From the NCBI GenBank assembly GCA_016934955.1, contig JAFGRY010000010.1, positions 62,001 to 126,000 on the forward strand: a DNA stretch of 64,000 nt, written 5' to 3'. Below the pieces are notes generated by a model. The model had not been told where the DNA came from. It did no database searches and saw only the letters and a list, made by a program, of their open reading frames with translations. The stretch is from a bacterium (GTDB taxonomy: Bacteria > Zhuqueibacterota > QNDG01 > JAGLOF01). Below, in pieces: positions 1 to 64,000 of this stretch. The position numbers were made by a program, and so were the translations under genes. Numbering within the stretch: position 1 is the first letter of the stretch; each line of letters begins with the position of its first letter.

Positions 1-243
1 GACACCCGGGCTCTTGTACAGGACTACCTGAGCCGTAATCCCGAACTGGAACGGGCCGCGCGCGCCGCGGAAGCGTTTGGCGAAGCCGGCGCCGTCCCCC
101 CACCCGAAAGAAAGGAGGCCGCAATGAAAGCGTTCACGGAGGCAAAGCACCGCCTGTGGATGAGAGCCCTCACACTCGCGATAGTGATCACGTCACTGTT
201 CGCAGTGGCGCTGTTCGGCGCTCTCTACCTGTTTCTCAAATAG
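1..243 (+). CDS. C-terminal part of a membrane protein (5' end outside the window)
   Basis: The frame is open from the first base to a TAG stop. The visible 80 residues are a charged helical stretch (DTRALVQDYLSRNPELERA), a proline-rich linker and one hydrophobic helix of about 22 residues ending LYLFLK. This layout resembles the tail of a zf-HC2-type anti-sigma or similar tail-anchored membrane protein, but the diagnostic N-terminus is missing, so the family is a guess. An ATG at 124 has a good Shine-Dalgarno (AAGGAGG at 112-118). A separate 39-residue membrane peptide could therefore start there, although the upstream frame also looks coding. Confidence 0.55.
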   Translation, partial: DTRALVQDYLSRNPELERAARAAEAFGEAGAVPPPERKEAAMKAFTEAKHRLWMRALTLAIVITSLFAVALFGALYLFLK

Positions 244-266
244 GAAAAGAATCGGAGATAAAAAAA

Positions 267-300
267 AGGGCGGTGTCACCGGTGACCGGTGTGCCGCCCT
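267..300 (-). terminator. Intrinsic terminator of the bat operon
   Basis: AGGGCGG at 267-273 pairs with CCGCCCT at 294-300, with a further CACCGGTG-type helix inside. Read on the minus strand the hairpin is followed by a run of at least seven T. It lies between the stop of batE and the convergent plus-strand gene, so it ends the bat transcript. Confidence 0.8.
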
Positions 301-346
301 TGCTGACGCTCCCTGGATTCTTCCCTGCCGGCGGCATCGGGCCGGC

Positions 347-1102
347 TCATATGATACCGGCATCCTCCTCCCGCATCCATCCGACTTTGCCGTCGGCGAG
401 CACGATTTCCAGCCACCCCCCGGTCTGCTGATCCACCCGCACCCGGGTCCCTTCATGGAGAGTGAATAGATCCATTGCGGCGCTCTCATCGGGAGCGCTT
501 TTCACCTGGACCGCATCCGTCAGGATCACGGCCTCGACACGGCTGCGGGCCCGGTGGATCTGCCCTGCCAGCATTGCCCCCAGCAGCACCAGGGCAATTC
601 CCATGACAACTGCCGAACGAACCGCCGCCGTCCGTACCGCGGGCTTTCGGCTGATGACGGCGGTAATTACCAGCAGCATACCCGCCAGATAGAGAGCGGT
701 CAGCACTCCTGTCAGGGTATGACGCGGCAGGGCTCCGATAAAACCGTCGGCGATGGTATATAAAAGATGCTTTTCCAGGGGGGTAATGCGGTCCACGACG
801 GCGAGATTGGCGATTGCCAGGTTTGCGAGAACGTCCTCATCACCCGGCGACAGCTTCAACGCTTTTTCATAATAGAGTACCGCATGCCCGATATCCTGGA
901 GTTTATAACAGCAGTTCCCCATGTTGAAATAGAGGCTGCCGCTCTCCAGGCCGGACTCGACAATCGATGCATAGGTGTCGAGGGCCTGCTGGTACCGGCC
1001 CTGCCTGTATAACGTATTGCCCTGGTCGAACAGCTCCCGCTCCTGCGCCGCTGCGGAAACGCACACGGCCGCCAGGACCGCGACAAATAGACTTTTTTTC
1101 AT
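347..1102 (-). CDS. batE: BatE-like TPR and SH3 domain protein
   Basis: A 251-residue protein with a signal peptide ending near residue 20 (SAAAQ). Tetratricopeptide repeats follow at about 22-95 (GNTLYRQGRYQQALDTY, YYEKALKLSPGDEDV). Two hydrophobic helices lie at about 130-155 and 163-183, and a bacterial SH3-like domain at about 190-251 ends GKVGWMREEDAGII. TPR plus SH3 is the usual BatE layout, a periplasm-facing scaffold of the Bat complex. Its ATG overlaps the batD stop by 4 bases, so the two are translationally coupled. It is the last gene of the operon, before the terminator at 267-300. The biochemical role of BatE is not established. Confidence 0.8.
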   Translation of the reverse strand: MKKSLFVAVLAAVCVSAAAQERELFDQGNTLYRQGRYQQALDTYASIVESGLESGSLYFNMGNCCYKLQDIGHAVLYYEKALKLSPGDEDVLANLAIANLAVVDRITPLEKHLLYTIADGFIGALPRHTLTGVLTALYLAGMLLVITAVISRKPAVRTAAVRSAVVMGIALVLLGAMLAGQIHRARSRVEAVILTDAVQVKSAPDESAAMDLFTLHEGTRVRVDQQTGGWLEIVLADGKVGWMREEDAGII

Positions 1103-2928
1103 GATAACACCCTGTCAAGCAGGTTGATGGCTTCACTGCATTCCCTGAAAAACGCTTCCATTCGCTCCCGGTCAAGTGACGATGGGGAAAACCGCTGACG
1201 GTCACCTATGTCCAGGCAGCGGACCACCCCTTCGATCGCATCATCGGGCACGCTGCGGGCTTTCAGCAGCTCTCTCACCTCTTCGGTCATGATCGAAGCG
1301 GCCGGAATGTTCAGCTTGTCACCGAGAAAATTGACGATCGCTTTCCCGGTTTCCGAGAAGAACTGGTTCTGGTCGCCGCTTTTCAGCACCCGTTCCGCCG
1401 CTGCCAGGCGCCGGCGCGCGGCTTTCCCGGCCCTCCTGTTACGGGCATAGGCGACATCGGTTTCCAGCTTGCCCCGGAACCTGCTGTAGGTCAGCGCCCC
1501 TCCCAGCGCCAGTTGAGGCAGCACCAGAACGATCCAGAAAAGCGGGGGCACCGCCTGGCCGCTTCCGCTCCTGACAAAGACCGGCGCGTCGGTGTGAATG
1601 AACCGAATGTCCTGCCCCAGTAGCTGCACCTCTTCCTTTGACAATCCGCTGGGGGTCGCGGTCAGTGAGCCGCTCCCCTTCTTCACCGATATGCTCACCG
1701 GGTCGGTGGCAAGCAGCGTATAGGACGCAGTCGCCGGATCGAATACCGGGAAGGTGACCGACGGGATCGTATGCGTGCCCGTGGCCCGGGGAATGATCAC
1801 CCACTCGAATGTCTTTTTCCCGGAGACCGACTCTCCCTGTCTGTCAATATCCTCGTTCAGTGAGGGAGGATAGACCTCGAATGCCGGCGGGAATGCAACC
1901 GCCGGCTCGGGAATCGTCTTTATGTTGCCTTTTCCCTGAATGGTCAGACGGTAGGTAACCGCGTCGTCGGTGGTCACATTCCTCTTGTCCACGCTCGCCG
2001 TCATCTGATAGCTGCCGACAACACCGGAAAATCTATCGGGTCTGCCTGCATCCGGCAGCGGCTTCACGGTAACCGTGACCGGGGCAGACGCGATCGATTT
2101 GCGCACACTGCGTCCCAGGGCGCTGCTGAAAAAATCATCGAATATATCACGGCTTCGGCTGCGCACCGTGATGTTGCAGGTGAGCCGCAGGGGCTCGACG
2201 GTCTTGCTCCCCGGCGTCATGGGGAATAGGGCCATCTTTTTCAGTACCGCCGTTGTATACCGTTTTCCATTATAGACTTCGGTGGATGTTCTGGGCTGTG
2301 TACCCACGGGAAAATCTTCGACCCAGAATCCGGCCGTCTCAGGCAGCCTGGTGTACTCGAAAGACGTGACGCTGACCCGCGTATACAGTGTATAGGTAAG
2401 CACCAGGGGCTGGTTCTGAAAAACGGTGCGTGTATCGGCGGTCACCCGCAGAAACAGGTCGTCATCGGCGATCTCGTTCGCCGCTGCCGGTGTCCGGGTA
2501 TCCGGAGATGCCGGCTGCTGCCGGCCGGCGGCGGATTGCACCACTTCGATCGATATGGGATCGGTTTCCGCCTTTTTGTTGCTCGAGGTGACCACGATCG
2601 CGGGAATGGTGAATGTACCCGTTTTCACCGCCTGATAATGATAGCTGAGAATCCGGGAGACGCTCATGGCACCGTTAATCACCTGAATATTCTGGGAAGA
2701 TCCGCTGCCGAGGAACACCGCGAACGCATCGAGATCGGGAACGGCCGGTTGCGCCCCGCGGGCCTCATCGCCGGACACTTCGATATTCAGGGTGAACTGC
2801 TGGTTGAGACCGACATTCGTTTTATCGACCCACGCCCTGACCGTGACATCCTGGGCGAATACATCGGCCGCGGCGATCAGCGCCACCGCTGCGGCAATAC
2901 TCCTGAATCTTCCGTTTCGGATTCTCAT
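1099..2928 (-). CDS. batD: BatD, Bat aerotolerance membrane protein
   Basis: A 609-residue protein with an N-terminal signal (about 1-25, ending DVFAQ). A long periplasmic region of beta-sandwich repeats covers about 26-450 and contains the family stretch VDKTNVGLNQQFTLNIEVSG. A single membrane helix lies near 460-480 (PLFWIVLVLPQLALGG), followed by a basic cytoplasmic helical domain. Order and size fit the BatD (oxygen tolerance) family. BatC lies 31 bases upstream and BatE overlaps downstream. It probably anchors or presents the VWA proteins BatA and BatB at the membrane. That role comes from family context and is unproven here. Confidence 0.88.
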   Translation of the reverse strand: MRIRNGRFRSIAAAVALIAAADVFAQDVTVRAWVDKTNVGLNQQFTLNIEVSGDEARGAQPAVPDLDAFAVFLGSGSSQNIQVINGAMSVSRILSYHYQAVKTGTFTIPAIVVTSSNKKAETDPISIEVVQSAAGRQQPASPDTRTPAAANEIADDDLFLRVTADTRTVFQNQPLVLTYTLYTRVSVTSFEYTRLPETAGFWVEDFPVGTQPRTSTEVYNGKRYTTAVLKKMALFPMTPGSKTVEPLRLTCNITVRSRSRDIFDDFFSSALGRSVRKSIASAPVTVTVKPLPDAGRPDRFSGVVGSYQMTASVDKRNVTTDDAVTYRLTIQGKGNIKTIPEPAVAFPPAFEVYPPSLNEDIDRQGESVSGKKTFEWVIIPRATGTHTIPSVTFPVFDPATASYTLLATDPVSISVKKGSGSLTATPSGLSKEEVQLLGQDIRFIHTDAPVFVRSGSGQAVPPLFWIVLVLPQLALGGALTYSRFRGKLETDVAYARNRRAGKAARRRLAAAERVLKSGDQNQFFSETGKAIVNFLGDKLNIPAASIMTEEVRELLKARSVPDDAIEGVVRCLDIGDRQRFSPSSLDRERMEAFFRECSEAINLLDRVLS

Positions 2929-2959
2929 GCCTGTCGTTTCCGGCCGGGATACTGACCCG

Positions 2960-3733
2960 TCACCAATCCTTCCCGACTTTCGGCCGGCCTTTCACCTTTA
3001 TATTTTTTTTCAGTGTATCTTTTTGATCTTCTTTGAGCGCATCGAGCAGCCGCCGGGCCTCTTCCGGTGACATCTCCTTCTTTTCACCCTTCTCGCCCTG
3101 TTCGTCCCCGTCCGTCTCCTTCTCCTGCTGCTGATCCTGCTGCTGGTTCTGCTGATCCTGCTGCTGTTCCTGCTGCTGGTTCTGCTGATCCTGCTGCTGT
3201 TGCTGATCCTGCTGCTGGTTCTGCTGATCCTGCTGCTGTTGCTGATCCTGCTGCTGGTTCTGCGGCTGGTTCTGCTGATCCTGCTGCTGATCGGCCTGCT
3301 CTTTCAGCTTGTTGCGAACGAATTCAAGGTTGAACTTCGCGTCTTCATCATCAGGATTGAGCGTCAGAGCCTGTTCATACGCCTTGATGCTTTCCGGAAG
3401 TTTCTGCTGCCGGTACAGGGTGTTTCCGAGGTTATAGTAGACGCGTGACTGGTGCTGAACATCATCCGATTGCAGACTTTTCTGATATGATTCAATTGCC
3501 TTATCGAAATTTTTTTTCCGGTAAAGCGTGCTCCCGATATTATAATTGACAACAGGAGACCCCGGATCTGAAATAAGGGCATCCTGATAGGCATTCCCGG
3601 CCGCATCGTACTTTTCTTCACTGAAGAGCCGGTTCCCTTCCGCAACCTTTTTTCTCAGGGTCTGACCGAAGGCGCCGTGCGGCAGCGAAGCCGCCAGCAG
3701 CAGTATCAGCATATACCGCACACCGTTTCTCAT
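2960..3733 (-). CDS. batC: BatC-like TPR protein with Gln/Asn-rich tail
   Basis: A 257-residue protein with a signal peptide (about 1-23, ending HGAFG). TPR units follow at about 30-140 (EEKYDAAGNAYQDAL, YYNLGNTLYRQQKLPESIKAYEQAL). A low-complexity segment at about 150-205 is made of repeats of the type QQQDQQNQ, and the C-terminus is acidic then basic. TPR proteins at this place between BatB and BatD are called BatC. The Q/N tract comes from a CTG/GAT-type DNA repeat at about 3120-3290 and may vary in length between strains. The start overlaps the BatB stop by 4 bases. Confidence 0.8.
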   Translation of the reverse strand: MRNGVRYMLILLLAASLPHGAFGQTLRKKVAEGNRLFSEEKYDAAGNAYQDALISDPGSPVVNYNIGSTLYRKKNFDKAIESYQKSLQSDDVQHQSRVYYNLGNTLYRQQKLPESIKAYEQALTLNPDDEDAKFNLEFVRNKLKEQADQQQDQQNQPQNQQQDQQQQQDQQNQQQDQQQQQDQQNQQQEQQQDQQNQQQDQQQEKETDGDEQGEKGEKKEMSPEEARRLLDALKEDQKDTLKKNIKVKGRPKVGKDW

Positions 3734-4764
3734 ACTGTAAATCTCCCTTTCCAGGTGCGTTTCAGCCGGCGCCGTTCCGGAATGAACAGCTCGCCGGCGA
3801 GCAGCACGACAGCGATAACAAGAAGCGCCTGAAACCGGTCCTCGAACTGGGCGAATTTCCGGGAAGACAGCGACTTTTTCTCCATGGTGAGAATGTCGTC
3901 ATAAATCCTGTCAAGTTCCGCCTCTCCGGGAGATGCCCGGAAGTACTTGCCCCCGGTTTCCAGGGCGATTTTTTCCAGGGTGAGTTCGTCAAGTTTCGTC
4001 ATCACCACCTCGCCGTTCTCATCCTTTTTAAACCCACTGCGGCGGCCGGCCGCATCGAAGACCGGAATCGGCACCCCTTCCCGGGAACCGAGGCCGACAC
4101 AGTAAATGACCACCCCCTGTTCAGCGGCCTTCTGTGCCGCCTCCAGCGGTTTTCCCACATGATCCTCTCCGTCGGTGATCAGAAGCAGCACTTTGTGTTT
4201 TCGCTCTTTTTCATCAAAGGCCGTCAGAGAGCGTTCAATAGCGTCTGCTATGGCGGTACCGGGCACGGGAATGAGGTCGGTATCCACCGCGTTGAGGAAC
4301 ATGGCGGCGGCGCCGTAATCGAGGGTAAGGGGACACTGCACAAACGCCTGCCCCGCGAACGCGGTCAGGCCGATACGGTCGCCCTGCAGCTTCTCGAAGA
4401 GACTGCTGATTTCATGGCGCGCTTTATCAAGCCGGTTCGGCTTGATATCTTCGGCAAGCATGGAGAGCGAGACATCGAGAGCGATCATGATATCCTGACC
4501 TTCACGCTTCACTGTGCGCAGCCGGGTTCCGAACTGGGGGCGGGCGATCGCCAAAATCAGCAGCAGCACCGCTGAGACCAGAAACACGCGCTTCCATATC
4601 TGGCGTTTTCTGCTCACGGTAACGGTAAGCTTCGCCATCAGTTCGGGATTTCCGAACCGGGCCATCGCCCGCTTCTTCTCTCTGAACGCCCAGATAAAAA
4701 AGAGAATCAATGCCGGCACCAGGCCGAGCAGATACAGGAGTTGTGAAAAGGCAAACCTGAACAA
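3730..4764 (-). CDS. batB: BatB, von Willebrand factor A membrane protein
   Basis: I place the start at TTG 4764, which has GAGGTG just upstream. That gives 344 residues and begins LFRFAFSQLLYLLG, as BatA/BatB proteins do. Starting at ATG 4881 instead would add an atypical Arg/Ser-rich leader overlapping batA. Two N-terminal membrane helices (about 8-26 and 58-76) precede a VWA domain with an intact metal-binding motif DVSLS (D97, S99, S101) and GDRIGLTAFAGQAF. A C-terminal helix lies near 310-330. VWA/MIDAS domains bind partner proteins through a metal ion. BatA is its paralogue with the same motif at the same residue numbers. Confidence 0.88.
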   Translation of the reverse strand: MFRFAFSQLLYLLGLVPALILFFIWAFREKKRAMARFGNPELMAKLTVTVSRKRQIWKRVFLVSAVLLLILAIARPQFGTRLRTVKREGQDIMIALDVSLSMLAEDIKPNRLDKARHEISSLFEKLQGDRIGLTAFAGQAFVQCPLTLDYGAAAMFLNAVDTDLIPVPGTAIADAIERSLTAFDEKERKHKVLLLITDGEDHVGKPLEAAQKAAEQGVVIYCVGLGSREGVPIPVFDAAGRRSGFKKDENGEVVMTKLDELTLEKIALETGGKYFRASPGEAELDRIYDDILTMEKKSLSSRKFAQFEDRFQALLVIAVVLLAGELFIPERRRLKRTWKGRFTV

Positions 4765-4834
4765 AACGCACCTCAATACTACCGTGTTTCGGAGACGGCA
4801 CCGCGGCCGGCATTCCCGGGAAACCGCTGGTGAA

Positions 4835-5827
4835 CTAGGGGATTTTTCTGAACCGTGTGTGTGCCAGAACAATCTCCGCAAGCAGGATCAGACAGGCCAG
4901 ACCCGCCAGATAATAAAAGAGTTCAGAATACCGGGTATACTGGTTGACCTTTATCTCCGTCTTTTCCATGGTGTTGATCTCGTTGTATACGGCTCTCAGC
5001 CGTTCTTTATCGGTGGCGCGGAAATAACGCCCCCCGGTCATATCGGCGATCTTCTTCAGTGTCGGCTCGTCGATATCGACCTTCATGGGCACGTACCGCT
5101 TGCCGAAAAACTGATCGTTTACCGGATACATGGCCGTGCCGCGCGTACCGGCCCCGATGGTATATATCTTGATGTCAAGCGCCTGGGCGGCCTGGGCCGC
5201 GGTGACCGGATCGATCTGGCCCGTATTGTTGCGTCCATCGGTGAGCGCGATGATCACCTTGGATTTTGCCTCGCTTGCCCGCAGCCGGTTCACGGCGGTG
5301 GCCAGTCCCATGCCTATCGCCGTACCATCTTCGATGGTCCCGGTTTCCAGACCCGCGAGAAAATTGTAGAGGATACCGTAATCCGTGGTCAGCGGGCACT
5401 GCGTGTACCCCTGCCCCGCAAAAATCACCAGTCCGATTCTGTCATTGGTCCGGTTACCGACAAACTCGGCCGCCACCGCTTTCACCGCTTCCAGCCGGTT
5501 GGGCTTGAGGTCCTCGGCAAGCATCGATGTCGAGACATCGACGGCGAGAACAATGTCGATGCCCCGGGTGGTGACCTCTTCCACGCTGACACCCGATTGC
5601 GGCCGGGCAATGGCGAAAATCAGCAGCACCAGCACGATCATGCGCATCGCAAAAAGTATACGAAACGGCGCCGCGGCTGCCGGGATCCGGGCTTTTCTGA
5701 TGGACCCGAGATTGGAGAATCTGACCACCGCGGCTCCCGCGCCGCCTCTCCTGAACCGGTACCAGACCAGCAGCGGCACGATCAGAAGCAGCAGCAGAAA
5801 CCAGGGATCTGCGAACCGTACGATCAT
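4835..5827 (-). CDS. batA: BatA, von Willebrand factor A membrane protein
   Basis: A 330-residue protein starting MIVRFADPWFLLLL. Membrane helices lie at about 8-23 and 60-75. A VWA domain covers about 90-270 with the MIDAS motif DVSTS (D97, S99, S101), the T of LTDGRNNTGQ and GLVIFAGQGYTQCPL. A C-terminal helix (YYLAGLACLILLAEIVLA) anchors the other end. This is the canonical BatA topology. The ATG overlaps the upstream gene by 4 bases, and batB begins about 70 bases downstream. Together with MoxR and DUF58 it probably forms the membrane part of a MoxR-VWA chaperone-like machine (family knowledge). Confidence 0.9.
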   Translation of the reverse strand: MIVRFADPWFLLLLLIVPLLVWYRFRRGGAGAAVVRFSNLGSIRKARIPAAAAPFRILFAMRMIVLVLLIFAIARPQSGVSVEEVTTRGIDIVLAVDVSTSMLAEDLKPNRLEAVKAVAAEFVGNRTNDRIGLVIFAGQGYTQCPLTTDYGILYNFLAGLETGTIEDGTAIGMGLATAVNRLRASEAKSKVIIALTDGRNNTGQIDPVTAAQAAQALDIKIYTIGAGTRGTAMYPVNDQFFGKRYVPMKVDIDEPTLKKIADMTGGRYFRATDKERLRAVYNEINTMEKTEIKVNQYTRYSELFYYLAGLACLILLAEIVLAHTRFRKIP

Positions 5828-6801
5828 GCCGTCACCTCCTCCCCGGCGTCGGATACGTCGGCGGTGACTGAAAGAATCCGGGTCCGGTCCACCAGTTCGT
5901 ACGCCTGATCCATTCTTCGTACATGGGCTTCGTTGGATGGAATGTACCTGGCGAATTTCACCAGGTCACAGGCCTGGAGAAATTCGCGAAACAGGGCGTG
6001 ATCCTCTTGACTCACATTCACGGCCGCCAGCTGCTCCAGGACATCGGTGGTGGTCATTTCCAGGGCGACCAGGTAAAAACGGCCCTCGATATACCGTCTG
6101 ATAATATCGGACAGTTCTATATAATACTCTTTTATTTTCCCCTGTGCCGGAAGGTCCTGCTGCCTCAGCCGGTCCAGCGCTTCCCGGGCGATCTCGTGGG
6201 GCGGGCGGGGCGGAGCGGTTTTCACCGGCAGCAGCGGCGCGCCGGCTTTCCGTCTCCGGTAGTAGACAATGCCGGCGGCGATGAGCAGCAGCGCGAGCAG
6301 GCCCGCCGCTCCCAGTATCATGATGCGGCGCCAGTCCCGGGGAATCTCTTCCGGAGGCTTTATATCCCTTATGTCGCCCGCTTCACTCGCCTTCATGCTT
6401 TCAACGACGATGGGTATCTCCTGCGTCGACATGGACTTTACCAGGGTGTCGCCCTCGCTCCGGTAGTGGAGCGTGAGGGGCGGAATAGCAAATTCACCGG
6501 TGACAAAGGTCGAAATTGTGTAGACCGCTTCGCTGACGACGCCGCCTCTGATTCTGCGGGGATCTTCAATGCGGTAATCCCTGATCTCAAATCCGCCCAG
6601 ATTCGCGGCCGGGCCCGGCATCTCGATTTCGACCGTATCCGGATGGCTGACCGTTACCGTATAGGTAATGAGATCGCCGATGGTAATCCGTGATCTATCC
6701 ACCGCAGAGGTTACCTGCACTCCTGTCTGGCCCAGAGCGGCCGCGGCCAGCAGGAGAAAGAGGCAGCCTGCCGCAGCCGTTCTATTTAATCCTGTCGTCA
6801 T
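5824..6801 (-). CDS. BatD-like membrane protein with cytoplasmic helical domain
   Basis: A 325-residue protein with a signal peptide (about 1-24, ending AALGQ). The periplasmic beta-sandwich region begins VTSAVDRSRITIGDLITYTV, like the repeat units of BatD. A membrane helix lies near 160-183 (IMILGAAGLLALLLIAAGIVYY). A cytoplasmic helical domain covers about 200-325 (YYIELSDIIRRYIEGRFYLVALEMTT is its core, split here only for description). It resembles the C-terminal domain of the 9802-10791 gene product and, less closely, that of BatD. Proteins of this shape occur in MoxR/VWA operons but have no settled function. The first 20 bases overlap the upstream gene. Confidence 0.7.
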   Translation of the reverse strand: MTTGLNRTAAAGCLFLLLAAAALGQTGVQVTSAVDRSRITIGDLITYTVTVSHPDTVEIEMPGPAANLGGFEIRDYRIEDPRRIRGGVVSEAVYTISTFVTGEFAIPPLTLHYRSEGDTLVKSMSTQEIPIVVESMKASEAGDIRDIKPPEEIPRDWRRIMILGAAGLLALLLIAAGIVYYRRRKAGAPLLPVKTAPPRPPHEIAREALDRLRQQDLPAQGKIKEYYIELSDIIRRYIEGRFYLVALEMTTTDVLEQLAAVNVSQEDHALFREFLQACDLVKFARYIPSNEAHVRRMDQAYELVDRTRILSVTADVSDAGEEVTA

Positions 6802-7723
6802 AGATCTTCACGTCTTCCGTCTGTATCATTCTCGTGATCAGTTCCCCGTACAACCGCTGCTGTTTTTCCGCCGCCAGATCCTGTGCAGCCTGTTGAGCCG
6901 CCTCCGAAAAAGGAATCTGCCTTACCACCGCCCCCTTGTCGTCTTTTTCCGTATAGCGATCCTTGTGGGCGTCATAGTAAAGCCGGACATCATCCGGACT
7001 GATATCAATCCTGGAGGCGATCTGATCTTCCAGGTACTTCTGGACCATGAGACTTTTTTTCGCTTCAAAAAAACCCGCGGTCACCTCTTTGTCACGGTCG
7101 AGCCCCTGTCGTTTGGCCGCTTCGTAAAAGAGATCGGCGGCGATTATCTGCTGCAGAAACTCCAGTTTCGCCTCTCTGGTATCGAGGCTGGACCGCACGT
7201 ATTCGGGCAGCCGGCCGATGCGATAGGCCAGATCGCCGGAGGTGATCTTCCTGCCGCCGACTTCCGCCACCACTTCTCCCGGCCGTGACTGCTGTACTTC
7301 GGCGGGATCGAAGGCCGTGGCCTCATCCAGGGCCTGCTTTGCGTCCGCGGTCCGCTGCAGCCGTTCCAGGCAGGCGACGATCCGCTTGTTCACTTCGTCC
7401 ATCACCGGGCTGTCCGGATAGAGGTATTTCACCTTCATGTATCTGGCCAGAGCGTTTTCATAATCGTTCAGCCGGTCGAAATAGACGTTGCCGATGATGA
7501 AATTGATGTTTCCCCGTTCATTATCATCCACATCGTAAAGATCCAGATACCGCTGGTATTCGGTGACGGCAGCCGTGTAGAGTTCCCGGTTATAGAGCGC
7601 GTTTGCGTATTCGCGAACCTTGTCGCCGGCAACGGCCGGTTTGTTCTGGCCCCCGCACCGGACAAGCAACGCCGTCAGGAGGACCGCTCCGAATCCGATT
7701 ATATAATTGTGATATCGTCTCAC
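6782..7723 (-). CDS. Lipoprotein with TPRs and a SurA/PpiC-type chaperone domain without PPIase
   Basis: A 313-residue protein. The N-terminus (hydrophobic run then LLVRC, C23) looks like a lipoprotein signal, although Arg just before the Cys is unusual. TPR-like helices cover about 35-135 (YNRELYTAAVTEYQRYLD). From about 150 the sequence reads VVAEVGGRKITSGDLAYRIG, followed by RQGLDRDKEVTAGFFEAKKS, the pattern of the SurA/PrsA N-terminal chaperone domain. The protein ends soon after, with no parvulin catalytic domain. It may hold or fold exported Bat partners, which is inference from its position inside the operon. Confidence 0.68.
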   Translation of the reverse strand: MRRYHNYIIGFGAVLLTALLVRCGGQNKPAVAGDKVREYANALYNRELYTAAVTEYQRYLDLYDVDDNERGNINFIIGNVYFDRLNDYENALARYMKVKYLYPDSPVMDEVNKRIVACLERLQRTADAKQALDEATAFDPAEVQQSRPGEVVAEVGGRKITSGDLAYRIGRLPEYVRSSLDTREAKLEFLQQIIAADLFYEAAKRQGLDRDKEVTAGFFEAKKSLMVQKYLEDQIASRIDISPDDVRLYYDAHKDRYTEKDDKGAVVRQIPFSEAAQQAAQDLAAEKQQRLYGELITRMIQTEDVKIYDDRIK

Positions 7724-7765
7724 ACTATTCCCTCATGCGATTGCTGTTGTCTATTTGTTTTTTCC

Positions 7766-7787
7766 GAGGCGCACAGCCGTGCGCCTC
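7766..7787. repeat. Perfect hairpin between two bat-operon genes
   Basis: GAGGCGCAC at 7766-7774 and GTGCGCCTC at 7779-7787 form a 9-bp perfect stem with a 4-base loop. It lies in the 78-base gap between the DUF58 gene and the TPR/SurA-like gene. The T-run is on the 5' plus side only, so on the transcribed minus strand it is not a classic terminator. It may be an mRNA processing or stability element. Confidence 0.5.
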
Positions 7788-7801
7788 TACGGTCTCCTTC
7801 G

Positions 7802-8680
7802 TTACCGGAACCGCCGCGCCCGCATCCGGAAAAACCTGATCAGCGGTTCCACATAGGATTCATCGGTCCTGATGGAGATGGTATCGACGTTCATGCTCGA
7901 GAACATCCGCTCCCTGCGGTTTTTTTCGTCCCCGCTTTCGGCGGCGAAGAGGTCCCGCACACCGGGATCGCCGGTGTTCAGCAGCATCTGTTCGCCGGTT
8001 TCCGCGTCCTCCAGCTCGATATAGCCGACATCCGGGAATTCCATCTCCCGGGGATCGACGATATTCACCGCCACGATATCGTGGCGCTTGTTGGCGATAC
8101 GGAGCGGTTTCTCGAAATCGCCGGAAATAAAATCGGAGATCATGAACACGACGCTGCGGCGCTTTGCCACCCGGTTCAGGTATTCCAGGGCGAGAGCGAT
8201 ATCGGTTTTCTTCTCTTCCGGTTTGAAATAGAGCAGCTCCCGCAGCACCCGCAGCACGTGGGACTTCCCTTTGCGGGGAGGAACGAATTTTTCGATCTTG
8301 TCGGTAAAAATAATCAAGCCGACCTTGTCGTTGTTCTTGATCGCCGAGAACGCCAGCAGGGCGCAGATCTCGACCCCGATCTCACCCTTGAGGCGCGAGG
8401 CGGTCCCGAATTCCCCCGAGGAGCTCGCATCCACCATCAGCATCACCGTCAGCTCCCGCTCCTCTTCGAACACTTTGACAAAGGGGTGCCCCTGGCGGGC
8501 GGTGACGTTCCAGTCGATAGTCCGGATATCGTCACCGTACTGGTATTCGCGGACTTCCGAGAACTCCATACCCCTGCCCCTGAACACGGAGTGGTACTCG
8601 CCGGAAAACACATCGTTGACCAGTCCGCGGGTGGTAATCTCGAGCCGTTTGACTTTTTTAAGTATCTCTTTTGGTATCAT
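7802..8680 (-). CDS. DUF58 (VWA-like) protein of the MoxR/Bat system
   Basis: A 292-residue soluble protein. The diagnostic DUF58 block is present at about 45-72 (REYQYGDDIRTIDWNVTARQ), followed by a VWA-like fold with MIDAS residues DASSS (D84, S86, S88) and a second conserved stretch VFMISDFISGDFE. DUF58 proteins almost always sit directly after moxR and before bat/VWA genes, as here (gap of 49 bases to moxR). They are thought to be VWA partners of the MoxR ATPase. It has no signal peptide or membrane helix, so it is cytoplasmic. Confidence 0.9.
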   Translation of the reverse strand: MIPKEILKKVKRLEITTRGLVNDVFSGEYHSVFRGRGMEFSEVREYQYGDDIRTIDWNVTARQGHPFVKVFEEERELTVMLMVDASSSGEFGTASRLKGEIGVEICALLAFSAIKNNDKVGLIIFTDKIEKFVPPRKGKSHVLRVLRELLYFKPEEKKTDIALALEYLNRVAKRRSVVFMISDFISGDFEKPLRIANKRHDIVAVNIVDPREMEFPDVGYIELEDAETGEQMLLNTGDPGVRDLFAAESGDEKNRRERMFSSMNVDTISIRTDESYVEPLIRFFRMRARRFR

Positions 8681-8729
8681 ACCGTGTTTACAAGCAGCGT
8701 TAGGTACCGGCTGTCACTGTGTGAGCGCA

Positions 8730-9719
8730 TCAGGGCACTTCGATCTTGTTCAGCACTTTTCTCACCACGTCTTCCGGCGTTACCTCTTCGGCTTCGGCTT
8801 CATAGGTAACCAGTATCCGGTGCCGCAGCACATCCATGCCGATGGCCCGGACATCCTCGGGGGTCACATACCCGCGGTTCCTGAGGAAAGCGTGGGCCCT
8901 CGCCGCCTTCACGAGGTTGATGGAAGCCCGGGGTGAGGCACCGAACGAGATCAGGTCCTCGAGATCCTCGAGACCGTATGATGCGGGATTCCTGGTGGCG
9001 AAAACGATGTCGATGATATACTGCTCGATCTTGGGGTCAACGTAAATCTCTTCGACAACCGCTCTCGCCTTGATGATATCGGCGGGCTTCACAACAGCCT
9101 TGACCGAGGGTGCAGGACCCGTGGACATGCGGCGCATGATCTCCAGTTCCTCTTCAGGATTGGGATAGGTCACCGCCAGCTTGAGCATGAAACGGTCGAC
9201 CTGGGCCTCCGGAAGCGGATAGGTGCCCTCCTGCTCGATGGGATTCTGGGTGGCGAGCACCAGGAAGGGCTCATCCATGGGAAACGTCGACTGGCCGATG
9301 GTTACCGTCCGCTCCTGCATCGCTTCCAGAAGCGCGGACTGCACTTTTGCCGGAGAACGGTTGATCTCATCCGCGAGAATGATGTTGGAGAAAATGGGGC
9401 CCTTTTTAGTGATAAAATCGCCTTTTTTCTGATCGTAAATCAGGGTGCCGATCAGGTCGGCGGGCAGCAGGTCAGGTGTGAACTGGATCCGCTGAAAATT
9501 GGTTTTGATCGCTTCCGCGAGCATCCTGACCGTGAGGGTTTTTGCCAGCCCGGGCACGCCCTCCAGCAGCACATGTCCGTTTGACAGCAGCCCGATGAGC
9601 AGGCGCTCTACCATGTACTTCTGGCCGACGATTACCCTGGCGACCTCATCGGTGATTGTATTGACGAAAACACTCTCTTTCTTGATCTTCTCATGGATAG
9701 CTTCGATATTCTTATCCAT
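8730..9719 (-). CDS. moxR: MoxR-family AAA+ ATPase
   Basis: A 329-residue AAA+ protein with Walker A GVPGLAKT (54-61), Walker B IILADEIN (D117, E118), sensor region LVLATQNPIEQEGTYPLPEAQ and the C-terminal lid with SFGASPRASINLVKAARAHAF. Length and motifs match the MoxR family, ATP-driven chaperones that act on metal-cofactor insertion or complex assembly with VWA proteins. It is followed by DUF58 and the bat genes in the standard order. The ATG at 9719 has a GGAGG-type ribosome site just upstream. Confidence 0.93.
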   Translation of the reverse strand: MDKNIEAIHEKIKKESVFVNTITDEVARVIVGQKYMVERLLIGLLSNGHVLLEGVPGLAKTLTVRMLAEAIKTNFQRIQFTPDLLPADLIGTLIYDQKKGDFITKKGPIFSNIILADEINRSPAKVQSALLEAMQERTVTIGQSTFPMDEPFLVLATQNPIEQEGTYPLPEAQVDRFMLKLAVTYPNPEEELEIMRRMSTGPAPSVKAVVKPADIIKARAVVEEIYVDPKIEQYIIDIVFATRNPASYGLEDLEDLISFGASPRASINLVKAARAHAFLRNRGYVTPEDVRAIGMDVLRHRILVTYEAEAEEVTPEDVVRKVLNKIEVP

Positions 9720-9801
9720 CGTTCCTCCCGATTGCTACAGAGTAATGTTGTATCATGTTGCGCGGGGTTCCGAACCGCTGCTTCCCGCCGCCGCGGTGTC
9801 A

Positions 9802-10791
9802 TCATTCTGCGCTGTTTTTCCTTTTTTTACGGCCGAGCCGCCCTTTCCCGGGAAATCGCATCCCGCCGGAAGCCCCCCCGGCATCGGTCAGCCGCTCTTC
9901 CCGTTCCCGGGCGAGTTCCTCCTCGAGAAACGTTTCCACCGTTGTATAGGCATCCCTCAGTTCCGCGGGTTCGGCGTCCTGCGCGGAAAATTTCACCAGA
10001 TCCGCCTTCTGCATCATTGCGCTTGTCTCTTCGATAAGCTCCTCGTCCAGCCCCTCATCGATCATCAGTGTAATCAGGTCCGCGCTGGTCACTTCCAGGG
10101 CGGCGATGGAGAACTTCTCGGCAAGATATCTGCGAAACAGTTTGGATAAATAGGTAAACGCATCAGACCGCTGAGAAGTTTCAGGATCGATGCCGTTTTT
10201 CAATTCCCGCAGAAAGCGTTCCTCGAGAATCGGCGCTTCCTGCTGCACATCACTCTCTTTTCTCCGTTTGCCGGCCTTGAGGAAAAGCCATGCGGCCGCC
10301 GCAAGCAACACCGCCGGCACCGCCAGCCAGAGCCAGACAGCCGCGGTTCCTTCGCGTTCGGGAACCGGCGCCACCGCCTTGACACCGACGCGCCTGGTCA
10401 GCAGGTGCTGAACCGTGCCTGCGGCGATGTCCCGGTAGGCAAGCGAAACCGATTCCACATAGGCCATGCCCAGCGTCACCGGTTGCAGCCGGTAGGTGAT
10501 CCGCTTGACGGCCCTCCGTTCACCCGCCACATCTTCCACGCGGTTCGCGGTTGCCGTAGCGCGGATCTCGAAATTGGTGAGCACCGGTTCATCCAGGGAC
10601 TCGATCTCGATCTGATCGATATCGCCCGACCAGGTCACTTCGATCGTGAGGACGGCTTCCCGGTTCAGCGGCACCTCGGCAGGCTCCAGCCGGGTCGACA
10701 GTTCCACCACGGTCGGCGCCGTTTCCCGGGCCGAAACCGCCGCCGCCCACATGAAGACTGCCGCGGCCAGAAATAGTCGTGAATAGCGCAT
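9802..10791 (-). CDS. BatD-like membrane protein upstream of moxR
   Basis: The start at ATG 10791 gives 329 residues with a signal peptide (MRYSRLFLAAAVFMWAAAVS). It has GGAGAG 8 bases upstream. The frame stays open further upstream but would then run through the terminator hairpin at 10815-10853. The periplasmic part has beta-sandwich character (LSTRLEPAEVPLNREAVLTI). A membrane helix lies near 185-207 (VWLWLAVPAVLLAAAAWLFL). The cytoplasmic helical domain (FTYLSKLFRRYLAEKFSIAA) resembles that of the 5824-6801 product. It is a third protein of BatD architecture in the operon. Function unknown. Confidence 0.7.
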   Translation of the reverse strand: MRYSRLFLAAAVFMWAAAVSARETAPTVVELSTRLEPAEVPLNREAVLTIEVTWSGDIDQIEIESLDEPVLTNFEIRATATANRVEDVAGERRAVKRITYRLQPVTLGMAYVESVSLAYRDIAAGTVQHLLTRRVGVKAVAPVPEREGTAAVWLWLAVPAVLLAAAAWLFLKAGKRRKESDVQQEAPILEERFLRELKNGIDPETSQRSDAFTYLSKLFRRYLAEKFSIAALEVTSADLITLMIDEGLDEELIEETSAMMQKADLVKFSAQDAEPAELRDAYTTVETFLEEELAREREERLTDAGGASGGMRFPGKGRLGRKKRKNSAE

Positions 10792-10809
10792 GATGCAATC
10801 TCTCCAGAG

Positions 10810-10853
10810 AAAAAACCGAAGCCTCGTGATCGAGCTTTGAGTTACGCTTCGGT
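10810..10853 (-). terminator. Terminator/attenuator directly before the moxR-bat genes
   Basis: On the minus strand ACCGAAGC (10853-10846) pairs with GCTTCGGT (10822-10815), an 8-bp stem closed by a 23-base loop and running into six T (10815-10810). The ATG of the next gene follows 18 bases after the T-run, with its ribosome site in between. There is no room for a promoter after it, so transcription of the following genes must pass this site. Confidence 0.65.
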
Positions 10854-10861
10854 GCCGATGA

Positions 10862-10907
10862 TGTGCCGCCCCTTCCGGAGGCGTTACAGCCGCTGAGGAG
10901 CGGCACA
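10862..10907 (-). promoter_or_regulatory. Competing leader RNA helices upstream of the attenuator
   Basis: Two helices share the same bases. TGTGCCGC-type arms at 10862-10869 and 10900-10907 form an 8-bp closing helix. GCCGCT at 10889-10894 pairs with AGCGGC at 10899-10904 as a tight tetraloop hairpin. They cannot both form. Placed just ahead of the terminator at 10810-10853, they could act as a switch or simply be a second terminator-like structure. Confidence 0.35.
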
Positions 10908-10923
10908 CACGATTCGATGTATA

Positions 10924-11595
10924 CTATTTCACTGTACTATCGTCTATCTGCTGCATCTCGGGTATGGAATTGATGTCCTGCCCCAGATGTTCAAGCTCCC
11001 ATTCCACGGAAAGCGCGAGTGTATGGTCGGGATATGCTTCGAGAAACCGCTTGTAATAGACCCTGGCCCTGGCCGTATCCGCGGCGCTGTTGGCGTAAAT
11101 GAATCCGCTCATGAACAGCGCCTCCGGGGCCCGTTTGTGCTCCGGATACTGCGTCACCAGATCCTGAAGCAGCGCTGTTCCTGTATCGAAATCCTGGAGC
11201 AGATTGGTATAGGCCAGACCGATGGTGTAGAGATCATCGGCCGGGCTGGCAACGCTGTCCGACTGCATGATCTCCACCAGTCCCGCGCATCCCTGTCCTG
11301 TCAGGTCTTCGGGATACTCTCTGGAAACACGCTGAAAATAAGAAAGGGCGCGTTCCCTGTCGTGCAGCCGGATAAAACTGAGCAGGCCGGCGCGGCAGAG
11401 CGCTTCCTGACGGAGCGGACTTGATTCGTGGGCGCTTATCAGGACATCGTAGTTGGTCAGCGCTTTTGCATACTCGCCCTTTGATTCGAGATCTTTGCCG
11501 CTGCTGTAGAGATCGGCATCGGATGCTTTGCCGCAGGACATGATCAGAGCAACAGCGGTGACCGCTGCTGCCGTTATAATAACCACTTTTCTCAT
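10924..11595 (-). CDS. TPR lipoprotein (BamD/YbgF-like)
   Basis: A 223-residue protein with a lipoprotein signal (hydrophobic run, lipobox IMSC with C21). Sel1/TPR-type helical repeats follow, for example GKDLESKGEYAKALTNYDVL and RALSYFQRVSREYPED, and a repeat typical of outer-membrane TPR lipoproteins, DTARARVYYKRFLEAYPDH. This resembles BamD/YbgF-type scaffolds in the periplasm, but it is too general to name. clpB ends 55 bases upstream and the attenuated bat operon begins about 130 bases downstream. It may be cotranscribed with either. Confidence 0.7.
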   Translation of the reverse strand: MRKVVIITAAAVTAVALIMSCGKASDADLYSSGKDLESKGEYAKALTNYDVLISAHESSPLRQEALCRAGLLSFIRLHDRERALSYFQRVSREYPEDLTGQGCAGLVEIMQSDSVASPADDLYTIGLAYTNLLQDFDTGTALLQDLVTQYPEHKRAPEALFMSGFIYANSAADTARARVYYKRFLEAYPDHTLALSVEWELEHLGQDINSIPEMQQIDDSTVK

Positions 11596-11650
11596 GAGAA
11601 GCCTCCAGGTGCGGATTATCGTTCAGGAGCCGGAAAACCAAATTTTAAAA

Positions 11651-14266
11651 TTACTTACTATCAAGAGAAAAATCAAGAGATTTCTCATCCGAGACAATCA
11701 GCACATGATCGCCGCCGCTGATCTCTCCCTTGAGGATCTTCGCCGCAAGAGGGTTGGCGATACTGCGCTGGATCACCCGTTTCAGCGGCCGCGCGCCGAA
11801 GGCCGGATCATACCCGGACCGTGCCAGATAAACGCGCGCCTCCGGTGAAAGTTCCAGGTCAATGTTCTGTTCCGCGGCTTTTTTCCTGATGAACGCGAAC
11901 TGCAGATCAACGATCTGCTTGATCTGTTCCAGCCCCAGGGGCCTGAACACGATGATCTCATCGACCCGGTTGAGGAATTCCGGTCTGAACTGCTGTTTGA
12001 GCATTGCGGTAACGCTTTTCCGTATCTCTTCATACACGGCCTCGCCGGTTTCTTCGGTCAGCCCAGCCGATTTTTCCATGATCAGCGATGCCCCCAGATT
12101 CGAGGTCATGATGATGATGGTGTTGCGGAAATTGACCGTCCGCCCCTGATTATCGGTGAGCCTGCCCTCATCGAGCAGCTGCAGCAGAATATTGAACACT
12201 TCCGGATGCGCCTTTTCGATTTCATCCAGCAGGACCACTGAATAGGGATGCCGCCGCACCGCTTCCGTGAGCTGGCCCCCCTCATCATATCCGACATACC
12301 CGGGAGGGGCGCCGATCAGGCGGGAGACCGAGTGGCGCTCCATGTACTCCGACATGTCGATCCTGACCATGGCCTGCTCATCATCGAAAAGGAACTCCGC
12401 CAGGGCCCGGGCAAGTTCGGTCTTGCCGACGCCGGTGGTGCCGAGAAAGATAAACGATCCGATGGGATGTGTTTCCGCCTGCAGACCGGCTCGCGCCCGC
12501 CGCACGGCATCGGCCACCATTTGCACCGCCTCGGTCTGGCCGATCACCCGCCGCTCGATCCGTTCTTCCATATGGACCAGTTTCTCCCGTTCACTTTCCA
12601 TCATACGTGATACGGGTATGCCCGTCCACTTGGCCACCACTTCCGCGATGTCCTCCTCTTCGACCTCCTCCTTGAGCATGCGAAGGTCTTTCTGCACGGC
12701 GGCCAGTTTCTGATTCGCTTTTTCGATGGTCTTCTCCAGCTCGGGCACCCGCCCGTATTTCAGTTCGGCCGCCCGGGAAAGATCGCTGTTGCGCTCGGCG
12801 GCCGCGGCTTCCGTTTTGATCTTTTCCAGTTCCTCCTTGGAACCGCGGATGTCGCTGATAAGCGATTTCTCCATCTGCCAGTGGGCTCTCAGGGTCCTCG
12901 CTTCTTCCTCGAGGTTGGCCAGTTTTTTACCGATATCGTCGATCCGTTTTCTGGAGGCGGCGTCTTTCTCCTTCATCATCGCCTGACGTTCGATCTCCAG
13001 CTGCCTGATCTTCCGTTCGGCCTCGTCCAGCTGCCGGGGCATGGAATCAATCTCGATACGCAGCTTCGAGGCTGCTTCATCCACGAGATCGATGGCCTTG
13101 TCGGGCAGGAACCGGTCACTGATATACCGGTGGGAAAGCACCGCCGCCGCGACCAGGGCGGCATCCTGAATACGAACGCCGTGGTGGACTTCATACCGTT
13201 CCTTGAGACCGCGTAGAATCGAAATGGTGCTGTCAACCGACGGTTCCCCGATCTGCACCGGCTGGAACCGCCGTTCCAGGGCGGCATCCTTCTCTATGTA
13301 TTTGCGATACTCATCCAGGGTTGTTGCCCCGATGCAGCGCAGCTCACCCCGGGCCAGCGCCGGTTTCAGCATATTAGAGGCGTCCATGGAACCGCCGGTG
13401 GCGCCGGCGCCCACCAGCGTATGCAGTTCATCGATAAAGAGGATCACTTCGCCCTGGGACTCCTCGATCTCCTTCAGCACGGCTTTGAGTCTGTCCTCGA
13501 ATTCCCCCCGGAATTTCGATCCCGCGATGAGAGCGCCCATATCGAGAGCGACGATGCGTTTGCTGCGCAGGGTTTCCGGGACATCCCCTTCGATGATGCG
13601 ATGGGCCATGCCCTCGGCAATGGCGGTCTTGCCCACACCGGGATCACCGATGAGAACCGGGTTGTTCTTTGTGCGCCTGGACAGCACCTGCAGCACCCGG
13701 CGGATCTCCTCGTCTCTGCCGATAACCGGATCGAGCTTTCCCCGGCGGGCGAGCTCATTGAGATCACGGCCGTACCGTTTCAGGGCCTGCATTTTGTCTT
13801 CGGGATTCTGATCGGTGACCCGCATGCTTCCCCTGATATCCTGCAGGACTTTCAGGATATTTTCCTTGCTCACCCCGCTTTCCCGCAGTATCTCCCCGGC
13901 CTCTCCCTCACTCTCGGCCAGGGAGAGAAACAGATGTTCAAGACTGATATATTCATCCTTCAGATCCTCGGACATCTGCAGGCTCCGGTCAAGCACCTCT
14001 CCGCTTTCCCGCGACAGGTACACCTGTCCGATTCCCCCTGTAACCTTCGGCAGCCGTTTGATCTCAGCCGCGGCCCGTTCTTTCACAGCCGCTGCCGGGA
14101 CATCCAGTTTTTTGAGCACCTGTACCGGGAGAGCGGTATTGTCGGCGAGTACGGCGGCGAGCAGGTGTACAGGCTCCATCTGCTGGTTTGCGTAGTCCGC
14201 TGCCAGACGCTGCGCCTGCTGCAGCGCCTCCTGCGCCTTGATGGTACATCTATCCGGTGATATCAT
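11651..14266 (-). CDS. clpB: ClpB disaggregase
   Basis: An 871-residue Hsp100 chaperone of usual family length. It has the N-domain ([20 protein letters not shown], conserved start), AAA1 with Walker A GDPGVGKT (207-214) and the sensor/pore region, a coiled-coil M domain at about 410-525 (rich in E, K and R), and AAA2 with Walker A GTTGVGKT near 605, Walker [17 protein letters not shown], and the C-terminal FGARPLKR block. With DnaK/DnaJ/GrpE, encoded just upstream, it extracts proteins from aggregates using ATP. A strong terminator hairpin separates it from dnaK, so its expression depends on read-through or an unseen promoter. Confidence 0.97.
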
Positions 14267-14288
14267 TGTTTTCCTCTATTAATAAAAA

Positions 14289-14305
14289 GGGGGGCAGTGC
14301 CCCCC
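14289..14305 (-). terminator. Terminator between dnaK and clpB
   Basis: GGGGGGC (14289-14295), loop AGT, GCCCCCC (14299-14305), followed on the minus strand by TTTTTA. It lies 22 bases before the clpB ATG. I saw no credible promoter between it and the dnaK stop. Confidence 0.75.
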
Positions 14306-14389
14306 TTGCTGATGTATCAATCCCAGCTCGTGAGAACCGGGGGCCGAACGGTGCGGTGCGCGTGCATATTCCGCACTGTTCTCTCAGGA

Positions 14390-16303
14390 TTATTTGTCGT
14401 CATCGACCACTTCAAAATCGGCGTCCTGAACATTTCCGTCACCGCCAGCCTCTCCCCCCGCCTGCTGCGCTCCGGCATCGGGGCCCGGCTGTCCCTGGGC
14501 GCCGCCTGTCTGGGCGTACATGGCGGATGCGGCTTCCGACCAGATCTTGTTCAGGTCGTCACTGGCAGACTTGATTTCACTGTTGTTCCCGGATTTGAGC
14601 GCTTCCTTCACTCGACCCACAGCGGCCTCCAGTGTGCCTTTCGTACCTGCATCGAGCTTGTCGCCGTACTCCTTGAGGTTCTTCTCGGTCTGGTAAACAA
14701 GCTGATCGGCCTGGTTTTTCGTGTCGATCTCTTCCCGCTTTTTCTTGTCCTCGGCCGCATGCTCCCTGGCATCGTTGACCATCTTTTCGATCTCCTCCTT
14801 GGTGAGTCCGCTGGAGGATTCGATCCGGATCGACTGTTCCTTGCCGGTCGCCTTGTCCTTGGCCGATACATGCATCATGCCGTTGGCATCAATATCGAAA
14901 GACACTTCGATCTGCGGGACCCCCCGGGGTGCCGGCGGAATACCGTCAAGATGGAAGCGTCCGATGGTCTTGTTATAGGCGGCCATATCCCGCTCACCCT
15001 GAAGCACGTGGATCTCGACACTGGTCTGACTGTCGGCCGCGGTGGAGAATACTTCGCTCTTCTTGGTGGGGATGGTCGTGTTCTTCTCGATAAGCTTGGT
15101 AAAGACGCCGCCCAGGGTTTCGATACCCAGGGACAGGGGCGTCACGTCGAGGAGCAGCACATCTTTCACATCACCGCCCAGTACGCCTCCCTGAATGGCG
15201 GCACCGATGGCTACCACTTCATCGGGATTCACGCCCTTGTGGGGCTCCTTCCCGAAGATCCCCTTGACAATATCCTGCACTTTCGGCACGCGGGTCATTC
15301 CGCCCACCAGGACAACCTCGTCGATTTCGCCGGCGCTCAGGCCGGCGTCTTTGAGCGCCTTCTCGCAGGGACCGACTGTCCGGGTGAACAGATCGTCGCA
15401 GAGCTGTTCGAATTTCGCCCTGGTCAGGGTAAGGTTCAGATGTTTCGGCCCTGAATCCGTAGCGGTGATGAAGGGCAGGTTGATTTCCGTCTGTGTGGTT
15501 GTCGACAGTTCTATTTTCGCCTTTTCAGCCGCCTCTTTCAGCCGCTGCAGCGCCATGGGATCCTTCGAGAGATCAACCCCTTCGGCTGATTTGAACTCGT
15601 TCACCAGCCAGTCGATGACGCGCTGATCGAAATCGTCACCCCCGAGATGAGTATCGCCGTTGGTCGACTTGACCTCGAATACGCCGTCACCCAGCTCGAG
15701 AATCGAAACATCGAAGGTGCCGCCGCCAAGATCATAGACGGCGATCTTCTCGTTCTTGTTCTTGTCGAGCCCGTATGCCAGGGAGGCCGCCGTCGGTTCA
15801 TTGATTATCCGTTTCACTTCCAGGCCCGCGATCACTCCGGCCTCCTTGGTGGCCTGCCGCTGGCTGTCATTGAAATAGGCCGGCACGGTGATAACCGCCT
15901 CGGTGACTTTCTGACCCAGATAGTCCTCTGCCGTCTGCTTCATTTTCTGAAGGATCATGGCTGAAATTTCCGGCGGAGAGTATTCCTTATCGGCTATTTT
16001 CACTCTGGCTACGCTGTTTTTCCCTTTCACTACTTTGTATGGTACTTCAGCGATTTCGCCCTTGACTTCATCGAACATGCGTCCCATAAAGCGTTTGATG
16101 GAAAAAATCGTCTGTTCCGGGTTGGTCACGGCCTGACGTTTGGCCGCGGCTCCCACAAGCCGTTCACCCTTTTTGGAGAACGCGACCATGGACGGTGTGG
16201 TTCTCGTCCCTTCCGCGTTCGGGATTACGACCGGCTCGCCGCCTTCAAGCACGGCGACGCATGAGTTGGTCGTTCCAAGATCGATTCCAATAATCTTACC
16301 CAT
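14390..16303 (-). CDS. dnaK: DnaK (Hsp70) chaperone
   Basis: A 637-residue Hsp70 of usual length. It starts [21 protein letters not shown] with the phosphate-binding loop. It has the ATPase signature [29 protein letters not shown], and the linker [19 protein letters not shown] before the substrate-binding domain. The C-terminus is Gly/Gln-rich and ends with the acidic EVVDDDK that recruits partners. The start is fixed by AAGGAGG a few bases upstream. It lies in the order grpE-dnaJ-fmdB-dnaK, with a 39-base AT-rich gap to fmdB. Confidence 0.98.
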
Positions 16304-16342
16304 AATAAGCCTCCTTTATATATATATGTAATTTTCCCTGCG

Positions 16343-16633
16343 TCATTCGGCGGCCGAGTGGTCCTTGTTCGCGGCCGCATCCTTTTTGTCCGGCTTGCTG
16401 TCCGTGGCGGCGGCAGCCGCGGGACCGGCGGCCGGCGTGTTCGACTTTTTATTATTTTTATAATCGGTTATATAAAACCCCGATCCTTTGAAGATCAATC
16501 CGGCGCCGGCACCGATCAGACGCTTCACCTCACCGCCGCATTCGGGGCACTGCTGCAGCGGCTCGTCGGTCATCGCCTGAAACTCTTCAAACACATGACC
16601 GCATGCTTGACATTTGTAATCATAATTGGGCAT
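16343..16633 (-). CDS. FmdB-family zinc-ribbon protein
   Basis: Taking the second ATG (16633) gives 96 residues beginning MPNYDYKCQACGHVFE, the conserved start of the family. The zinc ribbon is C-x2-C (CQAC) and C-x2-C (CPEC), followed by VKRLIGAGAGLIFKGSGFYITDY, which is typical of FmdB-type regulatory/zinc-ribbon proteins. The tail is Ala/Lys-rich low complexity. The molecular role of the family is unclear. Its location between dnaJ and dnaK suggests a link to protein homeostasis (inference). Confidence 0.85.
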   Translation of the reverse strand: MPNYDYKCQACGHVFEEFQAMTDEPLQQCPECGGEVKRLIGAGAGLIFKGSGFYITDYKNNKKSNTPAAGPAAAAATDSKPDKKDAAANKDHSAAE

Positions 16634-16664
16634 ATCCACTCCTTCCCCTGGTCATGGTCCGGTT

Positions 16665-17801
16665 TCACTGACCGTCGTTTCGTTCGTACTCGTCTATGAG
16701 TTCCTGGTCCTCCTTTGAGGGATGCGCCGGCATTTTTATCTTCACCGTAACAAGCTGGTCACCATCAGCCCCCTTGCCGTGGACTCCCATTCCGGCAATC
16801 CTCAGAACCGACCCGTCCCGTGTTCCCGGAGGTATGGTCAGAACCACTTTATTGCCGTGAACCGTATTCACTTTCACTTTACTGCCTCTCATCGCCTGTT
16901 TCAAACTCAATTTTACCTCACATGTCACATGATGACCCCGCCTGCTGAAAAACCGGTGCGGCGTAACCGACACGGTTACCAGCATGTCGCCCGCGGGGCG
17001 ATGCGCTTCTCCGGGCCTGCCTTCACCTTTGAGCCGTATCTGTTTGCCCGATTCGATACCGGCGGGGATACGTATGGTATAGGTTCTCTTTCCCTCAACC
17101 CTGCCGCTGCCGTGGCAGCGGTCGCAGGGATTCTTCACAATCTCCCCTCTCCCGAAGCAGGCGGAACAGGGCCTGCTCACACCGAAGCCCCCCTGCCCGA
17201 CAACGACCGTTCCTCTGCCTCCGCAGACACTGCATGTCTCCACCGTCGATCCCGGCTTGGCACCGCCCCCCTCACAAACCGTACAGGTCTTTTCTTTGCC
17301 GACCGTAAAGGAGGTCTTGCCGCCGGTGATGCTCAGCTCAAAGGGTATGGTCAGGGAGACCCGTGTATCCGCTCCCCTTGCCGACTGTTTGAAGGGTCCG
17401 GCTCCGGCCGAGCCCATATCAAAGAACTGGGAAAAAATACTTCCGAGATCACCGAACAGGGAAGAGCTGTTGCCATGCACACGGCCGCTCCCGCCCCTGA
17501 ACCCGGGACCTCCTCCGGTGAAGCCGCTGAAATCAAAGCCGCTGAAATCGAACCCGGCGCCGCCGGGCCGTCCCGCGAATCCGCCGTATTTTTTCATCTG
17601 GTCATACTGACGCCTTTTCTTCTCGTCTCCCAGCACATCATAGGCTTCCGATATCTCCTTGAACCGATCTTCCGCCGTGCTGTCACCGGGATTGGCATCG
17701 GGATGAAACTTTTTCGCCAGATTCCTGTAGCTGCTTTTTATCTGCTTCGCATCGGCTTTTTCATCGACGCCGAGTATTTTATAATAGTCCTTTACCTGCA
17801 T
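16665..17801 (-). CDS. dnaJ: DnaJ (Hsp40) co-chaperone
   Basis: A 378-residue type I DnaJ. The J domain has the HPD motif at 33-35, then a Gly/Phe-rich linker (GFDFSGFDFSGFTGGG). Four zinc motifs follow: CTVCEGGG, CSVCGGRG, CSACFGRG and CDRCHGSG. The C-terminal substrate domains end near VTVKIKMPAHPSKEDQELID. It stimulates the DnaK ATPase and hands over substrates. It begins 6 bases after the grpE stop, so grpE and dnaJ are surely cotranscribed. Confidence 0.97.
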   Translation of the reverse strand: MQVKDYYKILGVDEKADAKQIKSSYRNLAKKFHPDANPGDSTAEDRFKEISEAYDVLGDEKKRRQYDQMKKYGGFAGRPGGAGFDFSGFDFSGFTGGGPGFRGGSGRVHGNSSSLFGDLGSIFSQFFDMGSAGAGPFKQSARGADTRVSLTIPFELSITGGKTSFTVGKEKTCTVCEGGGAKPGSTVETCSVCGGRGTVVVGQGGFGVSRPCSACFGRGEIVKNPCDRCHGSGRVEGKRTYTIRIPAGIESGKQIRLKGEGRPGEAHRPAGDMLVTVSVTPHRFFSRRGHHVTCEVKLSLKQAMRGSKVKVNTVHGNKVVLTIPPGTRDGSVLRIAGMGVHGKGADGDQLVTVKIKMPAHPSKEDQELIDEYERNDGQ

Positions 17802-17807
17802 GCATCG

Positions 17808-18344
17808 TCACTCTCCCGATTCAGACTGATACCGGCCCACTTTCACCTGGCTCGGCCTCAGCAGCCGGTCTCCGATTACATACCCCTTCTGCCACTCTTC
17901 CAGCACGATATCGTCTCTCTCTTCATCGACATTCTCAACGGTCACCGCGGCATGTCGCTCAGGATCGAACACTTCACCAACCGCATCAATCACCTCCACT
18001 CCTTCATCACTGAGCAGCTTGCGGCATTTCTGAAGGATCATTTTCACGCCTTCGGTTTCTATCATCGCATCGGTTTCATGGTGCACAATGACCCGTTCGA
18101 GATCGTCAATTACGGAGATGAATTTAAGGGCCATATCGGCCTTGGCCATCACCGCCACTTCTTTCCATTCCTTTTCAACCCGTCGCCGGTAATTGGTAAA
18201 TTCAGCCTGCAGCCGCTGCAGCTGTTCCAGGTATTGATCCTCCTTCGACGCCTGCTTCGGCTCGGCCTTTTTCTTCGCGGGCTTTTTCCTCTCCCCGGAA
18301 TCGTCACTGTTCACTTCGATCCTGTCGTCTTCTGGTTTCATCAT
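17808..18344 (-). CDS. grpE: GrpE nucleotide exchange factor
   Basis: I use the ATG at 18344, giving 178 residues starting MMKPEDDRIEVNSDD. It follows GGGAAACGAG, and the alternative ATG at 18371 lies only about 16 bases from the predicted sigma-54 start, with no ribosome site. The N-terminal part is a charged coiled coil (YLEQLQRLQAEFTNYRRRVE). The C-terminal beta domain has the family block FDPERHAAVTV and GYVIGDRLLRPSQVKVG. GrpE releases ADP from DnaK. It is the first gene of the chaperone operon. Confidence 0.93.
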   Translation of the reverse strand: MMKPEDDRIEVNSDDSGERKKPAKKKAEPKQASKEDQYLEQLQRLQAEFTNYRRRVEKEWKEVAVMAKADMALKFISVIDDLERVIVHHETDAMIETEGVKMILQKCRKLLSDEGVEVIDAVGEVFDPERHAAVTVENVDEERDDIVLEEWQKGYVIGDRLLRPSQVKVGRYQSESGE

Positions 18345-18396
18345 GTCTCGTTTCCCGAACGTATGGTCCAAGTTCTCTTATTTCCAGATCTGACCT

Positions 18397-18414
18397 ATGC
18401 AAGCAATATGCCAA
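18397..18414 (-). promoter_or_regulatory. Sigma-54 (-24/-12) promoter of the grpE-dnaJ-fmdB-dnaK operon
   Basis: On the minus strand the sequence reads TTGGCATATTGCTTGCAT. The -24 GG (18412-18411) and -12 GC (18400-18399) are exactly 10 bases apart, with TGGCA and TTGCAT both matching the sigma-54 consensus. Predicted transcription starts near 18387, about 43 bases before the grpE ATG. No CIRCE element or sigma-32-like promoter was seen in the same gap. Confidence 0.7.
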
Positions 18415-18511
18415 ACAGAAGGAAATCAGACAAATCATTGTTATATATAGATTTAAAATAATCACTATCAATATAAGATTACTGCCGATTCTGCAGACGT
18501 TTTGTCAAATA

Positions 18512-18555
18512 TGTCAATATTCGGCAGATTGCTGCCAAACCGGCACATATTGACA
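18512..18555. repeat. Nested inverted repeats upstream of the sigma-54 promoter
   Basis: TGTCAATAT at 18512-18520 is inverted as ATATTGACA at 18547-18555. Inside lies GGCAG-ATTG-CTGCC at 18523-18536. The pair sits about 100-140 bases upstream of the grpE sigma-54 promoter, where enhancer sites for sigma-54 activators usually lie, so it may be a regulator binding site. Confidence 0.4.
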
Positions 18556-18615
18556 GGGGGTACCTTCCCGCGGGGGACCGTGGTGCGTTCCCATGGAGGA
18601 CCGTGGGAACGAGAA

Positions 18616-18637
18616 GGGGCCGGACAAGTCCGGCCCC
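18616..18637 (-). terminator. Hairpin after the HtrA gene
   Basis: GGGGCCGGAC (18616-18625), loop AA, GTCCGGCCCC (18628-18637): a 10-bp perfect stem 24 bases after the htrA stop. A second hairpin (CGTTCCCA/TGGGAACG, about 18587-18612) follows. The T-run is short, so efficiency is uncertain. Confidence 0.6.
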
Positions 18638-18660
18638 TGATATGGCTTTCGGCGATGATA

Positions 18661-20178
18661 CTACTGAATCTTGATGGGAATCCTCGCCTCCTGGTTGCGG
18701 AACACGATGTGGAATATCACCACGTCGCCGTTTTTATACTTGCTCAGCTCCCGCCGGTAGTCGGCCACTGAGTTGATATCCTGATCTTCTATGCGGGTAA
18801 TCCAGGATCCCTGCACGATTCCCGCATCATAGGCGGGGCTGAAACGCTCGACGCCGCTGACATAGACACCCCGGATATTTGTCCCCATTCTCGGGTTGAC
18901 ATCTTCCGGATTCAGCACGGTAAGCCCGAGATCGTGAAACTCCTCCTCCCGCTGGCTGTCGTTCTGGGCGGTATCGGCCTCCCTGCGCCCGAGTTTGACC
19001 ACCACTTCCATCTCCCTGCCGTCTCTGAGGATGGTCAGCGTGATCTTGTCGCCGGGATTCTTCTGGGCGATGATGCTCTGAATGCGGTTGCTCTTGTTTA
19101 CATCTTCTCCGTCAACGGCCAGAATGACATCGAGGAACTTCAGGCCCGCTTTTTCGGCGGGAGTATTTTCAAGCACCTTGTCGATGTACACCCCTCTGGG
19201 CACATCCATCTTGAATCTGATCGCCATGACGTCATCCACGTTCCGCATGGAAATACCGAGCCAGGGACGATTGACATGCCCGTACTTGATGAAATCGTTC
19301 ATGATCTTTCGGGCGAGATTGATGGGAATGGCGAATCCGGCTCCGGTGTAGTACCCGGTACCGGTGGCAATAGCCGTGTTGATCCCGATCAGCTCCGCCT
19401 TCAGGTTGACCAGGGCGCCGCCGCTGTTCCCGGGATTGATAGCGGCATCGGTCTGAATGAAATTCTCGATGGCCAGGCTGCCGTTCTCGAAATTGCTTTC
19501 CCTGTCCTGAATGATGCCGATACCCCTGCCCTTGGCGCTGACGATACCGGCGGTCACCGTTGAACTGAGATTGAGGGGGTTGCCGATGGCCAGAACCCAT
19601 TCGCCCACCTCCATCTCATCCGAATCACCGAACCGGATGGCCGGCAGATCCTTTCCCTCGATCTTGATCAGCGCGATTTCCGTCAGGGGATCGGTTCCCA
19701 CCAGTTTGGCCTCAAACGAACGGTTATCGTACAGCACCACCTTGATTTCATCGGCGCCGTCGATCACATGATGATTGGTGAGGATATACCCGTCATCCGA
19801 AACGATCACCCCGGATCCCATGCCCCGCTGCGGCCGGGATTCCTGCTCCTGAGGTGAATAAAACCGGAAAAAATCACGCAGATCCCAGGTGTTGTCCTGC
19901 GGACTGCGGCTGGTTCCCTGGATCGTACTCGATATACTCACCACCGTGGGCAGCACTTCCCTGGAAACGGCGGTAAACGCTTTTCCCGTGTCCTGCAACC
20001 GGATCACTTCCACCGGAGCACTGGATGTGTCACCGGTGATGGCGTCGGTGCCGCGGGATTCACTCTTGTAGGCAAAACCCTCCGGTGTAATCCGCAACTG
20101 GCTCGCAAAGATCAGCCCCGCGACCACACCAAGCAGGATCAAACCCGCTGCTGACCATCTTTTCTTCGCTGCACTCAT
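18661..20178 (-). CDS. HtrA/Do-family serine protease, Asp-to-Glu at the triad
   Basis: The start at ATG 20178 has AAGGAG 8 bases upstream and gives 505 residues. An upstream ATG at 20232 adds only a basic leader. An N-terminal anchor helix (about 8-28) is followed by the trypsin-like domain: His in LTNHHVIDG (H137) and Ser in NPGNSGGAL (S252). The position normally held by Asp in T-D-I-A-L reads TEIALIKI (E167). Two PDZ domains follow (about 285-375 and 420-500). HtrA proteases degrade or hold misfolded envelope proteins. The Glu may weaken or change catalysis. The gene lies directly upstream of the chaperone operon on the same strand. Confidence 0.9.
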   Translation of the reverse strand: MSAAKKRWSAAGLILLGVVAGLIFASQLRITPEGFAYKSESRGTDAITGDTSSAPVEVIRLQDTGKAFTAVSREVLPTVVSISSTIQGTSRSPQDNTWDLRDFFRFYSPQEQESRPQRGMGSGVIVSDDGYILTNHHVIDGADEIKVVLYDNRSFEAKLVGTDPLTEIALIKIEGKDLPAIRFGDSDEMEVGEWVLAIGNPLNLSSTVTAGIVSAKGRGIGIIQDRESNFENGSLAIENFIQTDAAINPGNSGGALVNLKAELIGINTAIATGTGYYTGAGFAIPINLARKIMNDFIKYGHVNRPWLGISMRNVDDVMAIRFKMDVPRGVYIDKVLENTPAEKAGLKFLDVILAVDGEDVNKSNRIQSIIAQKNPGDKITLTILRDGREMEVVVKLGRREADTAQNDSQREEEFHDLGLTVLNPEDVNPRMGTNIRGVYVSGVERFSPAYDAGIVQGSWITRIEDQDINSVADYRRELSKYKNGDVVIFHIVFRNQEARIPIKIQ

Positions 20179-20260
20179 ATTCGTTCTCCTTCTTTTTTTT
20201 CTTGCCGCTCTCCGCAGAAAGCGTGACATCACAGAGATGCTCAGGTAACCGCGGCGAAGA

Positions 20261-20947
20261 TCAGTCGCGCATTCCTCTGAGCAGCACGAGCCGCAGCAGA
20301 TGCATCACGGATACCGCCGCCGCGGCAATATAGGTAAGGGCCGCGGCATTGAGCACGCGCCGCGCCATCGTTTGCTCTTCAGGGACCAGCTGCCCGTGCT
20401 GCCCGAGCAGTACGAGTGCCCGGCTGCTGGCGTTCAGCTCCACCGGCAGGGTCACCAGATGAAAAAGGACCGCTCCGGCAAATAGAACAATGCCGATATC
20501 CATCAGAACCGCAAATGAGCCGGCGAAGAAAAAACCGGCTAGAAAAAGCGGAAACGCGGCCGCCGAGCCGAAACTCGCCACCGGGAACACCGCCTGCCGC
20601 ACGGAAAAGGGCGCGTATGCCGCCTGGTGCTGTACCGCGTGTCCCACTTCATGGGCGGCGACGCCCAAAGCGGCCACCGAGCTGCTGCGGGCAGTGTCGG
20701 CCGACAGCCGCAGCACCCGCGAACGGGGGTCGTAATGATCCGAGAGCCTTCCCCTGGTCTCCTCGAGGGCAACCGCGGAAAGTCCGCTGGCATCCAGCAG
20801 CCGCCGGGCTGCCTGGGCGCCGGTGAGCCCCGAGGCCGCCGGAACCTTGCTGTATGTGGTAAAGGTGCTCTTGAACCGGTACTGCGCCCAGAGGGCGAGC
20901 AGCATGGCCGGAATGAGCAGGATCATGGTCGGGTCGAGAAAAAACAT
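20261..20947 (-). CDS. YugP-type membrane zinc metallopeptidase
   Basis: The start at ATG 20947 (GAGGAG upstream) gives 228 residues. An N-terminal helix (FLDPTMILLIPAMLLALWAQ) precedes the zinc-protease motif HEVGHAVQHQ (HExxH type), then three hydrophobic helices, with PVELNASSRAL carrying the downstream Glu typical of the family (Zn_peptidase_2). YugP-like proteins are integral membrane metallopeptidases of unknown substrate. It lies just upstream of htrA, so the two may be a small envelope proteolysis unit. Confidence 0.88.
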   Translation of the reverse strand: MFFLDPTMILLIPAMLLALWAQYRFKSTFTTYSKVPAASGLTGAQAARRLLDASGLSAVALEETRGRLSDHYDPRSRVLRLSADTARSSSVAALGVAAHEVGHAVQHQAAYAPFSVRQAVFPVASFGSAAAFPLFLAGFFFAGSFAVLMDIGIVLFAGAVLFHLVTLPVELNASSRALVLLGQHGQLVPEEQTMARRVLNAAALTYIAAAAVSVMHLLRLVLLRGMRD

Positions 20948-21047
20948 GTGCGACTCCTCTTCGTTAACACTCAAAGCGCTTCATTGTACGAAATGATTTT
21001 TGAAAAAGTTCCGCAACGGACTTGTTAGCCGCGAAGTACATATTAAG

Positions 21048-21074
21048 ACGGCCGTCCCCTGAAAGAAACGGCCG
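21048..21074 (-). terminator. Possible weak terminator after the 180-residue gene
   Basis: CGGCCGT (21049-21055) pairs with ACGGCCG (21068-21074) 33 bases after the stop of the gene at 21107. The minus-strand sequence after it (CTTAATATG) has only a weak T-run. Confidence 0.35.
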
Positions 21075-21106
21075 CGAACGTATAGAGAAATAGTGAATGC
21101 TGAAGG

Positions 21107-21649
21107 TCAGAACTCAATCGCCAGGTTCAGCCGCGAAGGAGTAGCGGAAAGTTTGAAGGTTGACAGCGCGGTCTTTACTTCAACCGGTCTCAAGGCGATA
21201 TATATCGACCCGGCACAAAAAAGACCCGATATAATACCGAACGCCATATCCTTTTTGGACTCATCCTGCAGATTCTGGTAATCAGGTCCAAGATTATCGG
21301 CCTCTGCCTCATCCCGGTGTTTACGATAATCCTGGAACTTTTGTACCGCGTAGTACCCGGTGCCTGCGGAGAGCACGAGAAACGGCAGAAAAGGCCGGCG
21401 CTTTTCAACAATGAACTGGATTTTCTTCTCAAAATCGTAAATATATTTTCCACGGATGAACTGAGATATATCGGCGGTTTTAAAGATCGTGATACTGCCG
21501 TCAAGTCTTCTGAAGGCCCATTGGTCATCTGTCCGCTTCAGAACCTTCCCTTCAATACGGGCACCCGTTTTCGTCACAATAATATCAGTTGCGAAGCCCG
21601 TACCGGCCAGAAGGAGAGAAAAAAATAGTATCATCAACAGGCGCTGCAT
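21107..21649 (-). CDS. Exported protein of unknown function
   Basis: A 180-residue protein with a signal peptide (about 1-20, ending GTGFA). A compact N-terminal region (DIIVTKTGARIEGKVLKRTD, then RRLDGSITIFKTADIS) resembles the short beta-barrel repeats found in many exported FCB proteins. Two hydrophobic segments follow at about 90-105 and 137-155. I do not recognise a named family. A sigma-54-type promoter sits about 65 bases upstream. It probably works in the envelope. Confidence 0.7.
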   Translation of the reverse strand: MQRLLMILFFSLLLAGTGFATDIIVTKTGARIEGKVLKRTDDQWAFRRLDGSITIFKTADISQFIRGKYIYDFEKKIQFIVEKRRPFLPFLVLSAGTGYYAVQKFQDYRKHRDEAEADNLGPDYQNLQDESKKDMAFGIISGLFCAGSIYIALRPVEVKTALSTFKLSATPSRLNLAIEF

Positions 21650-21713
21650 TACCTACCTCGTATTGTTACATTAATTCACTACTTACACCGGTGATTCCGG
21701 CCCGGGATAAAAT

Positions 21714-21729
21714 GCAAAAACCATACCAG
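21714..21729 (-). promoter_or_regulatory. Sigma-54-type promoter of the 21107-21649 gene
   Basis: The minus strand reads CTGGTATGGTTTTTGCAT. GG (21727-21726) and GC (21715-21714) are spaced by 10 bases, with TTTGCAT at -12. Two of the less conserved -24 positions differ from consensus. The expected start near 21702 leaves a 5' leader of about 53 bases. Confidence 0.5.
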
Positions 21730-21875
21730 TGCCGCATAAAAGTAATATTGCCTGAATTCCCTTTTCCGGACACTCTCCTTACTCATTAAATATAAAGAGG
21801 TTAAACAACAGCCATCCCGAACCGGTACTGCCGGCGTTCACAATTGCAGGATGCGATGGGCGTGCATAATACAAA

Positions 21876-21898
21876 CGGCCGCCGAAAACCGGCGGCCG
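21876..21898 (-). terminator. Terminator of the PorV/OmpA gene
   Basis: CGGCCGCCG (21876-21884), loop AAAAC, CGGCGGCCG (21890-21898): a 9-bp stem with TTTGT following on the minus strand. It lies about 60 bases after the stop at 21959. The rest of the gap 21650-21958 holds only the sigma-54-type promoter. Confidence 0.75.
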
Positions 21899-21958
21899 TA
21901 TCTGATAACTGATTTGGGCACAATTAGTTAGCATTATCCCGGCAGCGGCCGGGGAGGA

Positions 21959-24868
21959 TCATTCGCTCTCCTGGTAGAGAAGCACCATGATCCTCCTGTT
22001 CAGATACCGTCCTACCGGTGACTGATTATCCCCCAGAATCACCTCCCGCCGCCCCTGCATTTTCAACGTCAGCGGCGTCGATTCTCCGCATCCCACCGGC
22101 GGTTTCACCCGACTGCTGATCTCCTGAAACCGATCGGGATACGCCTGTCTGATCCGTTCGAGGAAGGCATCGGTGAACGCCTTGGCCCGGTTGTATGACA
22201 GCCGTTCGTTGAGTTTCTCCGGGCCGGTGGCGCAGGCGTGGCCCTCGAACTGAAGTGTCATGCGGGGATTGTCCGCCAGTTCTTCGGCCATATCCATGAG
22301 CTTGTCCCAGTAAAACCGGTAGACCGGTTCGGTGGTGCCGAATTTCGCCGCCCCGAACATCTCCTGCCTGCGGATCGTCTGTTTCTCGATAATATACATT
22401 GAATCAGGCCTGGTCATGAATGTTCTGCCCTGGCTGTCCCGCAGGTCCAGAACAATCGGGCACCAGGAATTTATCGGGACGGTCTTCTCATTTCTGTCCC
22501 GGCCGTTCCAGGTAAAGGTGCCCCAGAGGCTGTCGTCCCGGGCGAGCCCCGGTTCGCTCAGCTCTACTCCGGTGCGGTTGTGCACGACCCATGATTCGGT
22601 TCCCGCCGGAGTGATCACCGCGAGCGTAAAGGGGATCCTGTTTGTCATCGTCGTATCCACCGCCACGGCGTTCGGCCGGAAGATAGTGTATTCGTCCTCC
22701 TGCTCGAGGGCGAAGGCGACCTTCCTGTTCTGCTGCATATGCCAGATATTGTCCTGTTCGTTGCTGCGCCGGTGATCCCTGATAATGAGATCATCATGAT
22801 CTTCCACTACCGTCAGCCGTCCCGCCGGCACTCCCATCATCTCGAGCCGCCGCCGGACCGCCCGGGCCCGCTGCAGGGCCAGATTGGTGTCGCTCTCCCC
22901 GGAAAGATCGCAGATGGATCCCAAAATCCCGAGTGAAATGGATGGATTGGCCTTCATTCGTTCGGCGATGGTATAGAGAATGCCCGGAATCGGTTCCGTC
23001 GGCAGAAAATAACTGCTGTCAATGACGGCCGAATTCTTGTCGAAATAGACTTCCGGAACCACCGATATCTCCGCGGAATCGTAACTGGTGATGGTCACCC
23101 GTACCGTGTCGGCAAAATCGATGATGCCCTTGGGGATGGAATAGATACTGTCACGACGGGTGTTATTGACGCGGTTCATCTCGAGCAGAGCCGTATCCGG
23201 ATCGAGGACCGTTGAGATGAGATGCAGCCCTGTGTGCGGCGTGCTCCACGGGATCCGGATAGTGGTGTCCTGTGCCGCCTCCAGCATATGGATGGAGACA
23301 TCGGCCAGCTTCACCGGATCCTTTTCCGCAGCACCGCTGAAACGATCGCGGGCCTCGAACCGGAAATCCACGGCCGGGCCGTTACCCTCATTGGCGACCA
23401 CGAACGCCAGGGTTCCCTGCTCGGGACCGGTGGTGATCCAGGGAGAGTACTCAAACGCCACCGCCCGCACCAGAATATCGGCTGTCTCGACCACGAATTC
23501 GCCGATCTCTCCCACATCGCCCCGCCGCGACTGTCGGGCGTGATACCCCAGATCATAGGCCGCCACGGCCCAGTAATAGACACCCCGCTCCTGCACGCTG
23601 GTGGTGAACCTGTTTTCCGGAACCTGTTCACAGGTGTGCAGACTATCCCTGAGGGATGAGGAGAGGAACCCCCTCATGTCCCGTTCCAGGAACCTGATGG
23701 CCCGGCTTATCTGGGCCCGGTTCCTGCCGATGATGATGACATAGCGCACCTCATCGAAAGGATCGGGATCGAACGCCTGTTCCCAGGTCAGTTCGACTTT
23801 CGATGATCCTCCCAGCACCTGCGAGGTCGCAACCTGCGGATCATGAAAATGGAACGGTTCGGGCGCCAGCGGATAGTGGGTCACGGTGCCCCGGTAGGTT
23901 TGCTGAAGGACGTCACCGTATCCGACATCGGCGACATCGATTTCCAGCGCGTCATAGTAGCGGGTCGGCAGTCCCAGCAGCTGGTTGAACGCGTCATTCC
24001 AGCGCAGTCCCACGCCGAAGGTGAGGTTCCCCATATCGGCGCCGTTGAACCGGTATCCCAGCCGCAGCCCCAGCATGTCCCGCCACCAGAATTCACCGCC
24101 CACGGCCACGGCGAGATCCCGGTGACGCACCGCAACGGCGTCCGCGGCGAGCAGCACGCTGACCAGATCATAGGATCCCATCTGGAGGGCCATTCCCGCC
24201 CGCAGCGTCCGGGGCAGTTCCGATGATTCGGCATCGACGGTAACGGCCCTGCCCAGATTCAGGCAGGAAAGGCCAAACGATAGAACGCCGAATGAAAAAG
24301 GGCCGTCCTCCTGGATTCTGAACCGGGGAGCACGCAGCATCAGCCCCAGGTCCGCGGCATACCCCCTGGAAGAGAGCTCGTCAAAATTACTGTAGATCCC
24401 CTTCAGGGTCACCCCGAGGGAAAGCAGGTCGCTGATCCAGTCAAGACGCTGACCCGCGGTAGCGGAGACCACCAGGTGACTGGCCGAGACCGATTCCTTG
24501 ATTCCACCGGTGGCATCCCAGGCCGGCATGCCCAGGTAGTTTACGGCGCCGGCAAAAGACGTTTTCGTGCTTCCCAGGACCCGGAACTGCTTGGCATAGG
24601 TGAAATACCCCTGGTAAATATCTGAAAACCAGCGATTATAGGTCGCGGACCACTGCCAGCGGCGAATGTGCCCGATACTGCCGGGATTCCAGGCGATGGC
24701 ATTGACATCGTCTCCCACACCGGTAAAGACCCCGCCCATGCCGCTCTGCCGGGCGCCGGTGTCGATTTTCAGAAAGGGGAACCCCACGCCGGCCTGTGCC
24801 GTAACGGTTTCAGCGGCCGTCAGAACCGCGAGAAATATGATCAGGAGTACCGTCGCTTTCATGCGCAT
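21959..24868 (-). CDS. PorV-like outer-membrane protein with CARDB-type and two OmpA-like domains
   Basis: A 969-residue protein with a signal peptide (about 1-24). Residues about 27-310 match the PorV/PorQ (UPF0164) type: FLKIDTGARQSGMGGVFTGV, NAIAWNPGSIGHI, then amphipathic strands. An Fn3-like segment follows (about 335-430), then a CARDB-like adhesive domain (about 465-570). The first OmpA-like domain (about 605-705) has VYFDKNSAVIDSSYF. The C-terminal one (about 840-969) has LQFEGHACATGPEKLNERLS and NRRIMVLL. OmpA domains bind peptidoglycan, so it could link an outer-membrane barrel to the wall. The next gene upstream lies only 13 bases away, so the two form an operon. Confidence 0.8.
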   Translation of the reverse strand: MRMKATVLLIIFLAVLTAAETVTAQAGVGFPFLKIDTGARQSGMGGVFTGVGDDVNAIAWNPGSIGHIRRWQWSATYNRWFSDIYQGYFTYAKQFRVLGSTKTSFAGAVNYLGMPAWDATGGIKESVSASHLVVSATAGQRLDWISDLLSLGVTLKGIYSNFDELSSRGYAADLGLMLRAPRFRIQEDGPFSFGVLSFGLSCLNLGRAVTVDAESSELPRTLRAGMALQMGSYDLVSVLLAADAVAVRHRDLAVAVGGEFWWRDMLGLRLGYRFNGADMGNLTFGVGLRWNDAFNQLLGLPTRYYDALEIDVADVGYGDVLQQTYRGTVTHYPLAPEPFHFHDPQVATSQVLGGSSKVELTWEQAFDPDPFDEVRYVIIIGRNRAQISRAIRFLERDMRGFLSSSLRDSLHTCEQVPENRFTTSVQERGVYYWAVAAYDLGYHARQSRRGDVGEIGEFVVETADILVRAVAFEYSPWITTGPEQGTLAFVVANEGNGPAVDFRFEARDRFSGAAEKDPVKLADVSIHMLEAAQDTTIRIPWSTPHTGLHLISTVLDPDTALLEMNRVNNTRRDSIYSIPKGIIDFADTVRVTITSYDSAEISVVPEVYFDKNSAVIDSSYFLPTEPIPGILYTIAERMKANPSISLGILGSICDLSGESDTNLALQRARAVRRRLEMMGVPAGRLTVVEDHDDLIIRDHRRSNEQDNIWHMQQNRKVAFALEQEDEYTIFRPNAVAVDTTMTNRIPFTLAVITPAGTESWVVHNRTGVELSEPGLARDDSLWGTFTWNGRDRNEKTVPINSWCPIVLDLRDSQGRTFMTRPDSMYIIEKQTIRRQEMFGAAKFGTTEPVYRFYWDKLMDMAEELADNPRMTLQFEGHACATGPEKLNERLSYNRAKAFTDAFLERIRQAYPDRFQEISSRVKPPVGCGESTPLTLKMQGRREVILGDNQSPVGRYLNRRIMVLLYQESE

Positions 24869-24881
24869 ACATCAGCCTCCA

Positions 24882-27395
24882 TTACCGTATCAGCAGGAAT
24901 TTACGATGCTGCTGAAAATTACCGGACGACAGAATGGCGATATAAATGCCGCTGCCGGTTTCTCTGCCGTTTTTATCGATGCCGTTCCACTCCGCCGTAT
25001 TGTCGCCTCCGTAGCGGAATTCATCGATCACTTCAGCGACAAACCCTCCCGCCACGTCATAAATGGATATGTTCACGTTCCGGGAGTTGCTGATTTTAAA
25101 CCGCATGCCCAGACTGCCGTCCCGCGGCTTCCAGCTGTTCTCGTCCAGGAAGAATTCATTATCGCTCTGGATTTCAAACCGTGCCCGGGCATAGCGCACC
25201 GGCTGCCCGATAAAATCACGATAGGTAACCGCCAGCACGACATCCATATACTCCCGCTCTTTGAGCGTCGTCATCTGCGTTTCGCCGAAATCGGGGATGA
25301 CCTGAAGGTTCTCACCCGGAAGGAATGCGGTGCCGGCGATAAAGTCTTCCCAGTAGTGGTAGACTGTCTGGAATGTATCCTCGGGAACGACCCAGAGATC
25401 CCAGGCGATCACCGGATAGGGGGTATATACCGACACGGTGACACTGTCATAGGGCTGAATCACCGCCGGCTCGACGAACACCTGGGGATCTGGCGGCGGC
25501 GTGCCCAGGCACCAGACCGTATCACTGTCGCTGCTGCTTTGCTTCTCAGCGGCGCCAATCCAGTAAGCGCGCGCAGTATTGACCAGCGGCGTATAGTCCG
25601 TGTAGGGCAGATAGGAAGCGGTGCGGCAGCGATAGCTGAATGTAACCTCTCCCCCGTGAGGCGGCACCACACCCGCGTGCCACACCAGTGAATCACCGGT
25701 ATTGACGATTCCCGGATCCCCGTCCAGGAAGCTGACATACTGCCCGGGCAGGATATCGCTTACCGTGATATTGTATCCGGGCAGTTCACCGCTGTTGCCC
25801 AATCGGACCATGACGCTGAACGTGTCATCTTCCGCGGCAAACGGTTCCAGGCGGCCGCCGATCATGTGCTGACTGCCGGTTACCGCCCATTTATCGATGG
25901 TTATCTCCGCCGGACTCGGCGGCACATAACTCACCGTACAGGTGTCAATATTGTTGGCGGCAAACGAATCGGCCACACAGGTCACCATCACTGTGTTGTG
26001 AAGGGGTAACAGCTGAAACGTCGCCAGGGTATCGACGGTGGCCCGGTACCGGATCACCCGGCTCCCGCCCGCCTTCAGGGGGCCGATATACCAGCCGTAG
26101 CCGTCACCCAGCACATCCGTCGGCTGTGTCTCGAAATCGACAATGCGCAATGAATCGGGAAACGTGTCGGTGAGATATACCGAATCGGCGGTGGCGTAGG
26201 AGTGGGTGTTGGTCACCGTGACCTCAAAGAGCGCGGTATCGAGCGCCGACATGTACCAGGTCGTGTCAGCGCCGCTTATCACCGGCTGCATGGGTGTTTC
26301 CACCCGTTTGGAGACCCGGGCGTCCACCGCCACGAACGGAACGTAGTATTCCCCCCTGCCGCGGCCGGCTGCCGTACCGTCATCGACGGTGACATCGATG
26401 GTCCGCCAGGTTCCGTTGTACATGGAATCGGTGGTCGCGTGGGCGAGCACATAGAAGCCCTTGATTTTTTCCACGATCTTGCGGTATACGGTTTCAAGAT
26501 CGTTGACCGTTTCCGCGTATTGATAGAAACCGCCGGTGGAATCAGCCATGGCCCGCAGGCTCACTTCGCTCTCACTGTCTATGCTCGTCCCCAGACCGAT
26601 GCTGTAGACAGCGATATTATCTTCCCGCGCCTTGGCAATCACATTGGCAAGGCTGTGACTCGAATAATTATCCGCACCGTCGGTATACACAACGACCACC
26701 CGCCTGCCCGCTTTCCCACTCTGGTCCTCATGCGCCACCAGAGCGGTATAGACAGCATCATACACCGCGGTGAAGTTCCGGTCGTCCGAGCTGCGGCTGA
26801 TGGCGTCGTACAGGAGAGCCCTCTCATTGGTGAAATCCTGATACATGACGACCTTGCCGGTAAATTTGATGATGGCTATGGAATCGTTCGGCGTCATATA
26901 ATTGACAAAGGACCGGGCGGCGGCCTCGCTGACGTAGATGTCGTTCTCCATGCTGCCGCTGTAATCCATCACCAGCGCGGCTGACAGCCCGTATCCCTCG
27001 ACATCGTAAAGCTCGGTGACCATATAATCGGGAGTGATGTGCTTGACGTTGTTATCAGCGGGTTTTCCAGGATCGTCACGGTGATATTCGAGAATTCGTC
27101 TCCAGATCGTATCCACGGTGTCACCGTTCATGGCGATCTCATGGGGGCGGAGAAAACGGGTCGTATCGGCCAGATTGTGCACGGATCCGGAATCGGAATT
27201 CTCAATGGCCAGCAGAGAAAGAATATAATGCGGAAAACGGGCCTGAACGGCACGGTAGATCGAATCGGTAATCGCAACATTTTTAAAGGTCACCCGCAGG
27301 GAATCCTGTTGAGCCTGACCGGCTGACGCCAGCAGAAAAACAAACAGCAGGATCGCCAGGCGGACACGGCCGACCACGGCCTCTCCGTTGTGCAT
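24882..27395 (-). CDS. Secreted VWA protein with DUF11-type repeats and FlgD/type IX-like C-terminus
   Basis: An 837-residue protein with a signal peptide (about 10-28). A VWA domain begins near residue 135 with an intact MIDAS motif DYSGS (VMDYSGSMEND) and extends to about 315 (VYTDGADNYSSHSLANV). Two or more DUF11/CARDB-like beta repeats follow, for example YLTDTFPDSLRIVDFE and NITVSDILPGQYVSFLDG. The C-terminal 80 residues (SNSRNVNISIYDVAGGFVAE, then GSGIYIAILSSG, ending KFLLIR) are of the FlgD-Ig/type IX sorting shape. It probably ends up on the cell surface. It pairs with the PorV-like gene 13 bases downstream. Confidence 0.8.
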   Translation of the reverse strand: MHNGEAVVGRVRLAILLFVFLLASAGQAQQDSLRVTFKNVAITDSIYRAVQARFPHYILSLLAIENSDSGSVHNLADTTRFLRPHEIAMNGDTVDTIWRRILEYHRDDPGKPADNNVKHITPDYMVTELYDVEGYGLSAALVMDYSGSMENDIYVSEAAARSFVNYMTPNDSIAIIKFTGKVVMYQDFTNERALLYDAISRSSDDRNFTAVYDAVYTALVAHEDQSGKAGRRVVVVYTDGADNYSSHSLANVIAKAREDNIAVYSIGLGTSIDSESEVSLRAMADSTGGFYQYAETVNDLETVYRKIVEKIKGFYVLAHATTDSMYNGTWRTIDVTVDDGTAAGRGRGEYYVPFVAVDARVSKRVETPMQPVISGADTTWYMSALDTALFEVTVTNTHSYATADSVYLTDTFPDSLRIVDFETQPTDVLGDGYGWYIGPLKAGGSRVIRYRATVDTLATFQLLPLHNTVMVTCVADSFAANNIDTCTVSYVPPSPAEITIDKWAVTGSQHMIGGRLEPFAAEDDTFSVMVRLGNSGELPGYNITVSDILPGQYVSFLDGDPGIVNTGDSLVWHAGVVPPHGGEVTFSYRCRTASYLPYTDYTPLVNTARAYWIGAAEKQSSSDSDTVWCLGTPPPDPQVFVEPAVIQPYDSVTVSVYTPYPVIAWDLWVVPEDTFQTVYHYWEDFIAGTAFLPGENLQVIPDFGETQMTTLKEREYMDVVLAVTYRDFIGQPVRYARARFEIQSDNEFFLDENSWKPRDGSLGMRFKISNSRNVNISIYDVAGGFVAEVIDEFRYGGDNTAEWNGIDKNGRETGSGIYIAILSSGNFQQHRKFLLIR

Positions 27396-27445
27396 ATGGC
27401 CTCTCCCGTTATCGTGTACATGGCAAACAAGAGTGAAGACTTTAA

Positions 27446-27474
27446 AAAATAGCGATTTCGGGCACGAATGTCAA
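27446..27474 (-). promoter_or_regulatory. Sigma-70-type promoter of the VWA/PorV operon
   Basis: On the minus strand TTGACA (27474-27469), a 17-base spacer and TATTTT (27451-27446). It lies about 50 bases upstream of the ATG at 27395. Confidence 0.65.
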
Positions 27475-27507
27475 GAAAAATTGACCTGATACTAATTTAT
27501 AAGGGAA

Positions 27508-27550
27508 GCCCGGATTCGCCGCAGAGTAAAACCGGCAGGCGAATCCGGGC
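27508..27550. repeat. 13-bp perfect inverted repeat
   Basis: GCCCGGATTCGCC (27508-27520) and GGCGAATCCGGGC (27538-27550) with a 17-base loop. It lies in the gap between the S9 peptidase stop and the promoter of the VWA gene, after another terminator. It may be a second terminator or an operator. Confidence 0.5.
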
Positions 27551-27610
27551 CGAGGGGGTAGCTGAAACAGCCGTGTAACGGCCTGTACAGGGGACAGTAG
27601 GGAAAGAGGG

Positions 27611-27640
27611 AAACACTCCGATTTTACAATCGGAGTGTTT
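27611..27640 (-). terminator. Terminator of the DPP-IV-like gene
   Basis: AAACACTCCGATT (27611-27623), loop TTAC, AATCGGAGTGTTT (27628-27640): a 13-bp perfect stem about 50 bases after the stop at 27689. An imperfect direct repeat (TGTACAGGGG type) flanks it at about 27583 and 27638. Confidence 0.7.
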
Positions 27641-27688
27641 GTACAGGGGGAACATTAGGGGGACAGGGAATTCCCTTTCAGTCCTCTT

Positions 27689-29758
27689 TCACTGCTGTAA
27701 AAGATGGCGTTTTAAAAATGCATCCTGGGTATCGTATCCTCCAAATCCATGGGTGCCCAGCGGAAAAAACCGGCTGTCATAGGGTTTTTGGGCATCGTCG
27801 AGGGCCTTGATCAGCTGAAACGCGTTGGTCGGGTGCACGTTGTCATCCACAAGTCCGTGCATGATCAGCAGTTTGCCCTGGAGATTGCCTGCGAAATGCA
27901 TCACCGATGCGTTGCCGTACCCTTCGGGATTGTCATCGGGCAGGCCCATGTAGCGTTCCGTGTAGATGCTGTCATAATTGCGCCAGTCGGTCGGGCCGGC
28001 GCGGTCAACGGCCACAGTGAACACGTCCGGATATTTCACGATGCCCATGGCGGCCATGTATCCGCCGTAGGAATGCCCGACGATTCCCACGCGGCTGCCG
28101 TCGACATAGGGCCGCCGGCGCAGGTACCTCACTCCCTGAGCCTGTCCCCTGATATCGACATCGCCGAGCCTGCGGTAGACAGCGGCCTTGAATGCCTTGC
28201 CTCTTCCGGATGTGCCCAGATTGTCGATGCGGGCTACGAGAAAACCGTTGTCGTTATACGGGGAGCCGCCCGTATATCTGTTCGAGACAGCCCTGGATCC
28301 GGGACCGCCGTACACACTGATGACGAGGGGATACCGCCGGTTCTCATTGAAGTCAGCCGGTTTGTAGAGGATGCCGTAGAGATCGGTTTTCCCATCGGCG
28401 GCTTTGAAGCTGAACAGCTCGGCACGGGGGTTTGCCTCCGCTGGTCCGGCCGCCAGCATTTTCATCCTGTCGCCGCCGGTGCTGTAAAGAGCGGTGGACG
28501 GCGGTGTCTCCACACTCTCAAATCTGACAACGAACCATTGTCCGTCGGGTGAAATATCGAAGGAGGTGTGGTTCAGCTCGCTTCTGGTCAGCCGTGCCTG
28601 ACCGCTTCCGTCCAGTCGCACCCGATTGAGATGGTCGCAGAGCGGATGGGAGCCGTTCCTGGCGGTGTAATACAGCCAGCCGCCGGGTTCATCGACACGT
28701 ATGATCCGCTGATCCGGATAGTCGCCGCGGGTAAGGGTGGTCAGCAGACGGCCGTCGATATGCCTCAGTTCAAAATGACGGAATCCCGTCTTTTCCGTTT
28801 CCCAGATGAACCGTTTGCCGTCCGCGAGAAACCGCATGTCCGGGCTGTTCTCCTGCCATGTATCCTGATGCTCGGACAGCACAATCCTCGTCTCTCCGCT
28901 TTCAGCATCCAGGGCGACGACCTCGAGATCGTGCTGCAGACGGTCGGTCCGGTTGAACAGCAGTTCATGCCCGTCGGGCGTGAATCGCATGTTATAGATG
29001 TACTGATCCCGTTCTTTGTGCCCGCAGTCAACGGGAATACGGGCCCGTTTCTCGAGATCATAGATCTCAAGCCAGACGACGGGATTGGGCGCTCCCGCCT
29101 TGATATATCCTTCAACAAGCAGCGATGTGTTGATTTTTGTGAGATTACCGAGCAGATAAAAATCTTTTACCGGCCGCTCATCGAAGACGTAGTAGATAAG
29201 TTTTTTCGAATCGGGCGACCACCACATGCCGTGCCGCACGTCCAGTTCTTCACCGTATGTCCAGTTCGCGGTGCCGTATCTGAATTTCCGGTGGCCCTCG
29301 GTGGTAACCGGAATCGACAGGGACCCGTCGACGCTCTCGAGCACGACATTCCAGTCCCGGCAGCAGGCGAACCACTGTCCGTCCGGCGAGACTTCGGTCA
29401 GGTACTGATGCCCTCGTTCTGGCCGCTCAATGGTTCGGCCGCCGACAGTGATCGCGGTGTTTCGGCGCCGGCTGCGACGCTCTTCTCCGTCGATCGGGGA
29501 CGTTCTCTCGATCTCGGCGATGGAGAGCGTCTGCAGATCGACCCGGTACTGTTTTAAATGGTGGACATATTCGAAGCAGCGGCCGTCTTCAGACCAGCGT
29601 GTGTTGGTGATAACACCTTCTCTGGCGGGATTGACCCGGGCGCGCTGCGGACGCGGGCCGCTGCCGGACCCGATATCTGCTCCGGCTGCCGCGACAGCCA
29701 GCGCTGCGAACAGTACGGTGGACACACGTATCCAACGCTTACCCATCTCATCCTCCAA
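27689..29758 (-). CDS. Dipeptidyl peptidase IV-type S9 peptidase
   Basis: A 689-residue exported protein (signal at about 5-25, ending AAAGA). The N-terminal beta-propeller (about 40-420) has DPP-IV repeats such as TYGEELDVRHGMWWSPDSKK. The C-terminal alpha/beta hydrolase has the nucleophile motif GHSYGGY, the acid in MHGLVDDNVH and the His in GTHGFGG. DPP-IV removes N-terminal dipeptides ending in Pro or Ala. The E-E pair usual in DPP-IV substrate binding is seen as GEELD. It is one of several exopeptidases in this stretch. Confidence 0.88.
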   Translation of the reverse strand: MEDEMGKRWIRVSTVLFAALAVAAAGADIGSGSGPRPQRARVNPAREGVITNTRWSEDGRCFEYVHHLKQYRVDLQTLSIAEIERTSPIDGEERRSRRRNTAITVGGRTIERPERGHQYLTEVSPDGQWFACCRDWNVVLESVDGSLSIPVTTEGHRKFRYGTANWTYGEELDVRHGMWWSPDSKKLIYYVFDERPVKDFYLLGNLTKINTSLLVEGYIKAGAPNPVVWLEIYDLEKRARIPVDCGHKERDQYIYNMRFTPDGHELLFNRTDRLQHDLEVVALDAESGETRIVLSEHQDTWQENSPDMRFLADGKRFIWETEKTGFRHFELRHIDGRLLTTLTRGDYPDQRIIRVDEPGGWLYYTARNGSHPLCDHLNRVRLDGSGQARLTRSELNHTSFDISPDGQWFVVRFESVETPPSTALYSTGGDRMKMLAAGPAEANPRAELFSFKAADGKTDLYGILYKPADFNENRRYPLVISVYGGPGSRAVSNRYTGGSPYNDNGFLVARIDNLGTSGRGKAFKAAVYRRLGDVDIRGQAQGVRYLRRRPYVDGSRVGIVGHSYGGYMAAMGIVKYPDVFTVAVDRAGPTDWRNYDSIYTERYMGLPDDNPEGYGNASVMHFAGNLQGKLLIMHGLVDDNVHPTNAFQLIKALDDAQKPYDSRFFPLGTHGFGGYDTQDAFLKRHLLQQ

Positions 29759-29782
29759 AACTGCTTGGTATCTATGGTGCAG

Positions 29783-29813
29783 CTGCGGGCGCCGTTCTCA
29801 GCGGCGCCCGCAG
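29783..29813 (-). terminator. Hairpin after the M28 peptidase gene
   Basis: CTGCGGGCGCC (29783-29793) pairs with GGCGCCCGCAG (29803-29813): an 11-bp perfect stem and 9-base loop, 16 bases after the stop at 29829. No strong T-run follows. Confidence 0.55.
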
Positions 29814-29828
29814 TAACGATCATCCCGG

Positions 29829-32246
29829 TTACATGCCGAACCGCCGGATATTTCTCGGCGGCTGTACAGCGTCCAGGTTTCCGGCGCTGCCGCGGTTGGC
29901 CCCGGCGCCGCCGATTGCGTAGATTTCTTCATGGCTCCAGCCCTTGTCGATAAGGGCCATGTACAGCACCCGTTTTGCCTCATCCAGATTCTCGGACGAC
30001 ATCACCCGCAGGAGCAGATTGTCGGTATCACCGAAACGCTCTTTCAAGGTAACCAGGTTCGAGACGCAATCCGACACTTCCGCGGGAGCGAAATCGACCG
30101 CGAGCAGCGTCTTCTTCTCATTCATCACCGCTATCTGTTCGTCGCTGAGCGTCACTTCGCCCTGAACGATGAACGGCTTTTCAGCGGCGGCGAGCATGGC
30201 ATCGAGAGCGGCCGCTGTCGGGGCGTTGACCGTAACGAGAATGTCAAGATCCTGCACGGCTTTCAGTCCCCTGGCGCCGCACTCGGTCAGGCCGGCGTCA
30301 AACCAGATACTGTCCCTGCCGCAGACATCGAGACGGCCGAACTGCAGGGCGTCTTTGGCGATTTTCAGGAGAACGGGATCGTTGCCGTACACACCGGGAC
30401 CGGCAAGCCCCTGATTGATGCTGCCCCGGCCGCCGCCGAACCTGCGCAGATAGCGCATCATTGTATTGTCCTGGCCGGTACCGGCCGGCTGCTGCAGTTC
30501 GCTGATCTTGTCCGCGATCGCCTTGGCGAGATCGTCTCTGGTTTTCGGCTCCAGCTGCGTCCAGCCTCTCTCGGCGTTCAGCGCGGGATTGATCAGCGTG
30601 ATATTCCAGCTGAGCGCGTTATAGATGTCCTGCCGTTCGGGAACAATGAGTGATCCGGGTGCATTCGCGAGATTGATCGTACCCTGCAGCACGAACTGTC
30701 CGGTCTTGCCCAGAATATCCGGTTCGATATGAACGATGTCATCACCGGTGTCATGATAATCGGGATGTCCGCCGCCGCCGGAGGTCATCAGACCCAGGGC
30801 CTCGATGCCTCTGGAGATAAACGCGGAATAATCGCTGCCGCCGGGCGTCCCCGTGGCGGGGTCAACGATACCGATCACTTCCGGCAGCTGATCTTTTTTG
30901 ATGATATCCCAGAGCTCCGGGAAGTTCAGCGCCCCGGGCGCGTCGATCCGGTCGCCCATACCCACCATGTCCATATTGAAGTATGCCACCACGTTATCCA
31001 TGGCAACACCGTCACTGGGATTGGCGGCGTAGTAATTGGACCCGATCAGGCCCAGTTCCTCGGCAGTCCAGAGGCAGAAAATCACGGTCCGTTTCGGCTG
31101 AATCCCGTTCGCTTTCATCACGCGGGCGATCTCCATCGTCACCGCGCTTCCGGAGGCGTTGTCGTCGGCGCCGTTATACACCTGGCCGTTGGTCACACCG
31201 AGGTGGTCATAATGGCCGCCGATAATCACATATTCATTTTTAAGCACGGGATCGCTGCCGGTGATCCTGGCGATGACGTTCCTGCCGATATCGCCGCCGA
31301 AATCCTTCCCGTAATACTCGACCTTGTCGAACCCCTTGATCTCCGCCTTGATACCGGTGGCAAACGATCGAGACGTGCCGTTTTTAATGTCGAGCTGAAT
31401 GGCGTTCATTCTGCGTTCGAACGCGCGATCGGATTCCTGGTCGTCCGTATAGAACATCCACTTCAGCACCCGGTCGGACACTTCGCTGACGATCATGAAA
31501 TCCCTGGTGAAGGGCGATTTCTCCAGCGGGGCGCGGCCTCGGCGAAAGCGGGCGAAGGGGTCGTCTGATGCGGACGCGGGATTGAAGAAGATAATGCCGG
31601 CCGCGCCTTTGGCGTAGGCCACGTTGATCTTGGTGCTGTCTTCTATCTCCTCTTTCCACTCAGCTCCCTCATCCGCTGCTGCCTCGGCCTGCTCGGGAGC
31701 GAACCGGTCCCGCGGCGCCTCGACATCCGCCGGAGATCCTTTGAGCACAAACACGAATTTACCTTTTACATCGATGCCGGCATACTCATCCAGCCCTTTG
31801 CCCGGCGCCGAGATACCGTATCCGGCAAAAACAATCTCGCCTTTCATTTTCTTGCCGGTGACGGACCGCTGATCGATGCTGAAATCACCATAGCGCTGGA
31901 AAAACTCCCGGCCGCCGATTTTCAGCTCCGGAATACCGCTCACCATGGTAAAATTCATGCTGCGGCCCCGGCCTTCCACCGGAACGCTCTGGAAGTAGGT
32001 ACCGTTCTCCCCCGCGGGTTCGAGTCCCCAGGTTTCAAAATTCTTCGCGGCCCAGTCCTGCAGCTCCCTGAATTCCGGAGTAAGGGGTTTGCGCCCCAGG
32101 TACCTGTCCGCCGCCATGTGATCGATCAGATCGTAAATTCTCTGTCCGTCGACCCTGATATTCGTGGTCTGGGCCGCCAGCGGCAGAACCAGTACCGCCA
32201 GAAGCGCCGCTGTGACCATGTACCGCAACAGCTGTTTTGTTTTCAT
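29829..32246 (-). CDS. Exported M28-family zinc aminopeptidase
   Basis: An 805-residue protein with a signal peptide (about 1-25, ending PLAAQ). A PA-like inserted region is present (about 130-250, GEIVFAGYGISAPGKGLDEY). The M28 core has the metal ligands in IIGGHYDHLG, NGADDNASG and WTAEELGLIGSNYYA, plus GTPGGSDYSAFI. About 250 residues of unassigned helical sequence follow, with Ala-rich repeats. Members remove N-terminal residues from peptides. The next gene downstream is the DPP-IV homologue, 70 bases away, and the two would act on each other's products. Confidence 0.88.
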   Translation of the reverse strand: MKTKQLLRYMVTAALLAVLVLPLAAQTTNIRVDGQRIYDLIDHMAADRYLGRKPLTPEFRELQDWAAKNFETWGLEPAGENGTYFQSVPVEGRGRSMNFTMVSGIPELKIGGREFFQRYGDFSIDQRSVTGKKMKGEIVFAGYGISAPGKGLDEYAGIDVKGKFVFVLKGSPADVEAPRDRFAPEQAEAAADEGAEWKEEIEDSTKINVAYAKGAAGIIFFNPASASDDPFARFRRGRAPLEKSPFTRDFMIVSEVSDRVLKWMFYTDDQESDRAFERRMNAIQLDIKNGTSRSFATGIKAEIKGFDKVEYYGKDFGGDIGRNVIARITGSDPVLKNEYVIIGGHYDHLGVTNGQVYNGADDNASGSAVTMEIARVMKANGIQPKRTVIFCLWTAEELGLIGSNYYAANPSDGVAMDNVVAYFNMDMVGMGDRIDAPGALNFPELWDIIKKDQLPEVIGIVDPATGTPGGSDYSAFISRGIEALGLMTSGGGGHPDYHDTGDDIVHIEPDILGKTGQFVLQGTINLANAPGSLIVPERQDIYNALSWNITLINPALNAERGWTQLEPKTRDDLAKAIADKISELQQPAGTGQDNTMMRYLRRFGGGRGSINQGLAGPGVYGNDPVLLKIAKDALQFGRLDVCGRDSIWFDAGLTECGARGLKAVQDLDILVTVNAPTAAALDAMLAAAEKPFIVQGEVTLSDEQIAVMNEKKTLLAVDFAPAEVSDCVSNLVTLKERFGDTDNLLLRVMSSENLDEAKRVLYMALIDKGWSHEEIYAIGGAGANRGSAGNLDAVQPPRNIRRFGM

Positions 32247-32273
32247 CGATGTTCTCCTTGTCCTCTGGGACCG

Positions 32274-33563
32274 TTAATCGTAGCGTGAGCTGCTTGATGC
32301 CCCGAAGCGGGGATTGACAACGTTGTTGAAGAGCGCGCCGAAGCGGTAGCCGAAACCGACGGAAAAGAAGTAGCTGTAATCCGATGCCATTTCTTTTCTG
32401 CGCAGCAGCAGATCTTCGGTGCTGACCTCTCCTTTCGGCAAATTCAACTGATTGTGCGTGGCGGAGTAATGGCCGCTTATATCAAAGGAAAATCCCCGAA
32501 ACACTCTCAGCGAAAGCTCTCCGAAAAAAGTGAGTTTGTTTTTTGAAAAATCATGAAAATAGTGGGATCCCTCCAGGGTAAACCGGGCGTTTCCCCACTG
32601 CTCGGTAAGTTCGAGAGTCGCGGCGAGGGACTCGCTGAACAGACTCTCTTTTCGTTTATCGTAAATGGTCCGCTCACGGTAGCGTACGGCTTCAAATCCC
32701 GCTTTGTAGAGAAGCCGCAGCTGTCTGCGGGTGGATTCGGCATAAGGGAAAACATTGTACTCGATTGCGGGCTGGGGTTGCAGGGTGTAATCGATGTTGC
32801 TGTATGAGGAGGTTGCTGCCGAAATCCACCCGCCTGCAGACCAGTGGTCTCCGAGACTTTTTACCCAGAGAGCGTTGACATTGGCGCGTTCGGATGTACT
32901 TGTATAGACATAATCGTCGAAATCATACTGATTTTCTTTATACCTGCCGTCGAACCGTATTCTCGTTCTGCTTTCCAGGGTCACCCGCTCGGCGGTGACC
33001 GATCCCGAAAGTGATGCTGAATTGCTGGTTTTCTGGCCGTCAAAGCTCGATCGTACGCTTGTATGAAATATCCAGTGGTTCCACTTGCCGCCGCTGTCGT
33101 GCTGATAGGTGATCTGTTCCCGAAAGCGCACACTTATGGAACCGGCCAGTGACGACGCCGCCATATAGGGAGCGAGGCCGAGCTTGATGGTCCGGACAAC
33201 GCCGTCCCGAACTTCATATATCGTATCGGTGCTTCCTGAACAGTACCTGATGGTATTCTGCAGTTCATTAAACGTATTCCGCCCGATAAAATTCATCGTG
33301 TACTCCCGGCCGCCGCTGCCCGTTTTCTGGGTGGTGATGAGAAGATGGATATCGGCATCCTGCGGGTCGCGGACATAATTGACGAACGGAATTTCGGTCT
33401 TGATATAATTTTCATCGATGTCCCGGCCGTCAAGGTAGACTTTGGGAGCGTCTTCCCTGATACGGGCCGCATCGATGCCGACGCCGTCGGAAGCCGCGGC
33501 CGCGGCCGCAAACAGCAGCAGCAGCGCTGTCTTGATCATGAGGGCTGGTTCGTTTCTCTTCAT
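32274..33563 (-). CDS. Probable outer-membrane beta-barrel protein, function unknown
   Basis: A 429-residue protein with a signal peptide (about 8-24, ending AAAAS). An N-terminal periplasmic region (about 25-130) includes VYLDGRDIDENYIKTEIPFV and YVRDPQDADIHLLIT. The rest alternates polar and aromatic residues in short strands (SGSVTAERVTLESRTRIRFD, FFSVGFGYRFG near the end), as in outer-membrane barrels. I do not recognise the family. It is divergently oriented to the regulator at 33751, so that regulator may control it (inference). The M28 gene starts 27 bases downstream. Confidence 0.7.
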   Translation of the reverse strand: MKRNEPALMIKTALLLLFAAAAAASDGVGIDAARIREDAPKVYLDGRDIDENYIKTEIPFVNYVRDPQDADIHLLITTQKTGSGGREYTMNFIGRNTFNELQNTIRYCSGSTDTIYEVRDGVVRTIKLGLAPYMAASSLAGSISVRFREQITYQHDSGGKWNHWIFHTSVRSSFDGQKTSNSASLSGSVTAERVTLESRTRIRFDGRYKENQYDFDDYVYTSTSERANVNALWVKSLGDHWSAGGWISAATSSYSNIDYTLQPQPAIEYNVFPYAESTRRQLRLLYKAGFEAVRYRERTIYDKRKESLFSESLAATLELTEQWGNARFTLEGSHYFHDFSKNKLTFFGELSLRVFRGFSFDISGHYSATHNQLNLPKGEVSTEDLLLRRKEMASDYSYFFSVGFGYRFGALFNNVVNPRFGASSSSRYD

Positions 33564-33750
33564 CTAACTCCTAAACCTGTTCTATCCGCAATTACTGTTT
33601 TGAATTTCAATTTTTTATTGTATATTGAAACCAGCGCCTGCGGCCGGTATTCAATGGTACAAGTATACAGCATAAAAAGCAAAAACTCCTGAAGCGACAC
33701 TAATTTTCTCCTAACATTTCACTAACGAACAGATAAATAGCGGCGATATC

Positions 33751-35811
33751 ATGGGTGAAATCTACAGACTGGACGGAACATGGGAAATAAAACCGCGGCT
33801 GAGCCGTATTTCCGGTCCCCAGGGCACCCTCACCATTCCGCCGAAATATATGGAAGTGCTTGTCTATCTGATCGCCAACGCGGGGGAAGTGGTAAGCCGT
33901 GACGAACTGCTGCGTGAGATCTGGGCCGATGCGGTCGTGGTCGAGGAATCGCTGACCCGGGCCGTATCGGAACTGCGTAAAATACTCCAGGACGATCCCA
34001 GGGCGCCCAGGATTATCGAAACGATACCCAAAAAGGGGTACCGGCTCATCGCACCTGTTGAAAAAACGGAACAGCAGCCGCCCCGGACCAGGACCGGACA
34101 CCGTTTCGGCCGGACGGCCTACATCGCACTGTTCGTCATTGTCGCTGCTGCAGCCTTCTATGTATTCTCTACGCAATTACGGACATCGGCCGCCGGACGA
34201 GGGCCGGCAGTCCATCTCATGCCCCTGACGAGCTATCCGGGCGAAGAGAGCTTCCCGGTTCTCAGTCCCGACGGCAATCGCCTCGCTTTCCGCTGGGACG
34301 GGGAAGGCGGGTACAATTCCAGCATTTACGTCAAGGTCATCGGTTCGGAAAACCCCCTGCGGCTGACAAACGGCGGTATCACGTCCGATCCGGCCTGGTC
34401 GCCGGACGGCCGGTATATTTCATACACCAGACGCACCGCCCGGGGAAGGGCCATCTACATGGTCCCCTCTTCCAGCGGTCCGGAACAGCGCGTGGCCGAG
34501 AACAGCTATGATGTCTATAACCCCGTCTGGTCCCCGGACGGAGACCATTTGCTCTACGCCAGGGAGAGTGAAGAAACGGGGTCGCGGCTGATTTACCTCT
34601 ACTCGCTGACCACAGGCGAAGAAACGCTCATCACTCCCGCGGGCACAAACCGCATCGTCGACAGCAAGCCGGTGTTCTCTCCCACAGGGGAGCGGATCGC
34701 ATTCATCAGGACCGACAAAGGTGAAAAGGACGTTTTTACCATCTCGCCCGATGGATCGGTGATGAAAAAGGTCACGCCCGGAGGGCAGTGGATCACCGAT
34801 GTCGACTGGGCCCCCGACGGTCGCTGGATAATCTACTCCTCGAAAGAGGGCATCTGGAAAACGACCGAGTCCGGAGGCAAGCCGGTGCTTCTCACCGCCG
34901 GCGGTTTGCGCATCGAAAATATCACCGTTGCCAGAGAGAGCTGGCGTCTCGCGTACGAACAGTCGAACAGAGAAGTGAATATCTGGAGAATGACGCTGCC
35001 GGAAGAAATCGATGCGACACATGAACCGAAACCCTTCATATCCTCTTCCCGTTCGGACAGCCAGCCGGTCTTTTCACCCGACGGCAGACGGATCGCCTTT
35101 ATCTCGGACAGAACCGGGGATCCCCAGCTCTGGATATGCCGGCGGGACGGTTCCGCTCCAGTGCAGCTGACCCATTTCAACGGCTGCCTCGTCGGGCATC
35201 CGCGCTGGTCTCCGGACGGCACAAAAATCACTTTCACCGCCCAGCTGTATGGCAACTCGGATATTTTTATCGTCAACGCCGAAGGCGGTGAACCGATTCA
35301 GATCACCAGGGAACCAAGCAGAGAGACCACTTCGTCCTGGTCCGCCGACGGCGGCTGGATCTATTTCACTTCCGACCGCAGGGATGAGCCGCAGATATGG
35401 AAGATTCCGGTCGACGGCGGGGACGCGATAGAGATCGTGAACTCACCTTCCTTCCGTCCGACCGAGTCAGCCGACGGAAAGACCCTGTATTATGAGCTCA
35501 ATCCGAGAACGAGCCAGAGCATCTGGGAAAAACCGGTAAACGGCGGCCGGGGGAAAAAACTCTTTTCCTTCCCGGACAGCTGGATCTGGGATTGGAAGCT
35601 GACCGATGAGGGCATATATTACTCCCGGAGCGATACCAGCGACACGTTCGAGATCGGCTATTATGATTTTGTCTCCCGGGAACTGACGCCGCTCTACACC
35701 ACATCGGAACCCGCCGCCGATTTCGGATTCGACCCGGGAAGCCGCACGGCCCTGTTTTCAAAGCTGGAACGGGACGAGGGTGATATCGTGCTTATGGAGA
35801 ATTTTCAGTAA
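33751..35811 (+). CDS. ToxR/CadC-like one-component regulator with TolB-type propeller
   Basis: A 686-residue protein. Residues about 5-105 form an OmpR/PhoB winged-helix DNA-binding domain (PPKYMEVLVYLIANAGEVVS, EESLTRAVSELRKILQDDPR, ETIPKKGYRLIAPV). A single membrane helix lies near 124-145. The periplasmic part (about 160-680) is a beta-propeller built of PD40/TolB repeats marked by SPDG, WSPDGRYISY and FSPDGRRIAF. It has no receiver domain. Membrane-bound regulators of this layout sense periplasmic signals and bind DNA directly. The start follows a weak ribosome site. It is divergent from the barrel gene at 33563. Confidence 0.83.
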   Translation: MGEIYRLDGTWEIKPRLSRISGPQGTLTIPPKYMEVLVYLIANAGEVVSRDELLREIWADAVVVEESLTRAVSELRKILQDDPRAPRIIETIPKKGYRLIAPVEKTEQQPPRTRTGHRFGRTAYIALFVIVAAAAFYVFSTQLRTSAAGRGPAVHLMPLTSYPGEESFPVLSPDGNRLAFRWDGEGGYNSSIYVKVIGSENPLRLTNGGITSDPAWSPDGRYISYTRRTARGRAIYMVPSSSGPEQRVAENSYDVYNPVWSPDGDHLLYARESEETGSRLIYLYSLTTGEETLITPAGTNRIVDSKPVFSPTGERIAFIRTDKGEKDVFTISPDGSVMKKVTPGGQWITDVDWAPDGRWIIYSSKEGIWKTTESGGKPVLLTAGGLRIENITVARESWRLAYEQSNREVNIWRMTLPEEIDATHEPKPFISSSRSDSQPVFSPDGRRIAFISDRTGDPQLWICRRDGSAPVQLTHFNGCLVGHPRWSPDGTKITFTAQLYGNSDIFIVNAEGGEPIQITREPSRETTSSWSADGGWIYFTSDRRDEPQIWKIPVDGGDAIEIVNSPSFRPTESADGKTLYYELNPRTSQSIWEKPVNGGRGKKLFSFPDSWIWDWKLTDEGIYYSRSDTSDTFEIGYYDFVSRELTPLYTTSEPAADFGFDPGSRTALFSKLERDEGDIVLMENFQ

Positions 35812-35869
35812 CGATCCGGTTGATCCCTCTACCGCTTTCCCGTGAACACAAACACCGCCTGGAGTATCG

Positions 35870-37093
35870 ATGAGCAGAGTCAAATCCGCTATCGCCATGT
35901 CGGATATTCATCTCGGCATTCCCGACTGCTACCTCCACAGTAAAAACAGCACCTACGAAAAAAACGCCGAACAGCTGCTCGCCACGCTGAACGAGCTGGG
36001 GCCCCGGGACGAACTGATCATCAACGGTGATTTTCTCGATCTGGTGCTGGCCGGGCACGACGCGGTGTACGAGGATGTGCGGGCCTTCTTCGCGCTCATT
36101 GCGGAAGCGGGGCCCTACAAGCGTATTATTTATATTCCCGGTAATCACGATCACCATTTCTGGACCTCTTTGGTCGAATTCATGAACGTGAACGGCAGCC
36201 TGCGCCGCGGTGAAACGCCGCCGAACAATCTATTCTATCCCTACTGTTTCGTGGATGCCCGCTTTTCCAGCGAAGATCCCACTCTCGCCTATGACATCCC
36301 CCTGACCAATTGCTGGCCGAAGAACAAGCCGCGGCCGGAGATTGTCGTCAAGTATCCGCATCACCTGGTCATTGTCCAGGGCAGGGAAGAAGAAAGGAAC
36401 TACCTGTTCACCCACGGCCACTTTCTCGAGCCGCTGTTCAAACCGGTGAACTTTCTCATTGAACCGGCCCAGCTGGAAGAGCTCGAGGCATTCAATAATT
36501 TCTGGCTGGAGGCCTTCAACTACCACATCGGGCATGCAGGCAAATTGACCAGCAGTGTCTTCACCATTCTCGAGAGCTACGAAAAGGGCGGCAAACAGGA
36601 GACCCGGAAACTCAGGTCGATTCTCGAATCGGGCGGCCAGCTGTTCACCAACCTGTTTCGCCTCAAATGGCACAAGGCGATCATGCTGCGAATCATTCTC
36701 AAGGCCATCGCCCGCAAACTGACCTTCGAGGGGAAAGCGCAGCTGTTCGAGGTTCCTATAAACGACAACCTGAAATACAACATCGCCCACTACATCCACA
36801 AGTACATCCTCCTGCGCTACCGCCAGGGCAAGACCGGGACCTATCACATCCCCATGGACACCGACATCCCCACGCCCTTCACCTTCGTGTTCGGCCACAC
36901 CCACCGGCCAGTGACCAACGCCGACATGCGGGACACCATGGTCTTCGTCAACGGCTACGAGTACCCCATTCTCAACACGGGCGGATGGCTGAAACGGGCC
37001 GGCGCCCGGGACCTGAACGGGAAAAGCTCGGGCATTCTCGTGATGGATCAAGAGGGGGCCCGGTGGATATCGATGGAAGGGAAGCTGTCGTAG
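35870..37093 (+). CDS. Calcineurin-like metallophosphoesterase
   Basis: A 407-residue cytoplasmic protein with the full metal-binding set: AMSDIHLG (D and H), INGDFLDLV (GD), IPGNHDHHF (GNHD), THGHFLEPL (H) and FGHTHRPV (GHTH). A long helical insert between the fourth and fifth motifs (about 200-320) is unlike small phosphodiesterases. The substrate cannot be told from sequence. Possible roles are hydrolysis of phosphoesters or of a UDP-lipid. It lies between the regulator gene and an S9C peptidase on the same strand but with sizeable gaps. Confidence 0.85.
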   Translation: MSRVKSAIAMSDIHLGIPDCYLHSKNSTYEKNAEQLLATLNELGPRDELIINGDFLDLVLAGHDAVYEDVRAFFALIAEAGPYKRIIYIPGNHDHHFWTSLVEFMNVNGSLRRGETPPNNLFYPYCFVDARFSSEDPTLAYDIPLTNCWPKNKPRPEIVVKYPHHLVIVQGREEERNYLFTHGHFLEPLFKPVNFLIEPAQLEELEAFNNFWLEAFNYHIGHAGKLTSSVFTILESYEKGGKQETRKLRSILESGGQLFTNLFRLKWHKAIMLRIILKAIARKLTFEGKAQLFEVPINDNLKYNIAHYIHKYILLRYRQGKTGTYHIPMDTDIPTPFTFVFGHTHRPVTNADMRDTMVFVNGYEYPILNTGGWLKRAGARDLNGKSSGILVMDQEGARWISMEGKLS

Positions 37094-37355
37094 GAATCTG
37101 CATAGAGGATGGTCAACGGTTATCAGAGACAGTAGACCGGGGGCGGGAGACAGGACCCGACCCTCCACCCCGGGAAGACGCCAACGAAAGACACGAAAAT
37201 CACAATAACCTGAGATTGAGAGTGAAAAAGTGTTCCAAGAAAGTCTTTGTCTCTTTCTAAAGTGGTGTTGCTGTTACGTTCTATTGTCCACTCGTTCTCA
37301 CGTTTTTATCGTTTGCTTCCTGTCTCCAGCCTCCGGCCTCCCTTAAAAAATCCTT

Positions 37356-37384
37356 TTGAATTTCTCCCCCTCAATGGATATATT
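37356..37384 (+). promoter_or_regulatory. Sigma-70-type promoter of the S9C peptidase gene
   Basis: TTGAAT (37356-37361), 17-base spacer, TATATT (37379-37384), about 45 bases before the ATG at 37429, which has AGGAGG 5 bases upstream. The rest of the 335-base gap after the phosphoesterase holds nothing else that I recognise. Confidence 0.6.
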
Positions 37385-37428
37385 AAAAAACAACCCATAC
37401 AACTCTGCATTTATCCACAGGAGGTCTT

Positions 37429-39477
37429 ATGCGCGTTTCACTCGAACTGATCACCCTGATCCTTTGCGCGGGGATGGCAGCGGCGGCAGTGCTGCCCGGC
37501 GATGACACACACCCATTCTCCGTGCATGATATGCTGGCCATGGACAGGGTGGGCGACGCCCAGGTATCGCCTGACGGCACATGGATCGTTTTTACGCTTC
37601 GCACCACCGACCTGGAGGCCAACAGAGGCAGAACCGATCTCTGGCTCGTCGGTACAGACGGCAAAGGACTGAAACGGCTCACCACGAACCCGGCCGCGGA
37701 TTTCAACCCCCGCTGGTCGAAATGCGGCAAACAGATATGGTTCCTTTCGACCCGCTCGGGATCATCCCAGGTGTGGCGCATCGCCCTGGACGGCGGGGAA
37801 GCGGTCCAGATCACCGACCAGCCGCTGGATGTGGGCAACCTGGTTATCTCGCCCGCGGGCGGAGCCATCGCCTTCACCATGGAGGTGTTTCCGGAAAAGG
37901 GCTGCCCGGTTGAGACAAAAGCGGCGCTGGACGAGATAACCTCCCGTAAAACAACAGGTCGGCTCTTCGACAAACTGTTCATTCGCCACTGGGATACCTG
38001 GAAAGACGGACGCCGGTCCCACCTCTTCGTCATGAACTGCAAGGACAAAAAAGCGGTGAACGTCATGGCCGGTATGGACGCGGACACTCCTTCGAAACCC
38101 TTCGGCGGCCCGGAAGAGATAGCCTTCACTCCGGATGGAAAGGGGATCGTCTTCACCGCCCGCAATGCCGGCAGAACCGAGCCCTGGTCAACCGATTTTG
38201 ATCTGTATCACGCCTCCGTGGACGGATCGTCGGCGCCCGAACTGCTCACCGCCGGGAACAAGGCGTGGGATACCATGCCCGTCTTTTCACCTGATGGAAA
38301 AACCCTGGCATATCTTGCCATGGCCCGGCCCAATTTCGAGGCGGACCGCTATCGAATCGTTCTCCGTGACTGGGAGACCGGCACTACCCGGGTGCTCACG
38401 GAACACTGGGACCGTTCCCCCGGATCGCTCACCTGGTCAGCTGACGGCGGCACCATCTACGCCACCGCCGCCAATCTCGGCCAGAATTCTCTGTTCGCGG
38501 TGGACGCGGCGACCGGCAAGGCTGCCTGCCTGATCAAGGAAGGCACCATCGGTTCCGTCGGCATCGCCGGCGACCGTATCGTCTACGGCATGGACAACCT
38601 GAAATCGCCGGTGGAACTCTATTCGGCCGCGGCCGACGGCAGTGACATACGGCGGATAACCGATATCAACGGGGACAAGGTCGCCGCCGCCCGCATGGGC
38701 GACTGCGAGCAGTTCACGTTCAAAGGCGCGAATAACGAGACGGTGTACTGCTATATCGTCAAGCCGGTGGATTTCGATCCCGACAAAACCTATCCGGTCG
38801 CTTTTCTCATTCACGGGGGTCCCCAGGGCTCCTTCGGCAACCACTTCCACTACCGCTGGAACCCCCAGGCCTATACCGGCGCCGGCTATGCCGCGGTCAT
38901 GGTGGATTTCCACGGATCAACGGGATACGGCCAGGACTTCACCGACGCCATCAGCGGTGACTGGGGCGGAAAGCCGCTGGTCGACCTTAAAAAAGGGCTT
39001 AAAGCGGCACTGGACAGATATCCCTGGATGGACGGGGATAACGTGGCGGCCCTGGGTGCTTCCTACGGCGGGTATATGATCAACTGGATCGCCGGCAACT
39101 GGGCCGACCGCTTCCGCTGTCTGGTCAACCACGACGGCAACCTGGACGAGCGGCTCGCCTATTTCGACACGGAAGAGCTTTGGTTCCCCGAATGGGAGCA
39201 CGGCGGCACGCCCTGGGACAATCCCGGAGGCTACGAGAAGCACAACCCTGTCAATTTCGTCAAGAACTGGCAGACGCCCATGCTGGTCATTCACGGCGCC
39301 CTGGATTTCAGGGTGGTTGAGACCCAGGGAATGTCGACCTTCACCGCCCTGCAGCGCAAGGGCATCCCCAGCAAATTCCTCTACTTCCCGGACGAGAACC
39401 ACTGGGTGCTCAAACCCGCGAACTCCATTCAATGGCACGACACCGTAATCGGCTGGATGGATCAGTGGTGTAAGTAG
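37429..39477 (+). CDS. Exported S9-family prolyl oligopeptidase/acylaminoacyl peptidase
   Basis: A 682-residue protein with a signal peptide (about 1-20). An N-terminal propeller covers about 30-420 (VSPDGTWIVFTLRTTDLE, FSPDGKTLAYLAM). The C-terminal hydrolase has the nucleophile motif GASYGGY, the acid in IHGALDFRV and the His in ENHWVLKP. The closest recognised type is S9C (acylaminoacyl-peptidase/DPP5-like), which removes dipeptides or acylated residues. It is followed by a hairpin terminator at 39491. It is the third exopeptidase in the region. Confidence 0.88.
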   Translation: MRVSLELITLILCAGMAAAAVLPGDDTHPFSVHDMLAMDRVGDAQVSPDGTWIVFTLRTTDLEANRGRTDLWLVGTDGKGLKRLTTNPAADFNPRWSKCGKQIWFLSTRSGSSQVWRIALDGGEAVQITDQPLDVGNLVISPAGGAIAFTMEVFPEKGCPVETKAALDEITSRKTTGRLFDKLFIRHWDTWKDGRRSHLFVMNCKDKKAVNVMAGMDADTPSKPFGGPEEIAFTPDGKGIVFTARNAGRTEPWSTDFDLYHASVDGSSAPELLTAGNKAWDTMPVFSPDGKTLAYLAMARPNFEADRYRIVLRDWETGTTRVLTEHWDRSPGSLTWSADGGTIYATAANLGQNSLFAVDAATGKAACLIKEGTIGSVGIAGDRIVYGMDNLKSPVELYSAAADGSDIRRITDINGDKVAAARMGDCEQFTFKGANNETVYCYIVKPVDFDPDKTYPVAFLIHGGPQGSFGNHFHYRWNPQAYTGAGYAAVMVDFHGSTGYGQDFTDAISGDWGGKPLVDLKKGLKAALDRYPWMDGDNVAALGASYGGYMINWIAGNWADRFRCLVNHDGNLDERLAYFDTEELWFPEWEHGGTPWDNPGGYEKHNPVNFVKNWQTPMLVIHGALDFRVVETQGMSTFTALQRKGIPSKFLYFPDENHWVLKPANSIQWHDTVIGWMDQWCK

Positions 39478-39490
39478 GAACGGTCATGGT

Positions 39491-39511
39491 CCCGCACCGG
39501 AAAGGTGCGGG
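39491..39511 (+). terminator. Hairpin after the S9C peptidase gene
   Basis: CCCGCACC (39491-39498), loop GGAAA, GGTGCGGG (39504-39511), 14 bases after the stop codon. Only a short T stretch follows. Confidence 0.6.
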
Positions 39512-39560
39512 GCTGCTTCATTAACGAGACGTAACTATTCACGAAAAAAAGCAGCGTTTC

Positions 39561-39836
39561 ATGCATAAAGGATCACCCTTCACCTGTCCGGCCTGCGGCG
39601 GCGAGGTTCCGCCCGGGGCAGCCGCCTGTCCCCACTGCGGCAGCGACGAGAGGACCGGATGGTCCGAGCGGGCCTGTCTGGATGGATTGGACATTTATAC
39701 GGAAGAGGATTACCAGGAAACCATCGACCGGGAGTTCGGCGGAGAAGACAAACCGGGTCTCAAGCGGAGCCTGACCTGGCTCGTCGCCCTGCTCATGCTG
39801 CTGCTGATGCTGAAAGTGTTCGTGTTCAGGTGTTGA
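39561..39836 (+). CDS. Small zinc-ribbon membrane protein
   Basis: A 91-residue protein. The N-terminal zinc ribbon has CPACGG and CPHCGS (two C-x2-C pairs). An acidic linker with YTEEDYQETIDREFGGED follows, and one hydrophobic helix (about 71-88) ends in FVFRC. Small zinc-ribbon/tail-anchored proteins of this kind are widespread and uncharacterised. It has no close operon partner. The palindromic repeat cluster begins 19 bases after its stop. Confidence 0.72.
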   Translation: MHKGSPFTCPACGGEVPPGAAACPHCGSDERTGWSERACLDGLDIYTEEDYQETIDREFGGEDKPGLKRSLTWLVALLMLLLMLKVFVFRC

Positions 39837-39854
39837 ATGCAGGTCACATGGTTC

Positions 39855-39980
39855 CATATCACCGAACGGCGGATTAAAACCCGCCCATGACCGTATTCAT
39901 ATTACCGAACGATGGATCACCCCATCAACGACCGCATTCATATCACCGTAGGGTGGGTCTTGACCCACCCATGCAGGATC
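39855..39980. repeat. Left REP-like palindromic array flanking the RAYT gene
   Basis: Three tandem units begin at 39855, 39898 and 39939 (about 42 bases each), all starting CATAT(C/T)ACCG and each with a palindromic core. Unit 1 has GGCGG/CCGCC, unit 2 GATGG/CCATC, unit 3 GGGTGGGTC/GACCCACCC. The stem bases differ between units but pairing is kept, as expected for elements selected for hairpin structure. Bases 39946-39976 recur inverted on the other side of the transposase gene. Confidence 0.72.
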
Positions 39981-40102
39981 ATCACCCCTATTTTCACACC
40001 CTCATTGCCCGTGATCCCATCAGATGGAATCTCCCCCCACATATAGAATATCACCACCACAGACCAAATCATAGCCGACCATCATGTAATGTTCACCATT
40101 TT

Positions 40103-40660
40103 TCAAGAAAGTAATGTGAGATCCCCACCCCATGATTCGGGATAAAATCCTTTCTCAACATATCGATGAAAACTCGACCATTTCCACTCCTTTACCGTGG
40201 GCACCAAGCCATGATGCACCGGATTACGATGAATATAATGAAAATGATTATCATAATCCTTCTGGCTCCTGACCGTATGCTCCCAAAATCTTCTCTGCCA
40301 GATAGCCGCCTCACCCTTCTTCCTACGTGATCTGTTGCGAAAACCATCCTGTCCGCCTGTTTTAATAAAATGTATTGAGAACAGGCTTTTAAGCATTTTA
40401 ATTCTTCTGGAGTAGTCATCATCGTTTGCCGGTAACGTAATCAATAAATGGATATGTTCAGGCAGAACACAGACTGCATTCAAAGCGAAGGGCATACATT
40501 TTTGTACATACTGCCAAGACTTTTTAAATATATGTATTGCGGTATCGCTTGTGAGGAATGGACGCCTCTCGTGTGTCACCAGAGTCAAAAAATATGTCCC
40601 CCCGGGGATATATATTCTTCGGTAATTTGACATTCTTGTATCTGACGTGATTACTGTCAT
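40103..40660 (-). CDS. REP-associated tyrosine transposase (RAYT, Y1/IS200-like)
   Basis: A 185-residue protein (a start at 40633, MSNYRRIYIPGG, is also possible and is where the family homology begins). It has the HUH metal motif in LPEHIHLLI (H69, H71). It also has the RAYT signature IWQRRFWEHTVR followed by YIHRNPVHHGLV, with the catalytic Tyr at 142, and WKWSSFHRYV. RAYTs are domesticated single-strand DNA transposases that act on REP palindromes. Here the gene lies between palindromic repeats with a 31-bp identical sequence on both sides in inverted orientation. No framing gene is cut, so the island inserted between genes. Confidence 0.88.
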   Translation of the reverse strand: MTVITSDTRMSNYRRIYIPGGTYFLTLVTHERRPFLTSDTAIHIFKKSWQYVQKCMPFALNAVCVLPEHIHLLITLPANDDDYSRRIKMLKSLFSIHFIKTGGQDGFRNRSRRKKGEAAIWQRRFWEHTVRSQKDYDNHFHYIHRNPVHHGLVPTVKEWKWSSFHRYVEKGFYPESWGGDLTLLS

Positions 40661-40710
40661 CCTTTCCTGTGAACGGCCATGGCATAAAAAATTGGGGATC
40701 AGGATCCTGA

Positions 40711-40760
40711 ATGATGGTCAAGACCCTGAACTGAACGGATAGTCAAGACCCACCCTAAGG
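40711..40760. repeat. Degenerate REP-like copy next to the RAYT gene
   Basis: GATGGTCAAGACCCTGAACT is followed by GTCAAGACCCACCCTAAGG at 40742-40760. The second part differs by one base from the end of the main palindrome (GTCAAGACCCACCCTACGG). It is a decayed copy between the transposase and the right array. Confidence 0.5.
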
Positions 40761-40855
40761 GATGATGGATAATGTAAGGGGGGAAATAAAAAAGGACAAC
40801 CGGAATTGGTTTACAAAATCGGATCGTGCCTGTGATATGATAAATGGCCGGTTGA

Positions 40856-40953
40856 GACTCTGCGTGGGTGGGTGGAGACCCTGAACGGGTGGGTCAAGGC
40901 TCTGCATGGGTGGGTCAAGGCTCTGCATGGGTGGGTCAAGACCCACCCTACGG
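40856..40953. repeat. Right 21-bp tandem array ending in the REP palindrome
   Basis: Four units (40856-40876, 40877-40898, 40899-40919, 40920-40940) share (T/C)CTG..(T/C)GGGTGGGTCAAG. The third and fourth are identical. The last runs into ACCCACCCTACGG, giving the palindrome GGGTGGGTC-AA-GACCCACCC (40929-40948). Bases 40923-40953 are the exact inverted copy of 39946-39976. Confidence 0.72.
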
Positions 40954-40992
40954 TTTGACATGCGGGAGGCCGCAAGCCTCCCGCATGTCAAA
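40954..40992 (-). terminator. 17-bp perfect hairpin after the S9-like hydrolase gene
   Basis: TTTGACATGCGGGAGGC (40954-40970), loop CGCAA, GCCTCCCGCATGTCAAA (40976-40992). It starts 4 bases after the stop at 40997. On the minus strand it acts as the terminator of that gene. It directly abuts the REP palindrome. Confidence 0.65.
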
Positions 40993-40996
40993 CACG

Positions 40997-42085
40997 CTAC
41001 CGATACCCCGCCCTGTGCAGATCCTCGACGCTTTTAAACTGAGCCGGGGGATCCAGATACCCGGCGAGAAAATTGTACACCTTCATGCGGATTTGTTTCG
41101 CCATCATGATATCCAGCCGGTCGAAGCTGTGACCGCCCGGCGCGTCCTTGAATATCTCGTATTCGAACTTCTTCCCCTCGGCCTTGAGGGATTTTATCAG
41201 ATGTTCGACTTCGAGAACATTGACATCCTCATCGTTTGTGTTGGTGTGGATGAGCAGGGGCGTATCGAGCTTGTGGGCCTGCCAGGCCGGCGACCGCCGC
41301 CGGTACTCCTCTACATCCTCATACGCCTCTTTGCCGATATGATAGTCGGCGGAGTAGAGTTTACGGTAACTGTCGGTCATATACCCCATGCGGGCGATCA
41401 GGTCGCTCACCGGTACGCCCGCATAGGCGACTTTGAACTCTTTGGGATGCGCGAAGATATTCATCAGCGTGATCAGGCCGCCGTGGCTCCAGCCGAGAAT
41501 GCCTACTCTGTCCTTGTCGATAAAATCGTAATTTTCCAGCATATACTCCTTCCCGGCATAGACGTCGTCCACCTCCAGGCCGCCGTAATCGATCAGCCGG
41601 TACATCTCCTCGCCGTAGCCGGTGCTGCCCCGGTACTCCGTGGCGATCACCACGTAGCCCTGGGCGATGAGTTCCCGGATGATGTGGGCGTAATAGGTGC
41701 TGAAATCACTGTGCACCCCGCCGTGAGGAAAGAGGAGAAGCGGATACTTTCTCGAGCGGTCGATGGTTTTGGGGATGAAAACATAGGAGTAGAATTTCAC
41801 CGGATTGTGCGCTCCCTTGCCGGTGGGATTCTTCACCACCGCCGGGGGCGGGCCGACATGGCGCACCTTGTCGACCCAGGCCACATCGCCGACCTTATGA
41901 TACCAGAGCACATCATCCACCGCCTTGTTCAGCATGTCCAGCTGGTGCCCGAGGCTTTCGAACCGTGCCTCCAGCGACTGCATCCGGGTTTCCAGTGTTT
42001 CTGCGGATTGGGGCGCGGCGCTGCCGGGCATGAGCAGCAGCAGGAACATGGCCGGCACCGCGACGAACAATATGTTCTTTTTCAT
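40997..42085 (-). CDS. Exported S9-like alpha/beta hydrolase
   Basis: A 362-residue protein with a signal peptide (about 1-24, ending GSAAP). A short coiled-coil stretch follows (ETLETRMQSLEARFESLGHQ), then an S9-type hydrolase domain. It has the nucleophile motif GWSHGG, the acid in NTNDEDVNV and the His in PGGHSFDR, with REYRGSTGYGEE-like TEYRGSTGYGEE before it. It lacks a propeller, so it is shorter than the other two S9 proteins. Family members are peptidases or esterases and the sequence does not decide which. The response-regulator gene lies 145 bases downstream of the start on the other side. Confidence 0.82.
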   Translation of the reverse strand: MKKNILFVAVPAMFLLLLMPGSAAPQSAETLETRMQSLEARFESLGHQLDMLNKAVDDVLWYHKVGDVAWVDKVRHVGPPPAVVKNPTGKGAHNPVKFYSYVFIPKTIDRSRKYPLLLFPHGGVHSDFSTYYAHIIRELIAQGYVVIATEYRGSTGYGEEMYRLIDYGGLEVDDVYAGKEYMLENYDFIDKDRVGILGWSHGGLITLMNIFAHPKEFKVAYAGVPVSDLIARMGYMTDSYRKLYSADYHIGKEAYEDVEEYRRRSPAWQAHKLDTPLLIHTNTNDEDVNVLEVEHLIKSLKAEGKKFEYEIFKDAPGGHSFDRLDIMMAKQIRMKVYNFLAGYLDPPAQFKSVEDLHRAGYR

Positions 42086-42230
42086 GCGAACTTCCTCCTG
42101 GTTACATCGATTTCAAACGCCGATATATGTGATGTGAACGGTATTCTGCAACAGGCACGAATGGCCCAGGCAGGCGGCGGGAGCAGGGAGGGTATGCCGC
42201 CTGTGCAGCACTCCCTCCCCTGCGGTGCGC

Positions 42231-42602
42231 CTATGTCAGCCGCAGGCCCTCGATGACCTCCCGGAGCTCCCGGGCGTTGAACGGCTTGGAGATATATCCG
42301 GCGGGGCCCGCCGATTCCGCCCGGTAACGGGTGATGTCATCGGAGTAGGTGGTGAGAAAAATCACCGGCAGCTGCAGCGTGCGGTTGATGGCGGCGGCAG
42401 CCTCGATCCCGTTCATGGGCCCGTCGAGTACAATGTCCATGAGGACGAGATCACAGCCTGAGTCGGGTATTTCCGCAAGCGCGTCCTCGCCGGATCCCGC
42501 GGTTCCGGCGACACGGTACCCGGCGTCGGTGACAGCATTGATGATATCGTTCCTGATAATCACCTCATCTTCGACAATATATATGCTCAGTTGCTTCTTC
42601 AT
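42231..42602 (-). CDS. Stand-alone response-regulator receiver protein
   Basis: A 123-residue protein that is only a receiver domain: acidic pocket IVEDE (E11, D12), phospho-acceptor D56 in LVLMDIVLDG, switch Thr in FLTTYSD and Lys in YISKPF. It has no output domain, so it must act by protein contact or pass phosphate on. The closest relatives usually sit with hybrid histidine kinases. No kinase is next to it here. treT starts 14 bases upstream of its start on the same strand, so the two are likely cotranscribed. Confidence 0.85.
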   Translation of the reverse strand: MKKQLSIYIVEDEVIIRNDIINAVTDAGYRVAGTAGSGEDALAEIPDSGCDLVLMDIVLDGPMNGIEAAAAINRTLQLPVIFLTTYSDDITRYRAESAGPAGYISKPFNARELREVIEGLRLT

Positions 42603-42616
42603 GCGAGCCTCTGCGG

Positions 42617-43840
42617 TTATACGACATTTCCCAGTTCGTAGTTGATTATATCGAGGTAATCGAGCAGCAGTCGGGTGATGAGGAAATTCTCCCTCACTTT
42701 TTCTTTCGCCGCCTTGCCGACCTCCTCTTTCAGCGCGGGATTTTTCAGGATCTCGATGATCCGGTCGGCGAACCCCGCGTAATCATCGGGGCTGGCGAGA
42801 TAGCCGTCCACGCCGTCGGTGATCTGCAGGGGAATACCGCCCACATTGGACGCGACCACCGGTGTCTGCTTCCACATCGCTTCCGTGACCGTGAGACCGA
42901 AGCCTTCCCGGATCGATTTCTGAATGATCACATTGGAGGCCCGCTGAAGCGCGTTCACGAGAATATTGCTTTCGACCGTGATCAGCATGACATCCCCGGA
43001 AGCGATCTCTTCGGCGGCATTCTGCTTCACCGTATTGAAAATTTCCACTCCTTCCGGATCATCGGTGGCCATGTTGCCGCAGAGCACCAGGCGGCAGTCC
43101 ACCTTCTCGCGCACCAGCTTGAACACTTCGATCACCCCCAGGGGATCCTTCCACTTGTCGAAGCGGGAGATCTGGGTGATGATCGGCTTGTCCGCGGGAA
43201 TGTGATACTTTTCCATCAGACCGTCGATCTGCCGCTGATTGATGTCCATATTCTTCAGGGAGAGGGGGTCGATGATCGGCCTGACCACGGTCTGCCGCAC
43301 GGGCAGATCTTTCTTAGTGTAATTCTCGTGGGACACGATGGCAAGATCATACCTGATGATGAACCCTTTGAGGAACTCCCAGAGCACCGGATCGGGATGT
43401 GAAAGATCGATGTGGCAGCGCCAGATCCAGGGCTGCCGTTTTTTGTAGTACTCGATAAGCGGCAGCGGCTGGGGGTCGTGGACGATGACGACATCCCGGT
43501 TATTTGACAGTGATGCGTAGGCGGCGAAATCCTCGTTCGCCTGCAGGTAGACCCGTTTCTTGATCTCGCTGAAGTGGAGCGTGTCGCCCTGCAGGGCGTT
43601 GTGAAATTTCTTGGTGATCTCGAACAGATCCGCGTTGCCGTGCAGGATGCGCCAGTCCGCCTCGAGGCCGATGTTGTTCATCAGGGGCGCGAGACTGCTG
43701 AGAATCTCGGCGACGCCGCCGCCGATGGCGGTCGAATTAACATGAATGATCCTGCGGCCGTAGAGCGGTTTTGCCTTGTGGTAGATCTCGCCGATAATTG
43801 CGTCGCCGACGATCCGCCGGTAGGCGCTCAGTTTTTTCAT
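42617..43840 (-). CDS. treT: Trehalose glycosyl-transferring synthase TreT
   Basis: A 407-residue GT4 glycosyltransferase. The start (MKKLSAYRRIVGDAIIGEIYH) and NSTAIGGGVAEILSSL near residue 38 match the TreT type. The C-terminal Rossmann half has ISRFDKWKDPLG, the donor-binding E-x7-E stretch in SIREGFGLTVTEAMWK, and SNVGGIPLQITDGVDGYLA. TreT makes trehalose from a nucleotide-glucose and glucose in one reversible step. A sigma-70 promoter lies about 115 bases upstream. Trehalose would serve osmotic or stress protection. Confidence 0.85.
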   Translation of the reverse strand: MKKLSAYRRIVGDAIIGEIYHKAKPLYGRRIIHVNSTAIGGGVAEILSSLAPLMNNIGLEADWRILHGNADLFEITKKFHNALQGDTLHFSEIKKRVYLQANEDFAAYASLSNNRDVVIVHDPQPLPLIEYYKKRQPWIWRCHIDLSHPDPVLWEFLKGFIIRYDLAIVSHENYTKKDLPVRQTVVRPIIDPLSLKNMDINQRQIDGLMEKYHIPADKPIITQISRFDKWKDPLGVIEVFKLVREKVDCRLVLCGNMATDDPEGVEIFNTVKQNAAEEIASGDVMLITVESNILVNALQRASNVIIQKSIREGFGLTVTEAMWKQTPVVASNVGGIPLQITDGVDGYLASPDDYAGFADRIIEILKNPALKEEVGKAAKEKVRENFLITRLLLDYLDIINYELGNVV

Positions 43841-43894
43841 AGCTGGTCCTCGGTTGCGTGGAAATGGCGTTCAGACCGGTCATACATGTCATTC

Positions 43895-43925
43895 TGAACA
43901 ACAGGGAGTCATCCCTGAACAACAG
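43895..43925 (-). promoter_or_regulatory. Palindrome and direct repeats in the treT 5' leader
   Basis: TGAACAACAG occurs at 43895-43904 and 43916-43925. Between and overlapping them, CAGGGA-GTCA-TCCCTG (43902-43917) is a perfect hairpin. It lies between the treT promoter and ATG, where it could affect mRNA stability or bind a regulator. Confidence 0.35.
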
Positions 43926-43953
43926 CAGGAGCGGTATGTACATGCGACCTATT

Positions 43954-43982
43954 ATTGTAAGAAATCATTCACTGGTTGTCAA
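43954..43982 (-). promoter_or_regulatory. Sigma-70-type promoter of treT
   Basis: On the minus strand TTGACA (43982-43977), a 17-base spacer and TACAAT (43959-43954). This is one of the best housekeeping-type matches in the window. Confidence 0.75.
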
Positions 43983-44013
43983 GGGATGATTGAGAACCCG
44001 GCGGATACCCATA

Positions 44014-44053
44014 CCCGCCGGCCCGGCGAAGGAGGACTCACCGGACCGGCGGG
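44014..44053 (-). terminator. Hairpin after the C10 peptidase gene
   Basis: CCCGCCGG-C-CCGG (44014-44026) pairs with CCGG-A-CCGGCGGG (44041-44053) about 60 bases after the stop at 44117. No T-run, so it may only slow or protect the transcript. Confidence 0.5.
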
Positions 44054-44116
44054 ATACCGATTGGACAAATGGCATATATTGGATAGAGAGGATATTTCCC
44101 GACTCGGGACCACATC

Positions 44117-45634
44117 TCAGTATAATTTTACAACCCCTCCTTCCGCAATTTTTATAGATCCAGCGAAAGTTTGTATCCCTTTAGTTTGATCGCCCCGGGT
44201 GAAAAGCAGACTGGATTCACGAAAAATAATCCCCAAGCTGTTGGTACAGGTCACCGATATCTCCGGCAGAAACTGAAACCGCTGCCCTTCCTCGAAATCG
44301 GCCCACCCCGAAGCATTGACATGAAAATAACGATAGGGATAGTCAAGGCAGCCGTAGGTGCGGTCCAGAATTCCCTCCGGGAAACAGGGAGCCGGGCGGA
44401 TTTTGCGGATCATGGAGTCCATGGTACCGTCGAACTCGAGAAAACTGCCGCCGTAATCCCTCAACGGCAAATCATCAATAGTGTACCAGTCATCATTGGC
44501 ACCGCCCCAGCCGTAATTCATGTGCACCATCTCAGTGGATCCGACGATTTTCCAGCCGTCGCAGACCATGGAATGAGATGCGGACTTAAAATTGGGGACC
44601 CAGAGGAGATCCAGATCGTATGAAGTGAAGCCATATTGAACAGGCATATTGGCGTTGATGTTATCCTGAATAATCTCGAACCAGGATCTGCCGTCGAACA
44701 CATGTAAGTCGGGTTTCTTGATCTCGAAATCAGTGTTTTCATTGTAACGGAAATGTTCTCTATAGGCCTCGGTCATGTCAGTGGCACCCGGATGGCCGCC
44801 AAGATACGCGGTGGACATTTCCAGGCCGTAATCGGTACCTGCCGCCTTGCCGACTTCATAACAGAGCTCGGCCACCGCGTCTATCTGCTCATTGCTGATA
44901 CCGTTCCCATCATACCCGTCGAGCATTGCGCACCACAAATAAGGATCAGAAAAACCTGCACTGCCGTCGCTCCCCTCTCCTTCAGGAGGCCAGTTCCAGT
45001 AGCGCATGATCTGGCCCGCGGCGATTGCCACGCATCCTGCTTTTTTATGCATGCCGTTCTCTGTCGGGCAGAACGCATTGTACGGATAATCCTGGTCCCA
45101 CCTGGATGTGAGCAGCGGTTCTGCGCCTGCATCATACGCCAGGAGTGCAGATCTGCCGGAAAGCAGTGCATCCCACATTGTCCCACATCTTTGCAGATAC
45201 TCCTGGTACCCGGTCGCGGCCTCCTTGCCCAGCCGCTGCTGTTCCTGCTGAATATACCGGTCCAGCTTCAGCCGGGTCGTCAGTTTGCCGGCAAGCAGGG
45301 AGGCAAATCCTTGAGGTGTGCTGAAATCGAGTCCGCCGCTTTCGGACCAGGCCTTTACCGGTGCGGCAGTCCGCACGGATGAGACAACGATATACCCGGC
45401 AGGCAAAACGGGGCAGTAGAATCCGACCGTGTCGTCATTCATGATAATGGGATCCGGGATTGACACTGTCGCCGCGGGTTGACCGCCCCAATCACCTTCA
45501 TGCATCAGGATGGTTTCGATCCAGGATCGTGCCACGGTTCCCGCTTGCCGGCTTGTAACACGCTGCGCCGAAGCCGTCACCAGGCTGAGCAGACACCCTG
45601 CAAGAATTATTGAAATAAAAAAGGTATTCTTCAT
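44117..45634 (-). CDS. Secreted C10-family (streptopain-type) cysteine peptidase
   Basis: A 505-residue protein with a signal peptide (about 1-23, ending VTASA). The pro-region (about 25-175) includes VVSSVRTAAPVKAWSESGG, followed by GFASLLAGKL, as in C10 zymogens. The catalytic Cys lies in KAGCVAIAAGQIMRYW (C201) and the His in SASHSMVCDGW (H354). MNYGWGG, which carries the Asn/Trp region, follows. C10 peptidases are secreted proteases of Bacteroidota and streptococci, active once the pro-region is cut off. It is the last gene of an exported-protein operon (gap of 15 bases upstream). Confidence 0.88.
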   Translation of the reverse strand: MKNTFFISIILAGCLLSLVTASAQRVTSRQAGTVARSWIETILMHEGDWGGQPAATVSIPDPIIMNDDTVGFYCPVLPAGYIVVSSVRTAAPVKAWSESGGLDFSTPQGFASLLAGKLTTRLKLDRYIQQEQQRLGKEAATGYQEYLQRCGTMWDALLSGRSALLAYDAGAEPLLTSRWDQDYPYNAFCPTENGMHKKAGCVAIAAGQIMRYWNWPPEGEGSDGSAGFSDPYLWCAMLDGYDGNGISNEQIDAVAELCYEVGKAAGTDYGLEMSTAYLGGHPGATDMTEAYREHFRYNENTDFEIKKPDLHVFDGRSWFEIIQDNINANMPVQYGFTSYDLDLLWVPNFKSASHSMVCDGWKIVGSTEMVHMNYGWGGANDDWYTIDDLPLRDYGGSFLEFDGTMDSMIRKIRPAPCFPEGILDRTYGCLDYPYRYFHVNASGWADFEEGQRFQFLPEISVTCTNSLGIIFRESSLLFTRGDQTKGIQTFAGSIKIAEGGVVKLY

Positions 45635-45649
45635 GGCGTTATCTCCGCG

Positions 45650-47587
45650 TTACTGCAAGGTGACGAGCACGAGGATACGGCCGGTTTTCCCCTGCTCCAG
45701 CGGCTCCATGGCCTTTCCGAGGATGGCGCCTCGGGACCGCTCCGGATCCGCAGCTTTCATAGCATAGCCGGGCAGTGAAGATGTGGTGAGCAGATCGCCG
45801 CATTCGATTGCAGCTTCGGCGGTGGTCACATTGCAGTAGACCCGGCCGGCCAGGGCCACATCCACATCGTATCCACCGGCGCCCAGACGCACACCGGATC
45901 CAAGTCCCTCGGCTCCGGCCACGATCCCCGCCACCCGCGTATCATACGCCTCGGTGCTGCGGGTGAGTTTGCCTCTTTCCTTCGGGTCGATAGAGAGCAC
46001 TGTACCGGGCTCGTTCGACGTGTCATCCGCTACATTGAATCCTTCCGCGTAATCGAGGCCTTCACCCAGTGCGATCAATTGTCTGGATCCGTCCCAGCTG
46101 TTAATAGCAACAGTACCATGAAATATGGCAGCGAATGAATTGGCTGAACCACTTTTCGCGAAAAGCCCATGGGCCATAATATCGCCTTCAGCGTCAAAAT
46201 ATCCGGCATAATGAGGCGCTGTAGGAGTCCCGCCGCTTACTTTCCCATAGACGCCATACCCGCCGTTTGTGGATATACCTTTTACTCCATACCCGCCTGT
46301 TGCATTGGATGATCCGTACAGACCCGACCCATTTTCATTCGACGCGATTCCCTTTACACCAATCGAACCTCCTATTGCAATCAGTCCGCTCCCCTCGGTT
46401 GTCTCAAACCTGCCGGCGCAGCGGTCTTCACCATGCAACCAGGGAAGAGTATTGGTATTGATGACTCGAAATGCCGCATGATATGTATTGGTGCTCCCCG
46501 AATACGGCAGGGAAAATCCGCCTGTTCCTCCGCTTGCCGCCGAGGTCTGGACCGAGCCGTCAGGGAACTGAAACCCGCCGGAGGCCGAGCGGATGGTGCC
46601 GTTCACCGTCAGCCGGCTGTCCGGACTGTCCGTGCCGATGCCCACGTTGCCGGTTTCGGTGTCCAGCACCAGCTGGGCGCCGCTCCAGGGAGTGCTCATG
46701 TATTTACCGAATCCGATCTTGCCGCTTCCCGAGGATCCGGCGTGATACATGCGGAACAGCCAGTTGCCCGACACATCCGCGGTCTTGAACAGCTCCAGGG
46801 TCGTATTACCGTTCTGGTTGCCGCCGGCGCCCCAGCGCTGGATGAGGTCGTTCTCCTGGATCACTCCCCGTACCTGCAGACCGGCTTGGGGGCTGACCGT
46901 TCCTATCCCGACCCGGCCCGCGGCGGTGATATTCAGCACATTGTCGACGCCGTACAGCCCCAGGGAAATCCGGTTCAGGTCAGAACCGTTATCGGTGTAA
47001 TGAAAATAGAACTGGCCAGCGTTTTTCATGTCATCCGAACGCCCCACCGAATAGAGCAGGTTGCACCCGGTTTCCAGTGCCGGATTGAGCAGCCGCACTC
47101 CCCGCTGCCAGAGGCCGCTGCCCCTGCTCTCGATGTGGACCTTCGCCTCGGGAACCGGCTGCGTTGTCGCTCCCAGCAGGATATTGCCGTCGGACGGGAT
47201 GCGGTTCGTCTCACCGCCCAGCATGGCCGCGGCGTATGCGTAGGCAACGCTTGTCAGCCGCTGCCTGGGGCTGAGCGCCGTACCCGACACCACCGTCTCC
47301 AGGTAGATATACTCATTATCGAACAACTCAGCCGGTATGGGCGACTGACTGCCGAGCAGCACGCAGAAGAACCCATCGGTAACGGCAACAGCCGTGTGCG
47401 TCTCGCTCCAGCCGGCGCTGCCGCCGGTCTGCTGCGTGTAGAGACGAAAGGTCAAATTCCGCTGACCGTTCACGGGATTTTCTTGCGTGTCGGTCAGCAC
47501 TCCCTGGTAGTTGATCTGCCGGGGGATATCCTGGCCGAGCAGGGGCAGGTACATCAGGCAGAGGAAAGTGAGCACATAGTTTTTCAT
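45650..47587 (-). CDS. Exported tail-fibre-like repeat protein
   Basis: A 645-residue protein with a short signal (about 1-18, ending LPLLGQ). The N-terminal block QINYQGVLTDTQENPVNGQ is common in FCB exported proteins. Pentapeptide-like/tail-fibre repeats follow, of the type GNVGIGTDSPDSRLTVNG and GRVGIGTVSPQAGLQVRG, then Gly-rich segments (YGVKGISTNGGYGVYG). A conserved C-terminal module has YDTRVAGIVAG and GDLLTTSSLPGYAMKAADPE. I cannot assign an enzyme function. It is probably a surface or secreted fibre. It lies between the M14 and C10 peptidase genes in one operon. Confidence 0.7.
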   Translation of the reverse strand: MKNYVLTFLCLMYLPLLGQDIPRQINYQGVLTDTQENPVNGQRNLTFRLYTQQTGGSAGWSETHTAVAVTDGFFCVLLGSQSPIPAELFDNEYIYLETVVSGTALSPRQRLTSVAYAYAAAMLGGETNRIPSDGNILLGATTQPVPEAKVHIESRGSGLWQRGVRLLNPALETGCNLLYSVGRSDDMKNAGQFYFHYTDNGSDLNRISLGLYGVDNVLNITAAGRVGIGTVSPQAGLQVRGVIQENDLIQRWGAGGNQNGNTTLELFKTADVSGNWLFRMYHAGSSGSGKIGFGKYMSTPWSGAQLVLDTETGNVGIGTDSPDSRLTVNGTIRSASGGFQFPDGSVQTSAASGGTGGFSLPYSGSTNTYHAAFRVINTNTLPWLHGEDRCAGRFETTEGSGLIAIGGSIGVKGIASNENGSGLYGSSNATGGYGVKGISTNGGYGVYGKVSGGTPTAPHYAGYFDAEGDIMAHGLFAKSGSANSFAAIFHGTVAINSWDGSRQLIALGEGLDYAEGFNVADDTSNEPGTVLSIDPKERGKLTRSTEAYDTRVAGIVAGAEGLGSGVRLGAGGYDVDVALAGRVYCNVTTAEAAIECGDLLTTSSLPGYAMKAADPERSRGAILGKAMEPLEQGKTGRILVLVTLQ

Positions 47588-47612
47588 TGAGGATCTCCTT
47601 GCAAGAATACTA

Positions 47613-49325
47613 TTACTTCATCAGTACAAATTTTTTTACCTGTTTCACACTTCCAATATCCAAGACGCCGATATAGACGCCGCAGGGATGCTCCCCCGCC
47701 TCCCAGAGGCAGCGATGGCGCCCCGCCGGCAGGTTTCCCGACAGAAGTGTCTCCACCATTTCACCTCTGGTGTTGTAAACGGCCAGAACCGCGTGCGACG
47801 CCGCCGGCAGCTCGAATTCAATGGTGGTCGAAGGATTGAATGGATTGGGATAATTCTGAAAAAAGCGGAATGAGAGAGGAGCTGTTTCTTCCCCGACATC
47901 ATCCACAAGCGGCTCAATATAATGGGCATAGATCGCCCGGCCGAAACCTTCCCCGTTTTGCCGCTCGAGCTCGATCGTCATCGGCTGGCCGGCGTACGGC
48001 CCGTGATCGACCGGGACATTGATCCCCTCATAGGTCGTGTTGAAAAAGTGCGAATTCTGACCTTGATAGCGCGAAGCGACATACAAAAGGGAGCTGACAC
48101 TTCCGCCTTCGGTGAATAAACCTTGCGGGGCACTCACATCTATAATCGGACATGAGGCTCCCAGACGGTTCAGGAATGCCGCCTGATTGTCGTAGTATGT
48201 CTGGGTGATAAACCCGGGGATAAGAGAGTCGTCAAACCGGTATACATAACAGGTTCGCCCCCAGCGTGTTGCATGGAAATCGAGAAAAAGCGAAAAATCA
48301 TTGCCTCCATCGACCCACTCTTCCAGAAGCCGGGTCATGGCATACACTGAAGGCTCTGTCTCCGGATCGGCGTTGTCCCACTGCCGGTTCAGGTCAATGT
48401 CCAGCGTATTGGTTCGGAACCTGCCGTGATATACGCCGTCGGGATTCATCATCGGAACCACATTGATGATCATATGGCGCGTCACCGCCTCCGCCTCCTG
48501 ATCATCGGAAAGCAGCCAGTCGATCAGCCCCTGCAGAACGTACCAGCCGGCGTATTCGGAGGCATGTTGCAGGGAGATCATCCAGGCCCCGAGTTTACCT
48601 GCATCCGGTGCGGCGGGATCGGTAATGGTGATCATCTCCACCGGCCGGCCCTCGACACTGCAGGTAATAACGCGACGGTCGGTCACCTTCGCGTGGTTCC
48701 CGATGTCGTCGAGATATTCCTGCAGCATGGCGGTCGTAAAGGGGGGATGGGTGCAGACATAGGCGGTATCGGATGTGAACGTGTGGGTAAAACTGAACAC
48801 ATTGCCGTCCGTGCGGTGTTCCGTTATCTGCGACCAGTTTCGCAGGTCCGGAGAAACGGCCGGGCTGAGATAATTCCATTCGAGATCGTTCCATTCCACG
48901 TTCGTCAGATGAAACGTGACCGTACTGTCTCTGGCATTCACAATCCGGAAATGGAACCAGTACCCCCAGTAATCATACGGATTCAACTCGATAGTGTATT
49001 CAAGGGGACCGATGCGGTTCGCAGACAGCAGATTGCCCGATTCGAACCGGCTGTCAATAGCGATCGCCCCATTGCCGCCCGGCATGGACTTACCCGGTCT
49101 AAAACCGCTGCTGAGAATAAGACCTCCACCGCTGCTGCGCCCCAGAGGGGACGGCTGTCCGGCCCAGAGGTTGAGATGATATTGACCCGCTGCCGCATAT
49201 CCTGCGGCACTGACGATCACACTGCGGCTGGTCGTTACAGTCTGGGCTGAAAGATGCACGCAAAGATTTTCCTGTATACAAATGACTGCCACCATGAACT
49301 GAAAGACTGGTGATATGTTTTTCAC
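47613..49325 (-). CDS. Secreted M14-type carboxypeptidase with type IX sorting-like domain
   Basis: The GTG at 49325 (AGGAG 9 bases upstream) gives 570 residues with a signal peptide (about 1-28). The frame remains open upstream but lacks a signal there. An N-terminal domain of the cytosolic-carboxypeptidase (M14D) kind precedes the zinc site QHASEYAGW (HxxE), LDIDLNRQWDNADPE and LFLDFHATRWG. The C-terminus has SFRFFQNYPNPFNPSTTIEF and ends KKFVLMK. This is the classic type IX-like sorting/FlgD domain, so the protein should be secreted and surface-attached. The operon continues with the tail-fibre gene 25 bases downstream. Confidence 0.87.
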   Translation of the reverse strand: MKNISPVFQFMVAVICIQENLCVHLSAQTVTTSRSVIVSAAGYAAAGQYHLNLWAGQPSPLGRSSGGGLILSSGFRPGKSMPGGNGAIAIDSRFESGNLLSANRIGPLEYTIELNPYDYWGYWFHFRIVNARDSTVTFHLTNVEWNDLEWNYLSPAVSPDLRNWSQITEHRTDGNVFSFTHTFTSDTAYVCTHPPFTTAMLQEYLDDIGNHAKVTDRRVITCSVEGRPVEMITITDPAAPDAGKLGAWMISLQHASEYAGWYVLQGLIDWLLSDDQEAEAVTRHMIINVVPMMNPDGVYHGRFRTNTLDIDLNRQWDNADPETEPSVYAMTRLLEEWVDGGNDFSLFLDFHATRWGRTCYVYRFDDSLIPGFITQTYYDNQAAFLNRLGASCPIIDVSAPQGLFTEGGSVSSLLYVASRYQGQNSHFFNTTYEGINVPVDHGPYAGQPMTIELERQNGEGFGRAIYAHYIEPLVDDVGEETAPLSFRFFQNYPNPFNPSTTIEFELPAASHAVLAVYNTRGEMVETLLSGNLPAGRHRCLWEAGEHPCGVYIGVLDIGSVKQVKKFVLMK

Positions 49326-49359
49326 TGCACACGCTCCTGCTTGGAAAATTTCAATGAAA

Positions 49360-49374
49360 AAGGCAAAAACACAG
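49360..49374 (-). promoter_or_regulatory. Weak sigma-54-like site before the M14 peptidase gene
   Basis: The minus strand reads GGGCTGTGTTTTTGCC with GG and GC in 10-base spacing and TTTGC at -12, but with T lost at -26 and other mismatches at -24. It lies about 35-50 bases upstream of the GTG start. Confidence 0.25.
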
Positions 49375-49413
49375 CCCACATCATTGCACGCTGGCTGCGA
49401 ATCCACAACGCGG

Positions 49414-50073
49414 CTATTTTCCACCAAGCCGTAACCCCACCGTCAGAAATATCGTAGAAACCGAGGGTTCCCATGTAACATCATCAGAATCCCCGCTATG
49501 TCTGGCTTCGCCCTTAATAGACGGTTCTCCCAGGAGGAAATAGCGAAGCCCGATATTGATCCTGTTGTTCAGCATCACGCCGCCTCCCAGGACGAAACCC
49601 AATGTCGTTGCTGAGCCCATCTTGATTTCAGTGTTCTCGATATCGATATCCGGAGCACTGATCAGGCTGAATGCAATCTGACCGATGCCGTATAACAAAG
49701 TTCCGGAGGAGACTTCCGTGGCATACCGCAGCCCGGTCATGGCAGGCAGGATGATCCAGGAACCCGCATTTATCTCATCGCTGTCACCATCGGGAAGAGC
49801 ATCTGTATCAAATCCGTTGAACATGACGGCGATTCCAGACACCCAGGCCAGGCCCGGGGAATCAAGCTGCTTATCGTATTCCGCAAGTGCGCCGAATCCG
49901 GTCCTGGCAAAGCCCGACAGCAGGGCGTCTTCCTCCATCCTGTCGTCCCCGAAATCACCGCTTGGCAGTGAAAGACCGGCGTAGACGGTTATGTGCTCCT
50001 TTTTTATCTGTGACCAGACGAACGTCGGCAGCAGAACTACTATGAAAATTATGACCATATACGTCCTCTTCAT
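49414..50073 (-). CDS. Outer-membrane beta-barrel-type protein, function unknown
   Basis: The ATG at 50073 with AAGGAGG just upstream gives 219 residues. A signal peptide (about 1-20, ending TFVWS) precedes beta-strands typical of small outer-membrane barrels (HITVYAGLSLPSGDFGDD, FVLGGGVMLNNRINIGLRYF). It ends TIFLTVGLRLGGK, with the strand pattern recognised by the barrel assembly machinery. No family is recognised. It is the first gene of the operon with M14, tail-fibre and C10 genes. Confidence 0.7.
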   Translation of the reverse strand: MKRTYMVIIFIVVLLPTFVWSQIKKEHITVYAGLSLPSGDFGDDRMEEDALLSGFARTGFGALAEYDKQLDSPGLAWVSGIAVMFNGFDTDALPDGDSDEINAGSWIILPAMTGLRYATEVSSGTLLYGIGQIAFSLISAPDIDIENTEIKMGSATTLGFVLGGGVMLNNRINIGLRYFLLGEPSIKGEARHSGDSDDVTWEPSVSTIFLTVGLRLGGK

Positions 50074-50213
50074 GATCGGCCTCCTTCGAGTTAAGAATAG
50101 AATGTTGCAGACAATCGGCATGCTGCATCATCTAACAGACAAAAAAAATGCCAGGGATCATCTCCGTCATTTTGAGACAAGATAACATTTTGTTATTTAT
50201 GCGATTATTTTAT

Positions 50214-50236
50214 TTTTACAGCATGAGTGTAAAAAG
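50214..50236. repeat. AT-rich inverted repeat upstream of the barrel gene
   Basis: TTTTTACA-GCATGAG-TGTAAAAA lies in the 311-base AT-rich gap between the regulator stop and the barrel gene. It could be a terminator of the regulator operon or an operator. Nothing else is clear in the gap. Confidence 0.35.
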
Positions 50237-50384
50237 TACATCCAGTGGATAAATCGCAATTTTTCTGCGAAAAGAAGAGGATAATGAAAAGATAAAACTT
50301 ACACTAGTCTATTGTTTATAATAAATTTACATTAATTAACGACTCGCACATAATTTGCGAACAGCATCGTACAGGGCTGCCGCA

Positions 50385-51891
<1,507 letters not shown>

Positions 51892-51899
<8 letters not shown>

Positions 51900-54897
51900 G
51901 GTGCGCTCCTGTGTTCATTTCCCGATCAATACGCGCCAGCCGTGCTTCAGCGTCTGTAAGCTCCTCACTGTTTCCAACAGCCGGTTTCATCGTCGTTATA
52001 TAGGTGCGGTAGGCGGCCTCTGCCTCTTTCACCCTGCCGGCGATTTCACACAACCGGGCCTTCCGATAATAGAGCCGGGGAGGGATCAGTTCGAAGCGGG
52101 TGTCGACATCATAGGTGAGCAGGCGATCATATGCCCGAATCGCCGCGGCCGTATCACCGGCCGCCAGCCGCACCCGAACCGTCATATCATCGTTCAGGGG
52201 AAAGTTCGGCGTCAGCAGATCCGAAAAGGGTGATTCGTTCGTCCAGGGTTTTTCTTTTTCGACACACCGCTGTGCATCCTCAATCATGCCATTCTCCAGC
52301 AGCAGCCCCGCCTCGAGACGCACCCGGCGGCGGTCGCGGGGGTCGGAAACATACTGCCTGAGTCGTTCCAGACGCGTGGCCGCAGCCTCCGGCAGTCCCT
52401 CCTGCAGCGCGGTCACTCCCAGGAGGTACTGATAGTTACCGATAAAAAAAGGATCCTTTGGGCGTACCGTATCCGCCAGTGCCATGGCATATTCAAGATT
52501 CCCCCGGCACCTGCCCGTTTCCCCGCGGTCGAGGTGCAGCATGGCGCTCACTATCCATGACTGCGCTTCCAGGAAGGGATTCCCGATTGCGCGTGCCCGC
52601 GCCCGCGCCGAATCGGCGGCGAGGAAGGCACGCGTATACTGTCCGGTCAGCCCGAGATAGAGCGCCTCATGGATGAACGCGGAAGCTTTTCGTCCCGGGG
52701 TCGGCGCCGCGGCAATCGCGGCCGTAATCGTCTCAAGCGCTCCGGGCCAGTCCTCCATCAGCGCGCGCGTATACGCCAGCATCTCACCGGATCCGTAGGC
52801 CGGGTCCTTGTCAACAGACCGGCGGAATGCGGTTGCAGCTTCTTCCCGTTCGGCAAACAGCAGATGAGTATATCCCATGGACTCATGGGGATTGGGATTC
52901 GATTGATCGAGGCCGGCATAGCGGGTAAACAGTTCCAGGGCCTTGTTACGCTCACCGCTATACGCATAGAGGAACCCGAGCATATTCAGCCCGTAAACAT
53001 TCTCGGGATCGATCCCGAGCAGATCACGGCAGGCGGCGATGCACTGCCGCGGCTGGTTGAGCTCCGATCCATAAAGATAAATCAGCGCAACATGCGCATC
53101 GATATCATTGGGATAATTTCTTATCCACTCTTTAGTGATCGCCAGATCCCTGGCAACATCATCTTCCACGATGTTGGCATAGAGCCGTCGAATATTGAAC
53201 TGTTCCCGTTCCGTCGCCCGGTGGATCAGGGACATGGCCTTTTCAGTCAGTTCCGCTTCCCTGGCCACATCGCCGAGATAGAAGTAGGCAAGTGCCAGAG
53301 ACTGATAGGCAATGGCGAATGAGGTGTCGATGCGAACCGCTTTTTCCAGGGACCGCCTGGCCGCCTCATACCTCAAATTATAGAGAAAATCTCTGCCGGC
53401 AAGATAGCAGCGGTACGCCTCCAGGTCAGTAGTGGTAACGTCAACGATGCGCGAGAGCGAGAGGCCCTCACTCACGCCCAGCCCCTCAATGATCTTCCCG
53501 CTGAGATCGTCTACCTGTTCGCGCAGAATACTCTCGATGCCGCTGCCCCGCGAATCTGCGCTGACAATAAGACCGCTGCTTTTCGGATCATAGACTTTCA
53601 CATCCGTGGCAAAGAGATCGCCTGTCCTGATGACGCTTCCCACTACCGCTGCGTCAATGCCGTGCTGCCGGCAGAGCGCCAGCCACACTGATTCATCCGG
53701 CGGGCCGGCTATCGATGAATCCTGCCGCTGCAGCTCCATGAGCCGCCGCCAGGGGATCACCTGCAGACGGGACACCCGGCCAAGACTGGTAATGATCAGG
53801 TTTGGAACGGCTCGTGTCAGATAGTCATAATCAGCCGCGCCGGTGTGGTTTTCGAACTCCAGAACCGCGACTGACTGTGGTTGTGTGCGGGAAAAGGCGG
53901 CAAGCGGATTCTCCCTGCCCAGCAGCAGCAGCACCAGGAGCAATATCGGCAGAGCGATCCCGGCCGCCATCTTTAACGCTGCCGCCGGTTTACGCGTACC
54001 GTGCCGCACGATTCCAGGAGCGATCTGCTCCGGCGACGGCAGCAGGCGGGCCGATTTCCAGAGCCTCGTGCTCCACGCATCGAGGCCGGCGATCCGCTTT
54101 TCGGGGTCTTTTTTCAAACACCCTTCAACAAACTCTTTCAGAACCAAAGGACAGTCGGAATTTATTCTTCCGATCGGATCGGGATTCTCGTGCAGTATCG
54201 AATAGAGGACGACCTGGTCATAGTCCCCCCGGAACGGCCTCCGGCCGCAGATTATCTCATAGAGCACGACGCCCAGGGACCAGATATCGCTCCGGTAATC
54301 GACGCCGTCGCCCCGCGCCTGTTCCGGCGACATATAGGCTACCGTGCCCATTGTCGCCGAACTTTTCGTAACATGAGCATCGGGGCAGCAGCGGGCCAGG
54401 CCGAAATCCATGATCTTGATCCGCCCCGGGGGAGTAATCATGATATTCGCCGGCTTGATGTCACGGTGAATGATATGTTTCGCGTGGGCGGCCTGCAGGC
54501 CGTCGATCAGCTGCAGCGCGAAGGAGAGGATATCGGAGCAGGTAAAAGGGATTGCCTTCGGAGCGGCGAGGATATCCTTGAGCGTTTTCCCCTCGACGTA
54601 CTCCATGACGAAATAGATCCGATCCCGCCACTCCCCGATCTCATGGATGGTGCAGAGCGCGGGGTGGTTCAGCGATGCGGCCGTCTTTGCTTCACGAACA
54701 AACCGGGTGCGGTCATCCTGCTGCGGGGCCTTCTCTGAAGATAAAAACTTGATCGCCACCGTGCGGTCGAGGGCGGTATCCTCGGCTTTGTAGACGATAC
54801 CCATCCCCCCCTGGCCAAGCACCCTGATAAGACGGTAGTGACCAATGGTTTGGCCCAGCAAGCCTCTCTTCGCATCGGAATCAACGCGATTACCCAT
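51892..54897 (-). CDS. Ser/Thr protein kinase with TPR repeats
   Basis: The ATG at 54897 (AGGA upstream) gives 1001 residues starting MGNRVDSDAKRG. The kinase domain (about 20-285) has the loop GQGGMGIVY, the Lys in VAIKFL, the catalytic HIIHRDIKPANIM and IMDFGLARC. One membrane helix lies near 325-343. A TolB/FlgO-like segment follows (SVAVLEFENHTGAADYDYLT), then many TPRs to the end (ARRSLEKAVRIDTSFAIAY). Hanks-type kinases with periplasmic TPRs sense the envelope state. The gene overlaps that of the sigma-54 activator, which is its likely partner. Confidence 0.93.
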
Positions 54898-54952
54898 ACA
54901 ATCGAATTCCTGAACAATAGATGCGGACCGTGTCAATGTCTGGCAAGAATCG

Positions 54953-54972
54953 TGTTAACGCGAGCGTTTACA
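54953..54972. promoter_or_regulatory. LacI-type palindromic operator candidate upstream of the kinase gene
   Basis: TGTTAACGC-GA-GCGTTTACA is a near-perfect palindrome (one mismatch in nine) centred about 65 bases upstream of the kinase ATG. Its shape resembles LacI/GalR-family operators. No LacI-type gene is in the window. Confidence 0.4.
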
Positions 54973-55054
54973 ATAAATTTGAAAGAATCCAGGCAAATGT
55001 CAAGGGGTTTCCCTTTTAATCAGCCCTGGAAAAGGGACGCCGGCGCACAGTGAT

Positions 55055-56638
55055 CTACACCTTATCCCCCCGCCTCCTGTTTGAAAGCAGGTAGCCGGTG
55101 AACGCCCTCAGAGTTCCGGGGACCGTCGTGAGGCGCCGCACCACGCTGCCGGAAAACATAAACTGCATCCCCTTTCGCATGGAGGTCAGCATGGTATGGG
55201 TATAGGGAAACCACCAGAACTTCTGCAGCTGGTCCTGGGGATCGCGGTTGATATATTTGATGTTCACCATCTCGTCGAGCCCCTTCTCGCCGTGCACCCA
55301 GCCGATGCCGCTCTTCTTGATACCGGTCCAGCCCGCTTCGGCCATGCCGAAAGAAACGATCACATCGTTGATCATCACCGTGCCCGCCTCCAGCCTGCGC
55401 GCGATACGCATCCCCTTCTTCGCATCACCCGTCCAGACCGAGGATGCCAGCCCGAAATCAGAATCGTTGGCCCGTGCCACCGCCTCATCTTCCGAATCGA
55501 CGGGAAACACGTTGACCACCGGGCCGAAGAACTCTTCCCTGGTGACACTCGCCTCCTTCCCGTTCCAGAGCAGGACCGTTGGTTCGTAGAAGTATCCTTT
55601 TGCGCCCGCCCCGCGCTTCCCTCCGCAGAGCGGCTCCGCCCCTGCGTTCAGGCTGCGGCGTACCATATCGTCGATTTTATTAAGCTGGTCAGCGGAGGCC
55701 AGCGGTCCGATATCGGTTTCGGGATCGTCTCCCGCCCCGATCCGGAGCGTCTTTACCTTCTCCACGAGCCGGGCGGTAAACGCGTCTGAGACGGTGCGGT
55801 GAACATAGACCCGCTCGATGCTGTTGCAGTTCTGGCCGCAGTTGCAGAAACCGCCCCAGAGAATGCCGCTGGAGGTGTACTCGATGTCCGCGTCCCCGCA
55901 GACGATCGCGGGATCGCTGCCCCCCATCTCGAGCACGCATTTCTTGAGAGAGGCGGCCGCCTGCCGGTAGATCATTTTTCCCACCGCGGTGCTGCCGGTG
56001 AAAAATATCTTCTCCACGGACGAATCCACCAGCGCCCGTCCCTGGTCGGCGCCGCCCTGGACGATCTGGAAAACATGCTCAGGGATGCCGGCATCGAGGA
56101 AGAGCCTGTGGAGCCGATCCGCCAGCAGCGGCGTCAGGTGGGAGTGTTTGAACACCACGCAGTTGCCGGAGAGCAGCGCCGGCACGATCCCGCCCAGGGG
56201 AATGAGCAGGGGCCAGTTCCAGGGCGCGATGATCCCCAGCACCCCCAGCGGCTCGAAATGGAGCGAGCTCTTTCGCCGTCTGAACAGCAGGTTGTGCAGC
56301 GGCACGCGCTGATCGTTGAGGAATTTCCCCGCGTTGGCGGCGTAGTATCCCAGCAGGTCGAGACAGCCGGTGATCTCGATGGACAGCGATTCGTTGACCG
56401 GCCGGCCCATTTCCGCGGTGGCCAGGGCCGCGAATTCGTCGCTCCGCTCCAGGAGGAGCTGCTGCGCCCGCTTGACAGCGTGCGCGCGGTCGCGAAGCGG
56501 CGCACGCCCCCAGGCCGGAAAGGCGCGCCGGGCATCGGCAACAATGGATTCAATAGTGTCTGCCGGTGTCAGCGGCACTTCACCGATTGTTGATCCATCG
56601 GCGGGATTGATGGATGCGAGCATGGTTGTATCGGTCAC
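55055..56638 (-). CDS. Aldehyde dehydrogenase
   Basis: The GTG at 56638 with AAAGGA 8 bases upstream gives 527 residues and avoids a 60-base overlap with the preceding gene. It has an NAD-binding region (LGIIAPWNWPLLIPLGGIVP), FFTGSTAVGKMIYRQA, the catalytic Glu in LEMGGSDPAIV and the catalytic Cys in FCNCGQNCNSIERVY. A C-terminal extension after about 480 has aromatic and basic residues (WWFPYTHTMLTSMRKGMQFM), so it may be membrane-associated. The substrate is unknown. It is the last gene of the DUF362/dehydrogenase operon. Confidence 0.9.
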   Translation of the reverse strand: MTDTTMLASINPADGSTIGEVPLTPADTIESIVADARRAFPAWGRAPLRDRAHAVKRAQQLLLERSDEFAALATAEMGRPVNESLSIEITGCLDLLGYYAANAGKFLNDQRVPLHNLLFRRRKSSLHFEPLGVLGIIAPWNWPLLIPLGGIVPALLSGNCVVFKHSHLTPLLADRLHRLFLDAGIPEHVFQIVQGGADQGRALVDSSVEKIFFTGSTAVGKMIYRQAAASLKKCVLEMGGSDPAIVCGDADIEYTSSGILWGGFCNCGQNCNSIERVYVHRTVSDAFTARLVEKVKTLRIGAGDDPETDIGPLASADQLNKIDDMVRRSLNAGAEPLCGGKRGAGAKGYFYEPTVLLWNGKEASVTREEFFGPVVNVFPVDSEDEAVARANDSDFGLASSVWTGDAKKGMRIARRLEAGTVMINDVIVSFGMAEAGWTGIKKSGIGWVHGEKGLDEMVNIKYINRDPQDQLQKFWWFPYTHTMLTSMRKGMQFMFSGSVVRRLTTVPGTLRAFTGYLLSNRRRGDKV

Positions 56639-56657
56639 GTATCGGTTCCTTTGCGGG

Positions 56658-57581
56658 TTAATATCCACGGATTCTGTCGACAGGATGGAGCATGGGAAGG
56701 CCTTCGGCAATTCTTTCATAATTTTCAGCGATCTGTGCCGTCACCGTCTCCGTGGCGGTGAGGGCCGAGACGTGCGGCGTGACAATGATTTCCGGACGTT
56801 TCCAGAACGGGTGATCGGGCGGCAGCGGTTCCTCCCGGAACACATCCAGGCAGGCGGCGCCCAGCATGCCCTTGTCCAACGCGTCGAGAAGATCGGCCTC
56901 GGCCAGGTGCGCGCCCCGGCCGGCATTGATCAGGCAGGATCCCCGTTTCATTGAAGCAAAGAGTGAATAATTGAGAATGCCTTCCGTCGCCGGCGTCAGC
57001 GGCAGCAGGCAGATGAGGTAGTCGGCGCCGGCGGTTATCGCGATCAGTCCCTCCGGGCCGGTATGACAGGAAACACCCGGCAGGGATTTGTCACCGGTGC
57101 TCCAGCCGGACACCTGAAATCCCAGTGCGGCGAATCCCCGGGCGACGGTCGAGCCGATCCTGCCGAGGCCGAGAATACCGACACGGGACGCGCGGGTATA
57201 GCGGTGCGGTTCCCAGCTCATGCGCCGCTGGCTCTCCCTGTATTCGTGAAACCGCCGCCTGTGCGCGATCACGACACCGACCAGGTACTCTCTGAGATCT
57301 TCCGCAAGTACCGGGTCGACGACCCGTGAGACCGGCACAGCAGCGGGGAGGGACCTGTCGGCCAGGATGTGGTCCACCCCGGCCCCGAAGGACATGACCC
57401 CCTTAAGGTTCGGGAATGTCCCCAGCTCCCCTTCCGGATGGTTCCAGGTGACGACAAAATCGATATCCTCCCGGGTTCCGGTCTCCGGCCAGATCCGGAC
57501 ATCGGCGCCGGGCAGGCGGGCCTCCAGGAGATCGGCGATGTTCGTCGGATTGCGTCCGGGGAGAATGAGAAGCATCGCCAT
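56658..57581 (-). CDS. D-2-hydroxyacid dehydrogenase, GhrA-like
   Basis: A 307-residue NAD(P)-dependent 2-hydroxyacid dehydrogenase. It has the Rossmann motif GILGLGRIGSTVA (GxGxxG), the conserved Arg in INAGRG, Glu in VFREEPLP and the catalytic His in IIVTPHVSALT. The short N-terminal domain and the SFGAGVDHIL motif fit glyoxylate/hydroxypyruvate reductase A. It reduces small 2-keto acids. The gap to DUF362 is 3 bases, and to the aldehyde dehydrogenase 19 bases. Confidence 0.87.
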   Translation of the reverse strand: MAMLLILPGRNPTNIADLLEARLPGADVRIWPETGTREDIDFVVTWNHPEGELGTFPNLKGVMSFGAGVDHILADRSLPAAVPVSRVVDPVLAEDLREYLVGVVIAHRRRFHEYRESQRRMSWEPHRYTRASRVGILGLGRIGSTVARGFAALGFQVSGWSTGDKSLPGVSCHTGPEGLIAITAGADYLICLLPLTPATEGILNYSLFASMKRGSCLINAGRGAHLAEADLLDALDKGMLGAACLDVFREEPLPPDHPFWKRPEIIVTPHVSALTATETVTAQIAENYERIAEGLPMLHPVDRIRGY

Positions 57582-57584
57582 GGA

Positions 57585-58871
57585 TCAGGTCCGTTTGCCG
57601 CTGTTGACCAGCCAGCCTTTGATTTTCTTCAGGGGGTAGGCGACAAAGCCGTCGATGATCAGGGACGGCCGCACCAGCGGCGCCAGCAGCAGCAGGTTCA
57701 CCATCATGTCCCAGACGATCCGTTTATGGGTGGGCGGACATCCGGCGATGACGATCTTCCTGCGACAGCTGACAGTCGTGGATGCCCGGGCGCAGTCGCC
57801 GATCAGCACCACGATCCGGTCCTCTATGTTCTCCGTCACTTTGCCGACGAGCACGGTGAGGCGGGGAAAACGCTTCAGCAGCTTCGGCTTGCGGTCCCTG
57901 ATCATGTGCAGCCAGTCCAAAAGGATTCCCTGACAGCCGCCCGTGCAGTAGGGCGTCCCGGAAACGATCCGGAAGTTGGACGGGAACCGGTCCACCGGAT
58001 AAAATCCGAAATCGAGATCCTTGACAATGGCGGCCGCCCGTTCCCGGGGATAATCCCCGGCAACCTCGATCTCTGAAAAGGAGGTGGGGCCGTATCCCCG
58101 GTCCATCGCTTCTTTAATGTGTTCGATCTTGAAGGGATCGAGACCGATGAGCCGGGCGCAGACCATGTCGTGGGCCACCGCGTTGGTCGAGACCGCGATC
58201 AGTCCGAAATCGACGCCTCCCTGGGTCATCTGGTTGCCCCCGTAAGAGAACCTGATGCCGTCGGTGACGATCAGATCGGGATTGGCCGCCTCCAGGATGT
58301 CCACGATCTTCTGCGGCAGCCGGTAATCGTGGAAGAGCATGCGCTCCCGGCTGTCCACCGTACCGATATTCAGCTTCAATGCCCCGGTATAGGCGTGGGC
58401 GAGCACATTGGTTTTCAATTTGGGAACGAAAATGAGAAAATCCCTGTCGGCCATCGCAGCCGTGAGGGTGAGATGTTTGTGCAGCCGGCCCTTTTCCAGG
58501 GTCACCACCTTCTGAGGATGCTCCTCCATGGCCCGCATGCGGACTCCCAGTTTCTTCAGCCGGCGGTAGCCGGCCCAGCGGTAGCCGCCGCCCGTTGTTA
58601 TCCCGAGACCCGACGCTTCCGAGATATCGATCCGCTCCACATCGTTCCCCGTTTCCCGGACCAGCCTGATGACCCCCTCGACCACCTCCGGCCGGGTGAA
58701 CCCGTCCGTGGCCACCCGGGGATGGGCCATGACCAGGTTGGGTTTGATGACGACTTTTCCGTAAGGGGGACGCGCCGGAGTCACATGGTCCAGCGCCGTT
58801 TTCAGCACCGAATGGATCGCCGCGGAATCGTAGGTATCACAGGCACCGAGATAGACCGGGTATGTCTTCAT
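57585..58871 (-). CDS. DUF362 domain-containing protein
   Basis: A 428-residue protein with the DUF362 core: KVVIKPNLVMAHPRVATDGF at the start, DISEASGLGITTGGGYRW, and FVPKLKTNVLAHAYTGALK. It also has ISVSTNAVAHD-like IAVSTNAVAHDMVCARLIGL. Several Cys near the C-terminus (YCTGGCQG, VLIGDCARAS) could bind a metal or cluster but do not form a clear ferredoxin motif. The function of DUF362 proteins is unsettled. Two dehydrogenase genes follow 3 and about 950 bases downstream in the same operon. Confidence 0.85.
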   Translation of the reverse strand: MKTYPVYLGACDTYDSAAIHSVLKTALDHVTPARPPYGKVVIKPNLVMAHPRVATDGFTRPEVVEGVIRLVRETGNDVERIDISEASGLGITTGGGYRWAGYRRLKKLGVRMRAMEEHPQKVVTLEKGRLHKHLTLTAAMADRDFLIFVPKLKTNVLAHAYTGALKLNIGTVDSRERMLFHDYRLPQKIVDILEAANPDLIVTDGIRFSYGGNQMTQGGVDFGLIAVSTNAVAHDMVCARLIGLDPFKIEHIKEAMDRGYGPTSFSEIEVAGDYPRERAAAIVKDLDFGFYPVDRFPSNFRIVSGTPYCTGGCQGILLDWLHMIRDRKPKLLKRFPRLTVLVGKVTENIEDRIVVLIGDCARASTTVSCRRKIVIAGCPPTHKRIVWDMMVNLLLLAPLVRPSLIIDGFVAYPLKKIKGWLVNSGKRT

Positions 58872-59051
58872 GATAACCTTGCCTCAGATTGTGGAAGGGG
58901 AATTGCTTCAAGATAAAAATTATGGTAACAATTGCAAGAGATTTAAACGGCCCCCCTCCGCAGTGCCGCCTTTGAAACGGGCAGGGGACCGCTGCGGGCC
59001 AGGGGGTTCCAGGCCGTGGGCGATATTTTGTTGTCTCTTTTCATATTTTTC

Positions 59052-59080
59052 TTGACTTATGTATGCAGTTTTTGTATGTT
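59052..59080 (+). promoter_or_regulatory. hisLp: Sigma-70-type promoter of the his operon
   Basis: TTGACT (59052-59057), exactly 17 bases, TATGTT (59075-59080). Transcription would start near 59087, about 27 bases before the first leader ATG. The promoter faces the divergent DUF362 gene, and the 180 bases between it and that gene hold nothing else recognised. Confidence 0.75.
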
Positions 59081-59113
59081 GTTCCACGGCAAAAAACGAG
59101 ACCAGGTAATACA

Positions 59114-59182
59114 ATGAGCGGAATGTATTCAACAATTTTCGATATCGATCATCATCACCGTGATTCGTTCATGCACCGGTGA
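59114..59182 (+). CDS. hisL1: His leader peptide 1 (22 residues)
   Basis: An ATG-TGA frame encoding MSGMYSTIFDIDHHHRDSFMHR. Three adjacent His codons (59150-59158) and a fourth near the end place four His codons in 22. It has an AGG-type ribosome site (ACCAGG at about 59100). A perfect terminator follows 24 bases later. In his operons, ribosome stalling at His codons under starvation disrupts terminator folding. The pairing ACCGGT (59175-59180) with GCCGGT (59209-59214) would give an antiterminator. Too short for ordinary gene finding. Confidence 0.82.
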   Translation: MSGMYSTIFDIDHHHRDSFMHR

Positions 59183-59206
59183 CCTGTGATATATAGCTGT
59201 TTCCAA

Positions 59207-59235
59207 GGGCCGGTAACCGCACCGGCCCTTTTTTT
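59207..59235 (+). terminator. His attenuator terminator 1
   Basis: GGGCCGGT (59207-59214), loop AACCGC, ACCGGCCC (59221-59228), then seven T (59229-59235). A perfect 8-bp stem placed between the two leader peptides. Confidence 0.9.
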
Positions 59236-59250
59236 ATTCAGGAACGATTT

Positions 59251-59340
59251 ATGACCAGATGCATCTCAATCTTCGCCGTCGCCGGCACCAGTCATGGCCA
59301 TCATCATACCGAAGATGACCCCTGGAGGCGTACGCGTTGA
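59251..59340 (+). CDS. hisL2: His leader peptide 2 (29 residues)
   Basis: An ATG-TGA frame encoding MTRCISIFAVAGTSHGHHHT, then EDDPWRRTR. It has HGHHH (four His codons within five) at about 59293-59307, and AGGAA 7 bases before the ATG, right after the first terminator. A second terminator begins 28 bases later. GAGGCG at 59325-59330 is the exact complement of CGCCTC at 59372-59377 in that terminator, so it could form an antiterminator when a ribosome stalls at the His codons. This makes a second complete attenuator unit. Confidence 0.82.
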   Translation: MTRCISIFAVAGTSHGHHHTEDDPWRRTR

Positions 59341-59367
59341 TACCGGCAGAATGACCCACTCGGACAA

Positions 59368-59395
59368 GGCCCGCCTCAGGCGGGCCTTTTTTTTT
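59368..59395 (+). terminator. His attenuator terminator 2
   Basis: GGCCCGCC (59368-59375), loop TCA, GGCGGGCC (59379-59386), then nine T (59387-59395). Two A bases before it lengthen the stem. The hisG ribosome site (GGAG) follows 4 bases after the T-run. Confidence 0.92.
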
Positions 59396-59413
59396 CACAT
59401 GGAGAAAGAATCG

Positions 59414-60277
59414 ATGAAAACGAACCCGTTGAAACTGGCCGTACAGAACAAGGGGCGGCTCAGCGAAAAATCACTGCATCTCATCAGATCCTGCGGCATC
59501 GATGTGGAAGCGGATCCGCGGCTGCTGATATCGGCGGCGGCAAATTTTCCCCTGGAACTGCTCTTCCTCAGAGATGACGACATTCCCGATTATGTCGCCG
59601 ACGGTGTCGCAGACGCCGGTATCGTCGGCAGGAATGAAGTCGATGAGCGGGGCGCCGATGTCGAGCTCGTGAAAGACCTGAAATTCTGCGGCTGCCGCCT
59701 CTCTCTGGCGGTCCCCGAAGACCGTCCGTTTCAGTCGGTGGCCGACCTGGATGGCACCCGGATCGCCACCTCCTATCCCCGGATTCTGCGGAACGCGCTT
59801 GCCGGATACAACATTTCGGCCGACATCCACGTCCTCGCCGGCTCGGTCGAGATCGCGCCGGCCATCGGACTGACCGACGCGGTCTTCGATATCGTCGGCA
59901 GCGGCGGCACGCTCCGCCGTAACGGGCTGAAAGAGGCGGCCGTGCTCTATCGCTCATCGGCGGTGCTCATCGAACACAGGCATCTCGATGAGGAAAAGAG
60001 CGCCCTTCTCAGCCGTCTCCTGCTGCGCATAGAGGCGGTGATGCGGGCGGCTGACACCAAATACATACTTCTCAACGCCCCGGACAGGGCCCTGGATGAG
60101 ATTGTCCGGCTCATTCCGGGTATGAAAAGCCCCACCGTCACGCCTCTGGCCGCTCCCGGCTGGAGCTCACTGCAGTCGGTGGTCCCGGAAGACGCGTTCT
60201 GGCATGTCATCGAACAGCTGAAAGCCATGGGTGCCCAGGGCATCCTGGTGGTGCCGATTGAAAAAATGGTCTACTAA
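59414..60277 (+). CDS. hisG: ATP phosphoribosyltransferase, long form
   Basis: The ATG at 59414 (GGAGA 9-13 bases upstream) gives 287 residues starting MKTNPLKLAVQNKGRLSEKS, the usual long-form length. An in-frame ATG at 59294 would begin inside the second leader and is rejected. The catalytic half has YVADGVADAGIVGRNEV and DIVGSGGTLRRNGLKE. The C-terminal ACT-like regulatory domain (about 215-287) binds histidine for feedback inhibition. It makes the first committed step, PRPP plus ATP to phosphoribosyl-ATP. Transcription passes two attenuators. Confidence 0.96.
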   Translation: MKTNPLKLAVQNKGRLSEKSLHLIRSCGIDVEADPRLLISAAANFPLELLFLRDDDIPDYVADGVADAGIVGRNEVDERGADVELVKDLKFCGCRLSLAVPEDRPFQSVADLDGTRIATSYPRILRNALAGYNISADIHVLAGSVEIAPAIGLTDAVFDIVGSGGTLRRNGLKEAAVLYRSSAVLIEHRHLDEEKSALLSRLLLRIEAVMRAADTKYILLNAPDRALDEIVRLIPGMKSPTVTPLAAPGWSSLQSVVPEDAFWHVIEQLKAMGAQGILVVPIEKMVY

Positions 60278-60291
60278 TGAAGGAGATGTCA

Positions 60292-61593
60292 ATGATCCAA
60301 TGGTATCGATGCGGTTCGGCCCGGGAAGCGGCCGCGCTGCTGCAGCGGAGCGGGGAGCCCGGTTCCGCGTGTCAGGAAACGGTAGCCCGGGTTTTTCAGG
60401 AAGTCGGAGCGCGGGGTGACGCGGCCCTGCGGGATCTGAGTGAAGCCTTCGACTCCGTCCGTCCTCGGGAGATCCGCGTGTCACGCGCGGAGATGGAGGC
60501 AGCCGCGGCCCGACTGCCGGAACCGGTGCGGCGGGCGGTGCTGGAGGCCTCCCGCACTATTGAACGGTTTCACCGGTCGCGCAGCGGGCGGACCCCGGCC
60601 GTGGAAACCGCTCCGGGAGTCACCTGCTGGAAGCGGACCGTACCGCTGGAGCGGGCGGGGCTCTATGTTCCCGGCGGCACTGCCCCGCTCTTCTCCAGTG
60701 TGCTCATGCTGGCGGTTCCCGCCCGCATCGCCGGCTGCAGACAGATATCCCTCTGCACTCCGCCGGGACCGGACGGCGGGGTGAACCCCGCGATCCTCTA
60801 TGCGGCCGGGATCAGCGGCATTCAGGATGTATACCGTATCGGCGGCGCCCAGGCAATCGCGGCCATGTGCCTCGGCACTGAAACCGTACCGAAAGCGGAC
60901 AAACTCTTCGGCCCCGGCAACCGCTATGTCACCGCGGCAAAAATAGCGGCGTTCTCCCGGGGAACCGCCATCGATATGCCGGCCGGACCCTCTGAAGTGA
61001 TGGTGATCGCAGACGAAACCGCGGTACCCTCGTTTGTCGCGGCCGACTTGCTCAGTCAGGCCGAACACGACCGGGAGAGTCAGGCGGTCCTGGTGACAAC
61101 GGCGCCGGCGGTGCTCGAACAGACCCGCCGGGAGCTGGCAAAACAGATCTCATCCCTCGGAAGACGGGATATCATCGAATGCGCACTGCGGAACAGTATG
61201 CTGATTCTCGTGCCGGAGCGGGCCGACCTTCTCCGTGTCAGCGACCTCTACGCTCCGGAACACCTGATCATCTGCACCCATGACGCGCCGCGGCTGGCGG
61301 AACAGGTGCGGCATGCCGGTTCCGTATTTATCGGCAACTACAGTCCGGAAGCGGCGGGCGACTACTGTTCGGGCACCAATCACACGCTGCCCACCGGCGG
61401 ATACGCCCGCTCTTTCAGCGGTCTCTCGGTTGACAGTTTCTGCAAGGATATCACGTTTCAGCAGCTGTCTCCCCGCGGGCTTGCCGGGCTTGCCCGCACC
61501 ATCGATACCATGGCGAACGCCGAGGGCCTGACCGCCCATGCCCGGGCGGTCTCTATCCGCATGGAATATTCCACGGGAGGAACCGGCCTGTGA
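60292..61593 (+). CDS. hisD: Histidinol dehydrogenase
   Basis: The ATG at 60292 with AAGGAG 6 bases upstream gives 433 residues. Earlier ATGs at 60277 and 60286 lack room for the site. It has GLYVPGGTAPLFSSVLML, the metal/active-site region RIGGAQAIAAM, FGPGNRYVTAAK, DMPAGPSEVMVIAD and AEHDRESQAVLVTT, and the C-terminal region with GTNHTLPTGGYAR. A zinc enzyme that oxidises L-histidinol to histidine in two NAD steps. Its first bases lie within the end of hisG. Confidence 0.97.
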   Translation: MIQWYRCGSAREAAALLQRSGEPGSACQETVARVFQEVGARGDAALRDLSEAFDSVRPREIRVSRAEMEAAAARLPEPVRRAVLEASRTIERFHRSRSGRTPAVETAPGVTCWKRTVPLERAGLYVPGGTAPLFSSVLMLAVPARIAGCRQISLCTPPGPDGGVNPAILYAAGISGIQDVYRIGGAQAIAAMCLGTETVPKADKLFGPGNRYVTAAKIAAFSRGTAIDMPAGPSEVMVIADETAVPSFVAADLLSQAEHDRESQAVLVTTAPAVLEQTRRELAKQISSLGRRDIIECALRNSMLILVPERADLLRVSDLYAPEHLIICTHDAPRLAEQVRHAGSVFIGNYSPEAAGDYCSGTNHTLPTGGYARSFSGLSVDSFCKDITFQQLSPRGLAGLARTIDTMANAEGLTAHARAVSIRMEYSTGGTGL

Positions 61594-62666
61594 AACAGAA
61601 ATACAATCCCGACCCTGTCCTGGTGGTCCGTGAGCATCTTCGCTCGCTGGTTCCCTGCCGGCCGGCGCGAAGCGGCCGGCATGAGCGCGGTTCCATTCTG
61701 CTCGACGCCAATGAAAACGCCTTCGGCACACCCGGCGGATTGTGCTACAATCGCTACCCTGACCCGTCGGCCGACGAGCTGAGGACCGCGATCGCAGGCA
61801 TGCTCGGCCTCGATGCCTCCGCCGTCATCGCCGGCAACGGCAGCGATGAAATTATCGATCTGCTCTTCAGGGCCTGCTGTGAACCGGGGAAAGACGAGGC
61901 CGCGGTGATCACGCCCTCATATGGCATGTACGGCATTCTCGCCGCGATTCACGGTGCAGGAACGGTTGAGATCCCCCTTGACCGCCGTTTTGACCTGGAC
62001 CTGGACAGGACGCTCGATCTGCTGGCCCGGAGGACCCGTCTGAAGCTGCTTTTCCTCTGTTCCCCGAATAATCCAACCGGGAACCTGCTCTCCGCCGATG
62101 CGGTGACGGCCCTTGCCGCCGCGTTTCAGGGCATCACCGTCGTGGATGAGGCATACATCGACTTCGCATCCGGCCCGGGCCTGCTCGGGGCCCTGGGCGC
62201 CCATTCACGGCTCTTTCTCATCAGGACCCTGTCCAAGGCCTGGGGCCTGGCCGGTATTCGGGTTGGGTTCGGCATCGGCGATCCCCGCCTGGTTCGTATT
62301 CTCAACCGCATCAGACTGCCCTACAACCTCGGAACACCCGCCCAGACGGCGGCACTGCATGCGATGCACCACGCGGACGACAAAGAACGGATGATCGGCG
62401 CCATCATCGCGGAGCGGAACCGGCTCGCCGCCGCGCTGCAACGATCGGCTTCCGTCCGGCATGTCTATCCATCGGATGCCAATTTCATCCTCATCAGGAC
62501 AGGTGACGCCGACGCCCTGCACGCCTACCTGCGCGGCCGGGGCATCGTTGTCCGGAACCGCTCGCGGCTGCCCGGCTGCGGGAACTGTCTGCGGATCAGC
62601 GTCGGCACACCTGCCGAGAACGATGCGCTGCTGCGATGTCTGAATGACTGGGAGGATCTGCCATGA
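61590..62666 (+). CDS. hisC: Histidinol-phosphate aminotransferase
   Basis: The GTG at 61590 overlaps the hisD stop, with GGGAGG upstream. A 358-residue fold type I aminotransferase, with LDANENAFGTPGG and AGNGSDEIIDLLFRACC, then CSPNNPTGN and VVDEAYIDF. The PLP lysine is K216 in TLSKAWGLAGIRVG, and the C-terminal Arg is in CLRISVGTPAEN. It converts imidazole-acetol phosphate to histidinol phosphate. It overlaps hisB at the downstream end. Confidence 0.96.
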   Translation: MKQKYNPDPVLVVREHLRSLVPCRPARSGRHERGSILLDANENAFGTPGGLCYNRYPDPSADELRTAIAGMLGLDASAVIAGNGSDEIIDLLFRACCEPGKDEAAVITPSYGMYGILAAIHGAGTVEIPLDRRFDLDLDRTLDLLARRTRLKLLFLCSPNNPTGNLLSADAVTALAAAFQGITVVDEAYIDFASGPGLLGALGAHSRLFLIRTLSKAWGLAGIRVGFGIGDPRLVRILNRIRLPYNLGTPAQTAALHAMHHADDKERMIGAIIAERNRLAAALQRSASVRHVYPSDANFILIRTGDADALHAYLRGRGIVVRNRSRLPGCGNCLRISVGTPAENDALLRCLNDWEDLP

Positions 62667-63763
62667 AGAAAGCGCTCTTTCTCGATCGGGACGGGACCAT
62701 CATCGTTGAACCGCCTGAAGACCGGCAGGTTGACAGTCTCGAAAAACTCCGGTTCCTGCCCGGCGTCATCCTCGCCCTGTATGCGCTCAGGCATGAAACA
62801 CCCTTCACCCTGGTTATGGTGTCGAATCAGGACGGCCTCGGCACCGCGGCCTTTCCGGAAGCGTCCTTTTCAGCGCCCCATGAAAAAATGCTCGACATTC
62901 TCAAAGGCGAAGGGATCGATTTTGATGACATCCTCATCGATCCTTCGCTTCCGCGGGAGGGATCGCCCAACCGGAAACCCGGCATCGGCATGATGGAACG
63001 GTACCGCGGCGGCGACTACGACATGGAGCACTCCTGGGTGATCGGCGACCGGGAGACCGATGTTCAGTTTGCCCGGAATCTCGGCTGCAACGCCATGCTG
63101 ATTGGAACGTCCCGCTCCGCTGAAGCGCCGGATTTCCACGCTCCCGACTGGCCGACCGCCGCGCGGTTTCTGCTCGGCCGCAGCAGGACGGTGACCCTGC
63201 GCCGGAAAACCGCTGAAACGGATATTCAGCTTGTCCTCAATCCCGACGGGCGGGGAGAGACGGCGGTGAGCACCGGCATCGGATTTTTCGATCATATGCT
63301 GGAACAGCTGGGGTTTCACTCGGGATGTGATCTGCAGCTGACAGCGACCGGCGACCTGCACGTCGATGAACACCATACGATAGAGGATACAGCCCTGGTC
63401 CTGGGAGAAGCCTTCCGCCGCAGCCTCACTGAATACGGGTCAGTCGGGCGGTACGGTTTTTACCTGCCCATGGATGAGAGCAGCTGCCGCGCGGCCATCG
63501 ACCTCTCGGGCAGACCCTGCCTCGTCTGGCACGCGCCCTTCCGCCGGGAAACAATCGGAGGAATTCCCGTTGAGATGTTCAGGCACTTTTTCAAATCATT
63601 CTCGGACGCCTGTCGCTGCACGCTTCATATTCATGCCGAGGGAGAAAACGGGCACCATATAATAGAAAGTATTTTCAAAGCCGCGGCCCGCTCCCTGCGG
63701 ACCGCTCTTTCCCGAAATCCCGGCGGAGGAATCCCGCCCTCAACCAAAGGAGTGCTGAGCTGA
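62663..63763 (+). CDS. hisB: Bifunctional histidinol-phosphatase/imidazoleglycerol-phosphate dehydratase
   Basis: A 366-residue fused HisB. Residues about 1-165 are a HAD phosphatase with D8 and D10 in FLDRDGT, SNQDGLG and GDRETDVQFA. Residues about 175-366 are the dehydratase, with TGIGFFDHMLEQLGFHSG and HVDEHHTIEDTAL (metal-binding His). The C-terminal half has HHIIESIFKAAAR. It carries out steps 6 and 8 of histidine synthesis. The fusion is typical of Gammaproteobacteria and some Bacteroidota. It overlaps hisC by 4 bases and hisH follows directly. Confidence 0.97.
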   Translation: MKKALFLDRDGTIIVEPPEDRQVDSLEKLRFLPGVILALYALRHETPFTLVMVSNQDGLGTAAFPEASFSAPHEKMLDILKGEGIDFDDILIDPSLPREGSPNRKPGIGMMERYRGGDYDMEHSWVIGDRETDVQFARNLGCNAMLIGTSRSAEAPDFHAPDWPTAARFLLGRSRTVTLRRKTAETDIQLVLNPDGRGETAVSTGIGFFDHMLEQLGFHSGCDLQLTATGDLHVDEHHTIEDTALVLGEAFRRSLTEYGSVGRYGFYLPMDESSCRAAIDLSGRPCLVWHAPFRRETIGGIPVEMFRHFFKSFSDACRCTLHIHAEGENGHHIIESIFKAAARSLRTALSRNPGGGIPPSTKGVLS

Positions 63764-64000
63764 ATGAACATTGTCATTATCGAATACAATGGCGGCAACA
63801 CCCGCTCGGTGCAGTTCGCTCTGCAGCGCATCGGGTTCCCGAAGACGGTGATCAGTGATGATCCGACCGTGATTCTGCAGGCGGACAGAGTGATCTTTCC
63901 GGGAGTTGGTGAGGCCTCATCCGCCATGCGGCGGCTGCGCTCCCTCCGCATTGACCGGATTATTCCAGACCTGAAACAGCCGGTGCTGGGCATCTGCCTC
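63764..64000 (+). CDS. hisH: Imidazole glycerol phosphate synthase glutaminase subunit (partial)
   Basis: The first 79 residues are present, the rest lies beyond the window. The start MNIVIIEYNGGNTRSVQFAL and the motif RVIFPGVGEASSAM are typical of HisH. The frame reaches PVLGICL, just before the catalytic Cys pair's conserved G. HisH releases ammonia from glutamine for HisF. The ATG begins right after the hisB stop, giving the enteric gene order hisGDCBH. Confidence 0.93.
   Translation, partial: MNIVIIEYNGGNTRSVQFALQRIGFPKTVISDDPTVILQADRVIFPGVGEASSAMRRLRSLRIDRIIPDLKQPVLGICL

Follow-up and report, generated by a model that had tools for sequence, protein, structure and literature searches.

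Single attenuators of the his operon are known from enteric bacteria (Rfam RF00514, His_leader). For amino-acid attenuation in general, the available part of one account has a single unit as the rule (PMC3641672). The 5′ leader of a his operon in the DNA analysed here (a stretch of 64 kb, taken as a whole and called the window) raises the question of whether two attenuators for the same amino acid can stand one behind the other in a single leader and, if so, whether both of them respond.

Results

Two attenuator-like units between a promoter-like site and hisG

Read 5′ to 3′ on the + strand, the leader begins with a sigma-70-like promoter, TTGACT-17-TATGTT (59052-59080). The preliminary description of the locus called this promoter good; the site is present, but it is weak as sole evidence, as a scan of 58500-60400 (1.9 kb, both strands) returned 2 promoter-like sites against 1.0 expected, with the site at 59052 being the sole one on the + strand. 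The first leader peptide, MSGMYSTIFDIDHHHRDSFMHR (59114-59182, + strand), has 22 codons including 4 for histidine (codons 13-15 at 59150-59158, and codon 21 at 59174-59176); AGG lies 7 nt 5′ of its ATG, and there is a further in-frame ATG at 59123. The candidate antiterminator arm of this unit (unit 1; 59175-59185, + strand) could pair through ACCGGU (59175-59180) with 59209-59214 and through CCU (59183-59185) with 59206-59208. Putative intrinsic terminator 1 (59205-59235, + strand) has a perfect stem of 10 pairs (59205-59230) with a 6-nt loop (−18.6 kcal/mol) and a run of seven T (59229-59235), the first two of which are within the stem.

A Shine-Dalgarno-like AGGAA (59240-59244, + strand), found by direct reading 6 nt before the ATG, introduces the second leader peptide, MTRCISIFAVAGTSHGHHHTEDDPWRRTR (59251-59340, + strand), where histidine is encoded by codons 15 (59293-59295) and 17-19 (59299-59307). 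The antiterminator arm of unit 2, GAGGCG (59325-59330, + strand), is the exact complement of CGCCTC (59372-59377), and putative intrinsic terminator 2 (59366-59395, + strand) again has a perfect stem of 10 pairs (59366-59388; 3-nt loop, −19.5 kcal/mol), with nine T (59387-59395), the first two within the stem. The gap from leader stop to stem is 22 nt in unit 1 and 25 nt in unit 2, both inside the range of the units of relatives. A letter-by-letter recheck agreed with the preliminary description on the four His in 22 codons of leader 1, on both perfect terminators with their seven and nine T, on the AGGAA site of leader 2 and on the exact GAGGCG/CGCCTC pairing.

Both leaders are short frames rich in His codons, matching the product of the downstream his operon, and by sequence an intrinsic terminator lies between each leader frame and hisG. 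Read in this way, the DNA between the promoter-like site and hisG holds two consecutive His attenuator-like units. The tail of leader 1 (59150-59182) can also pair with the ribosome site of leader 2 (59236-59262; −14.5 kcal/mol, 29 of 1,000 shuffles as strong), a pairing that might link the two leaders.

The leader is followed on the + strand by hisG (59414-60277), which is over the cut-offs of TIGR00070 and TIGR03455 and Bacteroidota-like in a tree (see below), and by hisD, hisC, a bifunctional hisB and the start of hisH (60277-64000), all open frames, with hisD, hisC and hisB each over cut-off. The names of the putative hisH and, beyond the window, of the putative hisA, hisF and hisIE are read from translations of open frames. 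The divergent neighbour on the minus strand (57585-58871) is a 428-aa frame with one NCBIfam match, at 52 bits against a 500-bit cut-off.

We defined a unit as a frame of at most 45 codons with at least 3 His in 8 codons, whose stop lies 5-60 nt before a perfect stem with a T run. Under these fixed rules the two strands of the 64-kb window together contain exactly two units, those described above, both on the + strand. Dinucleotide shuffles of 59052-59413 produced two units in 0 of 2,000 and one unit in 2 of 2,000 cases, and six one-strand shuffles of the whole window produced 0, 0, 1, 2, 0 and 0 units. The folding energy of the whole leader is unremarkable (z −1.54; 9 of 100 shuffles as low): the remarkable feature is the ordered anatomy, not the whole-leader folding energy.

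No Rfam family matched the window at its gathering cut-off. RF00514 gave no match in the whole genome at E 0.001, with controls matching in E. coli and C. glutamicum (over the cut-off in one), and it was not one of the 33 Rfam matches that the leader gave at E values up to 10. Among those 33, Thr_leader (E 0.45) and Trp_leader (E 0.48) were placed over unit 2, far below their cut-offs. Among 12 loci from the survey described below (11 unit-bearing loci and L050), none had an Rfam match at gathering. As to other attenuator candidates in this genome, no terminator was found upstream of its one chorismate-binding (trpE-like) gene, where one short frame with two Trp lies within the gene's own open frame region, and the genome gave no TPP_enzyme_N match.

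Predicted folding depends on the position of the ribosome

With a ribosome set on each codon in turn, we folded the RNA downstream of it as far as the loop of the terminator, at equilibrium rather than co-transcriptionally, assuming that the ribosome reaches 14 nt beyond the A site. When it stood on His codons 13-15 of leader 1, the left arm of terminator 1 was paired upstream at 0.97 in silico, and the value dropped to 0.28-0.38 from codon 18 to the stop; at the fourth His (codon 21) it was 0.35, placing this codon too late to hold the predicted switch. For unit 2 the computed arm pairing was 0.75 while the ribosome occupied the His codons (15 and 17-19); it fell to 0.62 at codon 22 and to 0.28-0.46 over codons 23-27, and was 0.11-0.14 between codon 28 and the stop. 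In these models the folding of both units depends on the position of the ribosome, as would be expected for an amino-acid attenuator.

With the ribosome at codon 1, the terminator arm was still paired upstream (0.78 in unit 1, 0.75 in unit 2). Equilibrium folding gave no protector hairpin that would free the terminator arm in either unit, and the untranslated leader is thus predicted to be ON. In the enteric his and trp attenuators, in contrast, a protector hairpin (1:2) frees the terminator when the leader is not translated.

The switch was defined as arm pairing at the His codon minus that at the stop, with 100 spacer shuffles per unit as control, and was computed for 94 distinct units (the 2 in the window and 92 from 92 other hisG upstream regions, out of 239 regions). 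The mean switch over the 94 units, the window's two included, was 0.55 versus 0.13 in shuffles; it was at least 0.3 in 80 units, and in 56 of the 94 at most 5 of 100 shuffles were as large. Pairing in unit 2 went from 0.80 to 0.11, with 0 of 100 spacer shuffles giving as large a change, and in unit 1 from 0.87 to 0.30, with 11 of 100 as large. The modelled switch of unit 2 is therefore clear and well supported against shuffles, and the evidence for a real switch in unit 1 is suggestive. Single units of relatives also fail the shuffle test (L007, 43 of 100; L023, 81 of 100), so that failure is no proof of absence. Of the earlier claim that a competing pairing is visible at each terminator, alternative folding upholds the part on unit 2 clearly (0 of 100), but the switch of unit 1 is matched by 11 of 100 shuffles.

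Single His units are common upstream of hisG

HisG was matched in 51 of 59 genomes of relatives (own genome included), 17 of 23 further genomes of the phylum, 120 of 138 genomes of the phylum of G082 (the Bacteroidota sample, with the Chitinophagales locus L036) and 58 of 99 genomes of the phylum of G086 (the Acidobacteriota sample, with the Acidobacteriota locus L049); 59 named HisG loci were added. L093 (no HisG locus) and L107 (HisG not placed by local search) were excluded beforehand, and the set had no upstream DNA for 10 of the 120 matches in the Bacteroidota sample or, in the Acidobacteriota sample, for 11 of its 61 match rows. Removal of 6 stretches under 150 nt and 11 duplicates from 296 upstream stretches left 279 regions.

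At least one unit was present in 94 of the 279 regions, window included (93 of the 278 others), and in 1 of 279 when the opposite strand of the same stretches was searched. Units were found in 38 of 66 regions of the own phylum (window included), 39 of 109 of the Bacteroidota sample, 9 of 47 of the Acidobacteriota sample and 8 of 57 named loci. Two units were found in the window only (1 of 279 regions): each of the 93 other unit-bearing regions has one, and the two-unit arrangement occurs in one genome only among those surveyed. The same-family genome G001 (L007) has a single unit, before a hisG of another lineage than the window's.

Looser rules, applied to 239 regions, gave five others with two terminator-like hairpins behind frames with some His. 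We rejected them as double units, since in L014 and L059 a single leader precedes both hairpins, and since L005, L052 and L125 each have one frame whose His codons are no more than scattered; in our judgement none of the five holds a second full unit.

L210, from the Bacteroidota sample, has two successive His-rich short frames and one terminator, 169-52 nt before the end of the upstream sequence read. L153, L154, L156 and L162, from the Acidobacteriota sample, have near-identical leaders with the C-terminal SVLAA[VM]SGVAK, and their terminators lie some 410-440 nt upstream of where hisG is estimated to begin; something else may lie between terminator and hisG at these loci. In both surveyed genomes (G009 and G004) of one genus of the order, a tRNA-Asn gene in the direction of hisG separates the his promoter-like site from the His leader (L013, 2594-2669; L090, 866-941).

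Parts of the leader look resident and the genes imported

The HisG of the window is 59% identical to a Chitinophagales HisG and 31% identical to the HisG of the same-family genome. We built a quick tree of 144 HisG, leaving out rows with fewer than about 230 aligned residues. In it, 42 of 43 other own-phylum rows group with 17 Acidobacteriota-sample rows. The window HisG is separated from these by fully supported branches and lies in an 85-row clade that also takes in every Bacteroidota-sample row used, the whole set of named rows (Bacteroidota, some Acidobacteriota, Chloroflexota and Patescibacteria) and one own-phylum row, L002. Within this clade it falls in a mostly Bacteroidota subgroup of 58 rows (10 of them Acidobacteriota), with a support of 94, just under the tool's mark of 95, and on a long branch of its own (1.05), a kind of placement that the tool calls unsure. 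On identity and tree, the hisG of the window is best read as a Bacteroidota-like xenologue. The own-phylum genome G045 (L002) likewise has a Bacteroidota-like HisG; no His-rich frame was found in the 597 nt upstream of its hisG.

The promoter-like site TTGACT-17-TATGTT has identical hexamers and spacing in the best site of the single His leader of G001 (L007), and the best site is TTGAC[AT]-17 in 9 of 9 single-unit regions of the order, although the sites compared were chosen as best matches, which favours agreement. An arm of terminator 2 carries GCCCGCC, and the motif GCCCRCC occurs in 14 of 37 units from the own phylum and in 1 of 8 from the Acidobacteriota sample, while it is absent from the 39 Bacteroidota units and the 8 named ones. 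Several Bacteroidota terminators likewise start AAGGCTT.CC. The shared promoter and GCCCRCC motif, taken with the Bacteroidota-like HisG, suggest that parts of the leader are resident and the genes imported. The second unit may be a doubled resident element or may have arrived together with the genes.

A model of nine units of the order gave unit 2 14.6 bits, a weak signal given that terminator-keeping shuffles average 12.5 bits and 4 of 100 reach 14.6; the terminator half of unit 1 received no score or 0.0 bits from three models of relatives' units. No recent duplication of the units was seen: the best local alignment between unit 1 and unit 2 is a 13-nt terminator tail, with 8 of 300 shuffles scoring as high. 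Kinship of leader 1 with the leader of L017 was also discarded (82% over 34 nt, E 0.065, not significant), as was a 28-nt DNA match to terminator 2 in G004, which lies on a contig other than that genome's HisG matches and was taken as an unrelated terminator.

Discussion

We think it more probable than not that a single his operon is preceded by two ribosome-mediated transcription attenuators in series, both reading the charging of histidyl-tRNA. If histidine is plentiful, the ribosome would pass the His codons to the leader stop and cover the antiterminator arm; terminator 1 would then form and end most transcripts, and those escaping it would run into the second leader and its terminator. 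Under histidine shortage, the ribosome would stall on the run of His codons, the antiterminator would form in each unit and RNA polymerase would reach hisG. The leaks through the two terminators would multiply to set the basal read-through, both gates would have to be open for full expression, and an untranslated leader would be ON. This scheme supposes translation of both leaders, a halt of RNA polymerase at either terminator and gates that multiply; gates in series might then give a lower basal level or a sharper response. A fuller reading, which we put forward tentatively and with slightly more doubt than belief, is that of two full attenuators for the same amino acid, with multiplying gates and ON when untranslated, in which a resident promoter and leader drive an imported Bacteroidota-like operon, the regulatory element having been doubled or two having been joined.

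The main doubt is whether unit 1 still responds. If only unit 2 regulated, unit 1 would be a decaying or leaky remnant whose terminator lowers expression by a fixed factor. Such a remnant would fit the 11 of 100 shuffles that match the switch of unit 1, the failure of its terminator half to fit any of the three relatives' models, the presence of one unit in each of the 93 other unit-bearing regions, and the terminator 2 motif, which recurs in the own phylum (14 of 37 units) but in none of the 39 units from Bacteroidota. However, the leader 1 frame is intact, with three His codons in a row, a spacing in the range of the relatives' units and a perfect terminator with seven T; some single units of relatives (L007 and L023, above) fail the shuffle test too; and a non-responding terminator before a needed operon would presumably be costly. 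We consider a loss of response in unit 1 rather unlikely.

The two terminators could also act on different transcripts, if a promoter between the units fed unit 2. The sequence TGATATATA at 59187-59195 could be an extended −10, and a start about 7 nt further on would place terminator 1 at the very 5′ end of the transcript, where a hairpin need not terminate; but the only + strand promoter-like site in the scan of 58500-60400 is the one at 59052, which makes this arrangement improbable. Least credible, and very improbable, is that the second His-rich frame is a chance product beside an N-terminally extended HisG (59294-60277, in another frame): the frame from the ATG at 59294 is stop-free into hisG, but, counted from the 59414 start, the match to the hisG family model sets in at residue 6, no AGG-like site is seen before 59294 whereas leader 2 has one, a perfect terminator and an antiterminator to match it come after leader 2, and shuffles make two units very unlikely (0 of 2,000).

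Two histidine attenuators in series, the reading that we prefer, have partial precedents, taken here from the accessible portions of the papers cited. The view of the preliminary description that two complete consecutive units are undescribed has to be narrowed accordingly: mgtCBR, mefA/msrD and tandem His T-boxes come close, but among the titles and abstract openings returned by searches of an open-access library, none dealt with two ribosome-mediated attenuators for one amino acid in series. Like the enteric his attenuator, the present leader has a His-codon leader peptide, a terminator and an antiterminator before a his operon (PMC9413887), but it has two such units, not one.

The mefA/msrD operon has a second transcriptional attenuator, and the pair has been called a double lock against basal expression, a logic that the scheme proposed here shares; the attenuator studied, msrDL, is ribosome-mediated, with an intrinsic terminator (PMC10314930). 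There the signal is an antibiotic, and the second attenuator is said to serve msrD alone (PMC10314930), whereas the two present units share a single leader upstream of the first gene. Of the precedents, this double lock comes closest to a pair of attenuators sharing one kind of signal. T-boxes bind tRNA directly, unlike the present units, for which the proposed sensor is a translating ribosome. Tandem His T-boxes nevertheless resemble them as two sensors for one amino acid in series; they precede transporter genes in five Enterococcus species, and a sharper response is named as a possible use of double T-boxes (PMC9413887).

In the mgtCBR leader of Salmonella, two leader ORFs are each tied to their own RNA switch; the signals are ATP and proline, a Rho-dependent terminator is possible, and the effects are independent and additive (PMC3641672), so that multiplying gates are no given here. 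Unlike in mgtCBR, both leaders here are His-rich, which points to one signal rather than two, and both terminators look intrinsic. ermB, and as is believed ermA and ermD, has two leader peptides in one regulatory region responding to one signal, as here, but that signal is an antibiotic, and for ermB the attenuation is described as translational (PMC8274638). Some rimP leaders have a second tandem terminator, the upstream one with a potential antiterminator, and so share the two terminators in one leader; the available text describes no amino-acid leader peptide for rimP (PMC2965389). A structured 5′ element before hisG, with no Rfam hit, is conserved in Flavobacteriaceae, and clues to leader peptides before amino-acid operons are given in the same source (PMC9723704).

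Units resembling His attenuators are common before hisG: 38 of 66 own-phylum regions carry them, counting the window, as do 39 of 109 regions of the Bacteroidota sample. If the leader described here does hold two units for one amino acid, amino-acid attenuators would be stackable for tighter control, like riboswitches, T-boxes and the macrolide double lock, and the locus would offer a natural test of gate multiplication. It would also be one example of regulation after a whole biosynthetic operon has given way to one from a distant lineage.
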